From: Psychrobacter sp. P11G3
GTDB taxonomy: Bacteria; Pseudomonadota; Gammaproteobacteria; Pseudomonadales; Moraxellaceae
Assembly (NCBI RefSeq): GCF_001435845.1
Contig: NZ_CM003596.1
Coordinates: 806,001 to 870,000 of the forward strand
DNA length: 64,000 bases
Reading direction: 5' to 3'
Shown here: piece after piece, positions 1-64,000 of the stretch
Layout: each line of letters opens with the position of its first letter
How positions within the stretch are numbered: the first letter of the stretch is position 1
Notes under the pieces: model-generated
Database searches by the model: none
Told to the model about the DNA's origin: nothing
Seen by the model: the letters and a program-made list of their open reading frames with translations, nothing else
Made by a program: the position numbers and the translations under genes

Positions 1-3
1 CAG

Positions 4-582
4 ATGAAGCTATGGTTCTTAATTCCGCTTATCCTCTTTTTTGGTTTGGTAGTTATATTGTACATGCGCTTAGGTAAACCAACAGACATTGTGACCAATA
101 CCGCTCTTGAGCGTCCGGTTCCTACCTTTGAGCTGCCGGTATTAGCAGATACTACCCGTACTATCACCAATGATAATTTGCCGGATAAGCCGTTCTTACT
201 TAATGTTTGGGGCTCATGGTGTCCAACTTGCGTTATTGAGCATCCGTTTTTAATGCAACTAGAAGAGCGCGGCGTTGATATCGTTGGTGTGAATTATAAG
301 GATGAGATTGGTAATGCGCTCAGTTACTTAAACCGAGGCGGTGATCCATTTTCTATGTCTATTCAGGATTCATTGGGTCAGTTTGCTCTAGACTTAGGCA
401 TAACTGGTGCGCCCGAAACCTTTGTTGTGGATGGAGATGGCATCATTCGTCAGCATATTGTTGGTGAGATTAATGAAGCCAATTGGCAACAGCGTGTTAA
501 GCCGTGCCTGACCGTACTTAATGAGGCTAATAAGAACAACGATAGCCCTGATCTCATTCAGGTTGAGGAGATGTGCAAATGA
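4..582 (+). CDS. ccmG: Thiol:disulfide interchange protein CcmG/DsbE
   Basis: Membrane-anchored periplasmic thioredoxin-like protein of cytochrome c maturation; the family reduces apocytochrome or CcmH thiols before heme attachment. The 192-residue product has an N-terminal hydrophobic anchor (about residues 4-22) followed by a thioredoxin fold with the redox motif W-C-P-T-C (Cys73, Cys76). The family cis-proline region is seen at GAPETF. The stop codon overlaps the start of ccmH, so the two are translationally coupled. The window begins 3 bases before the start codon, so upstream ccm genes and the promoter lie outside. Family and position in the operon agree well. Confidence 0.93.
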   Translation: MKLWFLIPLILFFGLVVILYMRLGKPTDIVTNTALERPVPTFELPVLADTTRTITNDNLPDKPFLLNVWGSWCPTCVIEHPFLMQLEERGVDIVGVNYKDEIGNALSYLNRGGDPFSMSIQDSLGQFALDLGITGAPETFVVDGDGIIRQHIVGEINEANWQQRVKPCLTVLNEANKNNDSPDLIQVEEMCK

Positions 583-1148
583 ACGTTACTCGAATAAGAG
601 CTCCTCAAATAAAACTCAATATAATTTTAAAACTAGCAAGCTTAATACTAGCGTGTCTGCTTAACATGACGGCAAACGCAGCTATTGACGTATACGATTT
701 TGATTCACCACAGCAAGAAGCTCAGTATCGTGGATTAATAGAAGAGTTTCGCTGCCCAAAATGCCAAAATCAAAACCTTGCAGCCTCTGATGCACCGATT
801 GCACAGGATCTAAAGCAAAAAGTCTATGATTTAATTAAAGATAGACGTAGTGATGCTGAAATACGCGCCTATATGCAAGAGCGCTACGGTGACTTTATTA
901 GCTACAAGCCGCCTATGCGACCATCGACATGGATCCTATGGTTTTTTCCACCACTATTATTGCTCGTCTTAATTGTTGGTTGGTTTTGGCAAAGTAAACG
1001 CCGCCAAGTTGTCGCCCGTGGCCAAAACGGCGTTACAGTGAACAGTACTGCTGCCTTGACCTCTACGGAAAAGGCTGAGCTTGATCGTCTATTATCGCAA
1101 GCTGAGAGTGTCGACCACGACATTACTAGCCTAGAGGACAAAAAATGA
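579..1148 (+). CDS. ccmH: Cytochrome c-type biogenesis protein CcmH
   Basis: Thiol-redox component of the heme ligation complex, with its active site facing the periplasm. The product of about 189 residues has an N-terminal hydrophobic signal or anchor (residues 15-36) ending near ANAA, then the family motif F-R-C-P-K-C-Q-N-Q (Cys59, Cys62), and a second transmembrane helix near residues 110-130 followed by a cytoplasmic tail. I chose the ATG at 579 because it forms an ATGA overlap with the ccmG stop; a GTG two codons upstream is also open. The 3' end overlaps ccmI in the same ATGA manner. Length is that of a single-domain CcmH; the TPR part is encoded separately by ccmI. Confidence 0.92.
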   Translation: MNVTRIRAPQIKLNIILKLASLILACLLNMTANAAIDVYDFDSPQQEAQYRGLIEEFRCPKCQNQNLAASDAPIAQDLKQKVYDLIKDRRSDAEIRAYMQERYGDFISYKPPMRPSTWILWFFPPLLLLVLIVGWFWQSKRRQVVARGQNGVTVNSTAALTSTEKAELDRLLSQAESVDHDITSLEDKK

Positions 1149-2425
1149 CTCTATTTTCTACTTTTGGCTTATTTGTAACTCTAAGCTTGCTGATTGCTCT
1201 TATATTTTCGCTGATTGCTATTATGCCATGGCTACGAGCACCGCGTTTGCAGTCCAAACCAATAGACAATCAACTGCTAGATATTAATGTTGCAGTATTT
1301 CGCGAACGTTTAGCTGAGCTACAAACAGATAAAGACAGCGGTACTATTAATAATAGCCATTATCAAAATCAAAAGCTGGAACTGGAGCGTCAGCTATTAG
1401 ATGCGCAGCGTCAGATAACACCTATGGTCACCCCTGATGTCAAAAGCAGTTTAATTGTCGCAGCTTGGATCCCAATATTGGCTGCAATGGCGTATTTACT
1501 AATAGGTAATCGTACGCCCGTGTTTGATTTGTGGACAGCTGAGGACAAAGTAGGACAAGTGGCTGACGACCTATTGACAGCTAAAATTGACAAGCCGCCA
1601 TCATGGGCGTTTGAAGATGGTCGTCAACTGATTAGCGCCATGCAAACCAATGTTCATCGTAATGCTGATGATCCTAATCGCTGGATGCGCCTATCCGAGC
1701 TTTTCTTATCTATGGAGGCAACTGATTCTGCGCTGGAAGCCTTATCTCGTGCCTATCGTTTAGCTCCTGAAAATGAAGAAATCGCCACCACTTATGCTCA
1801 GACTAGCTTTTTTGTTAATGAAGGTCAGTTAGACGCCAATATTCGCCGTGTATTACAAGCTATATTAGCTAAGAATCCGCAGCATGAACGGGCTCAAATG
1901 CTCATGGCAATGGGTGAGACTCGTAGTAGTAACTTTGCCCAAGCGCAAGGTTGGATTAAACGCTTACAAGGCAGCATTGTGGCCAAACCAGGTGATCATA
2001 CTAAAGCTTTAGCAAGCTTAGATGAGTTAAGCAACTACGTTAGCACGCAAGAAAAGCAAGCGCTAGAAGGTATTGACGTGACAGTGAACATTAACGCTAA
2101 TTTATTACCGTTAGTGAAAGCTGATGATGTGTTGTTTGTTGCGATACGTGACGTTAAAGGAGGTCCACCGTTTGCCGCCAAACGTTTACCCATTAGTGTT
2201 ATTAAGCAAGGTGAGGCCAGTATCCGTTTAAGCAATCTTGATGCGATGATGCCAGATCGCACGTTAAATTCAGCTCGTAGTGACAAAACTCAGTTAGCAG
2301 TCGTTGCTCGTATTAGTCATAGCGGTAATGCCATAGCAGAGTCAGGCGACTTATCGGGTAATCCTATAGTGATTAGCGCTGAACAGACTCAGGTTAATGT
2401 TGAAATCAATCAACAGATTCCCTAA
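1145..2425 (+). CDS. ccmI: Cytochrome c biogenesis protein CcmI (TPR)
   Basis: Apocytochrome c chaperone subunit of the heme ligation module. The 426-residue protein starts with a membrane helix (about residues 5-27) and a coiled-coil loop, has a second helix near residues 100-120, and continues with tetratricopeptide-like helices (for example RWMRLSELFLSMEATDSALE) and a C-terminal periplasmic domain. It is the last gene of the visible ccm operon, overlapping ccmH by four bases. No strong terminator follows; 141 bases separate it from lspA on the same strand. Confidence 0.88.
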   Translation: MTLFSTFGLFVTLSLLIALIFSLIAIMPWLRAPRLQSKPIDNQLLDINVAVFRERLAELQTDKDSGTINNSHYQNQKLELERQLLDAQRQITPMVTPDVKSSLIVAAWIPILAAMAYLLIGNRTPVFDLWTAEDKVGQVADDLLTAKIDKPPSWAFEDGRQLISAMQTNVHRNADDPNRWMRLSELFLSMEATDSALEALSRAYRLAPENEEIATTYAQTSFFVNEGQLDANIRRVLQAILAKNPQHERAQMLMAMGETRSSNFAQAQGWIKRLQGSIVAKPGDHTKALASLDELSNYVSTQEKQALEGIDVTVNINANLLPLVKADDVLFVAIRDVKGGPPFAAKRLPISVIKQGEASIRLSNLDAMMPDRTLNSARSDKTQLAVVARISHSGNAIAESGDLSGNPIVISAEQTQVNVEINQQIP

Positions 2426-2566
2426 TAAAAAATTATTACCGTAAGTTTCATAATACCAGAGCGGTAAGTGGAGCCGTTTATGAAAGTGGCGCGATTAATA
2501 ATCGTATACCAAAAACATATACGTTTAACATTGTTCATTGTATAAACATAGATAAAGGAAACAACT

Positions 2567-3274
2567 ATGACTGAATCTACCGACAGATTAGATAGTACTA
2601 AATTGAATAGCGTTGAATCGGCTAGTACTAATATTGCTGACAAGAAGGTACCTATAGCTGTGAGTAGTACTCATCAATCGATTGACTCTAAAACCATAAA
2701 TCATACGCCTAAAGCTATGTACGTGACTTCAGGCAACTCAATAACACCTAAAGATAAGTTGGACAAAATACCAAAAATGGTTGCCAATGGCAGTCGCGCT
2801 TTTATCTGGTATTTGTTGGCGATAATGGTATTAATACTTGATCAATGGACTAAGTGGTTGGCCCAAACCACATTAGCGTTCAATGACCCCGTACCGGTCA
2901 TTGAACCATTTCTCAACTGGACACTCGCTTATAACTATGGGGCAGCATTTAGCTTTTTAGCCAACGCTGGCGGTTGGCAGAAATGGTTTTTCTCAGGCGT
3001 AGCTTTTGTAATGGCTATCTTTTTAACGGTTTATTTAATCAAAGCGCCACGTGCAGCCAAGCTATTATCTATGGGGTTGGCCTTAATGCTTGGTGGTGCG
3101 ATTGGCAACTTAATCGATCGTTTAAGAATTGGTAAAGTGGTTGACTTTATCCATGTGCATTATGCTGATGTCTGGAATTATCCTCTTTTCAATGTTGCAG
3201 ATATAGGTGTCTGTGTCGGTGTCGCATTGATTATAATTGACATGATATTTTTAGAAAGTAAGCGTAATAAATAA
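2567..3274 (+). CDS. lspA: Lipoprotein signal peptidase LspA with N-terminal extension
   Basis: Inner-membrane aspartyl protease (signal peptidase II) that cleaves the signal peptide of prolipoproteins after lipidation. Both catalytic aspartates are visible: G-N-L-I-D-R (Asp184) and F-N-V-A-D (Asp212); the Y-G-A-A-F-S segment is also typical, and four membrane helices lie between residues 80 and 228. At 235 residues it is about 65-70 residues longer than the usual enzyme. The extra part is a hydrophilic Ser/Thr-rich N-terminus. The chosen ATG has an AAAGGA ribosome site 5-10 bases upstream, so the extension is probably translated, although Met51 and Met71 are possible starts. The usual downstream partners fkpB and ispH are absent. 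Confidence 0.92.
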   Translation: MTESTDRLDSTKLNSVESASTNIADKKVPIAVSSTHQSIDSKTINHTPKAMYVTSGNSITPKDKLDKIPKMVANGSRAFIWYLLAIMVLILDQWTKWLAQTTLAFNDPVPVIEPFLNWTLAYNYGAAFSFLANAGGWQKWFFSGVAFVMAIFLTVYLIKAPRAAKLLSMGLALMLGGAIGNLIDRLRIGKVVDFIHVHYADVWNYPLFNVADIGVCVGVALIIIDMIFLESKRNK

Positions 3275-3507
3275 GCACATTGATGCCGATTATCACAAAC
3301 AAAATGAACTAGCGTCGTATTCACTCTATACGGAAAAATACTTTTTATACTTGAGTATGTTTATAAAATGTGAACTGGAAGGTAATGTTACTTAGACAGG
3401 CTGGGCATTTGATGTATAGTGTCATTTGCATTTCACTATTTATCAATTTCTCAGCCTGTTTTTTTTCAGCCTACTTTTTGAACCACCACCCGGATATAAA
3501 TGTAACT
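3275..3507. other. Intergenic region after lspA, left edge of accessory region
   Basis: No gene is recognised. An open frame from a GTG at 3370 runs into the transporter gene, but its first 46 codons look like a random hydrophobic stretch and have no good ribosome site. An inverted repeat (ACAGGCTGG near 3396 and CAGCCTGTTTTTTTT near 3454) could be a long-loop terminator or a regulatory hairpin. This is the left border of the patchwork that ends at the broken epmC gene. Confidence 0.4.
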
Positions 3508-4344
3508 ATGAATAAAACAACTTTTAAAATATCGAAGATGGACTGCCCTTCGGAGGAAAACCTAATCCGAATGAAATTAGAGGGCCACTCGAATATTGAA
3601 CATCTTGAGTTCGACATTCCTAACCGTCAATTAACTGTGTTTCATCATGACAATATAGAAGGGATAGAGACTGCTATTCATGACCTAAAATTAGGAGACA
3701 CCCTACTCTCGACCGAAACCATTGACCCCTCTGATCCCAACAATAATTTTAAAATTGATGCTGACTCTAGTCACAAAAAAGATGCTGAGCAAAGAAAGCT
3801 ACTATGGATAGTGCTGGTCATTAACTTTGCTTTCTTTATTATTGAAATGAGCACGGGACTGATTTCTCGTTCGATGGGGTTGGTCGCCGACAGCTTAGAT
3901 ATGTTAGCAGATAGCTTGGTGTACGGAATTAGCTTATTTGCGGTCGGTGGAACGGTCATTAAGAAAAAACGGATTGCTAGAATTGCCGGATATTTTCAAA
4001 TTACGCTAGCGATTCTTGGTTTTTTAGAAGTACTAAGACGTTTCTTTGGCAATGAGCAGTTACCTGACTTTTCTACCATGATAGTCATATCGATTCTTGC
4101 GCTAATTGCAAACTTGATTTGCCTCTATTTACTACAAAAATCGAAAAGCAAAGAAGGAGAAGAAGCCCATATGCAAGCCAGTATGATTTTCACTTCAAAC
4201 GATGTGATTATCAATTTAGGGGTAATTGTTGCAGGGATTTTGGTTAATTGGTTACACTCTAGTACGCCTGATTTGATTATTGGTAGCATCGTATTTGCTT
4301 TAGTTATTCAGGGCGCCTTTAGAATATTGAAGTTGAGTAAGTAG
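3508..4344 (+). CDS. Cation diffusion facilitator transporter with N-terminal metal-binding-like domain
   Basis: Predicted inner-membrane divalent metal/proton antiporter. From the ATG at 3508 it has 278 residues. Residues 1-75 form a ferredoxin-like HMA-type domain with M-D-C-P-S-E-E (Cys13) in place of the usual MxCxxC. Residues 98-278 hold about six membrane helices of the CDF fold. The canonical HxxxD metal site of helix 2 reads D131-MLA-D135 in ADSLDMLAD, and helix 5 reads D232-VII-N236, so the metal site differs from the zinc-transporting HD-HD type. It lacks the long cytoplasmic C-terminal domain of full CDFs. The substrate cannot be told from sequence. It stands alone in a region of mobile-element debris. 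The start is uncertain because no clear ribosome site precedes it. Confidence 0.8.
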   Translation: MNKTTFKISKMDCPSEENLIRMKLEGHSNIEHLEFDIPNRQLTVFHHDNIEGIETAIHDLKLGDTLLSTETIDPSDPNNNFKIDADSSHKKDAEQRKLLWIVLVINFAFFIIEMSTGLISRSMGLVADSLDMLADSLVYGISLFAVGGTVIKKKRIARIAGYFQITLAILGFLEVLRRFFGNEQLPDFSTMIVISILALIANLICLYLLQKSKSKEGEEAHMQASMIFTSNDVIINLGVIVAGILVNWLHSSTPDLIIGSIVFALVIQGAFRILKLSK

Positions 4345-4443
4345 CCAAGCCTAATAACTGAAGCAAATAGCTCAAGTAAGTAGCTTAATTAAACCGCTAA
4401 GTGTAAAGTAACTGGGTTTGAAGCAAATAAACATCATAAGGAT

Positions 4444-4569
4444 ATGAGACCTCAAGCAATGATTGAACAAACTTTAAATCTAGTCACCACCAAAGACCAT
4501 CAGCAAGTTGCCGTTTGGCGAATAATAGATGATGAAGTCTTTGATAAGAATCTGGTGGTGGTCAACTAA
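4444..4569 (+). pseudogene. Short orphan frame, probable N-terminal gene fragment
   Basis: A 41-codon frame preceded by AAGGAT; from its second Met it reads MIEQTLNLVTTKDHQQVAVW and ends soon after at VVVN. The composition looks like real protein and is reminiscent of the start of an alpha/beta hydrolase, but it stops far too early for a domain. It is most simply the 5' remnant of a gene cut by rearrangement. The identification is weak. Confidence 0.3.
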
Positions 4570-4574
4570 TTTAG

Positions 4575-4730
4575 GACACTAATAAAATTCAAACCTACAT
4601 CGCCATTACTTATAACCCTGAGTCGAGAACGGATAATAATTATAAGCGTTGGGGCAACTTTTATGACCGCCAAGATCTGTTAGTAGGTGACGAGTTGTGT
4701 CAGGTGGTTAATTTTCAGAGACCTTCCTAA
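4575..4730 (+). pseudogene. Possible C-terminal fragment of a type II restriction endonuclease
   Basis: A 52-codon open stretch without a start codon. It contains ITYNPESRTDNNYKRWG and then DLLVGDELCQVVNF. The pattern YNP, a short linker with R/W, and (L)LVG(D/E)E followed by hydrophobic residues resembles the C-terminus of TdeIII/PmeII-like type II restriction enzymes as I remember them. The frame runs into the IS256-like end at 4718, which supplies the stop codon. A small XRE regulator of C-protein size lies 250 bases away, which would fit a decayed restriction-modification locus. This is inference from a short motif. Confidence 0.35.
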
Positions 4731-4786
4731 ATTTTGTGTAAGTATTTAATCTAAACGTCAGTTACACAGAATCTGGGATGGTCTCT
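4718..4786. mobile_element. IS256-like terminal inverted repeats without an internal gene (69 bp)
   Basis: The left end reads GAGACCTTCCTAAATTTTGT and the right end, in reverse complement, GAGACCATCCCAGATTCTGT. Both continue into GTAA. About 26 bp pair with four mismatches, and only some 18 bp separate them. The ends resemble those of IS256-family (mutator-type) elements, so this is either an internally deleted copy or a tiny non-autonomous derivative. It lies between a broken frame on the left and an IS630-type fragment on the right. No convincing 8-bp target duplication was found. Confidence 0.6.
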
Positions 4787-4936
4787 CGTATTCTTTGGTT
4801 GCCACCCTACAGCCCTGATCTAAATCCCATTGAAAAGAAGTGGGCACAGGCAAAATTTCTACGTCAAGGCTGGATGGAGAATAATCTACCTAAGCTGTTT
4901 CATGATATGGGTTGTATCTCTTTTATTCTAGACTGA
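4778..4936 (+). pseudogene. IS630-family transposase, C-terminal remnant
   Basis: A 52-codon frame reads LWLPPYSPDLNPIEKKWAQA, the hallmark DDE motif region (PPYSPDLNPIE, whose Glu is the third catalytic residue) of IS630/Tc1-mariner transposases. It then ends with a normal-looking C-terminus HDMGCISFILD. About 80-85% of the transposase, including the two catalytic aspartates, is missing. Its start lies inside the right inverted repeat of the IS256-like remnant, so one element truncated the other. Confidence 0.8.
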
Positions 4937-4973
4937 CTATAGTTAACTATCATATTATTATGAATCGAACAAT

Positions 4974-5183
4974 TTAGACTAGATCCTTAATATCTATATC
5001 CAATGCATCGCAAATATCATAGGCCTTTTTGAGAGTGACATTCTTCTCTCCACGCTCGATATTTCCCATATAACTTCGATCAATATCTGCTATCTCTGCC
5101 AGCACTTCTTGAGATATTCCTTTGCTTCTGCGCACATCACGGATACGCTTTCCAAAGGCTATCATGCGTTCATCTGTCTTCAT
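4974..5183 (-). CDS. Small XRE-family transcriptional regulator
   Basis: A 69-residue protein that is nearly all a helix-turn-helix domain. The core RIRDVRRSKGISQEVLAEIA is followed by DRSYMGNIERGEKNVTL, the typical XRE recognition helix and ERG turn. Its size and sequence style match controller (C) proteins of restriction-modification systems and the small regulators of toxin-antitoxin or defence cassettes. I chose the Met at 5183, preceded by GGTTGGTGAG; Met at 5168 or an upstream start at 5210 are alternatives. It is divergent from the zinc-ribbon gene at 5268, and the short shared intergenic region carries dyad symmetry. Autoregulation and control of the neighbour are inferred. Confidence 0.85.
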   Translation of the reverse strand: MKTDERMIAFGKRIRDVRRSKGISQEVLAEIADIDRSYMGNIERGEKNVTLKKAYDICDALDIDIKDLV

Positions 5184-5209
5184 CTCACCAACCACTGCTA
5201 AAAATAGCA

Positions 5210-5269
5210 ATACTCACAGTGGTGGGCTATAATATCCACGGGATATAGTCGGTATTATGAGGTGAGTAT
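5210..5269. promoter_or_regulatory. Divergent promoter/operator with nested inverted repeats
   Basis: ATACTCAC at 5210-5217 is exactly complementary to GTGAGTAT at 5262-5269. Between them lies a second imperfect dyad, CTATAATATCC (5227-5237) and GGATATAG (5241-5248). The plus strand has a perfect -10 box TATAAT (5228-5233) within this inner dyad, so a protein bound there would cover the start site of the 430-aa gene. The right outer arm overlaps the ribosome-binding site and start codon of that gene. The XRE protein is the obvious candidate ligand; this is inferred. Confidence 0.55.
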
Positions 5270-6560
5270 GAAAACAAAACTAGAGTATCAGCCAGATATA
5301 ACAGAAACTAATAAGCTGATCTGTGAGAGGTACTGGTTAAGAGAAGGCGATAAACGAAGTGGTTTTATATATACCTGTAAAGAAATAGGTCAAGAGTTTG
5401 ATGTTAAGCATCAGGATATACCTAGTATCGTTAAAATAAATGCTCATCTTGTCGTACTAGACTGCCAATGCATAGACTGCGGTACAACTAAGATTTGCTA
5501 TACTCGCTCACAGCTAACTCGATTGGATCTTATTAGATGGCGGTGTGATGATTGCAGGGCGGCGCTTGAAAAAAGAATGGATCAAGAGTACTTAGAGTAT
5601 CGTCTTAAACAAGACCGTTTAGCAGAAGAAAAGAGACAGACCGCTCTAGAGTACATCAATCAATGCCGAAGCATTCAATTAAGCAGTATTCCTTCAGTCA
5701 CTGAGCTTAACGATGTGGATAAACTTCTACTCGCAGCGACTGTAGAGAGCCTAGGGGCAGATAATATAAGGAATACAGTCTCTCTACGTGACAATTTATC
5801 ATTACCTTTATCACCGTTCTCTAAATTAGATGAAGAGATACTACAGCATCTTTTTAACCGAAATCTGCTCATACTCGCTTCTGAAAATAGCTACGAATAC
5901 GTAACTATCAACGAAGAAAAAGAGCTAGAGATAGATTTCTATCAAGCGATCTTTGAGTTTGCTTATAGTATTGAGAATCTTACTAAAATCTTGATAAACG
6001 CTAAATCTCAGAAAAATACCAGTGCTCTAGTAGCGAATGATCAATTTAAGAACTGGTGTGAAAAGTTACAGCTAGGAGAGTGTTTAAGCTACCTGATTAC
6101 TAGGTCAAGATTGAACTATCTAGCACCGCCTATTGGCGAAAAGCTAATTAGTATTCTCAGATCATGTTTAGCTGAATGCTCTGTATCAACCATGCATTAT
6201 ATCATTTGGAAGTCTGTGGAAAATGCTGCTGCATACGTGCAAAAACCAGGTATTACTCGAAAACATGCTTCAAATTCTGTTTCTGGTAATATAGAGAGAG
6301 TATTCAATAAAATATACAGTGGTAGTTGGAGTCACAATAAATCTTTTCGCGATGCTAGCCACCCTCAGTCTGCAATGGCCAAAATATTTTTTGATTATGT
6401 ATTTGCAGTAGATGATGGTGGTTTTCACCATACTCTTGATGAGCTATTCAGCCCATATAGGTCCCAAAAAACTTTAGAGCAAGTAAGTTACGCAACTCTA
6501 GGAGATGCTAGAAGTACGAATTATTCAGTCACAATAGCTCTTGATATTAAACAATCATGA
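5268..6560 (+). CDS. Uncharacterised 430-aa protein with a zinc-ribbon-like Cys cluster
   Basis: I do not recognise this family. The start is the ATG at 5268 with GAGGTGAG just upstream; a GTG two codons earlier is open. Residues 12-62 resemble a winged-helix segment. Residues 66-96 hold a Cys cluster (C66, C68, C71, C77, C93, C96) with two CxxC knuckles, typical of a zinc ribbon. Residues 98-135 form a charged coiled coil (EKRMDQEYLEYRLKQDRLAE). The remainder is a helix-rich domain with no known catalytic motif, ending in a segment with SHNKSFRDASHPQSA and DDGGFHHTLDELF. No signal peptide or membrane helix. It is paired divergently with a small XRE regulator and sits between transposon debris and an orphan antitoxin, a setting typical of defence or toxin-antitoxin cassettes. 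A function is not assigned. Confidence 0.75.
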   Translation: MKTKLEYQPDITETNKLICERYWLREGDKRSGFIYTCKEIGQEFDVKHQDIPSIVKINAHLVVLDCQCIDCGTTKICYTRSQLTRLDLIRWRCDDCRAALEKRMDQEYLEYRLKQDRLAEEKRQTALEYINQCRSIQLSSIPSVTELNDVDKLLLAATVESLGADNIRNTVSLRDNLSLPLSPFSKLDEEILQHLFNRNLLILASENSYEYVTINEEKELEIDFYQAIFEFAYSIENLTKILINAKSQKNTSALVANDQFKNWCEKLQLGECLSYLITRSRLNYLAPPIGEKLISILRSCLAECSVSTMHYIIWKSVENAAAYVQKPGITRKHASNSVSGNIERVFNKIYSGSWSHNKSFRDASHPQSAMAKIFFDYVFAVDDGGFHHTLDELFSPYRSQKTLEQVSYATLGDARSTNYSVTIALDIKQS

Positions 6561-6688
6561 TTTACCGATGTCTAAATCACTAATACAATTAAATCAGCCG
6601 AATAAGACATAGCAATGAGAGAAAGATTGTCTAGATAGAAGACTATCTGACTTGCTGAACAATTTTATTACTACTGATAGGAGCTAGT

Positions 6689-6937
6689 ATGGAAGATTCT
6701 AAATTTGAAGCATCGATTACCGATGATCGTCCTATCCTCGTTAGCAAACAAGAAATAGAAAAGCGCCGCCGCATTAACTTTGATACTTTGGGCAGCTTCG
6801 CAGTCGATAATATTCCTATTAACCCAGATACTCAGCACATCTTTCAAGACTTTGAGGAAGGTAAAATTGCAACTAGCAAGGAAGTAAAAGCTTTGCTACA
6901 TGCTCACTATACTAAGATAGCGCTCGAAGATAATTAG
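6689..6937 (+). CDS. VbhA-family antitoxin (inhibitor of Fic AMP-transferase), orphan
   Basis: An 82-residue protein with AGGAG five bases before the ATG. Residues 19-28 read SKQEIEKRRR and align with LSEEEIEYRRR of Bartonella VbhA. The following helix has L-G-S-F-A-V-D-N at the place of the Fic-inhibitory motif (S/T)xxxE(G/N), and the C-terminal EEGKIATSKEV matches VGELETSDV. VbhA-type antitoxins block ATP binding of the Fic toxin VbhT through the motif Glu; here that residue is Asp40. No Fic reading frame (HPFxxGNGR) is present downstream or nearby. It may be a relic, an antitoxin acting on a Fic protein encoded elsewhere, or an anti-addiction gene. Confidence 0.82.
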   Translation: MEDSKFEASITDDRPILVSKQEIEKRRRINFDTLGSFAVDNIPINPDTQHIFQDFEEGKIATSKEVKALLHAHYTKIALEDN

Positions 6938-7688
6938 CTCTTATAGTTTGAGCCCGACGTTGCTAAGCTATTATAGTATTGCTTTTCACAGCCAGTATCG
7001 AAAGATGAAACATAATTAATTGTGCTATTCAATCATATTTATCAAATCATTTCACCTATGTAAGATTACTAGTCCAGTATCACTAACTCTCGTCCAGCCA
7101 TCTCCGAAATAAAGAATAACTATTCTGCCCACAAACATAATAATGCTATAGCTAGTCAGCTTATTCGCTTAGTGAATAGATAAGCATTAAGACCTAATAT
7201 CACCGTGGTGAATTACATCCTTGGGTCTGCTTCTATCTACACTCGCGTGCTTTAATATTACCATCATTATATCCGTGTTCATATGATTCGATATCTTGCA
7301 ACTGACAATACTATGTGCAAAGACGTTAATGATAAACATGAATAGCAGAAAACTACTTTTACTTCTACCTATCTGACATAGATAAAATCTACTGGATTAG
7401 AGGATGGTACGATTGATCAAAAGTAACCATTAATAGATAGACGTAGCGAAGCGCATCATGTCCGCGTTTATAGCTTAGATAGGATGATATTAGAAAGAAT
7501 GCTTCTGAAGATGTGAAAGATACCTGAAAAACTTAATTGTTATGATACCTAATTGATAGAACGACCATTATCTTTTGGATAGGTAAAAGTGATTTGTTCT
7601 GATAGGTTGTAATAATCACCGAAGTGATAGTTTTAATTTAGATGCCTACAAATAATATAGCGATGTACACTATTAGAATAAGAGGTTT
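6938..7688. other. 750-bp non-coding stretch, probably decayed DNA
   Basis: No frame with protein-like composition was found on either strand. Stops are frequent in all frames. I looked for remains of a Fic toxin after the antitoxin gene and for the lost 3' half of epmC on the minus strand, and found neither. The right end joins the broken epmC gene at about 7715. Confidence 0.5.
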
Positions 7689-8117
7689 CTAGCATGTCAA
7701 CCTATAAGGAGATGTGTGCAGTTCATGCAGAGCACTGGCAAAAAATCCATGAGCGAATTCAATTCGAGCGGGTTCATTATTTTGAGCTGGAAAATATTCG
7801 GGTTCATCATTGCTACGAACCAATATAACTTGCTGATCAGCGAATAAAGTATTAAATAACTGTATGAGCCAATCGGTAGTTAATCGTTCGCTATCAAATA
7901 CCAATTCTGCTGTATGAGTATCGTCAGATTGAGTACTAGACAATTCTTGCCACTGACTTCTGCATTCGTTTAAATACTCATTTTTATCATAAGAGAGTAT
8001 ATTGCTAGATGAATTTTCAGTATGACTCCCTAACTGAGTAAGCTGTTGCAGCAATGAACTTGCTTCAGTAGAAGAAAGTAAATCAGAAAAATTCATTTTA
8101 TTATCGGATAGATTCAT
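7689..8117 (-). pseudogene. epmC: Elongation factor P hydroxylase EpmC, 3'-truncated
   Basis: EpmC hydroxylates the beta-lysylated lysine of translation factor EF-P. Residues 82-133 match the start of the family: LIQLFNTLFADQQVILVRSN, DEPEYFPA and FAHGFFASALHEL. In intact enzymes this leads into the metal site H-E-x-(S/A)-H-W and about 100 further residues. Here the frame departs after HEL into HTSPYRLTC and stops, so the HW half of the metal site and the C-terminal half are gone. The breakpoint is near 7715 and marks the right edge of the accessory region. Residues 1-75 are a Ser-rich extension absent from E. coli EpmC. Activity is very unlikely. Confidence 0.8.
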
Positions 8118-8287
8118 AGAGAAGACATTGATTTAATAAATACTAAAGACAAAAAACTTTAGGTAAAAAGGTAAGTAGTAAAAGAGCTTAAACAAATTTA
8201 TTATCAAAAAATCTTAACATACTAGCGCTAGCAGAATATGGCACTTTCCGTTAGTATGGCAGGCAATATTATACACCGTTTTTATGA

Positions 8288-8893
8288 ATGAGGCCGCGCA
8301 TGTCAAGCACTCCAGAAACTAAACCGTCAGCACCTAACGCTGACAATAAAAAAGCGCCTGTATCTACTGGCATGCCTGAGCACATCTCCTTAGATAAGTG
8401 GGCAGACACTGGTTACGAATGGTCAGGAGAGGTCAAGCCAAGCTCGTTTGTTCGTCTTGCTACTACTTTGAGTACTGAACATGAGCAGTCAGACATACAG
8501 CTCAACGCTAACTTGTATCGTCGCAACAACGTCTTGCATTTAGCATTTACTTTGACAGGTGATGTTTGGCTAACTTGTCAGCGCTGCTTACAACCAATCG
8601 CGATAGACTTATCTGATGATTATGACATCGCGCTACTAGAAAACGATAGTCAGGTTCGCCTAGTTAAAGATGAACAAGATTATTTATTACTGGATGAAAT
8701 CGTCACCGAGCAATCGCCAGAGCGTCTGTTACCATTTAAGAAGTTGGTAGAAGACGAGATCTTGCTCAAGACCCCAATGGCGCCAAAGCATGACGATTGT
8801 GAGATGTCTGTTGAGCAGTTTGGTGAGATACCAGAAGAAGAGGAAGGTGAAAATCCTTTTGCTGCTTTAGCCTCACTAAAAGGTAAACTATAA
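8288..8893 (+). CDS. yceD: YceD/DUF177 family protein (23S rRNA accumulation)
   Basis: A 201-residue protein of the DUF177 family, found next to rpmF across bacteria and linked to 23S rRNA accumulation or ribosome assembly. The family core LTCQRCLQPIAIDLSDDYD (CxxC at about residues 97-100) is followed by the acidic stretch LLLDEIVTEQSPERLLPF. The last 40 residues are acidic (PEEEEGENPFAAL) and end with LKGKL, as usual. Starts at 8288 or at the in-frame ATG 8300 are both possible; the N-terminal 30 residues are low-complexity. rpmF follows on the same strand after about 320 bases. Confidence 0.88.
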   Translation: MRPRMSSTPETKPSAPNADNKKAPVSTGMPEHISLDKWADTGYEWSGEVKPSSFVRLATTLSTEHEQSDIQLNANLYRRNNVLHLAFTLTGDVWLTCQRCLQPIAIDLSDDYDIALLENDSQVRLVKDEQDYLLLDEIVTEQSPERLLPFKKLVEDEILLKTPMAPKHDDCEMSVEQFGEIPEEEEGENPFAALASLKGKL

Positions 8894-9211
8894 GCGCCAA
8901 AATTATCTAATCGATGCATTTAAAAAACCTTTTATCAGCTTTGTACAGAAGAGTGCGAGGCAGGGCTTTATTAATTTAATAAACATGCGTATAATGTCCG
9001 GTTTATTGCATTCGAGCAACCTGTTGCTTGCTGATAGAAACTGACTGGGTAAATTTTTTATAAAATTCAGCCTTGGTCAGTGCTTTATGTGAGTGGCAAT
9101 CTATTTAACTAATGATGCTTAAGACTTAGGTTGTTGTGATTATATAGCCTCTGTCAGTATCGACTTAAGCTGAATTTCAAGCTTATCCCTTTTAAGTATA
9201 GGAGCTATATC
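8894..9211. other. yceD-rpmF intergenic region with a possible rpmF promoter
   Basis: In most bacteria yceD and rpmF are close together; here 318 bases separate them. A -10-like TATAAT occurs at 8990-8995 with a poor -35 (TTTATT, 16-base spacing), so rpmF may have its own promoter with a long leader. The leader has A/T-rich stretches and a repeat of the type CTTGGTCAG/CTGACTGGG (about 9040-9080) that could fold. AGGAGCTATATC precedes the rpmF ATG. No gene was seen. Confidence 0.4.
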
Positions 9212-9394
9212 ATGGCTGTTCAAAAAAGTCGTAAAAGCCGTTCTCGTCGTGACATGCGCCGTTCACATCACCGTATGGAAATTGCTGAACTAAGCGTAGA
9301 TGCTACTACTGGTGAAAAACATCGTCGTCATCACATGACTAAAGATGGTTTCTACCGTGGTCGTCAACTGTTCAAAGTCAGCCAAGACGCCTAA
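9212..9394 (+). CDS. rpmF: 50S ribosomal protein L32
   Basis: A 60-residue basic protein beginning [20 protein letters not shown], the conserved L32 N-terminus, and ending [11 protein letters not shown]. The Cys pairs found in zinc-binding L32 proteins are absent, as in other gammaproteobacteria. It has a strong ribosome site (AGGAG). A long hairpin terminator follows. Confidence 0.97.
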
Positions 9395-9490
9395 GACATT
9401 GGCTCTATGATAGCTTAGGCGAAGATGATAATAGTACTGGTGACTATTATTGTTTTTGCCTAGTTATTATTAGTCAATAAGCTTTGAGTT

Positions 9491-9549
9491 AAAAAAAGCC
9501 AAGTTATTTCGCTATCATATATTATGTGGCTGGATAACTTGGCTTTTTG
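9491..9549 (+). terminator. Terminator after rpmF
   Basis: AAAGCCAAGTTAT near 9495 pairs with ATAACTTGGCTTTTT near 9535-9548, with a loop of about 25 bases and a T-run. It isolates rpmF from fabD, so the usual rpmF-plsX-fabH-fabD transcription unit is broken up here. Confidence 0.75.
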
Positions 9550-9819
9550 TTATTTATAACTAGGCTTATTGCTTAATTCGCTTGTTATTTTTAGTAGATT
9601 TAAAAATGTGCTGATATAATCTGCTCCTTTAATTTGAGCAGCGTTACTCTTGCTGTTTGGTTTGCATCCGCTATGATAATAGTGTTTGTCAGTGTATAGT
9701 TTACTGACAATCCGTTTTCTTACATAAATACTTGAAGTAGCGGCTTTGTATAACATCTAATAATATAATACACCCCATTGTTTTTAGGGATATTTCTAAT
9801 CAGATAAGGAATATTGGTT

Positions 9820-10788
9820 ATGGCTTCTGTACCCGATATGGTAAAAAAGCAACCCGCTCGTATCGCGGTCATTTTTCCTGGACAAGGATCTCAAGCAGTC
9901 GCAATGACGAGTGAGCTTGCCGAAATCTATCCAGAGATACGTGATACATTTACCGAAGCGAGTGATGCGCTTGGTGAGGATTTGTGGGCAATCTGTCAGG
10001 ACGAAGAAAAACTCAATCAAACCCAATATACTCAGCCTGCGCTTTTGACAGCTAGTATTGCTATTTGGCGTGTCCTACAACAAAAAATAGAAGAGACGCC
10101 TTGTTATCTAGCTGGTCACTCTCTAGGCGAGTACAGTGCCCTGTGTGCTGCCAATGTGATATCGCTTGGTGATGCAGTCACTTTAGTACATAAGCGCGGT
10201 CAGTTAATGCAAGAGGCCGTTGTAGGTGTCGATACTGCTATGGCTGCAGTATTAGGACTAGAAGACAACCGAGTCGAAAACCTGTGTGAACAAGCAACCG
10301 AACACGTCGAAGATGCAGTAGTCGGTGCAGCCAATTTCAATAGTCCAGGACAAGTGGTTATCTCGGGTAACGCTGCTGGTGTTAATGCTGTTATTGATAA
10401 AGTCAAAAACACGGGCAAAAAATCTGTTCCTCTAAAAGTGAGTGTGCCGTCTCATTGCGCACTTATGGAACCTGCCAGCAATGCATTGACTGAGATACTA
10501 GCGGGTATCAAGTTTGATCAGGCAACCATTCCTGTTATACAAAATCGCTATGCACGCGTTGAAACCAGTGCGGTCGGTATCAAGCAAGCATTGACCGAAC
10601 AGCTGAGCGAGCCAGTACTGTGGTCAAAAACCATGCAAGAGTTAGCTGACAAGCAAATCAATATCTTAATCGAATGCGGCAGTGGTAATGTACTGAGCAA
10701 TTTGGCGAAGCGTCAGGCGCAGCCAATCGCCAGCTATCCTACTGACAAGCCTGCCCGTCTAGAAAAATTATTGGAGGTGTTATCATGA
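9820..10788 (+). CDS. fabD: Malonyl-CoA:ACP transacylase FabD
   Basis: Transfers malonyl from CoA to acyl carrier protein at the start of fatty acid synthesis. The nucleophile elbow G-H-S-L-G-E-Y (Ser101) and the N-terminal FPGQGSQAVAM are clear, and the catalytic His lies in SVPSHCALM (near residue 212). About 322 residues, slightly longer than E. coli FabD (309) because of an N-terminal 10-residue extension. I prefer the ATG at 9820 with AAGGA upstream; a TTG at 9814 is also open. The stop overlaps the fabG start (ATGA), giving a fabD-fabG unit; plsX and fabH are not adjacent. Confidence 0.96.
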   Translation: MASVPDMVKKQPARIAVIFPGQGSQAVAMTSELAEIYPEIRDTFTEASDALGEDLWAICQDEEKLNQTQYTQPALLTASIAIWRVLQQKIEETPCYLAGHSLGEYSALCAANVISLGDAVTLVHKRGQLMQEAVVGVDTAMAAVLGLEDNRVENLCEQATEHVEDAVVGAANFNSPGQVVISGNAAGVNAVIDKVKNTGKKSVPLKVSVPSHCALMEPASNALTEILAGIKFDQATIPVIQNRYARVETSAVGIKQALTEQLSEPVLWSKTMQELADKQINILIECGSGNVLSNLAKRQAQPIASYPTDKPARLEKLLEVLS

Positions 10789-11513
10789 GCCGTACGATTA
10801 CATTAGTAACTGGCGCTAGCCGAGGTATTGGCAAGGCAGTGGCCAAGCGTTTTGCTAAAGAAGGACATTTTGTTATTGGAACTGCGACCACTGAAAAGGG
10901 CGCTGAGCTTATCGATGACTACCTTCATGATACTGGTGGTATTGGTCGTGTTTTAGACGTACGTGATACTGCTCAAATTGACAAACTGTTTGAAGAGATT
11001 GAAAGCGTCTATGGTGCGGTACAAGTATTGGTTAACAATGCAGGTATTACCCAAGATGGCCTACTGATGCGCATGAAAGATGAAGATTGGGAAAATGTTA
11101 TCGATACCAATTTGACGTCAGTATATCGCATGAGTAAACGTGCTGTACGCGGTATGATGAAAGCACGCCGTGGTCGTATTATCAACATTACCTCTGTCGT
11201 CGCTCAAATGGGCAATGCAGGCCAATCTAACTATGCGGCGACCAAAGCTGGCGTAGAAGGGTTTAGCCGTACGCTTGCACGTGAGATTGGTTCACGCCAA
11301 GTGACCATCAACTGTGTGGCACCAGGCTTGATCGAAACGGATATGACAGATGAGCTTGATGAGCGCCTATTGAACTCTATGTTAGATGCTGTACCTATCA
11401 GCCGTCTTGGTCAGCCAGAAGACATCGCTGCAGCGGTACATTTCTTGGCTAGCGACGAGGCCAGCTATATTACAGGGGCTGTCATTCCTGTCAATGGCGG
11501 CATGTATATGTAG
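10785..11513 (+). CDS. fabG: 3-oxoacyl-ACP reductase FabG
   Basis: NADPH-dependent short-chain dehydrogenase that reduces 3-oxoacyl-ACP in fatty acid elongation. The 242-residue protein has the cofactor motif TGASRGIG (residues 9-16), NNAG at 84-87, and the catalytic triad Ser137, Tyr150 and Lys154 (YAATK). The C-terminus GGMYM matches FabG closely. Translation overlaps fabD by four bases. A hairpin terminator lies between it and acpP. Confidence 0.97.
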   Translation: MSRTITLVTGASRGIGKAVAKRFAKEGHFVIGTATTEKGAELIDDYLHDTGGIGRVLDVRDTAQIDKLFEEIESVYGAVQVLVNNAGITQDGLLMRMKDEDWENVIDTNLTSVYRMSKRAVRGMMKARRGRIINITSVVAQMGNAGQSNYAATKAGVEGFSRTLAREIGSRQVTINCVAPGLIETDMTDELDERLLNSMLDAVPISRLGQPEDIAAAVHFLASDEASYITGAVIPVNGGMYM

Positions 11514-11607
11514 TCAATATACGAGCGTTACATAGTTATAATAAAAAACTGTGTGAACGAGTGTAAACTATAATAAAGGGTGCTATAATGACGGATACTT
11601 TTGAGTC

Positions 11608-11635
11608 AAAGCCCTGTATGATAACAGGGCTTTAT
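11608..11635 (+). terminator. Terminator between fabG and acpP
   Basis: AAAGCCCTGT pairs with ACAGGGCTTT across a short loop (ATGATA), followed by ATTA. The T-tract is short, so read-through to acpP is possible. Confidence 0.65.
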
Positions 11636-11784
11636 TAGACATCAGACAGACTGTATAACATGTCATAGAGTACTCAGACAGCATTGCTAGTCTGGCAAAC
11701 GCATTTTATATACCATGCTATAGCGTTTAAATAAGGCGATATAGCAGTTTATTAAAAATAATAGATGATAACGGAGTGATCTAC

Positions 11785-12021
11785 ATGAGTAATGATATCG
11801 AGCTAAGAGTAAAAGCAGCAGTAGCTGAGCAACTAGGTATGAATGTTGAAGACATCAACAACGATGCTTCATTCATGGAAGACCTAGGTGCAGATTCTTT
11901 AGACCTAGTTGAATTGGTTATGTCATTTGAAAGTGATTTTGGTATCACTATTCCTGATGAAGATTCTGCAGAGTTGACTACTGTTCAAAAAGCAATCGAT
12001 TACGTACAAGCCCAACTATAA
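11785..12021 (+). CDS. acpP: Acyl carrier protein
   Basis: A 78-residue acidic carrier protein. The phosphopantetheine attachment site is Ser38 in E-D-L-G-A-D-S-L-D, followed by [14 protein letters not shown] chose the ATG at 11785, preceded by CGGAGTGATCTAC; an upstream in-frame start at 11776 would add three residues and has less support. It sits in the usual place after fabG, but fabF does not follow: a BON-LysM protein does. Confidence 0.97.
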
Positions 12022-12050
12022 TCTGCTACTTATTTAGCACATTTATAATG

Positions 12051-12081
12051 CCGCTTATCTGATTAGATAGGCGGTTTTTTT
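12051..12081 (+). terminator. Terminator after acpP
   Basis: CCGCTTATCT and AGATAGGCGG form a stem over a GATT loop, followed by seven T residues. Confidence 0.85.
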
Positions 12082-12303
12082 ATGGGCGCGTGATTATTAT
12101 TTTTAAACACAGCAATCGAATTTAACATTGACTACGTCAATTCAACATTATTCAACATACTATTACTATCTACATCGACTCACTTTATCTATACTCATAA
12201 TAGTAAGTCGTAGAAAAAGATGCCAGTTAGACATTTAAAATATTGTTTGATTGCGCGTTTCATTAAAAGAATGACAAATAATAATATTTCAAGGAGTAGA
12301 TAT

Positions 12304-12813
12304 ATGGGTATGTTTAGCTTTGCAAAAGATATCGGTGATAAGATTTTTAACCGTGATGACGAAAAGCATGATGCTAAGACAGAAACGAAAGCAGATGCCA
12401 ATACACCAGTACAAAGCAGTGAGCCGAGTGCACAATCAGTTGCCAATATTTTGTTGCGCCGTATTCAGCAGCAAAACCTCAACATCAGTAACCTAAAAAT
12501 TAAATATAATGGATCTACAGATACTGCAGAAATTAGCGGTAATGCCAAAACTCAAGCTGATCGTGAAAAAGCCATTATCGCTATCGGTAATGTGCAAAAC
12601 GTTGCAAAAGTTATTGATAATATCGATATCGAAGAAGATGCGCCTGAATCTACGATGTATACGGTGAAGTCTGGTGACAGTTTGTCTAAGATTGCTAAAG
12701 AAGTTTATGGTTCATCTGGCGATTATATGAAGATATTCGAAGCAAACAAACCAATGTTATCTGATCCAGATAAAATCTATCCAGGTCAAGTACTACGCAT
12801 TCCTAAGCCATAA
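12304..12813 (+). CDS. kbp: BON and LysM domain protein (Kbp/YgaU-like)
   Basis: A 169-residue cytoplasmic-type protein without a signal peptide. A BON domain spans about residues 45-112 and a LysM domain residues 118-168 (YTVKSGDSLSKIAKEVYG, ending GQVLRIPKP). This domain order and length match E. coli Kbp (YgaU), a potassium-binding protein; the function here is by homology. I chose the ATG at 12304 with AAGGAG eight bases upstream, rejecting a longer frame from 12220 whose N-terminus is not protein-like. Monocistronic, between two hairpin terminators. Confidence 0.9.
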   Translation: MGMFSFAKDIGDKIFNRDDEKHDAKTETKADANTPVQSSEPSAQSVANILLRRIQQQNLNISNLKIKYNGSTDTAEISGNAKTQADREKAIIAIGNVQNVAKVIDNIDIEEDAPESTMYTVKSGDSLSKIAKEVYGSSGDYMKIFEANKPMLSDPDKIYPGQVLRIPKP

Positions 12814-12862
12814 TGCTAAAAGAAGCGTATAGAAAAATAATATTTTAAATATGATATTCTAA

Positions 12863-12897
12863 TAAAAAAAACCTCTTATTATTAAGAGGTTTTTTTG
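12863..12897. terminator. Bidirectional terminator between kbp and queG
   Basis: AAAAAAAACCTCTTA and TAAGAGGTTTTTTT form a symmetrical A-stem-T hairpin between two convergent genes, suitable for ending both transcripts. Confidence 0.88.
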
Positions 12898-12958
12898 TAT
12901 TGTACATTTCAAATAACTATTTTATTTCAGGGATATTTGATAGTCATAAAGGGATTGG

Positions 12959-14116
12959 TTAATTGGTTAAGCCTAGCTTATTATGCTGCTCAGTTAGAGC
13001 CCATTCGATATGCTCATCTAGCATGTCACCATGTAAAGCCAATTTGGACTTTAACTGTTCGACCACTTCTAAGCTAGCATTAGCATTGCCAAGTCCGATA
13101 GCGATATTACGTAAAAAATTCACATAGCCGGTGCGTCTAAGCGGGCTACCTTGAGTGTTCTTCATAAAGTCGGCTTCTTGCCACTGCCATAGTTCAAGCA
13201 AGCTACTATTATCCAATCCGTGCCTTGATGCGAAGTCATCAACAGTAGTTAGATTGGCATAACGATTCCATGGACAGATTAACTGACAATCATCACAGCC
13301 AAAGACCCGATTGCCAATTGCGCGTCTATATTTGGTATCGATGACGCCATCATGCTCGATAGTTAAATAGGAGATACAAGCAGAGGCGTTGAGCTCATGG
13401 GGCGCTATAATTGCTTGAGTAGGGCATATGTCAATACAAGCGCTACAACTACCGCAATGCTCCTTGACCGGTTTGTCATCGGGCAGCTCAAGGCTCAAAA
13501 ATAGCTCACCGAGTACAAAAAATGAGCCAGCTTGCTTATTTATAAGTAGTGTATGTTTACCTGTCCAACCGAGACCTGCTGCATCTGCAATCGGCCGCTC
13601 AAAGATAGGCGCCGAATCGCTAAAAGGTCTAAACACAAATTCTTTTTCTGAACCGATATCCAAATGTTGCCATTCAGGGAGCATTGTTTCTATCTTCAAA
13701 GCCAATTGCTTTAAACGGCTACGCATCGTTTTATGGTAGTCACGCCCTCTTGCATAACGCGCGATGATGCCTTTATTGGGATGATCATTATCAGTCACAG
13801 CACGCGGCGTCGGTGATTGAGTTAGATAATCCATACGTACGCTGATGATGGTCTTTGCGCCTTCTACTAGCTGATCAGGATGAGCGCGCAGATCATGATT
13901 ATTATGCATAAACTGCAGTTGACCCTCATAACCTTTATCTAGCCACTTCTGTAGTTGTTCAATCTGCTGAGTAAACAAAGGATGATGCACAGATAAAAAA
14001 CCACAATCAGCAAATCCTAGTGCTTGTGCTTGTGCTTTGATCCACTGCTTAACATCAGCTGTAGTTGCAAATACAGTTGGATTGGTAATGGTAATTCTGT
14101 TTTTATCAGTAGGCAT
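12959..14116 (-). CDS. queG: Epoxyqueuosine reductase QueG
   Basis: Catalyses the last step of queuosine synthesis in tRNA, reducing epoxyqueuosine with cobalamin and two [4Fe-4S] clusters. The 385-residue product has the family start FADCGFLSVHHP, the segment VSVRMDYL-like around residues 90-100, and two ferredoxin-type clusters: CGSCSACIDICPTQAI and CDDCQLICPWNRYA. The C-terminal HEAT-like tail (GYVNFLRNIAIGLGNA) is also typical. Divergent from the nnrDE gene with about 245 bases between them. Confidence 0.96.
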   Translation of the reverse strand: MPTDKNRITITNPTVFATTADVKQWIKAQAQALGFADCGFLSVHHPLFTQQIEQLQKWLDKGYEGQLQFMHNNHDLRAHPDQLVEGAKTIISVRMDYLTQSPTPRAVTDNDHPNKGIIARYARGRDYHKTMRSRLKQLALKIETMLPEWQHLDIGSEKEFVFRPFSDSAPIFERPIADAAGLGWTGKHTLLINKQAGSFFVLGELFLSLELPDDKPVKEHCGSCSACIDICPTQAIIAPHELNASACISYLTIEHDGVIDTKYRRAIGNRVFGCDDCQLICPWNRYANLTTVDDFASRHGLDNSSLLELWQWQEADFMKNTQGSPLRRTGYVNFLRNIAIGLGNANASLEVVEQLKSKLALHGDMLDEHIEWALTEQHNKLGLTN

Positions 14117-14361
14117 AGAGAGTAGGTGCTTATTAGATGGTTTTCTCGTTTGTTTTAATCAGATTATTCATATCTGACAATCAGAGATAATGTAAATACC
14201 GCTATGATAAGCCAGTGAGCAATGAGTGCAAGTATAAAAGAAAATAAACTCACATTCATATTGATACATAAGTCGAGGTAAGCTTTTGCTAAGCTGATAT
14301 GAGAAATGAGCAACCAAATTTAGATAAAATAAAAAATGAGTAGAAACACCAAGGATAAGTT

Positions 14362-16185
14362 ATGAGAAATAATACCAATTTGTCACCTATAAAAAATACA
14401 AAACCTATTGCGCTATATAGTAGTGAGCAGATTTATGCGATGGAGCAGGCTTGGTTTGCAGAGGGGTACGATAGTTTTGGTTTGATGAAACAAGCCGCTT
14501 GGCAAATGACACAGCAAATAGAGCAGATTTATGAGCGAAAAACCGTCAGTACTAGCCACTCTGCTAATACTAACGTTTATCACCGTAGTGCTCATCCACG
14601 TCGAGCAAGTATCTGGGTAGGGAAAGGTAACAATGGTGGTGATGGCTGGCTCATCGCTCATTATTTACAGCAAGTTGGTTGGCAAGTGGAAGTAATGACG
14701 GTTGGCTTTAGTAAAGATGATTTGATTATCGATGATCAATCAGTAACTTCTAAAACTCCTAGAGATAAAGATAGCGACAGTGGAAATATAACGGACGCGA
14801 CAAAGGCATTACAGATAGCTTTAGCGAGCAGTTGTCACTATCAACTGTTTGAAGATATTATTAGTCACGATGATGCGGATAAAATAAACTTGCTAGCTGA
14901 TGTTTATATCGATGCATTATTTGGTATTGGCTTAGATCGTGCACCAGAGGGATCCTATAAAGCAGCTATTAACGCTTTTAATAACTTTACTCAGCAAAAT
15001 AACGCACTAACAATTGCAGTTGATGTTCCGAGTGGGTTAGTGGCCTCTACCGGTGAGGTATTCGAGCGAATAGCAATACAAGCTGACGTGACTCTATGTT
15101 TGATTGCGCGTAAGTTTGGTCTGCATACTAAAGATGGTACAGACTATAGCGGAGACGTAGTCGATATACCGTTGATACCTTATCAAATGGCGCTTCACCA
15201 AACAGCCAGCAATCACACGATAGTTGAGAAGAATGCCAGTCAAGTATTTGAGCCAGTTGCCACGCTGCTGACGGCTGCGCATAGTATGAAGCCACGTCGC
15301 CAGAACAGCTATAAAGGTAGCTATGGTCATGTGCTAATTATTGGTGGAAATCGCGTTGATGGCTCTCAAGGTATGGGCGGTGCTGCCATACTGTCTGCGG
15401 CCAGTACGATGGCGACAGGTGCCGGTAAAATAACGGTTGCCTGCCATGAGGCTTTTCATGGGTCACTATTGACCTCATTGCCAGATGCGATGACCATTAA
15501 TCTACATGACGCCAGCGGCGTAAAAGATTTAATCAAGCAAGCCAGTGTCGTTGCCATTGGGATGGGACTTGGCCGTGACGAAAAAGCCAATGCATTATTT
15601 ATTGATTATGTACAAGCTGCTATAGAGAATGAAAAATCAATTGTGATTGATGCAGATGGTCTTTATCACTTGGCATCACTGCACATGGACAATCATGAGC
15701 TAATAACAAAGCTACGAGAACACAGTACTAATCATAGGGTTTGCTTGACGCCGCATAGTGGGGAAGCAGCTAGACTACTTGATCAAAAGATAAGTAAGAT
15801 TGAGTCCAATAGACTGCAAGCTATAAAACAGTGTGCCGCAATGTACGGTGGTAACTGGGTGTTAAAAGGGGCAGGATCGCTAGTGCTAGAACAAGAAGAG
15901 GGAAAAGATCAAATATACGTCTGTGATGTAGGGAATGCTGGCATGGCAACCGCTGGCATGGGTGATGTGCTATCTGGGGTGACCGCTGGACTATTGGCAC
16001 AGCAAGACTTATCAGCAGAGGCGCGTAGCTTACATCAAGCAGTTCTTATACATGGGTTTGCAGGAGATGTATTAGTCAATCAAGCGAATAGCGACACCAA
16101 TATATTGCTAGTAGGGCAACGAGGGCTACAAGCTCAAGATATGCCAGCAGCCATTCGTCACGTCATGCAGCTTATGATAGTTTGA
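14362..16185 (+). CDS. nnrDE: Bifunctional NAD(P)H-hydrate epimerase/dehydratase
   Basis: Repairs hydrated NAD(P)H. Residues 15-270 form the YjeF_N epimerase domain (VGKGNNGGDGWLIAHYL; DALFGIGLDR; VPSGL). Residues 300-600 form the ADP-dependent dehydratase domain, with YGHVLIIGGN, DADGLYHLA, LTPHSGEAARLL, and the nucleotide-binding GNAGMATAGMGDVLSG. The linker has an insert with low-complexity residues near 140-160. Total 607 residues, longer than E. coli YjeF (515). AAGGAT lies upstream of the ATG. QueG and NnrDE genes are neighbours in many gammaproteobacteria; here they are divergent. Confidence 0.95.
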   Translation: MRNNTNLSPIKNTKPIALYSSEQIYAMEQAWFAEGYDSFGLMKQAAWQMTQQIEQIYERKTVSTSHSANTNVYHRSAHPRRASIWVGKGNNGGDGWLIAHYLQQVGWQVEVMTVGFSKDDLIIDDQSVTSKTPRDKDSDSGNITDATKALQIALASSCHYQLFEDIISHDDADKINLLADVYIDALFGIGLDRAPEGSYKAAINAFNNFTQQNNALTIAVDVPSGLVASTGEVFERIAIQADVTLCLIARKFGLHTKDGTDYSGDVVDIPLIPYQMALHQTASNHTIVEKNASQVFEPVATLLTAAHSMKPRRQNSYKGSYGHVLIIGGNRVDGSQGMGGAAILSAASTMATGAGKITVACHEAFHGSLLTSLPDAMTINLHDASGVKDLIKQASVVAIGMGLGRDEKANALFIDYVQAAIENEKSIVIDADGLYHLASLHMDNHELITKLREHSTNHRVCLTPHSGEAARLLDQKISKIESNRLQAIKQCAAMYGGNWVLKGAGSLVLEQEEGKDQIYVCDVGNAGMATAGMGDVLSGVTAGLLAQQDLSAEARSLHQAVLIHGFAGDVLVNQANSDTNILLVGQRGLQAQDMPAAIRHVMQLMIV

Positions 16186-16207
16186 TCTGTGCTTTTATTA
16201 GGTCTAG

Positions 16208-16705
16208 CTAGGTAGAAGGGTTAGAGCAATACTGTGTAATCGCTTGCTGTACGCGCTCGCGCTTAAGCTCAATCTCACGACCATCTAGATACTGACGTTT
16301 ACCGTTGGCATCCATCTCATAGATACGGCCGCCTACATTTAAGTTGGTCAAGTTATTACGCAATGATTGGCAGCGCTGAGCATTAGCCTGAGCTTCTTGT
16401 TCTTTAATACGTGCTTCAAGTGCTGCTACTCGTTGTTCTTCTGCCGTTTGAGCATTGCTGCTTTGGTTAGGATCTGTTTTCCCTGCCATTTGTCCTGCGT
16501 TGTTCTGTCTACCGTCACTACGAAACTCAATCAGTTCGATATTTTTACCGACTTGGGGCGCATGTTGGCTATATTTTACTTCACCATGTGCCCCAATGGA
16601 TTTATAAACTTGAATGGCCTGACTGGCATTCATGGACAGCATTAGCATACACGCAATACTCATCAACAGTTTGGCAGCGGTATTTATCTTAGACGCATAT
16701 GCCAT
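16208..16705 (-). CDS. DUF4124 domain-containing secreted protein
   Basis: A 165-residue protein with a signal peptide (residues 1-30, ending NASQA) followed by QVYKSIGAHGEVKYSQHAPQ, the short beta domain called DUF4124 that often starts with a Y-K-x(2)-D-x(2)-G motif. Residues 85-115 form a charged Gln/Glu-rich coiled coil (EEQRVAALEARIKEQEAQAN). Two cysteines, one before and one near the C-terminus, may form a disulfide in the periplasm. Function unknown; the domain is common in Moraxellaceae and Pseudomonas periplasmic proteins. Convergent with nnrDE. Confidence 0.82.
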   Translation of the reverse strand: MAYASKINTAAKLLMSIACMLMLSMNASQAIQVYKSIGAHGEVKYSQHAPQVGKNIELIEFRSDGRQNNAGQMAGKTDPNQSSNAQTAEEQRVAALEARIKEQEAQANAQRCQSLRNNLTNLNVGGRIYEMDANGKRQYLDGREIELKRERVQQAITQYCSNPST

Positions 16706-17571
16706 AGTAGCAATCCTCTTATTTAATAAAAATCAAATGTATATGGGTGTAAATATAACACTTGAACGTTTTATTGGTAGTAATAATGTATCGACTATCG
16801 ATTCTAGCAAATAATACTTATCAATGTATATTATTTAATAACTAATAGTTTGGGATAGGCTTTAGAAGTTTTTCTTGACAATAACTCGCAAACCATTGAA
16901 TATAATAGCAGTTGATTGGTCAGTGAGCGGCTTTTACAATGTTGCCGTGGCACTTGAGAAAGAGAACTACAAGTTACTTATCGGTAGCTTACGCAGTTTT
17001 ATTTCCTTTGTGATAATGATATAGCAAGCATAGTGGCAAAACGAACACTATTGATAGCAATACATTGTCTCCGGACTTATCTGTCTACAATGACTAAGAT
17101 AAACTTATTATTTTGAATGTGCTAAATGTGTTTTTAGCAGTTGTATCAAACGCGATATAGTACGCGGTTAAGAGATTTCCCCAAAGCCGATTGTAAGTTC
17201 TAAAGATCTTATAATTTAGCATTGGTTATGAAGTTTTTTGCTTGTATATATCGATGCATCTGTACAAATAAAGTCACACGAATAAAGTCACAATAGGTAC
17301 TTGCTAGTATCGAACCTCAATAATAAGCGTCTTCTTTTATAGATGCACTCGCATCTTGTCACTGTATATCGATAAACATCCATCACAAAGCTGACCTAAA
17401 ATACACTGCTATGTTTGATTAGTATTGTCCTATGAGACAGTTTTGATTAAACCTATTAGGCAGATATTCTTGATATGGACAAGAATTAGCGATCATTCAG
17501 TAAGTGAAAATAACGACGGTAAGTAATTATTTTTACTCATAGAATCCCGCAAATTCTCGCCGCAAAAAAAG
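16706..17571. other. Long non-coding region upstream of ilvB, probable leader
   Basis: About 865 bases without a supported gene. TTGACA (16875-16880) and TATAAT (16901-16906) are both perfect, but are 20 bases apart; GAATAT at 16899 would give 18. If this promoter serves ilvB, the leader is near 660 nt. A small frame at 16939-17016 (ATG, 25 codons, five Leu and two Val) could encode a leader peptide, but it lacks runs of Ile/Val/Leu codons. Direct repeats of AATAAAGTCACA occur at about 17268-17292. No riboswitch or small RNA is recognised. Confidence 0.4.
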
Positions 17572-19407
17572 GTGATGACAGTGACGCAAACCACGCAAAG
17601 TCCGAACATGACGGGACATACCCAAACGGGTAATGCCGCCAAAAATTTTGAACAAAAGCAACAACGTCTTGCAGAAGGTAGTGCACAGCCTGTGATGCTA
17701 TCGGGCGCTGAAATGCTGGTGCAAGCACTGACTGATGAAGGTGTCGAATACATCTTTGGCTATCCAGGTGGCGCGGTCTTACACATTTATGATGCGCTGT
17801 TTCAGCAAGAAAATATTGAGCACATCTTAGTACGTCACGAGCAAGCAGCGGGCCACATGGCCGATGCTTATTCGCGAGTAACTGGCAATACGGGTGTTGT
17901 ATTAGCAACCTCAGGCCCTGGTGCTACCAATACCGTGACAGCTATTGCTACTGCCTTTATGGACTCTGTACCAATGGTTGTAATCGCAGGTCAGGTGCCA
18001 AGCAGCCTAATCGGTGAAGATGCTTTCCAAGAAACAGATATGGTAGGCGTATCACGTCCTATTGTTAAGCATAGCTTTCAGGTACGTCATGCTAGCGAAA
18101 TTCCAATGATTGTAAAAAAGGCATTTTATATTGCCCAGACTGGTCGCCCAGGCCCTGTCGTCATTGATGTACCAAAAGACATGACTGCGCCTAGCGAAAA
18201 ATTTGCTTACGAATATCCAGAAGAAGTATTTATACGCTCTTATCAGCCTTCACTCAAAGGCCATAGCGGTCAAATCAAAAAAGCCATTGAAACGCTATTA
18301 GCAGCGCAGCGCCCTGTTGTATATGCAGGCGGCGGTGTGATTTGGAGCAATGCGCACGAAGAGTTAACAGATCTTGCGCATCGCTTGAATTTACCAGTGA
18401 CCAACACCTTGATGGGTCTTGGTACATTCCCTGGCTCTGATCGTCAGTTCTTAGGTATGCTTGGCATGCACGGTACTTACGAAGCCAATATGAGTATGCA
18501 TCATGCTGATGTGATTTTAGCTGTCGGTGCGCGTTTCGATGATCGTGTGACCAATAACGTTAAAAAATTCTGCCCTAATGCAACCATCATTCATATCGAT
18601 ATCGATCCTGCGTCGATCTCAAAAACGATTCTTGCGCACATTCCTATCGTAGGCGATGTGAAGTCGGTCTTAACGGACATGCTAGAGATTGTTGGTCAAG
18701 ACAAGCAGTTAGAGCAGCACGCATTGCTCGATTGGTGGTCACAAATTAATGAGTGGCGTAAGCGTCATGGCTTACGTTATGACACCAGCACAGATAATGG
18801 CATTAAGCCACAAAGTGTCGTACAAGCTCTAGATAAAGTGACTAACAGTAATGCTATTATCACAAGTGACGTCGGTCAGCATCAGATGTTTGCGGCACTT
18901 TACTATACTTACAATGAGCCACGTCAATGGCTGAATTCAGGTGGTCTTGGTACCATGGGGGTTGGTCTGCCGTATGCAATGGCTGCCAAACTTGCCAATC
19001 CTGAGCGTGATGTGGTTTGTATTACTGGTGAAGGCTCTATTCAGATGAATATCCAAGAGCTATCGACCTGCTTGCAATATAACTTACCAGTTAAAATTCT
19101 GAACATTAACAATGCGCAGCTTGGTATGGTGAAGCAGTGGCAAGATATGCTGTATGAAGGTCGTCATGCCCAGTCTTATATGAACTCCTTACCAGATTTT
19201 GTCAAATTGGCTGAAAGCTATGGTCATGTCGGTATCAAAATTACTGACCCTGCAACCATGGAAGCACAATTGGCTGAAGCAATGGCGATGAAAGACAAAC
19301 TGGTATTTATCGATGTTTACGTCGATCGTAATGAGCATGTATATCCAATGCAAATCGCTGGACAGGCCATGCGTGATATGTGGTTAACAAAAGGGGAGCG
19401 TACCTAA
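17572..19407 (+). CDS. ilvB: Acetolactate synthase large subunit
   Basis: Thiamine-diphosphate enzyme that makes acetolactate or acetohydroxybutyrate, the first common step of valine/leucine/isoleucine synthesis. The 611-residue protein has [15 protein letters not shown], the catalytic Glu in R-H-E-Q-A-A (about residue 90), [10 protein letters not shown], and the cofactor motif [15 protein letters not shown]. This GEG form is usual in Pseudomonas-like enzymes. The first 40 residues are a poorly conserved extension. The GTG at 17572 and the adjacent ATG at 17575 are equivalent choices; neither has a strong ribosome site. The stop overlaps the ilvH start (TAATG). Confidence 0.96.
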
Positions 19408-19904
19408 TGCAACAACAACATCTGATTTCGGTATTGATGGAAAACGAAGCGGGTTCGTTGTCGCGGTTAGTCGGCTTGTTCTCACAACGTGGCTACAATA
19501 TCGAAACTTTGAACGTCGCGCCTACTGATGATCCAAGTATTTCACGTCTAACAGTTACGACCATTACGTCACCTGAAAGAATTGAGCAGATCACCAAACA
19601 ATTGCATAAATTGATTGAAGTGGTTAAAGTGCTTAATCTGACGGAGAACGTACACGTTGAGCGTGAATTGATGCTCATCAAAGTCCGCGCAACAGGCGGT
19701 GTGCGTGAAGAGATTAAACGTAGCGCAGACATTTTCCGCGCACAAATCGTCGATGTAAATTCTAACTTATATACGATTCAAATCGTGGGTGACAAAGCCA
19801 AACTTGATGGTTTTATCGATGTGATTGGCCGTGAGCGCATTATGGAAGTGGTTCGCTCAGGTGTTATCGGTATTGCCCGCGGTGAAAAAACACTAAGCAT
19901 TTAA
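19407..19904 (+). CDS. ilvH: Acetolactate synthase small (regulatory) subunit
   Basis: Regulatory subunit that activates the large subunit and confers valine feedback inhibition. The 165-residue protein has an ACT domain at residues 5-75 (ISVLMENEAGSLSRLVGLFS) and the conserved C-terminal domain ending GVIGIARGEKTLSI. The ATG at 19407 shares a base with the ilvB stop codon and has GGGGAG 12 bases upstream; an upstream open start would lie inside ilvB. ilvC follows after 134 bases. Confidence 0.95.
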   Translation: MQQQHLISVLMENEAGSLSRLVGLFSQRGYNIETLNVAPTDDPSISRLTVTTITSPERIEQITKQLHKLIEVVKVLNLTENVHVERELMLIKVRATGGVREEIKRSADIFRAQIVDVNSNLYTIQIVGDKAKLDGFIDVIGRERIMEVVRSGVIGIARGEKTLSI

Positions 19905-20017
19905 TTATTTATCAAAACCAGTGTAAACCAATAGTTATTTATCTAATCAACAAAGCGCTTATCTTAGTCATTATATTGACTACAGCATAAGCGTTTACTA
20001 TCCATGGCAAGCCATGA

Positions 20018-21055
<1,038 letters not shown>

Positions 21056-21108
21056 GTTTTATACAAATGAAAGTCTTATTCAGATAAAAATCTGATTTAG
21101 ATTAAATA

Positions 21109-21143
21109 GCCCGTGTTATCACTTGATAGCATGGGTTTTTTTA
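21109..21143 (+). terminator. Terminator after ilvC
   Basis: GCCCGTGTTATC and GATAGCATGGGT form a 12-bp stem with two G-T pairs around ACTT, followed by seven Ts. Confidence 0.9.
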
Positions 21144-21352
21144 TGCAAAGTATTTGAGAGATACTTTTCGCTTTGATTTGAATCTGGGTTATCGGTTGAA
21201 AACCAGTAATTGCTACCCAATATAAGCAGGCACCTTAACATTGGCCAAAGTGCCTTTGCGATTAACATTCATCATTGTTCTTACCCGTTTCTAAGTAATT
21301 GAATCGGGCGGATGCTTCATTCTCACTTTCTATAGATAATAGGTTGTATGCT

Positions 21353-21784
21353 GTGCAAATATCTTATTCAGACTGGCTAACGCCGCAATTCGTATATATT
21401 ACTCTTAGCGCTGTGGTAGCAGTTTTAATTTGGATAGAAGGGGAGATGCTCAAACAGACCGACGGTAAACTGCCTCAATCTAAATTCTTCAAAGTCAGTT
21501 CATTGTTAGATACTATATGGTTCTTCATATCGGTGGTAATTTTATACGTTATTGATTTGACCCCGTTAGCTATCGCAGTGCCTGCAGCATATGGCATATA
21601 CACGACCTTTGGCTGGATATATGGTACCAAGCTACTGAAACGCAAAGGCATCCCTGACTCTCCTAAAGATTTGGTCATTCCAGCCAAGTATATTGCCTAT
21701 AGTCAGTCATTTTCATTGGTGTTTTTTGCGTTATGTTTGCTCGTATTGAGTTCAGCATGGCTACCGACATCACCATTGCAGTAA
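21353..21784 (+). CDS. Uncharacterised four-helix membrane protein
   Basis: From the GTG at 21353 this is a 143-residue protein with four hydrophobic helices (about residues 12-30, 53-70, 72-92 and 118-136) and a conserved-looking cytoplasmic loop GTKLLKRKGIPDSPKDL. The start is uncertain: no ATG occurs before residue 33, and a longer frame opens at a TTG at 21299. It sits alone between the ilvC terminator and the cold-shock gene. I do not recognise the family, but hydrophobicity and codon use look like a real gene. Confidence 0.65.
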   Translation: MQISYSDWLTPQFVYITLSAVVAVLIWIEGEMLKQTDGKLPQSKFFKVSSLLDTIWFFISVVILYVIDLTPLAIAVPAAYGIYTTFGWIYGTKLLKRKGIPDSPKDLVIPAKYIAYSQSFSLVFFALCLLVLSSAWLPTSPLQ

Positions 21785-22146
21785 CTAATCTTCCAACTTA
21801 CTATCATCTATGTTGACTTATTTCATTAGTGGTTTACTAATGAGTTTGTAGTACGTCTATAAATAAAAACTATTTTATATCAATAAGATATGAGACTGAT
21901 TACTATCGATGTTAGCTTGTAACAATGGTTAGTATTTATTTACAAAAATCAGCAATTTAGACTGTTCCTACCATGGAAAACTGTTATAATCAGACTGTAC
22001 TCAAAATATTTGAGGCAAAAAATCCAGATTTTCTTTAAGATTATTTAGTATTTTGGCCGCCGCATCTAGCAGAAAATATTAGGGTATATATCAATTAATC
22101 GGTGATGACACAAGTCTCGCCAACAGTTAAAGAGTCAGGAAAATTT
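21785..22146. promoter_or_regulatory. cspA upstream region with extended -10 promoter and long 5' leader
   Basis: An extended -10 element TGTTATAAT lies at 21982-21990 without a good -35. Transcription from there would give a leader of about 150 nt before the cold-shock ATG, similar to the long structured leaders of cold-inducible csp mRNAs. GTCAGGAAATTT precedes the start codon. Upstream of the promoter nothing is recognised. Confidence 0.55.
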
Positions 22147-22359
22147 ATGTCAGATAAAGTTGAAGGCACTGTAAAGTGGTTTAATGAAGCTAAAGGTTTT
22201 GGTTTTATCGCTCAAGACAACGGCGGACAAGACGTATTCGCTCACTACAGCGCTATCCAAGGTAACGGTTTCAAAACTCTAGCCGAAGGCCAAAAAGTGT
22301 CTTTCATCTTAGGTGATGGCAAGAAAGGCCCACAAGCTGAGCAAATCGAAGCTATCTAA
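22147..22359 (+). CDS. cspA: Cold-shock protein (CspA family)
   Basis: A 70-residue single-stranded nucleic-acid-binding protein with RNP1 (K-G-F-G-F-I) and RNP2 (V-F-A-H-Y) motifs. It acts as an RNA chaperone and antiterminator in the family. The ATG at 22147 gives the usual [13 protein letters not shown] start; longer in-frame starts at 22102 lie in the leader. It has a hairpin terminator 120 bases downstream and is monocistronic. Confidence 0.95.
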
Positions 22360-22476
22360 TCTCATTCATCGTTAAGTTAACTGCTTGTCAGTAAGCTTAA
22401 TGACAATAAGATTATCAATATGCATTGATTACTTTGTTTGTTAAAACAATAAAAATACTGTATCGACTTTAAAAAG

Positions 22477-22506
22477 AAGCAACCTCTTATCAGGTTGCTT
22501 TTTTTA
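22477..22506 (+). terminator. Terminator after cspA
   Basis: AAGCAACCT and AGGTTGCTT form a nine-bp stem with a loop of six bases, followed by a T-run. Confidence 0.9.
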
Positions 22507-22626
22507 TGGGACTTTTCTGGTATGACAAAGTGTTGCTAATGTAAGGCGCTATTGATTTTGACAATCAACATCATCAGGTAATAACGAACAATAATTTAAT
22601 AAAGATGTAATAGATAAGGTTGTATT

Positions 22627-23196
22627 ATGAAGTGGGAAAATTGGCTTTTAATTGACTGGCAACAGGTGCTCGGGATTTCTTTATCTGCTATAGGCTTTTA
22701 TGTAGGGCTGATGTTGTTTACTCGATTGATGGGTTTACGCAGTTTTTCCAAGTTATCAAGCCATGATTTTGCAATGACGGTGGGTATCGGTAGTATATTG
22801 GCGTCGACGGTATTGTCAGATAAGCCCTCTCTATTTCAAGGATTGTTTGCTGTTGCAGTGCTATTTTTGATTCAGGGCGTTATTTCCGTTATCAGACGTA
22901 AGATAAAACCGCTAAAAGCACTGATAGACAATCAAGCTATTATCCTAATGGCTCATGGTGAATATCTAGAAGACAACTTAAAAGAAGCCAACCTTAGTAC
23001 CAGCGATGTGCAGGAAGTGCTACGTAAAAATGGTATCAAAGCGAAAACAGAAGTGTTTGCAGTGATTATGGAGACGACAGGTGATATGAGTGTCATTAAG
23101 AATAATGACGTTGAACCTGATTGGTCTTTATTTGATGATATACGTGATAGTGAATTATTGCTTGGTGCTAGTAAGAATGGTAATTCGCAGGTCTAG
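22627..23196 (+). CDS. DUF421/YetF-type membrane protein
   Basis: A 189-residue protein of the DUF421 family. Three membrane helices lie in residues 12-92, with the typical RLMGLRSFSKLSSHDFAMTV (the family's R-x-x-G-K/R-R and D-F segments). A cytoplasmic alpha/beta domain follows, with the family motif near KPLKALIDNQAIILMAHGEY and the line VQEVLRKNGIKAKTEVFAVI. The function of the family is unknown; Bacillus members are linked to sporulation or stress. Single gene, with no clear partner. Confidence 0.85.
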   Translation: MKWENWLLIDWQQVLGISLSAIGFYVGLMLFTRLMGLRSFSKLSSHDFAMTVGIGSILASTVLSDKPSLFQGLFAVAVLFLIQGVISVIRRKIKPLKALIDNQAIILMAHGEYLEDNLKEANLSTSDVQEVLRKNGIKAKTEVFAVIMETTGDMSVIKNNDVEPDWSLFDDIRDSELLLGASKNGNSQV

Positions 23197-23646
23197 CTTG
23201 CCTAACTATTCTCATCCGTTAACTTTGAAGAGATAAATAATAACAAAATATTAAGTAAAGCTGAGGCTTAGAATGCTATAAAGGGTATGAGCATTTTGAG
23301 CTGTTGAACCATAAAAATCTTGAAACGATGTGCTTATAGACTATTTATTATAGAGTGTTGACAAATTTATGACGCATTATTCACGGCGTTGTCTTGACCT
23401 TATCTGCCTGCTGACGCAAGATACATAGGTCTGATAATAACGGTTGGCTTAGCTTTAGCAGATTTCATTAGTAAGAGATACAATGCTAATATGCTCTTAG
23501 ATATTGGCTCATCTTTCTTAGTTAACTATATTCTGTTGATGTAGTAATAACCTTGAGCAGTATTTTGAACGACAATTTGAACCACAACGAACCTTTGGTT
23601 CTTAACTGACAATTTTTAACTCATAACATTAATAAACGAGGAACGT
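23197..23646. other. Intergenic region before etfB
   Basis: 450 bases with no gene seen. Possible -10 elements occur in the A/T-rich stretch from 23330 to 23530 but none has a convincing -35. The ribosome site of etfB is GAGGAACG just before its ATG. Confidence 0.4.
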
Positions 23647-24396
23647 ATGAAAGCATTAGTAGCGGTCAAGCGTGTCATTGATTATAACGTAAAAGTTCGT
23701 GTAAAAGCCGACAACTCTGGCGTTGACTTATCAAACACTAAAATGTCAATCAACCCTTTTGATGAAATCGCAGTAGAAGAAGCGGTGCGTTTAAAAGAAG
23801 CTGGCGTCATTGATGAGATCATTGTTGCTTCAATCGGACCAAAAGAGTCACAAGAGCAGATTCGTGCAGCCCTAGCGCTAGGTGCTGACCGTGGTGTGTT
23901 AGTAGTAAGTGACGAAAAACCATATCCATTACAAGTTGCTAAGATTCTAAAAAGTATCGCCGAAGCTGAAAGCACTGATATTATTTTATTAGGTAAGCAA
24001 GCGATTGATGATGACAACAACCAAACTGGTCAGATGCTAGCAGCATTGATGGGTATCGGTCAGGGTACGTTTGCATCAGAAGTGAAAGTTGAAGGCGACA
24101 AAGTAAACGTAACGCGCGAAATCGATGGCGGCCTACAAACTGTTGCACTTGATTTGCCAGCGGTCATCACGACTGATCTACGTTTGAATGAGCCACGTTA
24201 TGCTAAATTGCCTAACATCATGAAAGCGAAGAAAAAGCCACTTGATGAGAAAACGCCAGCAGATTTCGGTGTTGATATGACATCTAAGCAAGAAATTATT
24301 AAAGTCGTGCCACCTGCTGACCGTAAAGCTGGTATTACAGTAGGGTCAGTTGATGAGTTGGTCGATAAGCTAAGAAACGAAGCGAAAGTCATTTAA
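23647..24396 (+). CDS. etfB: Electron transfer flavoprotein beta subunit
   Basis: AMP-binding subunit of the heterodimer that collects electrons from acyl-CoA and other dehydrogenases and passes them to ETF:quinone oxidoreductase. The 249-residue protein has the starting strand [20 protein letters not shown], the [14 protein letters not shown] helix and the [20 protein letters not shown] signature. It pairs with etfA 167 bases downstream on the same strand. ETF-QO is not in the window. Confidence 0.96.
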
Positions 24397-24563
24397 TGTT
24401 TTAATGATTGGATACTTCGTTACGGCATATCCTGTACAAGGTTAAGAATTTGAAGGCTATAAGTTTGACTGCTTTATTTCATACTAAATGATAGTTGCTC
24501 AAATAGCTTTGTACACAAACAACCGCATGAATAGATAATACGAATATATAAAGGACTAAAACC

Positions 24564-25496
24564 ATGGCAATTTTGGTATATGCAGAACATGACAATGCCA
24601 GTCTAAAAAAGGCAACTTTAAACACCATCGCTGCTGCTAAACAAATGGGTGATGATATCCATGTATTGGTTGCTGGTAGTGGTAGCCAAGCTGTTGCTGA
24701 TGAAGCGGCAAAAGCAGAAGGCGTGACTAAAGTACTATTGGCTGACAACGCTGCTTATGAGCATCAATTGGCAGGTAACGTGGCGCTATTGGTTGCTGAT
24801 ATCGCTGGTGATTACAGCCATATCCTAGCGGCTGCGACTACGACTGGTAAAAACTTTATGCCACGCGTTGCTGCGTTACTTGACGTCAGCATGTTGTCTG
24901 AAATCTCAGGTGTAGTAGATGCGCAAACGTTTGAGCGTCCTATCTATGCAGGGAATGCGACAGCGACAGTAAAAACAACAGAAGATAAAGTGGTACTAAC
25001 AGTACGTACTACTGCGTTTGACCCAGTGGCAAGCGAAGGCGGTTCAGCTACTGTTGAAACTATCGACAACGTACAAGAAACTGGTAAAGCTAGCTTCGTT
25101 AACGAAGAAATGGCTAAGTCTGATCGTCCAGAATTGACATCAGCTGGTATTGTTGTTTCTGGTGGTCGTGCCTTGGCAAACGGTGAAAACTTCACCAAGT
25201 ACATTGAGCCATTGGCTGATAAGCTAGGCGCTGCTGTTGGTGCATCACGGGCCGCTGTTGACGCAGGATATGTACCAAACGATATGCAGGTCGGTCAAAC
25301 GGGTAAAATCGTTGCACCGCAGCTATATATCGCAGCTGGTATCTCAGGCGCGATTCAGCATTTGGCTGGTATGAAAGATTCTAAAGTCATCGTTGCTATC
25401 AACAATGACCCAGAAGCACCTATCGCTAGCGTTGCTGATTACTTCTTAGAAGCTGATTTGTTCGAAGCATTACCTGAGCTTACTAGCAAAGTTTAA
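24564..25496 (+). CDS. etfA: Electron transfer flavoprotein alpha subunit
   Basis: FAD-binding subunit of ETF, 310 residues. An N-terminal alpha/beta domain (residues 1-190) is followed by the FAD domain, with SGGRALANGENF, GASRAAVDAGY, GQTGKIVAPQLYIAAGISGA and the C-terminal NNDPEAPI signature. AAGGA lies 12 bases before the ATG. The gap to etfB (167 bases) is larger than usual but no terminator lies in it, so co-transcription is likely. Confidence 0.96.
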   Translation: MAILVYAEHDNASLKKATLNTIAAAKQMGDDIHVLVAGSGSQAVADEAAKAEGVTKVLLADNAAYEHQLAGNVALLVADIAGDYSHILAAATTTGKNFMPRVAALLDVSMLSEISGVVDAQTFERPIYAGNATATVKTTEDKVVLTVRTTAFDPVASEGGSATVETIDNVQETGKASFVNEEMAKSDRPELTSAGIVVSGGRALANGENFTKYIEPLADKLGAAVGASRAAVDAGYVPNDMQVGQTGKIVAPQLYIAAGISGAIQHLAGMKDSKVIVAINNDPEAPIASVADYFLEADLFEALPELTSKV

Positions 25497-25511
25497 TATA
25501 TATTCACAGAA

Positions 25512-25590
25512 CTACTAAACGGCTATGGCGTTACCCTCCTTAGATGTACTACTTGTATAGTCTGCAGTCGGCTGCCTTGTATCCGTTTTA
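25512..25590. repeat. Intergenic repeat, copy 1 (after etfA)
   Basis: The stretch around CGTTACCCTCCTTAGATGTA, TAGTCTGCAGTCGGCTGCC and CCGTTTTAGAC matches, with about 65-70% identity by eye, a stretch after groEL (40480-40566). Both lie between the stop codon of an operon and its terminator. It may be a small dispersed element or a structured RNA in the 3' untranslated region. Confidence 0.5.
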
Positions 25591-25624
25591 GACTTCTTTG
25601 ACTATATCAGTAGTAGACAGATAA

Positions 25625-25660
25625 TAAAAAACCCACTATCAATTGGTAGTGGGTTTTTTT
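25625..25660 (+). terminator. Terminator after etfA
   Basis: AACCCACTATC and GGTAGTGGGTT form a stem over AATT, with flanking A and T runs that also allow it to end the convergent methyltransferase transcript. Confidence 0.92.
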
Positions 25661-25702
25661 ATGCTTGATAGATAGGGTTTTAATAACAGTTATAAATGCA
25701 TG

Positions 25703-26497
25703 CTAAGAGTATTGTCTTTGGCGTAAGGTCTCATACAGACATAAAGACCCTGCAATCGCTACATTTAAGCTCTCTTGACCATTTGGCTGCGGTAATGCTA
25801 TCGGTGTGGCACATTGCATTAGCTCATCGCTAACGCCTTGACCTTCATGACCCATAATCCAGGCCGCAGGCGCAGATAAATCGTGCTCGTAAATGATAGT
25901 ATCTGTGTGTGAGCTAGTCGCCAAAAGCGGCACTTGTACTTGATCCAAAATATCTTGCGTACTCAAGCCTTCATAGATAGTCAGTGCAAACTGTGCACCC
26001 ATACCTGCTCGTAGTGTCTTGGGAGACCAAGCTTGAGCGGTCGCACTGGTACATAGAATATTGCGGATACCGACGGCTGCTGCTGTACGTAGTAGCGTAC
26101 CAACATTCCCACTATCCTGCACGTCGTTCAAGATTAAGCAGTCTTCATCGATCATCGATAGACTAGGCGTTGGTACTTTGATTATCGCCATGATATCGAT
26201 ACCAGTACCCAAGCTACGAATACTCTCATAGAGTGAGTCTGACAAAGTGAGGATAGGTGTATAAGTGGGCAGGCGAGTGAGTACCTGCTGAACTTCAGGG
26301 TTGCTATGCGCTGACTCAGACAGTAGTATCTGGACGAAAGGATAGTCACTACGCAGCGCAGCATCTATCAAATGGACACCTTCTATGACTGTCTGACCGT
26401 TCTTCTTACGTTGGCGTGCTTGGGTCAACAGTGCTTTTACAAGCTTCACAGTTGTGTTCTTATCTGAGGTAATCAGCTCGGTGGGATTTAATACCAT
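25703..26497 (-). CDS. TrmH/SpoU family RNA 2'-O-methyltransferase
   Basis: SAM-dependent SPOUT-class methyltransferase acting on tRNA or rRNA. The 264-residue protein has an N-terminal substrate-binding domain (residues 1-100). The three SpoU motifs follow: LNDVQDSGNVGTLLRTAAAV, IMGHEGQGVSDEL, and LPQPNGQESLNVAIAGSLCL. It resembles the RlmB-like subgroup found beside various genes; the exact target cannot be told. It follows fbp on the minus strand by 102 bases. Confidence 0.88.
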   Translation of the reverse strand: MVLNPTELITSDKNTTVKLVKALLTQARQRKKNGQTVIEGVHLIDAALRSDYPFVQILLSESAHSNPEVQQVLTRLPTYTPILTLSDSLYESIRSLGTGIDIMAIIKVPTPSLSMIDEDCLILNDVQDSGNVGTLLRTAAAVGIRNILCTSATAQAWSPKTLRAGMGAQFALTIYEGLSTQDILDQVQVPLLATSSHTDTIIYEHDLSAPAAWIMGHEGQGVSDELMQCATPIALPQPNGQESLNVAIAGSLCLYETLRQRQYS

Positions 26498-26599
26498 AGT
26501 GGATCGCTTAGAGAAGAGTAAAGGAGTTGTTTAAATAACCAGCACAATGCCTATTAATTTAGTATTCTGCTGGCTACTCTTAACAGGTGCGTCAATCAA

Positions 26600-27583
26600 T
26601 TATTTTTCAGAATAATTTACGTGTAAGTCTTTCACATAATTGACTTCGTTTTTACTACCGAGTACCACAGGGACACGTTGATGAATATCAGTCGGTTCGA
26701 TATCTAGGATACGGTTGACGGCGTCTGTTGCGCCTCCACCCGCGCGCTCAATCAATAAGCTCATTGGGTTGGCTTCATACATCAAGCGTAGTTTACCCGC
26801 TTTGTGAGCGTATTTGGTATCAAACGGATAAGTGAACAGACCACCGCGGCATAAAATGCGATGGACGTCACCAACCATAGCGGCTACCCAGCGCGTATTG
26901 AAATCGCGTCCACGTACCCCAGTCTCACCAGCGATAAGCTCATCGATGTACTGTTGCATCGGTGCGCGCCAGTAGCGATAATTTGAGCTATTGATAGCAT
27001 ACTCGCTCGTATCGGCATCGATTTGAACATTGTCTTCTATCAGCACATAGTCAGAAGTCTCTGGATCTAGGCTAAACATCACAACTTTATCAGCGATGGT
27101 TAGCGCTAGGACAGTAGAAGTGCCATATAGCAGATAACCAGCCGCTAGTTGTTTGTTACCTGCCTGTAGATAGTCGCTGTTCTCACTGGTTTGACCTTGA
27201 CGCTCATACGGCAGAACAGAAAAAATCGTACCTACTGCCATATTGATGTCGATATTTGATGAGCCATCCAATGGGTCAAACAAAACTAATAGGCTACCAT
27301 CGTTATTAGCAGGGGTGGCATCATCGAGCTCTTCTGAGGCAACACCAGCACAATTTGCATTTTTTGCCAATGCATCTAGCAATAAGTCATTGGCCAGTAC
27401 GTCGAGCTTTTTCTGATCTTCGCCTTGGACGTTTTGATTACCCGCTTCGCCCAAAATGTCTGCTAAAGCGCCTTTTCTGAGTAGCTGTGAAATTGTCTTA
27501 CCGACATCAGTAACAGTGGTAATCACGTTATTGAGTGCAGGGCTAGTGGCATGTTGGTTTAGATAGTCTGCTAAGGTCGTCAT
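26600..27583 (-). CDS. fbp: Fructose-1,6-bisphosphatase class 1
   Basis: Hydrolyses fructose 1,6-bisphosphate in gluconeogenesis. The 327-residue protein has the metal site [30 protein letters not shown] as the upstream acidic ligand, and [20 protein letters not shown] near the C-terminus. Length and motifs are standard for class 1. It is transcribed away from pyrB. Confidence 0.97.
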
Positions 27584-27972
27584 AAGGCTTCCTAATAAAG
27601 GGTATGGAAAGTAAAAGAATGGATAGGTGTCAAAGTAAAGAAGTAGGTGGCATTGAGCACACCTGAAATAGGTAAATTCTTAAATAGCTAATACGGCATC
27701 TTTGTCCCGACCACAAAATCGGCTACACTATATCTATTGTTATTCATTTATAGTTTTGTCAGAATTATTCTCTATGAGAATACAGCATGTCTACTCACGC
27801 TTTCTGATTGTCTGCTGAGGCTATTTTTCGGTCGAATTTGATTACGGTAAATTGTAGCAAATAAGCGTCAAAATGTCCTTTGTATCTATGCCTATCAGTG
27901 ATAAATGATCGAACAAAGATGAATAAGTGATTACTATAGACTCATATAAACCCACAATAAAGACTCGCCATT
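27584..27972. other. fbp-pyrB divergent intergenic region
   Basis: 389 bases between divergent genes. The promoters of both genes should be here. I see no perfect sigma-70 pair, no pyrimidine attenuator (leader peptide with terminator) and no other gene. Confidence 0.4.
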
Positions 27973-29046
27973 ATGTCAAATTCTATCGATAGTAGCGCTA
28001 CACAACCAGTCTCACCGACTGATTATGCAAAATTTGATCCCAGTACGATTCATCAAAGGCTCAATACGTCATTGAGTCGTCCGCAGCTCAACACCGATGG
28101 CAGTATCAGGCATTTCTTGGGTGTTGAAGGTCTTAATAAAGCACAGCTCAAAGCTATTATCGCAAAAGCAGAGACTTTCTTTGATGAAAACGGACAGCTA
28201 ATCAATCGTCCTGAGTTAGACGGCTATACGGTTATGAATTTGTTCTTTGAACCATCGACTCGTACGCGGACGACATTCGAGGTGGCAGAAAAACGCTTGG
28301 GTGCCAATGTACTCAATATCGATATCGAACGTTCTAGTACCAAAAAAGGCGAGAGTCTGCGCGACACGCTGTGGAATCTACAGGCAATGACCGCGGATAT
28401 CTTTGTAGTACGCCATTCAGCATCAGGTGCTGCACATTTTATGGCGACAGAGGTGACGCCTGATATTGCTATTATCAACGGTGGTGATGGCTGGCATGCG
28501 CATCCTACTCAAGGAATGCTCGACATGTTGACCATTCACCGTGAAGCTCCGCGCCCGTTTGAAGAGTTGTCTATCGCAATCGTTGGTGATATTAAGCATT
28601 CACGCGTGGCACGCTCTGATATCAGTGCACTGCAAACGCTAGGTGTGACAGACATCCGTGTTTGTGCGCCGCGCACTTTACTGCCTAAAGGCATTGAGCG
28701 TTTCGGTGTGCAAGTATATGAAAACATGGACGAGTGTGTCACTGACTGTGATGTGATCATGGGATTAAGAATACAAAATGAGCGTATCGGTTCGCCGCTC
28801 TTGGCATCCTCAAGTGAATACTATAAGCATTATGGGATTACGCCAGAGCGGGTAGCTCTCGCTAAGCCTGATGCATTAGTGATGCATCCAGGGCCAATGA
28901 ACCGCGGTGTTGAGATTGCCTCTAGTGTGGCTGATGGCGCGCAATCCGTTATCTTAAAGCAGGTAAATAACGGTATTGCCATTCGCATGGCAGTCTTGTC
29001 ACTTGCGATGGAAGGTCAGCGTGCTCATCAAGCGGCTGGCAAGTAA
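27973..29046 (+). CDS. pyrB: Aspartate carbamoyltransferase catalytic subunit
   Basis: Makes carbamoyl aspartate in pyrimidine synthesis. The carbamoyl-phosphate site [12 protein letters not shown], the [18 protein letters not shown] loop and [12 protein letters not shown] are all present. At 357 residues it has an N-terminal extension of about 40 residues compared with E. coli PyrB; such extensions carry the nucleotide effector site in the Pseudomonas dodecameric enzyme. No pyrI is present; the next gene is the PyrC' partner. This matches class A ATCase. Confidence 0.96.
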
Positions 29047-29104
29047 TAGGCTGCCGAGCGACTTATTCTCATTTATTTAATTTTATTGATACGGTAATAA
29101 CGTT

Positions 29105-30316
29105 ATGTCTACCATGCTTAATACGGATGCACCCATTCTTGACCATTTACCAGAAGCATTTAAAGATGCATTGCCACAAACTGCAACAGAAAGACTATCT
29201 ACACTTGAATCTGGCCGTGAGATGTGGTTGCTACCACCTTTGGTAGATCTGTGCGCGCGCTTGCGTGAACCAGGCCAACAGCAACACGGTACGCTAAAAT
29301 CAGAAGGCAGCGCAGCTCGTGGTAATGGATTCTTGCATGTAGTCACACCGCCTGACACCAATCCTATTTTAGAAAATGGCTCACTATTAAAAGGTTTACG
29401 TGAGCGAGCCTTGAGTGATGGCGGGATTTACTTGCATATTTTGGGTGCATTGACCACAGGGTTAGAGGGCGAACGACCATCTAATATCGCAGGGCTTAAA
29501 AAGGGCGGCTGTATTGCGGTATCTAATGCGCGTAGACCTTTTCGTAATGACTTAGTATTGCTACGTACACTAGAATACGCGGCGACTTTTGGTATGAAAG
29601 TATTCTTTTATCCTGACGAGCCAAGTCTGTCTGGAGATGGCGTGGCACATGAGGGCTATATTGCTTCTTATCATGGTCTGCAAGGGATTCCTTGGATTGC
29701 GGAAACGGTTGCATTGTCTACGCAGCTACTGATGGTTGAAGAGACCGGAATCGCTGCTCATTTTAGTCAGTTATCATGTAAGTCTTCTATCGAGCTCATG
29801 CGCTGGGCAAAAGATAAAGGCTTGCCAGTGACTTGCGACGTTGCAATGCATCAGCTTTATCTAACTGATGACAATCTTGAAGGCTTTAATGCTCAGGCAT
29901 ATGTGTTACCACCACTGCGTAGTAATACCGATCAGCAGGCAATCCGCCGCGGATTAAAAGATGGCACTATTGATGCTATCTGTAGTCATCACGAGCCACT
30001 AAATAGCACCGCCAAAAAAGCACCATTTGCTGAGAGTACGCCAGGTATCTCAAACTTCGATACATTTATGGCGCTGGCTTGTCAGCTGGTAAATGACGAG
30101 GTATTAACACTCTCGCAATTAGTAGATAAAATTTGCCTGAATCCTGCAAAAATCGCAGGTATTAGTGAGCAGTATGAAGCTATCGGCGGTGCAGTATTGG
30201 TCGATCCTAACCTTGAGTGGCAAGTAACCGCGCAATCTATGCTATCGAATGGTAAGAACACGCCGTTTTTCAATCAGCAGTTGCAAGGACGTGTTGTGGA
30301 GACATTCTTTGGCTAA
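29105..30316 (+). CDS. pyrC': Dihydroorotase-like PyrC' (non-catalytic ATCase partner)
   Basis: A 403-residue amidohydrolase-fold protein. The metal-binding D-x-H-x-H motif of active dihydroorotases is replaced: the aligned segment reads P-L-V-D-L-C-A-R-L-R-E-P-G-Q (both histidines lost). Other parts remain, such as SHHEPLN and CLNPAKIAGI. In Pseudomonas such inactive PyrC' subunits are needed for assembly of the dodecameric ATCase, and a separate pyrC gene supplies activity. The gene is 58 bases after pyrB on the same strand and is probably co-transcribed. Confidence 0.9.
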   Translation: MSTMLNTDAPILDHLPEAFKDALPQTATERLSTLESGREMWLLPPLVDLCARLREPGQQQHGTLKSEGSAARGNGFLHVVTPPDTNPILENGSLLKGLRERALSDGGIYLHILGALTTGLEGERPSNIAGLKKGGCIAVSNARRPFRNDLVLLRTLEYAATFGMKVFFYPDEPSLSGDGVAHEGYIASYHGLQGIPWIAETVALSTQLLMVEETGIAAHFSQLSCKSSIELMRWAKDKGLPVTCDVAMHQLYLTDDNLEGFNAQAYVLPPLRSNTDQQAIRRGLKDGTIDAICSHHEPLNSTAKKAPFAESTPGISNFDTFMALACQLVNDEVLTLSQLVDKICLNPAKIAGISEQYEAIGGAVLVDPNLEWQVTAQSMLSNGKNTPFFNQQLQGRVVETFFG

Positions 30317-30371
30317 TTTGCCCCGACAGGATGACCGTCTGCCGCCATCCTCGAAGGATAAAGGGGTTACC

Positions 30372-30857
30372 ATGAATGGTCAGCAAGAAAAATTGCGCAG
30401 TACGGCGAGTGAGTCTATCAAAGCAGTGGCCATTTATGAGGTAGTCAAAGGTGTTGGTGCGTTACTAGGAGCAGGGGCATTATGGTGGTGGCATACCAAT
30501 CTTGAGCATTGGCTGACGACCGCAACGGTTACTTGGCAGCGCAGTTTCGGCCATATGCTTGCCCCGCAAATCGATAGTGCCGTACGTATTGCTCAGCAGG
30601 CAAGCAAAAACTGGCCGATGTTTTTATTATTGATATTTGCTTATGCCAGTTTGCGTTTCCTCGAAGCCTATGGCTTATGGCATGACAAAACATGGGCGTA
30701 TTGGTTTGGGGTATTAGGCTACGGGGTATTTATCCCTATAGAAATTTACTATCTGATCGTTAGCCCTTTTGACTGGTTTAAGCTTGGGATACTGGTTTCT
30801 AATCTGCTTATTATTATTGTGGTTTATCGTAATATGAAACGAAAGGGCTTGATATAA
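30372..30857 (+). CDS. DUF2127 family membrane protein
   Basis: A 161-residue protein with about four membrane helices (residues 22-45, 82-100, 108-130 and 136-152) and the DUF2127 motif KAVAIYEVVKGVGALLGAGA at the first helix and RFLEAYGLWHDKTWAYWFG in the middle. The ATG at 30372 is preceded by AAAGGGGTTACC; a longer frame reads back into pyrC' and is rejected. Function unknown. It follows pyrC' by 55 bases and ends at a clear terminator, so it may ride on the pyrB unit. Confidence 0.85.
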   Translation: MNGQQEKLRSTASESIKAVAIYEVVKGVGALLGAGALWWWHTNLEHWLTTATVTWQRSFGHMLAPQIDSAVRIAQQASKNWPMFLLLIFAYASLRFLEAYGLWHDKTWAYWFGVLGYGVFIPIEIYYLIVSPFDWFKLGILVSNLLIIIVVYRNMKRKGLI

Positions 30858-30874
30858 CGTTTAAATTTAAGTTA

Positions 30875-30917
30875 GAAAATCCAGCATAAGACAAGTATCT
30901 GATGCTGGATTTTTTGT
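30875..30917. terminator. Terminator between the DUF2127 and antiporter genes
   Basis: AAAATCCAGCAT and ATGCTGGATTTTTT pair around a 14-base loop; the A-run on the left allows use in both directions between convergent genes. Confidence 0.88.
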
Positions 30918-30935
30918 GCCTGATATATTTTTCGT

Positions 30936-32210
30936 TTATACGTCTACTGTTTTTTCATCCTTACGAATGCTTTTAGCGACTTTACCGACGCTTAAACCTT
31001 GTACCAAGATGGAGAAAATCACCACCGCATAAGTGAGTGCCAATAGAATCTCTCGTTCAGCCCCGATCGGTAGCTGTAATACTAACGCGACCGAGATACC
31101 ACCGCGTAAGCCGCCCCACGTCAGGACTTTCCATGCGCCTGTAGGCAAATCAAGCTGACGATGAAAGGTTTTTGTCGTCATGCCTACCACGATAAACCGG
31201 GCAACAAGCGCGATCAAAATAGTCAAACCACTCGCAATAAATAAATTGCCTGAATAAGCAATCATCACCACTTCTAGACCAATAAGTACAAACAAAATAG
31301 CGTTTAAAATCTCATCAATCAATTCCCAGAACAAATCAATATAGTGCCGTGTTTTATCACTCATGGCTAGCTCGCGACCACGGTTACCGACCATCAGACC
31401 CATCATGACCATGGCGAGTGGCCCTGATAAATGCCAATGACTGGCCAGCGCATAGCCACCGATGACGCCTGCTAATGTTAATAGCACCTCTTCTTGATAG
31501 CTATCAATGCTTTTGAGCAGGTAATACAAAATCGCACCAAGTACTAGTCCGAATACAACGCCGCCACCAGCTTCAACCGCCAAAGTATGTGCGACGTAGT
31601 TGGCAGTAGGGATATCACCGCTAGATAAAATCCCTAGCAATAAAACGAAGATAACCACGCCGATCCCATCATTGAACAATGACTCGCCAGCGATGACGGT
31701 CTCGATGCTCTTTGGAGCACCTGCTGACGACAGGATACCCATGACAGCAATAGGATCGGTAGGGGAGATAAGCGCACCAAATAACAGGCACCAGAGAAAC
31801 GGCAGGCCGAAACCGAAGAGCGGCAACATAAAATAAATCGCAGTCGCAATAAGCATCGCCGATATGATAGTACCAAGACCAGCAAGGATGCCGATAGGTA
31901 ACTTGTAGCGTCTTAAGTCACCAATATTGACGTGTAATGCGCCTGCAAATAGCAACATTGATAGCATACCGTCTAAGAGTACTTCGGTAAAATCAAGTTG
32001 CTCCAATAAACTGACTTCGTAATCAATCAGCTGATCAAACCCTAAGAAGCCCAAAAATATCGCGCCGATTGACAATAAGATAGAGATGACCATGACACCG
32101 ATAGTGGTCGGCAAACCAATAAAACGGTGATTAATATAAGTTAACGAAGCAGTAATCGACAAAAATATGGCGCTGATTTCTAGAATGGTGAGGCTGGTTG
32201 CAGATGCCAT
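30936..32210 (-). CDS. CPA1-family sodium:proton antiporter (NhaP type)
   Basis: A 424-residue inner-membrane protein with about 12 helices. The ion-binding region reads FGALISPTDPIAVMGILSSA and AGESLFNDGIGVVIFVLL, the T-D-P and N-D signatures of CPA1 exchangers; VLTWGGLRGGISVALVLQLP near the C-terminus is also diagnostic. It lacks the long cytoplasmic tail of eukaryotic NHEs. The likely role is Na+ (or K+)/H+ exchange in pH and salt homeostasis, in keeping with a salt-tolerant organism. Confidence 0.92.
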   Translation of the reverse strand: MASATSLTILEISAIFLSITASLTYINHRFIGLPTTIGVMVISILLSIGAIFLGFLGFDQLIDYEVSLLEQLDFTEVLLDGMLSMLLFAGALHVNIGDLRRYKLPIGILAGLGTIISAMLIATAIYFMLPLFGFGLPFLWCLLFGALISPTDPIAVMGILSSAGAPKSIETVIAGESLFNDGIGVVIFVLLLGILSSGDIPTANYVAHTLAVEAGGGVVFGLVLGAILYYLLKSIDSYQEEVLLTLAGVIGGYALASHWHLSGPLAMVMMGLMVGNRGRELAMSDKTRHYIDLFWELIDEILNAILFVLIGLEVVMIAYSGNLFIASGLTILIALVARFIVVGMTTKTFHRQLDLPTGAWKVLTWGGLRGGISVALVLQLPIGAEREILLALTYAVVIFSILVQGLSVGKVAKSIRKDEKTVDV

Positions 32211-32364
32211 AAAAAGTAGGTCTCATATAAATATAAAAAGTATCTAAAGCGCAGGGCTTATAGGGACGTTATAAGTGTTGTTAGCTATAGGTGTTGTGAT
32301 TATAAATAATGTGTTTATCAGGGCTGATATGGCCATCTATTTAAACAGTTAATTAGTCATGTCA

Positions 32365-33981
32365 TTAACTAGACTGTGTCTGTAACGCTTGACGAATATC
32401 GGCTTCAAAATCACTCACGTAATTAAAATGTTTGTGCTGAGCATCCTTATCAAGGATAAATTGCTTGGCTTGTTCGCACATAGCGACCAAATCATCAACC
32501 AATTCTTGATAATTTAAATTCTCTTCACCAGCTCGCTGAATCAGATGCAATTCATGTAATAGCGTTTGCTGCTGTGCGCTGTTTACTCGTGCATAGTTCA
32601 AATTGACCATTGCCTGACATAGTGCTTTTAAGACCATTAGGTCAGCAGCTGCATAACGACGTATCTCACCAAGTGATACATTGATAAAGTCAGAAATCTT
32701 TGGAATATGAGTGACTAGTGCCAATATGGCCAGACGCTTCTGTTTGATAGTAGTTTCAGAGCTATCGTCAGTATCTGATTGCGGTATGTGAAAATGATAA
32801 GGGCTCGGTGGCTGGCGACGCATCATGATACTAAGACAGCTGGTGAGAGACTGGACGCAATTGACCGCAGTCTTTGGGTCATTGATACCAGGGGATAAGG
32901 CGCGTACAGCAATCTCTGTCATCTGACCTAGGCTATAGGCGATGTCGTTAGAGTGCGCCAATCGTTGCTCAAGCCGCAGGCAGCCTGCAAGACGTTGCCA
33001 AAACAGTCCATCAGGCGCTCGCGGTATTATTGCCAGATGCGGGGTCGCTGTCCTTTGGCGATTATTTGGATGAGACGCAGGCCGCTGATAAAAGTAACCA
33101 ATGACGTTTTTGTCAGTGACGTAATTACCGAGGTTAACATGCATTTGTACTACGCCACCATAATCTTGTGACAGCGCAATCAATGACTCAAGATAAATCT
33201 GCTGTAGATAACCTGAATTTGGTGAATAAATCGGCATAGCAGGCCAGTTTTGGAACTGCTCGATATCATGGTGCTCAGCATCGCGTTGATGTTGAATATC
33301 ACATCGATCGTTATACCAATAGTAAATGTTTGCAATCGCATCGTTGCTAGCATTTTGAATAACATGTGACGCTTGAATGGCATGCACCATATGCTGTACA
33401 AAATAAACCAAGAGCAGCGCACAGATAATCGCCATGATAATGGCAAAGGTCACTGCCAATTGCGGCACACCAAAAGCTACGTCAGACTTATGGATAGACT
33501 TTAGTACCAGTAAGCTATAGCTAAATGTACCGATAAAAGCGCCAAGGACAAACTGATTTGGAGTGTCGGTCAAAAAGTTACGTAGTAGTCTTGGACCAAA
33601 TTGTGAAGATGCCATCGACAGGACGGCGATTGTAATTGAAAACGTCGTACCTGCCACGCCCAGTACCGCACCAGCAATGGCGGTCATAATAGCGCGCGCA
33701 GCCTCGTCATCACCAGTAAAGGCAAAGGAGATCTCTTTTACGGTTTCACGATCAAAATGCTGATCAATCGCGACTAGCAAAGGAGCAAGTAAAATACCCA
33801 CGATGACGCAAGCGGTTGGAATAAACCAATAAGAGCCAATCAGCCATTGCCACAAGTTATTTAAACGATCAGGCAAGTCAGTCAGCGTTTGTATTGACCA
33901 CAAATTAGTGAACTGCTTAAGCCTGTTTTGACCTGCATTGATCGTACGTGTCCAGATGCTGTCTCCATCATTTTTATTCAC
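32365..33981 (-). CDS. DUF2254 family membrane protein
   Basis: A 538-residue protein of the DUF2254 family. Four helices lie in residues 48-68, 100-130, 148-168 and 176-200, with the family text AIAGAVLGVAGTTFSITIAV and SMASSQFGPRLLRNFLTD. A large soluble C-terminal domain follows, containing ALSPGINDPKTAVNC. Function unknown. Its start overlaps the stop of the BrkB gene upstream by eight bases, so both belong to one minus-strand unit. Confidence 0.9.
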   Translation of the reverse strand: MNKNDGDSIWTRTINAGQNRLKQFTNLWSIQTLTDLPDRLNNLWQWLIGSYWFIPTACVIVGILLAPLLVAIDQHFDRETVKEISFAFTGDDEAARAIMTAIAGAVLGVAGTTFSITIAVLSMASSQFGPRLLRNFLTDTPNQFVLGAFIGTFSYSLLVLKSIHKSDVAFGVPQLAVTFAIIMAIICALLLVYFVQHMVHAIQASHVIQNASNDAIANIYYWYNDRCDIQHQRDAEHHDIEQFQNWPAMPIYSPNSGYLQQIYLESLIALSQDYGGVVQMHVNLGNYVTDKNVIGYFYQRPASHPNNRQRTATPHLAIIPRAPDGLFWQRLAGCLRLEQRLAHSNDIAYSLGQMTEIAVRALSPGINDPKTAVNCVQSLTSCLSIMMRRQPPSPYHFHIPQSDTDDSSETTIKQKRLAILALVTHIPKISDFINVSLGEIRRYAAADLMVLKALCQAMVNLNYARVNSAQQQTLLHELHLIQRAGEENLNYQELVDDLVAMCEQAKQFILDKDAQHKHFNYVSDFEADIRQALQTQSS

Positions 33982-35557
33982 TGTGTTGAGCCTTAGGGTT
34001 ATCTGCTTCTGTAATAATAGCGTTTTTGTGCATACGTCTGGTCATATCTGTCTCAGCATGACTCTCACTAGTCCCTAAAGGTATGATGGCTTCATTGTCG
34101 TGATCGTCATATTCAATATCACTGTCTTTGTCGTAAGCCATAGGCTCTAGGTGTGGTGAGGCTTCTAGATTTGGATCATTACCGTTGTAAGCACTCTCAC
34201 CATGTCTATTTAGATTTTCATGTCGTTGTACGTTTTCAGTTGCGGCAGAGGTTTTTCTAAATAATTTATGGTCATCGCCATGCTTGCTAGTAGATTGTTT
34301 CCGCGGTTCGCTATTGGCAAAAATAGCATTTAGCGGCAGATGCAGTTGCTGTTTGGCATACGCTTCGGTGTTTTCAAAGCGTTTTACCAATAAACTTAGC
34401 CAAGGCTTTTGACCTTCCAATTTCATCTCATCCAGCTCGTCTTTGATAGGAAGTGGGTAGGGCAAGGTACGATAAAAGTCCCATAACGTCATCCTACTCA
34501 GGTCTCTTTTGAGTACATAGTCGTCATCATCTGTCATGGTAATCAGATTGCTGTCTTGTAGGTAGTTGATATAGGTATACCATTTTGGCAGCTCTTTGCG
34601 ACCTAAGACATTACGCAGTGCTTGCTCGCTAACAGCTTCACCTTTTAAGTGGTGGGTATAAACCAAATTCAACATGTCTAACAAGCTGAGTAACGGGTGA
34701 CGAGGGTAGACTTCTTCTGTCTCAAAAATGGTCAAGGTATAGCTGATTTCAACGCCTAATAAAATCAAATTCCACGACAGATAAATCCATAGTAGAAAGA
34801 TAGGCAATGCAGCAAAAGCGCCATAAATCGCTTCGTAGCTGGTAAAGTTAGCCATCACTGTACCAAACAGATGCTTCATTAATTCAAAGACAATGGCCAC
34901 AAACACGCCAGCGATGGCTGCATTTTTTGCTGGTACGCGCGCCTTTGGAATAAACCAGTACATACCGATAAAGCCCGCCATCGTAATACCAATCGATGCC
35001 ATTTGTACCCAAAAGCTCCAGTCGATACCGTAGCCTGCAATTTGACGATTGAGAAAGCTCAGACTCTGTACGGTACTGGAAGCGATAAAAGCGGTACCCA
35101 ATACCAAAGGTCCCAACGTAACAATGGTCCAATAACGCAGCATGCTTTTGATGCCACCAGAGCGATCTTCTACTCGCCAGATTTGGTTAAACGCACGCTC
35201 GATAGTGGTCAAGGTCATGATAGTCGTAAAGAATAAAATCATGGCACCGATAATGGTTAGGTTAGATGACTTTTCAGCAAAGCTATTAATGTACTCACTA
35301 ACTTGCATGCTCGATTGCGGCAATAGATTGCTATAAATGACGTCATAAATCTGAGCTCTAACCGATGCAAGTGCTGGTACAGATGACAAAATCATCAGTA
35401 ATACCGTTAATACTGGTACGATCGACAGCATAGTGGTGTATGTCAGCGAAGCCGCCTTTTGCTGGCAATTATCTTCAAAAAAATGCCGAGTCAAAAACCG
35501 TAAAAACTGAAACCAGCGCTGCTGTAAAAACGGGAGTTTTTGAGATAATTTTTCCAT
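33974..35557 (-). CDS. YihY/BrkB family inner-membrane protein
   Basis: YihY (formerly called RNase BN) family membrane protein. From the ATG at 35557 (MEKLSQKLPFLQQ) it has 527 residues; a start three codons upstream or at 35599 is possible. The family core (about residues 25-280) has six helices with QKAASLTYTTMLSIVPVLTV and the segment YGAFAALPIFLLWIYLSW. A winged-helix-like stretch follows (residues 300-400), then a disordered, charged tail of about 110 residues (repeated Asp/Glu/Asn). Transport or export is assumed for the family but not shown. Co-transcribed with the DUF2254 gene. Confidence 0.9.
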   Translation of the reverse strand: MEKLSQKLPFLQQRWFQFLRFLTRHFFEDNCQQKAASLTYTTMLSIVPVLTVLLMILSSVPALASVRAQIYDVIYSNLLPQSSMQVSEYINSFAEKSSNLTIIGAMILFFTTIMTLTTIERAFNQIWRVEDRSGGIKSMLRYWTIVTLGPLVLGTAFIASSTVQSLSFLNRQIAGYGIDWSFWVQMASIGITMAGFIGMYWFIPKARVPAKNAAIAGVFVAIVFELMKHLFGTVMANFTSYEAIYGAFAALPIFLLWIYLSWNLILLGVEISYTLTIFETEEVYPRHPLLSLLDMLNLVYTHHLKGEAVSEQALRNVLGRKELPKWYTYINYLQDSNLITMTDDDDYVLKRDLSRMTLWDFYRTLPYPLPIKDELDEMKLEGQKPWLSLLVKRFENTEAYAKQQLHLPLNAIFANSEPRKQSTSKHGDDHKLFRKTSAATENVQRHENLNRHGESAYNGNDPNLEASPHLEPMAYDKDSDIEYDDHDNEAIIPLGTSESHAETDMTRRMHKNAIITEADNPKAQHSE

Positions 35558-35813
35558 GTCGACCATTAAGCAAAAGTAAGAGTGACAATAGTGTAACAAA
35601 GATGAACGGTTATCATCTGCGGTTTAATTGTGTCAAAATGCACCGCGTAGCACATCAGATACAATATAAGTCAGGTTATCAATCATGGTTATTTGCATGA
35701 CAGTGAATGACTCGGGCATAATGTGCACATATTCTACAATGCCAGTTAGTCATATATTTCGCCGCATTTTTGGTGGCTAGTATGCCTAACGATTTTATAA
35801 GGAAGCTTTGCTA

Positions 35814-36431
35814 ATGAGTCAGACCGACCCTTATGTTTTGGTGCTTTATTATTCTAATTACGGTACGACTAAGACATTAGCATATGCTATCGCTCAAGGT
35901 ATTGAAGATGCTGGCATGACTGCTCGTATCCGTACGGTGCCGACAGTGGCACCTGAAACCACGTCCAGTAAGCCTGCGATACCTGATGAAGGTGATTTGT
36001 ATTGTACGATGGACGATCTAAAAGACTGTAGCGGTCTAGCGCTTGGTAGCCCAACGCACTTTGGTAATATGGCCGCACCCATGAAGTATTTTTGGGATAA
36101 TACCGTGACTTTATGGCTGGCAGGGAACCTACAAAACAAACCAGCCTCAGTATTTACGGCGACAGGTTCCATGCATGGTGGCCAAGAAACGACATTGTTG
36201 ACGATGATGTTGCCGCTGATGCATCACGGTATGGTCATCGTAGGTGTGCCCTATGCAGAGCCAGCACTGAACCGTACGCATCGCGGCGGTACGCCTTACG
36301 GTGCCAGCCATGTCAGCGGTGCATCGCATGATCAGCCAATATCTGCTGACGAGCGAGATTTGGGTATTGCGCAGGGTCGCCGTTTAGCGATTACGGCAGC
36401 TGCATTAGCACAGGCTAATTGGGGCCGATAA
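35814..36431 (+). CDS. wrbA: NAD(P)H:quinone oxidoreductase WrbA
   Basis: Tetrameric flavodoxin-like FMN enzyme that reduces quinones by two electrons. The 205-residue product has the FMN phosphate loop YYSNYGTTKTLAYAIAQG, GLALGSPTHFGNMAAPMKYF and TATGSMHGGQETTLLTM, all WrbA signatures. The ATG at 35814 has GGAAGC upstream; a TTG two codons earlier is less likely. Divergent from brkB. Confidence 0.95.
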   Translation: MSQTDPYVLVLYYSNYGTTKTLAYAIAQGIEDAGMTARIRTVPTVAPETTSSKPAIPDEGDLYCTMDDLKDCSGLALGSPTHFGNMAAPMKYFWDNTVTLWLAGNLQNKPASVFTATGSMHGGQETTLLTMMLPLMHHGMVIVGVPYAEPALNRTHRGGTPYGASHVSGASHDQPISADERDLGIAQGRRLAITAAALAQANWGR

Positions 36432-36585
36432 GCAACTTTTATAAACCTGCTGTCTAAAAGCGTCTGAGTCTCAAAGTCTATGATTGAGTGCTTATAACCA
36501 CTCGGTTATAAACAAGTGGTTATAATAAAGAGCTACTTATTCATGTTCAGCAGTATATTATTCATTTAGGAAATCAAAATATCTA

Positions 36586-37035
36586 ATGGCCATAACCCGC
36601 TCTCATACAAAGCCTCTTAAAACGGTTAAGCCTATCGCACCTATTGCACAGCGCTTGAAGGTTACGTGGTTAATTTGGCTCGTTTATAGACTACTCGGAT
36701 TGCCTATTTTTATTAGTATCTTTAATCCTAGTAGCCCTGATATCGTTGGCGGTATTGCTTGGCAGGCATTATGGCTAGTGCCAGCATTGATTCTGACGCC
36801 ATGGATATTGCGCGGTCGTTCCCCTTATGCATTGTTGATAAGCAGTATGTTTACCCTAGTATATTTGGGTGCGAGTGGCGTGGTGCTGTTTACTCGTATA
36901 TATGGCAGTAGCTGGGCAGAAATTGCTGTGTATTTAGTGGATTTTTTACTATTGCTTGCCATCAATGTTTGGCTATTTATTTTGCTTAAACGTTTGCCTT
37001 CGATGAATAACGTTGTGAAGAAACCTCGTCAATAA
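36586..37035 (+). CDS. DUF2069 family membrane protein
   Basis: A 149-residue protein with four helices and the family pattern WLIWLVYRLLGLPIFI, LTPWILRGRSPYALLI, and EIAVYLVDFLLLLAINVWLF. DUF2069 proteins are often encoded next to wrbA in gammaproteobacteria, as here (154 bases downstream). Function unknown. TTTAGGAAA precedes the start. Confidence 0.88.
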   Translation: MAITRSHTKPLKTVKPIAPIAQRLKVTWLIWLVYRLLGLPIFISIFNPSSPDIVGGIAWQALWLVPALILTPWILRGRSPYALLISSMFTLVYLGASGVVLFTRIYGSSWAEIAVYLVDFLLLLAINVWLFILLKRLPSMNNVVKKPRQ

Positions 37036-37083
37036 TGAACTTGCCTGAAGCCTAATAAATTATACCTATCAATCTAAAACCAT

Positions 37084-37119
37084 AAAAAAGCGGCGTCCCA
37101 TCTGGAGCGCCGCTTTTTT
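37084..37119. terminator. Bidirectional terminator between the DUF2069 and DUF3108 genes
   Basis: AAAAAAGCGGCG and CGCCGCTTTTTT form a GC-rich stem between convergent genes, with a loop of about 12 bases. Confidence 0.93.
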
Positions 37120-37144
37120 GTTTATAACTTTCAAGATAAGTAGA

Positions 37145-37924
37145 TTAATTAATCTTAGTTAATTCTAAATCCATTTTCTTACCATCGTTAATTTGGCTAA
37201 CTTTAACTGGCATATAGTCCAAGCTTGGGGCTAACCAAAAGCTGGTAGAGCGGCTATCATCATCGTGGACGCGGTCAACACGTACTGTATCAAAGGTACC
37301 CGCTGGTACGGTAATCTTAGTACTGCCTGATTTTTTAAACGGCGTCTTCTCGATTTTATCTTTTTTTGCCATGTAATAATTACCAGAGAATTTACCGTTT
37401 AATAAATCCTGACGAATCTGTACCTCAAGGCTCAAGTCATCAAAGGCTTGTTGCGACATATTCATAGTCGTCGACTTGCCCTTATAGTTACTGGTGACTT
37501 TTTTGCTGCTTGGGTTGAAGTCTAGTTTATGTGTGCGACCCATGCCAAGTAGTTTGTACGTAGTGCTTGCCTGCGTGGGACTGACATTATTACCATTAAG
37601 TGTAAAAGTGCTGTTTTGCGAGGCGCTAGCCACACCAGCGACACGAGCCTTAACGTTATATTTCCACGTATTACCAGATTTGCTTAGCGTACGAGTTGCT
37701 GTGCCTTTGTATTTGTCCTCAACGGTAAAACTATAATCGGCAGTTGATGGTTGGACAGTTTTTGCGCTGGCAAGGGTAGGTGCGGTCATACTCAAAGCTC
37801 CAACAGTAGAGATACTGATGCCTGTCACTAAGGCAGATAAAAATTTAGATGGACTGCGTTTTGCGTTATTAGCATTATCAACATTGTCGCTTGATGAATT
37901 TTTGTACATTGATGAAAAACTCAT
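37145..37924 (-). CDS. DUF3108 domain-containing exported protein
   Basis: A 259-residue protein with an extended signal sequence: about 28 polar residues, then SALVTGISISTVGALSMTAP and a cleavage site near LASA-K. The mature part is the beta-rich DUF3108 domain, with ADYSFTVEDKYKGTATRTLS, the WKYNVKARVAG strand, and the RSTSFWLAPSLDYMPVKVSQ segment typical near its end. Periplasmic function unknown. Convergent with the DUF2069 gene. Confidence 0.85.
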   Translation of the reverse strand: MSFSSMYKNSSSDNVDNANNAKRSPSKFLSALVTGISISTVGALSMTAPTLASAKTVQPSTADYSFTVEDKYKGTATRTLSKSGNTWKYNVKARVAGVASASQNSTFTLNGNNVSPTQASTTYKLLGMGRTHKLDFNPSSKKVTSNYKGKSTTMNMSQQAFDDLSLEVQIRQDLLNGKFSGNYYMAKKDKIEKTPFKKSGSTKITVPAGTFDTVRVDRVHDDDSRSTSFWLAPSLDYMPVKVSQINDGKKMDLELTKIN

Positions 37925-38399
37925 AGATACCCCTTCATTAATTTATTGCCGATATAGCAATTTTTGTTCGTTCTTATTATGTTTACCAGACCTATAATGG
38001 TCATACGCTGTTACATTTTCAAGCGTGGTGTCATACCGCTTCGTGTAGTGCTTGTAGCAAATGTTTCTATAGTTAATTTGGCCTTGGACAAAATATAAAT
38101 TCAGCTCACTAATATTTTTAAATATCCCTACTTTTTGTTCTTCATTTGATTAGCATATCGACTCTATTAAACGTAAGGCATCGATATGAGATGTTGATTG
38201 ATCAATTTTTGCAAAATAATCTTGTAAATTTTTGGGCTTTACACTTGAACCGAACTCACCTTGCCCCCACTTTTTGTTACAAGCTCAAGGCTTATCTATA
38301 AAGCGTTGTTTTTGGCAGTGTTCCCTATAGATACTGGTATTGAGACCATTAATTCAAATAAACCCTTAATTTTATTAACCAACTTTTGGAGTCATATCG
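37925..38399. other. Region upstream of groES
   Basis: 475 bases. Contains the promoter of the DUF3108 gene near its left end and the heat-shock promoter of groES (38244-38270), giving a groES leader of about 120 nt. No CIRCE inverted repeat (TTAGCACTC-N9-GAGTGCTAA) was found, so HrcA control is not supported. No gene seen. Confidence 0.55.
38244..38273 (+). promoter_or_regulatory. Sigma-32 (RpoH) heat-shock promoter of groES-groEL
   Basis: CTTGAA (38244-38249), 15 bases, then CCCCAC (38265-38270) followed by TTTTT. This fits the RpoH consensus CTTGAA-N13-15-CCCCATnT closely. About 130 bases upstream of groES. Confidence 0.88.
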
Positions 38400-38690
38400 A
38401 TGAACATTCGTCCTTTACATGACCGTATTGTCGTCCGCCGCATAGAAGAAGAAACAAAGACAGCTGGTGGTATCTTGCTTCCTGGTTCAGCACAAGAGAA
38501 ACCTTCACAAGGTGAAGTGCTTGCAGTTGGTAATGGTCAAGTTCGTGACAACGGTGAAACTCGTGCGTTAGATGTAAAAGCTGGCGACAAAGTTTTGTTC
38601 GGTCAATATGCTGGTCAAACCGTAAAGGTTGACGGTGAAGAACTATTGATTATGAAAGAGTCTGATGTATTGGGTGTGCTAGAAGGTTAA
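38400..38690 (+). CDS. groS: Co-chaperonin GroES
   Basis: A 96-residue heptameric lid of the GroEL chamber. [18 protein letters not shown], the mobile loop [20 protein letters not shown] (residues 17-36) and the C-terminal VLGVLEG are all standard. GGAG precedes the ATG. First gene of the groES-groEL operon. Confidence 0.98.
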
Positions 38691-38696
38691 TCCTTT

Positions 38697-38716
38697 TGAG
38701 TATTATTTTATACTCA
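38697..38716 (+). promoter_or_regulatory. Hairpin between groES and groEL
   Basis: TGAGTAT (38697-38703) and ATACTCA (38710-38716) form a perfect 7-bp stem with a 6-base loop just after the groES stop. It has no T-run, so it is more likely an mRNA processing or stability element than a terminator. Confidence 0.5.
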
Positions 38717-38807
38717 GCACATTTTGATAGCAGTTTCTAATAATCGCTTTTGATAAGCAACTATCAAATCAATCAATTGTATTCTCATACTTATAATAGT
38801 GGAGTAA

Positions 38808-40463
<1,656 letters not shown>

Positions 40464-40466
40464 TAT

Positions 40467-40566
40467 ATGCCTCGACTAACTTTGTACGACGTTGTTAACC
40501 TCGCTCGATGTACTATCAGTACAATCTTCACTCGGTTGCCTAGTCGTACTGCTTTAGTCAACTCAT
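40467..40566. repeat. Intergenic repeat, copy 2 (after groEL), with inner dyad
   Basis: Similar to the stretch after etfA (25512-25590). Key shared blocks are CCTC-n4-GATGTACTA, CACTCGGTTGCC and CTTTAGTCAAC. Inside it GATGTACTATCAGTACA contains the dyad TGTACTATCAGTACA, and the ends CGACTAAC/GTTAGTCG-like also pair (CGACTAACTTTG with TTTAGTCAAC). It lies between the groEL stop and its terminator. Confidence 0.5.
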
Positions 40567-40620
40567 AAAGCGTTTTTCACTAGAGTTGTAAGTATTTTTG
40601 TGAAAGCGTTTGAACTATTA

Positions 40621-40657
40621 AAAGCTCTGTTATCGAAAGATAGCAGGGCTTTTTTGT
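40621..40657 (+). terminator. Terminator of groES-groEL
   Basis: AGCTCTGTTATC and GATAGCAGGGCT form a 12-bp stem (with wobble) around GAAA, followed by six Ts. A close copy occurs at 45864, with further similarity in the 40 bases upstream. Confidence 0.92.
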
Positions 40658-40911
40658 GTTTGGTTTATTGGAAAGTTTTATTCTCAGATAATATTAAAAT
40701 CAATATACTAACTTGTTGGAGTTCAATATTTTCATGATTTACTAAATAAATTCCAAATTAGCTACTCTTATCTTTATATCGAAAATTTCATACAGCAAAT
40801 CAATAAATGTTACATAAATATTGCTATTTGTATATAATGCACACTGTTAAAACTAAACTATTTTTTACTTTATATGTTTACAGTTAATATATTTAAGAAA
40901 AGGAGTATTTA
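40658..40911. other. A/T-rich region between the groEL terminator and lipoprotein gene
   Basis: 254 bases of A/T-rich sequence with no gene. A -10-like TATAAT at 40834-40839 (in TATATAATGC) with TTACAT/TTGCTA-type -35 candidates upstream may drive the lipoprotein gene, which has a strong AAAAGGAG ribosome site. Confidence 0.4.
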
Positions 40912-41299
40912 TTGAACATTAACTCACCTGCCATTTTAGTAGTAATGGTTACAGCTTTAATTATGAGTGGCTGCGCTAGTAAATCTACGGAAGATTCCTA
41001 TAACCTACGTGTCGCCAAACGAATATGCTAGCCTTAGTTGTACTGCTCTCGAAAATGAAATGAGAGATATATCGCAGAGAGTGGCCACTATTACTGGCCA
41101 AGTAGATAAAGAGGCCTCAGCTGACGCATGGCAGATGGGTGTTGGATTGGTGCTGTTTTGGCCTGCACTTTTCTTTTTAGAGGGAGGGGACGGTACACTA
41201 CAGTCTAACTATGCTCTTTTGAAAGGTAAATATGAAGCTGTTTCAACGCAATACAGTAGAAAAGGATGTGCTGACATGACTGAAGAGAGTAGTAATTAA
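40912..41299 (+). pseudogene. Small lipoprotein with a single frameshift
   Basis: Frame A opens at a TTG (40912) behind AAAAGGAG and encodes a lipoprotein signal with lipobox L-I-M-S-G-C, then ASKSTEDSYN, before stopping at 41029. Frame B (+1), open from 40967 to 41299, carries the rest: ITYVSPNEYASLSCTALENE, a coiled coil, MGVGLVLFWPALFFLEGGDG and a final KGCADM. Together they form one lipoprotein of about 128 residues of a type common in Acinetobacter and Psychrobacter. The shift lies near 40990-41010. It is either a real inactivating indel or a sequencing error. If it is real, frame B alone has no signal peptide. Confidence 0.72.
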
Positions 41300-41344
41300 T
41301 TCTACTCTAATATATCGTATCTATGAGCTTCCAATCACTAATAC

Positions 41345-41378
41345 TAAAAAACCCTACTAAAATTAGTAGGGTTTTTTA
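41345..41378 (+). terminator. Terminator after the lipoprotein gene
   Basis: AAAAACCCTACTAA and TTAGTAGGGTTTTTT form a stem over AAA, with A and T flanks. Confidence 0.9.
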
Positions 41379-41501
41379 GTATTAGTAACATCAATTTAAA
41401 TTTTCAATTAATAATTTATTAGGATATAGTTGATATAGCGAATATATTCGCTAACAGCGTTTTAACTTAGAAGGAATAAATTAACTTAAAAGGAATTTAA
41501 A

Positions 41502-41873
41502 ATGAAGATTTTATCGATTGCGATGGTAGCATCAGCCCTAGTGTTGGCTTCTGCTAGTAGTTCAGCTGATCCTAGTTTAGATGGATTTAAAATGCAAAAG
41601 CCGATGGAGATGTCTAGCGTTGCCTATTCTAAAGTTATGCAGTTATCATTTAACAATAAAGAGCGCTACACGAGCGAAAAAGAAATTTATGAAAAAGTGA
41701 TGAGAGGTGCCAAAGCAAACGGCTTTGAACTTAAAGAAGTAGAGGCAATGAAAATCGCTCACATCGTTGACGGCGCTTTGGACAATGAGCCACCAGAAGC
41801 AGCTTCTATTAATATAACAGTTACTATCCATTTAAAACGACCAATCAAAATAGAAGTTGAGATTTCCCTATAA
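41502..41873 (+). CDS. Uncharacterised exported 123-aa protein
   Basis: Preceded by AAAAGGAATTTAAA. Residues 1-22 form a signal peptide (MKILSIAMVASALVLASASS, cleavage near SSA-D). The mature protein of about 100 residues is charged and soluble, with no cysteines, and ends in a beta-strand pattern (INITVTIHLKRPIKIEVEIS). I do not recognise the family. It lies in the accessory stretch between groEL and yaaA. Confidence 0.65.
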   Translation: MKILSIAMVASALVLASASSSADPSLDGFKMQKPMEMSSVAYSKVMQLSFNNKERYTSEKEIYEKVMRGAKANGFELKEVEAMKIAHIVDGALDNEPPEAASINITVTIHLKRPIKIEVEISL

Positions 41874-41942
41874 TACGGTGAATACAAATCTATTGTTAAT
41901 AAGCTACTTACTATGAATGACTTACTTATCCCTCTAAAATAA

Positions 41943-41972
41943 AGCCCTAGTAATATCTCCTATATTAGGGCG
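41943..41972 (+). terminator. Hairpin after the exported protein gene
   Basis: GCCCTAGTAATAT and ATATTAGGGC pair with a small bulge around CTCCT. No strong T-tract follows, so termination efficiency is doubtful. Confidence 0.45.
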
Positions 41973-41997
41973 TTATAGTTAAAGCTCATCAAATACT

Positions 41998-42082
41998 CTA
42001 TTCATCCGCTGTATCTCGTCTAAACGTCCACGTCGTACTATCAAGACTTTTTATCATAGCAATATTCTGTCAAATTTAAATG
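41998..42082 (-). pseudogene. Decayed fragment of the yaaA 3' end (copy Y1)
   Basis: The plus strand reads ATCTCGTCTAAACGTCCACG, matching ATCTCTTCTAAACGTCCAAG at the end of intact yaaA (47778-47797). Similarity continues over about 80 bases to CTGTCAAATTTAAA (intact: CTGCCAAGTCAAAC). Orientation is the same as yaaA. Several substitutions show it is old. No open frame remains. Confidence 0.75.
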
Positions 42083-42154
42083 AACTCATTATGGGTCTTG
42101 CTACTCACGGGTGATTGAGCGGGACATTATTCTCTTAGTCGGTATAAAAGAATC

Positions 42155-42610
42155 TCAAACAAAAATAGGTAAAGTTGTCTTATTGATTACCTTTCTCACC
42201 GATAAATGAGTGTGTATATCTTTTACGCTAGCAAGCTTGTGTAACTTACGTGTGAACCGCTCATAACCATCGAGATTGGGGCTCACTACTTCTAATAAAT
42301 AATCATAAGAACCCGATACCACATGTCCATTAATCACCTCGTCCATATTGGACAGAGCACGTTCGAAAGCTGCGATAGATTCTTCTTGGTGGCTGTTGAG
42401 ACTGACCTCCACAAAGAAACTCATCGCAATACCCGCTTTGGCTTTATTTACGTTTGCCTGATAGTTCTCTATATAACCTTCATCTTCCAAACGTTTGAGG
42501 CGTCGCGCGCAAGGAGACGGCGACAGCCCTATACGTTCGGACAGTTCGGCTGTAGATAAGCGCGCTTCTTTTTGGAGCACTTCCAAGATATGGCGATCGA
42601 TTTTGTCCAT
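42155..42610 (-). CDS. Lrp/AsnC family transcriptional regulator
   Basis: A 151-residue feast/famine regulator. Residues 1-60 form the winged helix (MDKIDRHILEVLQKEARLST, then LSERIGLSPSPCARRLKRLE). Residues 65-145 form the RAM ligand domain (VEVSLNSHQEESIAAFERAL; VISGSYDYLLEVVSPNLDGY-like text). Divergent from an exporter/aminotransferase row, which it probably controls in response to an amino acid. The 147-base intergenic region has two dyads. Confidence 0.92.
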   Translation of the reverse strand: MDKIDRHILEVLQKEARLSTAELSERIGLSPSPCARRLKRLEDEGYIENYQANVNKAKAGIAMSFFVEVSLNSHQEESIAAFERALSNMDEVINGHVVSGSYDYLLEVVSPNLDGYERFTRKLHKLASVKDIHTHLSVRKVINKTTLPIFV

Positions 42611-42620
42611 AATTTACCTT

Positions 42621-42690
42621 TTGGCTTTTTAAGCCAATAATTTTTATTTAGTTAGCATTATCCACCAAATATTTGCAAAATTGCAATGAA
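42621..42690. promoter_or_regulatory. Possible Lrp/AsnC operator between divergent genes
   Basis: Two inverted repeats: TTGGCTT-TTT-AAGCCAA at 42621-42637 and TTGCA-AAAT-TGCAA at 42673-42686. The spacing of about 50 bases and location between the regulator and exporter genes fit a site for an Lrp-type octamer. Binding is inferred. Confidence 0.45.
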
Positions 42691-42757
42691 TAAATAGAGA
42701 TAAAAGCGCGTATTTTAATCGATAATTGGTCTTTGTATAGCAGCATAAGACACGACT

Positions 42758-43675
42758 ATGAATACGATATTCCATCCCTCATCGCGCAAAAATCCTTTGT
42801 TTGTAATGTCGCCACTAACCAAAGGCTATGTGGCGATGAGCGTTGTATTATTGATTTGGTCAGGCTTTGCGTTGACTGTGCGAGCGGTTGGAGCATCGTC
42901 GCTAACTATTGCGGATGTCATGCTCATTCGCTTTAGTGTACCGCTGGTCTTATTGACTCCTTGGGTACTCTCTAGTTGGCATGAAATCAAAAACATAAGA
43001 CTGCCAGATATCCTGTTCGTTTTACTTGGTGGCGTGCCTTTTCTTTTATTAGCCGCTTTTGGTGCAAGTACAGTACCAGCAGCTTACGTTGGTACTATTT
43101 TGACAGGTACGCCAGTCTTCTTTGCCGCAATATTGTCTTTTATTTTTTATCGTCAGCGAATATCATTGAGGAAATTTGCCGCATTAATCCTCATTCTCTT
43201 CGGTATCGCTACTATGATTGGCGGGCGTGCACAGTCAATACCTAATAGTCTGCTGTACGGTGTGGGGTTACTGTTGATGGCAAGCCTGATTTGGGCGGGT
43301 TATACCTTAGGGTTAAAAAGCACCAAATTGAGTCCAATAACTATCGCTATCGTGCTTTCTTATACCTCGTTCTTTCTGACATTAGTGATGGTTCTGTCTG
43401 GTATCGTAGAGACAAATATAGGTTCTGTATCTTTTGATGAAGCGCTTCCATTTATCCTAGTACAAGGACTTGGTGTAGGGGTGGTATCAACCATTGCGTT
43501 TTCTTATGCTGTCAAACAGCTAGGCTCCATTCGTACCTTATTACTTGGCTCTTTGTCACCAGGATTAACCGCTATACTGGCTACGCTGATACTCAGTGAG
43601 TCTCTATCAGTCATTATGATATGCGGCATCGTACTCAGTACCATTGGTGTCATCTTGTCCAATCGAACGACATAA
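42758..43675 (+). CDS. EamA/DMT family transporter
   Basis: A 305-residue protein with ten membrane helices in two EamA repeats (about residues 25-155 and 165-300). Typical pieces are LLIWSGFALTVRAVGASSLT, AAYVGTILTGTPVFFAAILS, and GSLSPGLTAILATLILSESL. The family includes amino acid and metabolite exporters (such as RhtA, YdcZ/EamA). Start at 42758; Met16 or Met24 are alternatives. First gene of a plus-strand row with an aminotransferase and a GST, divergent from an AsnC-type regulator. Confidence 0.9.
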   Translation: MNTIFHPSSRKNPLFVMSPLTKGYVAMSVVLLIWSGFALTVRAVGASSLTIADVMLIRFSVPLVLLTPWVLSSWHEIKNIRLPDILFVLLGGVPFLLLAAFGASTVPAAYVGTILTGTPVFFAAILSFIFYRQRISLRKFAALILILFGIATMIGGRAQSIPNSLLYGVGLLLMASLIWAGYTLGLKSTKLSPITIAIVLSYTSFFLTLVMVLSGIVETNIGSVSFDEALPFILVQGLGVGVVSTIAFSYAVKQLGSIRTLLLGSLSPGLTAILATLILSESLSVIMICGIVLSTIGVILSNRTT

Positions 43676-43693
43676 ACTAATTAAGGAAGTATC

Positions 43694-44872
43694 ATGATGT
43701 TAGATAATATGCCTGTTATCAATGGCGATCCACTGTGGGCATTGTTAGGTAGGTTTCGCGCTGACCAACGCAAACATAAAATAGATCTATTGGTTGGTGT
43801 CTATCGAGACGAGCATGGTAATACGCCTGTGATGAAAACCGTGCAAGACGCAGAGATACATCTTGCTCATGAAGCTCATTCAAAGGCTTATGGCATGTTA
43901 TCGGGTAACGCTAATTTTAACCAGCAAATGGCAAAATTTGTATTGGGTGACAGTCCAAGTCTAAAGAACCAATGCACAATTCAGACGGTTGGGGCGTCAG
44001 GTGCGTTACGACTCATCGCTGACTTAATCGCCACGCTCTCTCCAGATTCAACCGTTTGGATCAGTAACCCTGGTTATATCAATCATCGTCCGCTGATGGA
44101 AGGTGCGGGGTTAACGGTTGATACGTATCCGTGGCAAAATAAAAATGGTCAATTAGATATTGATGCGTGTTTTGCCGCGCTAGAAAAAGCAAAAGAGGGA
44201 GACGTTCTGTTATTACATGCGTGCTGCCACAACCCTACCGGTATAGATCCTTCTTTAGAGCAGTGGCAACTTTTTTCTGATAAGTGTAAACAGAAAAATA
44301 TTGTCCCATTCATTGATATGGCGTATCAAGGTTTTGGAGATGATCCTGATAGCGATGCTGCAGGGCTTCGTTTAATGATCGAAGACGCTGACTTTGCATT
44401 TATCGCTGCCAGCTGTTCAAAAAACATGGGACTATACAACGAGCGTACAGGTATTGCCTCGGTGGTAACGACGAACCATGAGCGTCATGCAGATATACAG
44501 ACACTTTTAGAAACCATCACACGTGCCAACTACTCCATGCCGCCCAATCACGGTGCCGCAGTGGCTTCTTATTTGCTAGACAAACCAGACGCTTGGCTAG
44601 TCGAGCTGGCAAGCTACCGTAGTAGGGTAGATACTATTCGCCAAGCATTAGGCGCAGCATTAAAAGGTAGAGGTGCACCTGCAGAGTTTTTGGACATCTC
44701 GCACCAAAAAGGCATGTTTTCTCTATTGCCGCTAACAGAAAATCAAATGCTGATATTGCAAGATGAGTTCGCGATTTACGGCATGCCAAATGGCAGAATC
44801 AATATTGCAGGTTTGAAAATGACGGAAATTCCCCAACTGGCTGACGCTATCATATCGATTATTTCACGTTAG
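43694..44872 (+). CDS. Aromatic/aspartate-type class I aminotransferase
   Basis: PLP-dependent enzyme of the AspC/TyrB group, 392 residues. DLLVGVYRDEHGNTPVMKTV, the cofactor-stacking region, HACCHNPTGIDP, and the Schiff-base Lys in S-C-S-K-N-M-G-L-Y-N-E-R are clear. The C-terminal MFSLLPLTENQ and GRINIAGL match the substrate-binding Arg region (R in GRINIAG). AAGGAAGTATC precedes the ATG and the gap to the transporter is 18 bases, so the two are one transcript. Likely transaminates aromatic or acidic amino acids. Confidence 0.93.
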   Translation: MMLDNMPVINGDPLWALLGRFRADQRKHKIDLLVGVYRDEHGNTPVMKTVQDAEIHLAHEAHSKAYGMLSGNANFNQQMAKFVLGDSPSLKNQCTIQTVGASGALRLIADLIATLSPDSTVWISNPGYINHRPLMEGAGLTVDTYPWQNKNGQLDIDACFAALEKAKEGDVLLLHACCHNPTGIDPSLEQWQLFSDKCKQKNIVPFIDMAYQGFGDDPDSDAAGLRLMIEDADFAFIAASCSKNMGLYNERTGIASVVTTNHERHADIQTLLETITRANYSMPPNHGAAVASYLLDKPDAWLVELASYRSRVDTIRQALGAALKGRGAPAEFLDISHQKGMFSLLPLTENQMLILQDEFAIYGMPNGRINIAGLKMTEIPQLADAIISIISR

Positions 44873-44897
44873 AGAATAATCTTTATAACTCAGTACA

Positions 44898-45566
44898 ATG
44901 GTTTTATCCACTAATCGCCACAGCAAAAAGGACACGACTATTTATACTTTATATTGGGACAAGGGTGGTGCCAATATGGCCACCCATGCTGTCTTTGAGG
45001 AGCTAGGCGTGTCTTATGAAATGATAGAAATAGACCTGTCTAAAAACATGCAAAAATCAGCTAAATATCTAGCCATTAATCCAAATGGCAAAGTACCTAC
45101 GTTAGTGCATAAAGGACAGGTTATTTATGAATCTGCGGCAATTTTAATGTATGTGTTAGATCAGCACCCAGAGTCTGGGCTAGCACCTGACACAGGATGT
45201 CCTAAGCGCGGTGTCTATTACCAGTATTTATTTTGGATGTCTTCTACACTACAAGAAGCCGCTAATCGCTGGGCACATCCCGAGCAGTACATCAGTGGCA
45301 AGCACAATTTGCAGCAAGTGAAAGATAAAGCGAATGATGTGCTAACCCACTGTTGGGATATTGTTGAAAAGGAGTTAGCTAGTAATGGTCCATGGTTGTT
45401 AGGCGATAAATTAAGTGGAGCTGATTTTCATTTATTTATGATTGCTCACTGGAGTCAGCGATATGCGAGTCGAGCACAGGATTGGACACACCTAAATGCA
45501 CACTATCAAGCCATGCTAAACCGTGCCTCGATACAAGAAATGATGATACAAGAAGGGTTGTTATAA
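44898..45566 (+). CDS. Glutathione S-transferase family protein
   Basis: A 222-residue protein. The thioredoxin-like N-domain has TLYWDKGGANMATHAVFEEL, NPNGKVPTLVHKGQVIYESA (the cis-Pro and E-S glutathione site), and a helical C-domain with FWMSSTLQEAANRWAHPEQY and GDKLSGADFHLFMIAHWSQR. It lies 25 bases after the aminotransferase. Function in the row could be detoxification or isomerisation of a transamination product; this is a guess. The ATG at 44898 has a weak ribosome site. Confidence 0.88.
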   Translation: MVLSTNRHSKKDTTIYTLYWDKGGANMATHAVFEELGVSYEMIEIDLSKNMQKSAKYLAINPNGKVPTLVHKGQVIYESAAILMYVLDQHPESGLAPDTGCPKRGVYYQYLFWMSSTLQEAANRWAHPEQYISGKHNLQQVKDKANDVLTHCWDIVEKELASNGPWLLGDKLSGADFHLFMIAHWSQRYASRAQDWTHLNAHYQAMLNRASIQEMMIQEGLL

Positions 45567-45589
45567 TTCGTTCAACTAAAGGATATCTA

Positions 45590-45679
45590 ATGAGTGAGTT
45601 ACAAGCACTGAATGCAATGCTTCTAGTGACTTCTAGGGATTGTAGTAAATATAGTTTTTATATCAAGCTGCTGGCTTGA
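45590..45679 (+). pseudogene. Truncated fourth gene of the aminotransferase row
   Basis: An AAAGGATATCTA ribosome site and ATG at 45590 open a frame MSELQALNAMLLVTSRDCSK that runs only 29 codons and ends inside the yaaA-like fragment that begins at about 45660. It looks like the start of a further gene of the row, cut off where the yaaA fragment joins. Confidence 0.4.
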
Positions 45680-45828
45680 TCCGTCTCTTTTAAACGTCCA
45701 TGTCTTGTCATCAGACGCTTCTGCACAATAGTAATAGCCTGCCAAGTTAAACTGCTTTAGCTGCTTAGCACTCCACTTGATATTGACCATTTTCTTACCT
45801 TTCTCGATAAATCGCTTTCCGCTAAAAG
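45660..45828 (-). pseudogene. Decayed fragment of the yaaA 3' end (copy Y2), internally deleted
   Basis: The plus strand has TCTTTTAAACGTCCATGTCT, GTCATCAGACGCTTC and CCTGCCAAGTTAAACTGCTT, matching the last codons of intact yaaA at 47778-47850 with about 85% identity. After AGCTGCTTAGCA it jumps about 90 bases of the yaaA sequence to resume at CTTGATATTGACCATTTTCT (intact: CTTTATATTGACCATTTTTC near 47935). Same orientation as yaaA. It ends near 45828, where similarity to the groEL terminator region starts. Confidence 0.85.
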
Positions 45829-45863
45829 TATGATTTTGTCATAAAGTCTATTTGACTACTAGA

Positions 45864-45897
45864 AGTTCTGCTATCGAAAGATAGCAGGGCTTTTTTG
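45864..45897 (+). terminator. Second copy of the groEL-type terminator
   Basis: AGTTCTGCTATC and GATAGCAGGGCT around GAAA, then TTTTTT; nearly identical to the groEL terminator at 40621. The upstream 40 bases (AAGTATGATTTTGTCATAAA and TTGACTACTAGAAG) also align with those before the groEL terminator. It points to duplication rather than chance. Confidence 0.8.
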
Positions 45898-46051
45898 CGT
45901 CTAATTTTGATGGTGAGTTTATTTTAACATGTACTACTATATATGTTATTATTTGAATATATAATGGAGTGACAATTCAATTAAAAGGAGTTTGGACACG
46001 TGTTGCGGGTTAGAATGCGCAAAATATCGTGTGCCATTTAATGTGATCACG

Positions 46052-47665
46052 ATGAAGAAGATTAGGCTTGGAATCTTTGTAGAAGATGAAACATTAGCAT
46101 GGCACAAATTTATGCCATTAAAGTCTCTAGTAGATGAAGGTATAGTTGAGGTCTGTATTGCTATCCAACGAAGTGCAGAACACCAATCTAATCCCTCTCA
46201 TATATCCAAGATTATACCTTCTATCAATCAAAAGTTATTTTCTATTCTTTCTCACGCTAAAAAGACTACCAAGCGTTATTCTATTCATGATTTAGTTCCC
46301 AATGGCAAAATGCCTGTCGTTACATCAATACCAAGACAGGATAAATCCAATGATGAAATTGAAGACTCAGTGATTAGAAGACTGCAGGCAACAGATTTAG
46401 ATTACCTACTGAGTATGGATTTTCAAACCTTAATAGGGAAAGCGCTAGGCGTTACGAAGCATGGCATTCTCTTACTTCATTATGGTGATGAAAGAATACA
46501 GCGAGGCGGGCCTGCGTTGTATTGGCAATTTGCTGAGCAATGGGAAAATAGTGTCGTGACGCTGCAATTATTGAGTAAGGACCATGATGTACACAAAGTG
46601 GTAGGTAGAGGTTATGGCAGTTTGTTTTACTGGGACTATAATTTGACTGAGGATAAGTTAAAAGGAGTTGCAGCATCAATACTGTATTGGTACTTCCGTA
46701 AAAATAAAATTGGCGTCGAAAGTGGAGATTCTATTAATTTAATTAACGATCGCACACTTTATAAAACGCCTCCACAGTTAACGGCCATACGACATTTACA
46801 GAATTTTCTAAAAAACTACATGATAAAAAGATTTTATAAGAGTCTGTATCTAAACAACTGGAGTATTTTTATTGGTTCTATTGATCAGCCGATACAAACA
46901 TACACGGAGATACTACCTGAAAAGGGATGTTTTTGGGCCGATCCTTTTTATATTGAACGCGACTCAAGACGTTACATATTTTTTGAAAGCTTGAACTACA
47001 AAGAGAATATTGGTCGAATAGAGTGGATAGAGCTGAATGAAAGCCATCAAGTGATTGGTTCAGGACAAGCTGATTTGGGTATTAGCACACACTTAAGCTT
47101 TCCCAATGTATTCGAGTATGAAGATGCTGTCTATATGATTCCAGAGGCTGCAAAAACCAATTGTATTAGCTTATTAAAAGCGACAGATTTTCCGTGTAAG
47201 TGGGAAAAAGTTCATGAATTAGTTTCAGACGTTCAGGCAGTAGATAGCGCCGTGATTGAGCATAATGGATTATGGTATCTTTTTACAACTCACGGTTCAA
47301 TTTCAGCATTCACTATGGATTTAGAGTTGTATATTTATACGTCTGACAAGCTGCAAGCAGATAATTGGACCATTCATCCCTCGGCGCCTCTAAAGATTGA
47401 TGTGCGTGGATCTCGATTAGCAGGCGCATTATTCCAAAAAAACGGTCAGCTCTTTCGTACTGCTCAGGATGGCACTCTTAGATATGGGCGTAGGGTCGCT
47501 CTATATCTAGTAGAAGAGTTGACACCGACCTCTTATAAAGAAACCTTTGTACGTTATATTGAGCCGAATTGGGAGACTGACATTGATCGTCTCCATACCT
47601 ATAATGTTTATAATGAAACAGTAGTACTGGATGTTTCAAGGGATAAGTTGCGCTTTAGAGTATAG
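46052..47665 (+). CDS. Formyltransferase-like and GIPC-transferase-N-type two-domain protein
   Basis: From the ATG at 46052 (MKKIRLGIFVEDE) it has 537 residues. Residues 1-230 resemble a formyl_transferase/WcaK-like nucleotide-sugar fold, with LLSMDFQTLIGKALGVTKHG, ILLLHYGDERIQRGGPALYW and VTLQLLSKDHDVHK. Residues 270-535 resemble the beta-propeller called the N-terminal domain of plant glucosamine inositolphosphorylceramide transferase, with FWADPFYIERD, LSFPNVFEYEDAVYMIPEAA and FTTHGSISAFTMDLELYIYT. Such fusions occur in polysaccharide or glycolipid clusters; here the gene is alone. It is probably a sugar-modifying enzyme. The start is uncertain: a TTG at 45992 behind AAAAGGAG would add 20 residues. 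Its A/T-rich flanks suggest transfer. Confidence 0.7.
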   Translation: MKKIRLGIFVEDETLAWHKFMPLKSLVDEGIVEVCIAIQRSAEHQSNPSHISKIIPSINQKLFSILSHAKKTTKRYSIHDLVPNGKMPVVTSIPRQDKSNDEIEDSVIRRLQATDLDYLLSMDFQTLIGKALGVTKHGILLLHYGDERIQRGGPALYWQFAEQWENSVVTLQLLSKDHDVHKVVGRGYGSLFYWDYNLTEDKLKGVAASILYWYFRKNKIGVESGDSINLINDRTLYKTPPQLTAIRHLQNFLKNYMIKRFYKSLYLNNWSIFIGSIDQPIQTYTEILPEKGCFWADPFYIERDSRRYIFFESLNYKENIGRIEWIELNESHQVIGSGQADLGISTHLSFPNVFEYEDAVYMIPEAAKTNCISLLKATDFPCKWEKVHELVSDVQAVDSAVIEHNGLWYLFTTHGSISAFTMDLELYIYTSDKLQADNWTIHPSAPLKIDVRGSRLAGALFQKNGQLFRTAQDGTLRYGRRVALYLVEELTPTSYKETFVRYIEPNWETDIDRLHTYNVYNETVVLDVSRDKLRFRV

Positions 47666-47693
47666 GACCTAAAATTTTTAGTGGTTGGAAAAT

Positions 47694-47733
47694 AAAAAAC
47701 CCATCATAAGTTTCGGCTTATGATGGGTTTTTT
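47694..47733. terminator. Bidirectional terminator between the formyltransferase-like gene and yaaA
   Basis: AAAAAACCCATCATAAG and CTTATGATGGGTTTTTT form a perfect stem over TTTCGG, between convergent genes. Confidence 0.95.
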
Positions 47734-47759
47734 ATAATTTTGACTCGTATTATATCAAG

Positions 47760-48572
47760 CTACTGATCCACCGCATCTCTTCTAAACGTCCAAGTCTTAT
47801 CATCAGACGCCTCGATGCAGTAATAATATCCTGCCAAGTCAAACTGCTTTAGCTGCTCAGCATTGGTCAGCTTGTTATCTGCTGCATATTTCACCATTAG
47901 TCCACGTGCTTTTTTGGCATAAAAGCTAATCACTTTATATTGACCATTTTTCTCGTCTTCAAATCGTGGCGTAATGATATCTGCCTTCAGTGCTTTTTTC
48001 TTTACCGCCTTAAAGTATTCATTAGAAGCCAAATTAACCAATGTTTTGTCATCGCTGTCAGCCATACGCGCATTGATAACATTAGTGACTTCCTCGCCCC
48101 AAAACTCATAAAGATTGTCACCGCGCTCATTTTTCAGCTTGGTGCCCATCTCTAAACGATAAGGCTGGATCAGATCGAGCGGCTTTAGTACTCCATACAA
48201 TCCAGACAAAATGCCTAAGTGCTCATTGATATAAGTAGCGGTATCTTTGTCCATATGATACATATCAAGCCCAGTATAGACATCACCATCGAATAAATAG
48301 CCTGCAGGCTTGGCGGCATTATCAGAGTCATCATTATTAAACGGTTGCTCTTCGCTCCAATGCCATTGTTGATTGCGCGTGGCATTAAGCTGAGCCAGAT
48401 CGTCAGATATACTCATTAGCTCTTGTAGGTCAACGGGCTCTTTTGACTTCAGTACTTTCATCAGTTCTTGTGAGCGTTCGATTAGCTCGGGCTGACTATA
48501 GTAGTTGCCTAAATTTAATGGTATAGCGTCTGTTTCGTTCAGGGATTTGGCAGGGGAGAGCAAAAAATACAT
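47760..48572 (-). CDS. yaaA: Peroxide stress protein YaaA (DUF328/UPF0246)
   Basis: A 270-residue cytoplasmic protein of the YaaA family; E. coli YaaA limits intracellular free iron and DNA damage under hydrogen peroxide. The start FLLSPAKSLNETDA, YLFDGDVYTGLDMYHMDKD, LSGLYGVLKPLDLIQPYRLE, LVNLASNEYFKAV and VISFYAKKARGLMVKY are conserved family blocks. The 3' end of this gene is the parent of two decayed fragments at 41998 and 45660. Monocistronic. Confidence 0.95.
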   Translation of the reverse strand: MYFLLSPAKSLNETDAIPLNLGNYYSQPELIERSQELMKVLKSKEPVDLQELMSISDDLAQLNATRNQQWHWSEEQPFNNDDSDNAAKPAGYLFDGDVYTGLDMYHMDKDTATYINEHLGILSGLYGVLKPLDLIQPYRLEMGTKLKNERGDNLYEFWGEEVTNVINARMADSDDKTLVNLASNEYFKAVKKKALKADIITPRFEDEKNGQYKVISFYAKKARGLMVKYAADNKLTNAEQLKQFDLAGYYYCIEASDDKTWTFRRDAVDQ

Positions 48573-49069
48573 GGTTATTCCTTATTATAATGAATCGATG
48601 ACGGGTTTTTTCGAGTGTCAAGTATTCTTATTATACGGTATGCATGGGTGGAACTTGACTTAACCTTGCTTATTTTATGTTTATTGACGTTATATTTTTA
48701 ATAAAATAACAGATTTAGAATTAGGAAGTAAACGGAGGTAGCCCTTTCCTTATAAGGGATAAGCATTTTTTAGAAAAATAAAAGGCTTTAATATACCAAC
48801 AAAAAGTATGCCAATGGCCTAAATACCTAAATTTTTATTTTACTTGTGGGTCATCATTAGACAATGAAATTTGACGAACGATATCTCTATAATAAAAAGG
48901 CATGATGGTAAAGTAGCTATCATTTATTAAATTTATAACCTTTGGTCGCTGTAATGGATTAATCATGATCAAAGGTTTTTGTCCCCTGTGCTTTTTAGAT
49001 GTGCGTTGAGGGTATTAAAGGTAGTCGTGAGACGTAAATATAGTCATTGGACGTAAGTAAGGAGACGGT
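48573..49069. other. yaaA-pntAA divergent intergenic region
   Basis: About 500 A/T-rich bases between divergent genes. Possible promoter elements include TTGACT (48655) and TTGACG (48683), but without clear -10 partners. A small palindromic stretch (CCCTTTCCTTATAAGGG, 48741-48757) is followed by TTTTTT at 48769. A short GATCAAAG repeat lies near 48967. No gene found. GGAGACGGT precedes the pntAA ATG. Confidence 0.4.
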
Positions 49070-50221
49070 ATGAAAATCGGTGTAATCAGTGCAGATATCA
49101 CGAGCGAGAGCCGTGTAGCCATAACCCCAGACGCAGTCAAAAAATTGCGTAAACTTGGGTTTGAAGTCGTCATTCAGTCAGGTGCAGGTCAAGCAGCGTA
49201 CTATGCTGATGAGTTGTATCAGGCTGCGGGCGCCGACATTGCCAGTAGTCGCACCGAGGTGATTACCCAGTCTAAGATTATTACCACCGTCAATGACCTA
49301 CCAGCGGAAGCCATTGAAAGCTTGTCGTCTGGTCAGATTGTCATTGGCATGCTCGACCCGTATCGCAACACTCAGCTTGACACTTATGCAGCCAAAGGCG
49401 CGACAGTATTTGCGATGGAGTTATTGCCTCGCACACTGTCACGTGCACAAAATATGGATGTATTGTCATCACAAGCCAACCTTGCTGGTTATAAAGCCGT
49501 ATTGCTAGCGGCCAATGAGTATTCGCGTCCTTTCCCGATGTTTATGACTTCAGCGGGTACGGTTAAGCCAGCCAAAGTCGTTATCCTAGGTGTTGGTGTT
49601 GCAGGTCTACAAGCGATTGCGACAGCAAAGCGTCTGGGTGCAGTAGTAGAAGCCAGTGACTTACGTCCGACTGCTCGCGAGCAAGTGGAGTCACTCGGTG
49701 GTAAATGGCTTGATGTACCGATGAGCGCAGAGGAGGCTGAAACAGCTAAGTCTACCGGTGGTTATGCATGGACGCCATCAGAGCAATATGTCAAAGATCA
49801 AGCAGCTGTCGTGGACAAAGCATTGAGCAACGCTGACATCGTTATTACCACGGCGCAGATTCCTGGTCGTAACGCACCGCGTTTGGTATATGGCGCAACG
49901 CTTGCCAAAATGAAAGCAGGTTCCGTACTGATCGATATGGCGGCCGGTACTGGTGGTAACGTCGAAGGCAGTGTGCCTAACGAAACCATCACCACAGACA
50001 ACGGCGTACGTATCGTTGGTGCCGCCAATATCCCATCTATGCTAGCCGCACAGTCTTCAGATTTGTATGCCAATAACCTTGTTAACTTTATTACGACATT
50101 GATTGCACCTGCTGGCGATGACGCATCGGCTAGCTTGGCACTTAACTTAGACATGGAAGACGAGATTCAGGGCGCACTGGCAGTGACACATGACAGTCAG
50201 GTACGACTGGCCAAACGCTAG
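49070..50221 (+). CDS. pntAA: NAD(P) transhydrogenase subunit alpha part 1
   Basis: NAD(H)-binding domain I of the proton-translocating transhydrogenase. The 383-residue product has MKIGVISADITSESRVAITP, the Rossmann motif VVILGVGVAGLQAIATAKRL, SDLRPTAREQVESLGG, and the mobile loop near the AWTPSEQYVKDQA segment. In this organism the alpha subunit is split: the membrane part is the next gene. The three genes form an operon with small gaps (73 bases, then a 4-base overlap). Confidence 0.96.
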   Translation: MKIGVISADITSESRVAITPDAVKKLRKLGFEVVIQSGAGQAAYYADELYQAAGADIASSRTEVITQSKIITTVNDLPAEAIESLSSGQIVIGMLDPYRNTQLDTYAAKGATVFAMELLPRTLSRAQNMDVLSSQANLAGYKAVLLAANEYSRPFPMFMTSAGTVKPAKVVILGVGVAGLQAIATAKRLGAVVEASDLRPTAREQVESLGGKWLDVPMSAEEAETAKSTGGYAWTPSEQYVKDQAAVVDKALSNADIVITTAQIPGRNAPRLVYGATLAKMKAGSVLIDMAAGTGGNVEGSVPNETITTDNGVRIVGAANIPSMLAAQSSDLYANNLVNFITTLIAPAGDDASASLALNLDMEDEIQGALAVTHDSQVRLAKR

Positions 50222-50294
50222 TTTGAACAGTCTATTACCACATATTTTGTCACTACACATTTGCCAGTAATGAATAAATTTTTAGGAGGATTAG

Positions 50295-50675
50295 ATGATT
50301 GCCACTATTTTAGCTGCAGCGCCAGCCGGTGCGGCCATGAGTAGCACACCATTTGTAGCGATTTTCACTGTATTTGTGCTCGCTATTTTTGTCGGATACT
50401 ACGTGGTTTGGGGCGTTACCCCTGCATTACATACGCCATTGATGGCAGTAACCAACGCTTTATCAAGTATCGTCATCGTGGGTGCGATGCTACAGACCGT
50501 CACGATTGATGGTTCAATGTTTACACCGACCAGTTTACTTGGTGCCTTCGCAGTATTTTTAGCCAGTATCAATATTTTTGGTGGCTTTGCCGTGACTGAG
50601 CGTATGCTTGCGATGTTCAAACCGAAAGTAAAAAAAGCACCAGTAGCAACCAATGATGCCGGAGGTGATGCATGA
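50295..50675 (+). CDS. pntAB: NAD(P) transhydrogenase subunit alpha part 2 (membrane)
   Basis: A 126-residue membrane part of the alpha subunit (domain II), with three or four helices: PFVAIFTVFVLAIFVGYYVV, the TPALHTPLMAVTNALSSIVI signature, and FAVFLASINIFGGFAVTERM. Forms the proton channel with the N-terminal half of PntB. AGGAGGATT precedes the start and the stop overlaps pntB by four bases. Confidence 0.95.
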   Translation: MIATILAAAPAGAAMSSTPFVAIFTVFVLAIFVGYYVVWGVTPALHTPLMAVTNALSSIVIVGAMLQTVTIDGSMFTPTSLLGAFAVFLASINIFGGFAVTERMLAMFKPKVKKAPVATNDAGGDA

Positions 50676-52072
50676 ACGACTTCTCAGCAATGATTGCATC
50701 AAATGCAGATTGGTTCTATCTAGTCGGCGCTATCCTCTTTGTTTTAACGTTACGTGGTTTATCTAGTCCAAAGACAGCGATTCGTGGTAACCGTTTTGGT
50801 ATGGCAGCGATGGCAATTGCCGTTGTGACAACCTTTTTTTTAGCAGAAGGCCCTGTGCTTTGGTTGATCATCGGGGCGATGGTGTTAGGTGCCCTCGTTG
50901 GTATGTGGAAAGCGAAAACAGTCGCGATGACGCAAATGCCAGAAACGGTTGCTTTAATGCATTCATTCGTTGGTTTGGCAGCGGTTGCGATTGCACTTGC
51001 GACGGTATTACACACTGAACAGCAGCATGGCGCTGTTGCTCGCATCGAGCTATTTATCGGTTGCTTCATCGGTGCGATTACGTTCTCAGCTTCAGTCTTT
51101 GCCTTTGGTAAATTGGCAGCGAAAAGCTGGGCGAAAACATTGGTTGGTAGCTGGGTAAAACCGGTCCAAGCGCTATTATTCATTGCGATGATTGGGTTCG
51201 GTGGGGTGTATTTCGTCACTGACTCACTACCAGCATTTTATGCGATGGCAGTGATTGCCGCTATCTTCGGTTGGATGTGGATTGCGCCAATTGGCGGCGG
51301 TGATATGCCAGTAGTTGTATCGCTATTGAACTCATTCTCAGGTTGGGCAGCAGCAGGCATTGGTTTCACACTCGGTAACTCAATGCTGATTATCGCAGGT
51401 TCTCTAGTCGGTTCATCAGGTGCGATCTTGTCTTACATCATGTGTAAGGCCATGAACCGCTCACTACTTAATGTCTTGTTTGGTGGCATGGGCACATCAG
51501 CTGTGGCCGCAGGTGGCGATGATGGGGCACCGAAGAACTACAAAGCCGGCTCAGCAGAAGATGCAGGATTCCTTATGTCTAATGCTAGTAGCGTGGTCAT
51601 CGTACCAGGTTATGGTATGGCACAGGGCCGTGCACAGAATGCAGTAAAAGAGCTATATGAGTTGTTAAAAGAAGAAGGCGTGAATGTTCGTTTTGCCATT
51701 CATCCAGTTGCTGGTCGTATGCCAGGTCATATGAACGTCCTATTGGCTGAAGCTGATGTACCTTATGATGATATTTTAGAAATGGACGAGATTAACTCAG
51801 ACTTTGCAAGTACAGATGTGGTATTGGTTATCGGTGCAAACGACGTTGTGAACCCATCTGCGAAAGATGATCCTACTTCTCCAATCTTCGGTATGCCGAT
51901 TCTAGAAGTCAGCAAAGCCCAGACGGTCATGGTCATCAAGCGTTCAATGAGTACCGGTTATGCAGGTCTTGATAACAGCTTGTTCTACATGGACAAGACC
52001 ATGATGATCTTTGGTGATGCCAAGAAAATGGTAGAAGAGATGGTACGTACTATCAATGGCGGCGGTCATTAA
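50672..52072 (+). CDS. pntB: NAD(P) transhydrogenase subunit beta
   Basis: A 466-residue subunit. Residues 1-260 hold eight or nine membrane helices (including PVVVSLLNSFSGWAAAGIGF). Residues 290-466 form the NADP(H)-binding domain III, with VIVPGYGMAQGRAQNAVKEL, AIHPVAGRMPGHMNVLLAEA, VIGANDVVNP, and RSMSTGYAGLDN. It couples proton entry to NADPH production. Terminated by a hairpin at 52127. Confidence 0.97.
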   Translation: MNDFSAMIASNADWFYLVGAILFVLTLRGLSSPKTAIRGNRFGMAAMAIAVVTTFFLAEGPVLWLIIGAMVLGALVGMWKAKTVAMTQMPETVALMHSFVGLAAVAIALATVLHTEQQHGAVARIELFIGCFIGAITFSASVFAFGKLAAKSWAKTLVGSWVKPVQALLFIAMIGFGGVYFVTDSLPAFYAMAVIAAIFGWMWIAPIGGGDMPVVVSLLNSFSGWAAAGIGFTLGNSMLIIAGSLVGSSGAILSYIMCKAMNRSLLNVLFGGMGTSAVAAGGDDGAPKNYKAGSAEDAGFLMSNASSVVIVPGYGMAQGRAQNAVKELYELLKEEGVNVRFAIHPVAGRMPGHMNVLLAEADVPYDDILEMDEINSDFASTDVVLVIGANDVVNPSAKDDPTSPIFGMPILEVSKAQTVMVIKRSMSTGYAGLDNSLFYMDKTMMIFGDAKKMVEEMVRTINGGGH

Positions 52073-52126
52073 TCTCTAAGCTATGTTTTTAACCATGATT
52101 ATTTACAGATAAGTTTTTAGATAAAG

Positions 52127-52150
52127 AAAGTCACTGAGGTGGCTTTTTTT
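52127..52150 (+). terminator. Terminator after pntB
   Basis: AAGTCAC and GTGGCTT pair around TGAG (one G-T pair), followed by a run of Ts. Confidence 0.75.
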
Positions 52151-52351
52151 GCGTTAAAGTGGGCGGCATTTATGAGCCGACTATAGACTGAGGTTATTTC
52201 CAATTACGGTGAGTTTTTAATAATCATAATATTAACTGTGCTTTATCTACTCAGTATACGATTTGCGCCTGATTAACCTTTTAACCCATCTGAACAGCCT
52301 CAACGTTAGACGATTACCAATTATAAATACGACGAAATAAGAGAAAGATTT

Positions 52352-52888
52352 ATGAACATGTTACTGCGTTTTTTTATTATGGTTAACTTGCTTAAGCAAC
52401 AGCTCAAGCATCAATCGACGAGTGAAACTATCAGTCTAGAGACATTGACTGCACCGACCGTCCGTCATTATCGAATTTTGCCCCACGATATGGGATTTCG
52501 CGATCATTTACCCAATTATCGTTATTTATCATTTATTGAGCTAAACGTGACACGCTGGGTAAAGGCGTGCTGTCACCAAAAAGGCATAAAGTCGCTCAAT
52601 TGGGTGATTGCCATGCAAGAGATGATTTATCTTAAGCAAATTAAATTTTTGGATAAAATGACGCTTAGCAGTGCAGTCGCAGGATGGGATCATAAATATG
52701 TGTATTTTGAGCATCGGTTTTTTGTCAAAAATCAGCTGATGGGCGTTGGTATGACTAAGTTTGTTTTTACAGATAACAAAGGTATGCGCACACCAGAAGT
52801 ATTAGATATGATGGGCGAGCATTTGACGGATACCATTAACACATGGAATGAGCATCAAGTCGCGGTAAAATCGACTAAGTCAGCCTAA
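52352..52888 (+). CDS. Thioesterase-like (hotdog fold, THEM6-type) protein
   Basis: A 178-residue protein with an N-terminal amphipathic or membrane-associated stretch and the acyl-CoA thioesterase-like motif LPHDMGFRDHLPNYRYLSFI-type text, followed by NWVIAMQEMIYLKQIKFLDK and YVYFEHRFFVKNQLMGVGMT. This set (Asp near the N-terminal strand, E-H-R-F) occurs in the 4-hydroxybenzoyl-CoA thioesterase-like THEM6 family. Substrate unknown. Single gene between pntB and iscX. Confidence 0.8.
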   Translation: MNMLLRFFIMVNLLKQQLKHQSTSETISLETLTAPTVRHYRILPHDMGFRDHLPNYRYLSFIELNVTRWVKACCHQKGIKSLNWVIAMQEMIYLKQIKFLDKMTLSSAVAGWDHKYVYFEHRFFVKNQLMGVGMTKFVFTDNKGMRTPEVLDMMGEHLTDTINTWNEHQVAVKSTKSA

Positions 52889-53063
52889 GCCACATCACAA
52901 AACAGTCTTGAAACCCAGTCTTGAAAAACAGCATCGTAAAATAACTTGGCTATAATCATTTGCTGAATTTTGGTAGGATAGAGCCCATCAAGTCGTCAGT
53001 ATTAGGACGATGGCATCGTTTTTAATATGATGATTCTCAAAACGACTAAAAAAAGGTACCGTT

Positions 53064-53273
53064 ATGACACCACAAAAATTAAAATGGACAGACAGCTTAG
53101 ATATCGCGATTGAGCTTTATGAAAAATTCCCAGAAACAGATCCACAGTATATTCGTTTTACTGATTTGCATCGCTGGGTAACTGAGCTTGAAGGCTTTGA
53201 TGATGATCCACAAAAATCAAATGAAGGTATCTTAGAAGCCATTCAAATGAACTGGATTGATGAAGCAGATTAA
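53064..53273 (+). CDS. iscX: Fe-S cluster assembly protein IscX
   Basis: A 69-residue acidic protein (E. coli YfhJ) that binds IscS and modulates iron donation in Fe-S cluster assembly. Conserved text: [20 protein letters not shown], then [10 protein letters not shown] and the C-terminus [15 protein letters not shown]. The rest of the isc operon is not in the window, so iscX is detached here. AAAGGTACCGTT precedes the ATG. Confidence 0.94.
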
Positions 53274-53338
53274 TTGACTCGATCTGCCAGCATTGCCATA
53301 AACAGAAAACTAAATAAACAGATAGAAAAGGCCGCATC

Positions 53339-53842
53339 ATGACCTCACAAATTAAAGAGCTACCAGAAGCGATAGCTTGTCGCGGTATCAGCGTTCGTAC
53401 CACCAACAACGCTGAGATAAGCCATAACACTGCCAAACTGGGCAGATTATGGCAAAAGTTCTACCAAAATTATGCGGGTGAACTTCCTGAAGGTGAAGAC
53501 ATTTATGGTGTCTATCACAACTACGAAAGCGATGATCTAGCAGGAGCGTTTGACGTTGTGGCCAGTTGGAAAGTAGCCAGCGAGCAAGATGCTCAGTCAG
53601 AAAGCGACAATGTGGCCAATGCTAGTAATGTAGTGACGGTTGATATTCCTGCAGGAAAGTACTTGGTATTTTCTGAAGAAGGTTATATGCCTAATACTGT
53701 GATGAATGCCTGGGAAAGTGCTTGGGAATATTTCAATGCGCCAGATTGCGAGCATACCCGCACTTTTAATGTAGACTTTGAGCGTTATATCGGTGGTAAC
53801 TTAGAATACGGTCAAGTTGATGTCTATATTGGTATTGAGTAG
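53339..53842 (+). CDS. GyrI-like/AraC effector-binding domain protein
   Basis: A 167-residue protein of the GyrI/BmrR effector-binding fold, without a DNA-binding domain. Seen: GRLWQKFYQNYAGELPEGED, YGVYHNYESDDLAGAFDVVA, IPAGKYLVFSEEGYMPNTVM, and ending YGQVDVYIGIE. Stand-alone members may sequester or hydrolyse small hydrophobic compounds. It lies 65 bases after iscX and may be co-transcribed. Confidence 0.85.
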   Translation: MTSQIKELPEAIACRGISVRTTNNAEISHNTAKLGRLWQKFYQNYAGELPEGEDIYGVYHNYESDDLAGAFDVVASWKVASEQDAQSESDNVANASNVVTVDIPAGKYLVFSEEGYMPNTVMNAWESAWEYFNAPDCEHTRTFNVDFERYIGGNLEYGQVDVYIGIE

Positions 53843-53901
53843 AGCTAGTAATTGGCTTAAATAATTTAAGCCGATCAAGCTATTGTCGATAAAACAATGA
53901 C

Positions 53902-53937
53902 AAAAAAAGCGCTAACCTAAACTAGGTAGCGCTTTTT
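53902..53937. terminator. Bidirectional terminator before dapE
   Basis: AAAAAAAGCGCTA and TAGCGCTTTTT pair around a stretch containing CCTA/TAGG (a further stem part), between convergent genes. Confidence 0.9.
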
Positions 53938-53983
53938 CTTTGGGCAGATGTCATCAATTAGACAGGCGCAATTAATACTACAT

Positions 53984-56019
<2,036 letters not shown>

Positions 56020-56160
56020 TTCATCTCATTATTATCAATCAGCTGTCAATATACCGTCATTCAATGCGTTTTTATTGAAAGCACTTACTAAAACCACATT
56101 ATCTTTTACTCTGCCTATGCTACCATAGATGCAATTTTTCTTATTTAAACTTTTGAGATT

Positions 56161-57048
56161 ATGAACTATAAACACGCCTACCACGCTGGTAACTTTGCTG
56201 ATGTGGTTAAACACATTTTATTGGTACAACTGCTTAATCAACTGGGGCAGAAAAACAAACCTTTTTATGTGCTTGACGCTTATGGCGGTCGTGGACTGTA
56301 TTCACTAAGCAGTGAAGAAGCGCGCAAAACAGGTGAGGCCAAAGGCGGTATTCAAGCTTTTCTAAAAGCAGATACCGAAAAAGCCCCAGCTGCTGTCAAA
56401 GATTATATGGAAGGCATTAAGCAAGCCAAATTCACTTACGACAATAAAGTCTACCCTGGTTCGCCATGGTGGGTGGCCCATCACGTCGAAAAAACCGCAG
56501 CTAAAAAGCCTGATGCTGGCGTGCGTGCTGAGGCTTTTGAAGCCAAAGCGACTGAATACGATGCGTTGAACTATCAGCTACATAAGTTGCCAATTGGTAT
56601 CCAGCATCGTGATGCTTTTGAAGGTATTACCGCTGTTATTCCGCCAAAAGAAAAGCGCGGTTTGATTTTCCTTGATCCCCCTTATGAGCAAGAGCACAAA
56701 GATTTTACGCGCCTTATCGACTTATTAGTCGCGGCTTATAACAAATGGCCACAAGGAACTTATGCGCTTTGGTTCCCAATCAAGAACATCGAAGCCGTAG
56801 AGCTCTTCTATAAAAAGCTCAAACGTACTGAAATGAGACGTCAGCTGGTTTGTGAGCTAAACATTTATCCTAATGATGTTGCGGTTGGTCTGAACGGTAC
56901 AGGTCTACTGGTTATCAATCCGCCATGGCAGTTTGATAATCATGCGCGTGAGATATTACGTTTCTTACAGCCAGTACTAAAAGTAGAAGACGCGCCAAAC
57001 TTGACGCCTGATAGTGCGACCAATGTGCGCTGGCTTGTCGGCGAATAG
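56161..57048 (+). CDS. rlmJ: 23S rRNA (adenine(2030)-N6)-methyltransferase RlmJ
   Basis: A 295-residue SAM-dependent methyltransferase for A2030 of 23S rRNA. The family start MNYKHAYHAGNFADVVKHIL, VLDAYGGRGLYSLSSEEA and the catalytic motif LIFLDPPYEQEHKDF (DPPY) are present. It contains an insert near residues 120-135. A weak ribosome site precedes the ATG. pssA follows after 26 bases. Confidence 0.95.
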   Translation: MNYKHAYHAGNFADVVKHILLVQLLNQLGQKNKPFYVLDAYGGRGLYSLSSEEARKTGEAKGGIQAFLKADTEKAPAAVKDYMEGIKQAKFTYDNKVYPGSPWWVAHHVEKTAAKKPDAGVRAEAFEAKATEYDALNYQLHKLPIGIQHRDAFEGITAVIPPKEKRGLIFLDPPYEQEHKDFTRLIDLLVAAYNKWPQGTYALWFPIKNIEAVELFYKKLKRTEMRRQLVCELNIYPNDVAVGLNGTGLLVINPPWQFDNHAREILRFLQPVLKVEDAPNLTPDSATNVRWLVGE

Positions 57049-57074
57049 CAATAACGGCCAATAAGGATATTAAG

Positions 57075-57989
57075 ATGACGACTCAGCCACCTATCGGCCA
57101 GCCGAATAATGCACCTTTGAATAACTCATCGCTAAACGACGGCTCGCTGCAAGATAATGCAGCGACTCAGCCACCGTTTATCGATGAGCATGAGTTTAAT
57201 ATCCGCCTAGCGGATAACGATAGCTATGATGGTTTGACATTTGAGGTGATTGAAGCTGAAGTAGCCGAAGGTAAGCGAGTGGTTAGTCGCGGTGTCTATT
57301 TGGCACCCAATCTGATCACTACTTTATCGCTATTGTCAGGCTTCTACTCGATTTTGGCGAGTACCCAAGGCGAGTTCTATAAGGCAGCTTTGGCTATCTT
57401 CTTATCCGCTATTCTTGATGGCGCAGATGGACGTGTCGCACGTATGCTCAATGCGCAAAGTCCATTTGGTGAGCAATATGACTCTTTAGCAGATATGCTA
57501 GCATTTGGTGTTGCCCCTGCTATTCTGATTTATAGCTTTGCTTTAGAGCCTTTGGGTCGTATCGGTATTGGCTGTGCTTTTGTCTTTACCGCTTGTGCTG
57601 CTTTTCGCCTTGCACGTTTTAACGTTCAGGTTGGTATTGTCGATAAAAAGTACTTTGTTGGCTTAGCCAGTCCGCTTGCTGCTATATTGGTGACGTCCGC
57701 TGTAATGGTTGCAGTCGATCATAACGAGTGGATTGGTCAATACGATACAGCCGTCATGCTACTGTTTGCAGCTTGGGTCGTGACTTGCGGTCTACTAATG
57801 GTCAGCAATGTCAAATACTATAGCTTTAAAGAATTTGACAAAAAGAAAGTACCTTTTGTAGTGCTTATCATTGGGGTGTTAGTCATGAGCATCGTGCTCT
57901 ATGATATACCCGTTGGTATATTAGCGATTGGTATTATCTATGCACTATCAGGTATCGTGACTACGATTAAAACGAAAGTGAAAAGCTAG
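57075..57989 (+). CDS. pssA: CDP-diacylglycerol-serine O-phosphatidyltransferase
   Basis: Inner-membrane enzyme (type II, Bacillus-like) making phosphatidylserine, the precursor of phosphatidylethanolamine. The CDP-alcohol phosphotransferase signature is DGADGRVARMLNAQSPFGEQ followed by YDSLADMLAFG (D-G-x2-A-R-x8-G-x3-D-x3-D). The 304-residue protein has a 75-residue hydrophilic N-terminus and about eight membrane helices. Preceded by AAGGATATTAAG. The E. coli-type soluble PssA is a different family. Confidence 0.95.
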   Translation: MTTQPPIGQPNNAPLNNSSLNDGSLQDNAATQPPFIDEHEFNIRLADNDSYDGLTFEVIEAEVAEGKRVVSRGVYLAPNLITTLSLLSGFYSILASTQGEFYKAALAIFLSAILDGADGRVARMLNAQSPFGEQYDSLADMLAFGVAPAILIYSFALEPLGRIGIGCAFVFTACAAFRLARFNVQVGIVDKKYFVGLASPLAAILVTSAVMVAVDHNEWIGQYDTAVMLLFAAWVVTCGLLMVSNVKYYSFKEFDKKKVPFVVLIIGVLVMSIVLYDIPVGILAIGIIYALSGIVTTIKTKVKS

Positions 57990-58011
57990 ATACTGTATTT
58001 AGATTTTATAT

Positions 58012-58046
58012 AAAGGAACTTACCGTCAGGTAAGTTCCTTTTTTTA
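58012..58046 (+). terminator. Terminator after pssA
   Basis: AAAGGAACTTACC and GGTAAGTTCCTTT pair around GTCA, followed by Ts; a strong stem of 13 bp. Confidence 0.95.
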
Positions 58047-58201
58047 TGCGCTCTATATACTGCTGAAGGACGTCAGCCACTGTAAACAAGATTAATCTAC
58101 AAATATAAAAGACAGTATTTAAAGTTTGATAGCGATAACAATGGGTTAAGTTAATACGATATCACTAATAGAAAATAACCAAGATTATTTATAGAGTTTC
58201 C

Positions 58202-58229
58202 TTGTTTTCTATTTAAAACTCCGTATAAT
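58202..58229 (+). promoter_or_regulatory. rRNA promoter P1
   Basis: TTGTTT (58202-58207), a 16-base spacer, and TATAAT (58224-58229). Located about 535 bases before 16S. The stretch upstream is A/T-rich, as expected for an UP element. Confidence 0.65.
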
Positions 58230-58303
58230 GCCACCCAGTCGAAAGGGAAGTGGGTTACTGATTTGAATGATGCAGATTGTTTAAATTAAATAGAAAATAC
58301 TTC

Positions 58304-58331
58304 TTGACTAAATAAATATAGCGTCTATAAT
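58304..58331 (+). promoter_or_regulatory. rRNA promoter P2
   Basis: TTGACT (58304-58309), a 16-base spacer, and TATAAT (58326-58331), followed by GCACCTC. About 430 bases before 16S. Confidence 0.8.
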
Positions 58332-58423
58332 ACGCACCTCATCAAGACGAGCTGGAAGTAGCTAGTGTGTAGATTACACATTAATAACCCAGTTAACTTG
58401 TTGAAACAAATTAAAAAAAGAAG

Positions 58424-58451
58424 TTGACAGACTATTAAAACATGATATGAT
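58424..58451 (+). promoter_or_regulatory. rRNA promoter P3
   Basis: TTGACA (58424-58429), a 16-base spacer, and TATGAT (58446-58451). The A-rich run ending AAAAAAAGAAG just upstream may act as an UP element. Confidence 0.8.
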
Positions 58452-58546
58452 GGTCAGCTCGCTAAATAGGATAAGCCACATTGGCTGACTTATTTAGTTT
58501 GAAATACTAGCACTGGACGACAGTGTCAGACATTATTTAAAAGCAT

Positions 58547-58564
58547 AACTAAAGAACAACTTGT
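58547..58564 (+). promoter_or_regulatory. Left arm of the 16S precursor processing stem
   Basis: AACTAAAGAACAACTTGT is the exact reverse complement of ACAAGTTGTTCTTTAGTT at 60333-60350. The two would form the long stem that RNase III cuts when releasing pre-16S. The right arm also contains a boxA-like TGTTCTTTA. Confidence 0.85.
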
Positions 58565-58764
58565 GTGGATTTTTGCTGATTCAGAATGCTAAAAAATAAA
58601 GTTGACTATCTTTTCTTTTCGGAAAGATTATTAACTATAAAAATTATCATTTAAGACAGCAGAAAAACTCAAAGTTAATTCATTACGAACATAATTTTTA
58701 GCGATTTTGCCAGATTAGATGAGCCAAGTTTAGAAGCTTCTTTAAAGAGCTTCATAGCAAGATT

Positions 58765-60303
<1,539 letters not shown>

Positions 60304-60378
60304 TAGACGCATTCGGTCAGCAAGAATTCACAACAAGTTGTTCTTTAGTTTAAGCTTACGTTTTTAAAAAACGTATTA

Positions 60379-60455
60379 GGGTCTGTAGCTCAGCTGGTTA
60401 GAGCACCGTGTTGATAACGCGGGGGTCGGTGGTTCAAGTCCACCTAGACCCACCA
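60379..60455 (+). tRNA. ileT: tRNA-Ile (anticodon GAT)
   Basis: A 77-nt cloverleaf beginning GGGTCTGTAGCTCAGCTGGT, anticodon loop TTGATAAC, T-loop GGTTCAAGTCC, and encoded CCA end. Lies in the 16S-23S spacer, as is usual. Acceptor stem GGGTCTG pairs with TAGACCC. Confidence 0.98.
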
Positions 60456-60464
60456 TTTTACAAT

Positions 60465-60540
60465 GGGGCCATAGCTCAGTTGGTAGAGCGCCTGCCTTGC
60501 ACGCAGGAGGTCAACGGTTCGACTCCGTTTGGCTCCACCA
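60465..60540 (+). tRNA. alaT: tRNA-Ala (anticodon TGC)
   Basis: A 76-nt cloverleaf beginning GGGGCCATAGCTCAGTTGGT, anticodon loop CTTGCAC, T-loop GGTTCGACTCC, and encoded CCA. Follows tRNA-Ile by nine bases in the spacer. Confidence 0.98.
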
Positions 60541-60887
60541 CTACTAAGACGGTTAAGTAAGCTTTAGATGCCAATAAATAAATAGGTATTAAATAGAAAC
60601 AAGTGATTTTAATTGATTACTTCTTTCTGTTTTATACAGAATCTGTGACTCGACGAGAGCATAGAGACTATTTAAAAACATAGATATGAGTCTGGGTTAG
60701 GATGAGCGTGTTCACGCGCACTTCCTAACCTTAATAACTCGCCTCTTAACGACATCAGTTGTTATCCCAGGGGTGAGTTATTAAAAAAAGTAAAGAGAAC
60801 TGAATCAAGCGTATAAACATAGGTGATATCGTTATCATAATTAGATTGTATGACACTTAGAAGTCGAAAGACTACTTGGGGTTGTAT
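60541..60887 (+). other. Spacer between tRNA-Ala and 23S
   Basis: About 350 bases of pre-rRNA spacer. It contains left arms that pair with sequences after 23S: AGATATGAGTCT (60683-60694) with AGACTCATATCT (63906-63917), AGGTGATATCG (60820-60831) with CGATATCACCT (63823-63833), and ACTTGGGGTTGTATGGTCAAG (60873-60895) with the start of the 3' flank. Together they make a long 23S processing stem. No gene present. Confidence 0.7.
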
Positions 60888-63743
<2,856 letters not shown>

Positions 63744-63926
63744 ACAACACCCAAGTGGTTTGTATACAAGTCTAATTAATCTATCTTGTATAGCTCAGGC
63801 TATAGAAACAGACAGAACATTTCGATATCACCTTTAACCTTGATTCAGTTAGGTTACAAGTTGATCGACAACAAGCTCAAACTTGATGTCAATAAAAACA
63901 ACAACAGACTCATATCTAACCCCCTT
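63744..63926 (+). other. 23S-5S spacer
   Basis: Contains the right arms of the 23S processing stem: CTTGACCATACAAC continuing to CCAAGT (63735-63756), CGATATCACCT, and AGACTCATATCT. No tRNA is seen. Confidence 0.7.
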
Positions 63927-64000
63927 TGCTGACGACAATAGCGCGATGGCCCCACCTGATCCCTTCCCGAACTCAGAAGTGAAACATCGTAGCGCCAATG
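63927..64000 (+). rRNA. rrf: 5S ribosomal RNA, cut by window end
   Basis: The 5' portion (about 74 of 115-120 nt) is visible: TGCTGACGACAATAGCGCGA, then CCCACCTGATCCCTTCCCGA, ACTCAGAAGTGAAAC and GTAGCGCCAATG. The start position is by analogy with E. coli and could be off by a few bases. Confidence 0.92.

Follow-up and report, generated by a model that had tools for sequence, protein, structure and literature searches.

The described systems that come closest to the locus analysed here are the type II restriction-modification (R-M) systems governed by controller (C) proteins such as C.AhdI and C.BclI, the BrxR/WYL regulators, and the single-protein anti-phage systems, which are a known kind of defence. 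In a window of 64,000 nucleotides from Psychrobacter sp. P11G3 (the whole stretch of DNA analysed, to which all coordinates refer), the gene for a small C protein-like regulator of the XRE/HTH_3 type (here XRE; 69 aa, 4974..5183, minus strand) diverges from that for a 430-aa protein of an undescribed family (here BIG; 5268..6560, plus strand, from the ATG at 5268). XRE is like the type II C proteins in size, in its single helix-turn-helix (HTH) and in its best PDB matches, but its partner is not recognisable as a restriction enzyme or methyltransferase. BIG shares with the BrxR/WYL regulators an association with many different defence systems and possibly, by its winged-helix-like part, a winged fold, but differs in having no WYL match, a zinc ribbon and a small regulator of its own. 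It resembles the single-protein systems in that a single large protein, mobile and patchily distributed, is found close to defence genes, but no known catalytic domain is recognised in it.

The same gene pair is present on plasmid pP62BP1 as ORF32-ORF33 (BIG 35% and XRE 78% identical to those of the window), which the portion of the source available lists as a hypothetical protein and an XRE regulator with no function given (PMC3346939). The literature searched, in which subscription papers are thinly covered, yielded no functional description of the pair, either there or in the accessible portions of PMC6514802, PMC11411939 and PMC9122601. The genomic context gives good support to a controller-effector module that moves between genomes with a preference for the surroundings of defence genes, and makes BIG, on present evidence, a promising candidate for a bacterial immune protein of a new type.

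Gene layout, linkage and mobility of the pair

The original prediction, made from the window's letters, described a 69-aa HTH protein and a 430-aa protein facing away from a shared promoter of 60 bp with nested dyads, and both open reading frames lie where it placed them. The dyads are likewise present; the length is not, since the XRE ATG at 5183 and the BIG ATG at 5268 leave 84 bp (5184..5267), a divergent intergenic region presumed to house both promoters and the operator dyads. An upstream TTG start would extend XRE to 78 aa and reduce the gap to about 60 bp. XRE takes its 69-70 aa form at all 24 compared loci (20 on genome contigs and four on plasmids), and the two start codons are there separated by 83-88 bp.

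The expectation that homologues would keep the XRE partner is borne out across 105 Psychrobacter genomes, 26 of which hold BIG and 26 XRE, with both in 25 (Fisher p 7e-22 for genome-level co-occurrence). Counted by place, 30 of 31 XRE matches (E<=1e-15; the exception is in G024) face a BIG match, and 30 of 35 BIG places are paired with XRE. Four of the five unpaired places are partial: two are pieces at contig ends (G023:C34 and G093:C37) that look like the other halves of the paired G023:C29 and G093:C35, and remnants lie in G006 and G070. The fifth, G056:C5 (locus L065), is the one full-length BIG among these places without XRE. Genomes carry up to four BIG matches, fragments included, that of the window holding a second copy of 75% identity, and a copy 88.6% identical to the window BIG is found in another genus of the family (G117; locus L041, a metagenome bin). 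Homology to the window DNA at other sites ends near the XRE stop, and near either the BIG stop or an 82-aa open reading frame; it runs on beyond the pair at loci of the window's own site, and some other loci share more than the pair. These comparisons of sequence mark the pair as a mobile unit. A cassette of IS-like or integron-like type, bounded by fixed ends, was considered and rejected, no shared terminal repeats being seen where homology edges were compared.

The flanks of the window copy conform in part to the IS end and orphan antitoxin that had been described. A remnant of an IS630 transposase is present at 4778..4936, plus strand (DDE_3 3.3e-7; transpos_IS630 1.6e-6, below cut-off). 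The antitoxin, which we take to mean the 82-aa frame (6689..6937, plus strand, found about 130 bp past BIG in a subset of loci), is not borne out by profile searches, in which this frame stays below the cut-off of every family of Pfam, NCBIfam, PADLOC and PHROGs. Relatives of the 82-aa frame occur in 20 of the 105 Psychrobacter genomes, seven of the 20 being without BIG.

The pair had also been placed between lspA and a broken core gene. The broken gene is confirmed as epmC, truncated to a 142-aa frame at the island edge (7689..8117, minus strand; EpmC 4.3e-12, profile positions 1-49 of 162). In seven of eight relatives read at the window site, rplQ, a tsaC-like gene, an epmC of 241-250 aa and yceD were identified by reading, and it follows from the intact epmC of these relatives that the window island interrupts the gene; in the eighth (L190) epmC is cut short near an island with an OLD-type ATPase, and the cut end looks identical in the window, L036, L038, L040 and L190. 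On this comparison epmC is an island hotspot. The other half of the placement requires amendment, as the window lspA is not the core-like copy among the three LspA matches of its genome and a CDF metal transporter lies between it and the pair; copies 95-100% identical to this lspA were found in 6 of 18 other genomes searched and, taken with the multiple LspA matches, indicate that it is mobile. We observed lspA followed by the CDF transporter, which has an HMA-like start, at 2567-4344, and the two are probably metal-resistance cargo, as in ISPpu12-like elements.

The regulator and the shared intergenic region

XRE consists of a single HTH domain in 69 aa and nothing more. It matches HTH_3 (3e-12) and the PADLOC family Control_protein (4.8e-18), and its nearest solved relatives in the PDB are C.AhdI (3.5e-15) and C.BclI (1.2e-12), so that it is a small single-HTH protein similar to known C proteins. 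The restriction endonuclease or methyltransferase that would accompany such a protein is not recognisable in the partner, BIG having no match of either kind in Pfam, NCBIfam, PADLOC or PHROGs. On these profile matches we class XRE as C-like, and do not file it as the C protein of an R-M system.

Two dyads lie in the 84-bp region. The first pairs ACCACTG with CAGTGGT (5191-5197 and 5217-5223; full arms 5188-5197/5217-5226), and the second, found by reading, is ATATCCACGGGATAT (ATATCC-ACG-GGATAT, 5232-5246); a TATAAT at 5228..5233 on the plus strand, likewise assigned by reading of the sequence, is the putative -10 element of the BIG promoter. The C-box recognised by C proteins is given as GACT-tat-AGTC in the portion of the source available (PMC4824078), and the XRE-BIG dyads resemble it at some loci and match it partly. 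In the window the C-box-like CGGGATATAGTCGG (5239-5252) overlaps the second dyad; this dyad over the putative BIG -10 becomes the near-palindrome CGGACTATAGTCGG at locus L060 and the palindrome CGGAGTATACTCCG at L063. A scan for palindromes of 12-16 bases with at most one mismatched pair was positive at these two of 15 loci only, and most of the other 13 keep the TATAGTC half.

Regulator and intergenic region are far more constant than the protein they adjoin. Among 144 locus pairs in which BIG identity is 30-50% (mean 41%), the mean identity is 83% for XRE and 83% for the intergenic region, and over all locus pairs the divergence of BIG and that of XRE are correlated with a Mantel r of 0.32 (p 0.009); this comparison left out L063, where XRE is divergent and the gene looks frameshifted, L065, which lacks XRE, and the partial copies L049, L050, L056 and L064. 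That XRE and promoter remain about 83% alike while BIG falls to about 41% suggests that XRE fits its DNA site more than it fits BIG, and argues for a controller rather than an antitoxin.

Small XRE relatives on other plasmids also diverge from unrelated genes, with a gap of 84-108 bp in four of the six viewed (Moraxella, Enterobacter and two Acinetobacter). The relatives at L112, L114, L115 and L117 diverge from such unrelated genes at this distance of 84-108 bp, one of these loci adjoining TIR and CBASS genes, and these four loci suggest that the XRE family may be a reusable controller head.

Architecture, conservation and reach of the large protein

The cysteine cluster C66/C68/C71/C77/C93/C96, the coiled coil and the helical C-terminus first noticed in BIG are all present. 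The six cysteines are invariant in 38 close relatives; across 94 wider relatives C68, C71, C93 and C96 are near-invariant (0.98 weighted) and C66 and C77 are not, which points to a zinc site of the form CxxC...CxxC. A second AlphaFold2 model, built with the 94 sequences (pLDDT 90.1; residues 402-430 unreliable), comprises N-terminal helices, the zinc ribbon (residues 59-97; 5442..5558, plus strand, as for the parts that follow), a long helix or coiled coil (approximately residues 94-139; 5547..5684), a winged-helix-like part (residues 140-249; 5685..6014) and a conserved C-terminal helical domain (residues 258-400; 6039..6467). The last of these contains E271, Y275, K292, S305, H333, N336, W354 and R361, which together with the zinc cysteines have a weighted conservation of 0.88-0.98 in the 94 sequences; the most conserved polar residues beyond the zinc ribbon are those of the C-terminal domain. 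P0122, a diverged relative, has other residues at several of these positions, E271 and R361 included.

No catalytic fold was recognised in BIG, and its zinc ribbon weakly resembles those of RNA polymerase (profile E 0.03). We compared R361-x3-H365 with the HEPN ribonuclease motif and rejected this assignment because the arrangement is local and not kept in the wider family. Of 18 comparisons with the window BIG, 16 give a dN/dS of 0.10-0.30 and two are saturated; the eight of the 18 that have dS > 1.2, rough values near saturation, give 0.10-0.19; BIG is, on these ratios, under purifying selection. Some members look mosaic on reading of the alignment. An 851-aa protein of Janthinobacterium (L199, 4231-6786) matches BIG residues 139-394 over its residues 584-838 (hhalign 98.9%), keeping the C-terminal half of BIG with the N-terminus replaced by a TPR-like region (weak TPR match, 7.6e-4).

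That the large protein fits no known family was upheld in all of the libraries used, BIG lying below every cut-off in Pfam, NCBIfam, PADLOC and PHROGs and giving no match to PDB sequences at E<=10 (phmmer). In PADLOC 2023 (PADLOC-DB 2.0.0) and NCBIfam 2026, the defence catalogues compared, BIG has no match at E<=1; three relatives have none in PADLOC at E<=0.1 and eight none at cut-off in NCBIfam. The WYL domain of Pfam has no match at E<=1 in BIG or 20 relatives, and no confident match to a housekeeping domain, which would have spoken against a defence cassette, was found for BIG.

A large protein set yielded 164 relatives at E<=1e-3, and among the 120 listed all that carry an organism name are Psychrobacter. 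Searching from distant relatives reaches Acinetobacter, Staphylococcus, Bacillus, Aeromonas, Vibrio and Photobacterium, and plasmid records add Exiguobacterium, Virgibacillus, Rossellomorea, Methylophaga, Pseudomonas, Oceanisphaera, Janthinobacterium and Streptomyces. BIG is rare, occurring in 34 of 299 genomes of the family (27 of the 34 Psychrobacter) and in 2 of 368 other genomes of the class, one of these two being a weak short match; neither BIG nor the Staphylococcus relative P0150 has a match at E<=1e-3 in 50,697 phage records. As judged against Pfam, NCBIfam, PADLOC-DB 2.0.0 and PHROGs, BIG belongs to an undescribed superfamily that extends to Acinetobacter, Bacilli, Vibrio and Streptomyces. 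The BIG relatives at L079-L084 lack this XRE beside them, and none of eight non-Psychrobacter plasmid records, whose gene tables are incomplete, lists a small XRE divergent from the BIG relative. Two of these loci, L082 and L084 (genus inferred as Acinetobacter), have common, ordinary-looking chromosomal neighbours and no XRE; part of what the original prediction had named as evidence against itself does appear here, outside the clade of the pair. Within Psychrobacter the pairing is near-constant. We also observed dndB about 5 kb from the Janthinobacterium relative, and the BREX gene brxL 3 kb away from that of Oceanisphaera.

Defence neighbourhoods and competing explanations

Within about 5 kb of the pair, 14 of 22 loci have a gene with a direct match to a defence profile or to McrC. 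These are GajA/GajB (Gabija; L039), type I restriction (L042, L057), type III restriction (L061), a type III methylase (L062), type IIG enzymes (L043, partial, and L044), HerA (L054 and L063, the latter also with a methylase, a Pycsar cyclase and a TIR effector), caspase-like proteins (L040, L055), OLD/AriA-like ATPases (L053, L057), a weak DrmC-like match (L052, 9e-11) and McrC (L051, PDB match 2.4e-23). The neighbours scanned were picked by eye, 15 of 20 matching at 1e-8 and, for L063, five of six. Beyond the 14, L047 and L059 hold homologues of scanned genes, as identified by duplicate removal; no defence neighbour was recognised for the window copy or at L038 (mercury genes by reading), L041 or L060 (Tn7-like genes by reading); and L048 and L065 were counted without a protein-by-protein scan. 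The window-site loci L033-L037, L046, L058 and L066 and the duplicate L045 were excluded from both the 22- and the 24-locus sets. The defence-type location that had been proposed is seen at these 14 loci and not at the window copy, which lies in no obvious defence island, its neighbours being the metal-transporter gene pair, the IS remnant and truncated epmC.

At E<=1e-20, 110 neighbour proteins (de-duplicated from 143) match 133 PADLOC families, against 12 families for 115 proteins from random loci (15 protein-family matches in all). These are counts of models, and dozens of GajA models can be hit by a single ATPase, which makes 133 against 12 an overstatement of the contrast in proteins. The control comprised 115 of 132 de-duplicated proteins from 17 random loci in six Psychrobacter genomes, taken in a seeded draw; 20 regions were listed, one that overlapped a BIG locus was dropped, 19 were fetched, and L135 and L136 were left out. 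Right flanks are common to L044, L047, L048 and L054, to L043, L052 and L059, and to the window, L038 and L040, and with hotspots recurring in this way fewer than 22 independent events underlie the 22 loci. Within these limits, of model counts and of loci that are not fully independent, BIG lies near defence genes more often than by chance; such nearness is itself common to many passengers, which counts against the defence reading.

Individual neighbourhoods hold further features. To the right of BIG at L044, L047, L048 and L054 lies a 1296-aa ATPase that is SMC/MukB-like by reading of its Walker A region; together with the small partners beside it, it may form an undescribed condensin-like system. 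Assignment of this MukB/JetC-like protein to Wadjet was rejected, as the L044 copy matches nothing in PADLOC at 1e-8 or in the PDB at 0.01. At L063 (9245-12539) a Pycsar cyclase, an E2-like protein and a TIR effector stand side by side, and Pycsar together with an E2 gene is, to our knowledge, an unusual mix.

Taken together, we favour, at a probability of roughly 0.55, the reading that XRE-BIG would be a horizontally moving module acting against mobile elements (phage or plasmid), with XRE as regulator and BIG as effector. The tight two-gene linkage, the presence of more than one copy in some genomes and the two BIG remnants without XRE would also suit a type II toxin-antitoxin pair in which BIG is the toxin and XRE its antitoxin, a layout that the original prediction had entertained. 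We regard this as distinctly unlikely: the genes are divergent and not in one operon at 24 of 24 compared loci, XRE is only an HTH domain of 69 aa and hardly tracks the divergence of BIG, and BIG relatives without this XRE comprise the full-length L065, L079-L084 and the eight plasmid records with incomplete gene tables; the constancy of XRE and its absence beside the distant relatives viewed leave that layout unsupported. BIG might instead be a transcription regulator of defence islands in the manner of BrxR, with XRE as its repressor and the islands doing the defending. The winged-helix-like part and zinc ribbon do suggest DNA binding, and in 48% of cases BrxR regulators are found together with defence systems according to the portion of the source available (PMC9122601), but this explanation too seems unlikely, given that most loci have different systems next to the pair, now on one side and now on the other, that BIG falls to 35-47% identity as XRE stays constant, that WYL is lacking in BIG and its 20 relatives, and that the top conserved polar residues outside the zinc ribbon lie in the C-terminal domain.

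The plasmid copies raise the question of a module that serves plasmid maintenance or the control of replication and can jump to chromosomes as well, in that the pair adjoins the origin region and rep-parA-parG in all four Psychrobacter plasmid records with BIG (iteron-like repeats in three of three inspected). R-M genes are present in the stretches viewed of three of these plasmids, with none there in pP32BP2, and on a plasmid with a 94% identical Rep the slot of the pair is filled by type I restriction genes (S subunit annotated, methylase by reading), so that the slot looks like cargo space; as no replication gene was recognised in the other neighbourhoods read, a maintenance role is improbable. 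Least probable, and to our minds very much so, is a neutral hitch-hiker whose host function is unrelated to defence: it would accommodate the window copy, with its lack of defence neighbours, and the relatives that stand singly in chromosomal surroundings of ordinary appearance (L082, L084), but purifying selection on BIG and the greater frequency of defence-model matches beside it than at random loci speak against it.

If the favoured reading of an anti-mobile-element module is followed, XRE, as a restriction-controller-like protein, would occupy the dyads in the 84 bp between the two genes and set the expression of BIG and of itself, which it would delay or cap in the way known for C proteins of R-M systems. 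The zinc ribbon, coiled coil and winged-helix-like part of BIG may recognise or bind nucleic acid, and the C-terminal helical domain with its eight conserved residues would carry the effector activity against invading DNA. A broader version, which we put forward tentatively and hold to be somewhat less probable, is that BIG founds a superfamily of anti-mobile-element effectors across Pseudomonadota, Bacillota and Actinomycetota, with interchangeable N-terminal sensors (the zinc ribbon with its coiled coil in some members, a TPR-like array in others) joined to a winged-helix-like part and to a C-terminal domain that contains a new active site (E271, H333, N336, R361), to which Psychrobacter would have added a restriction-style controller switch. 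With a promoter and a regulator that hardly vary, the many diverged BIG proteins offer a ready test set. If BIG does defend its hosts, a widespread unnamed protein superfamily would acquire a function, and the timing by controller proteins that is familiar from restriction systems would prove to extend to an effector of another kind.
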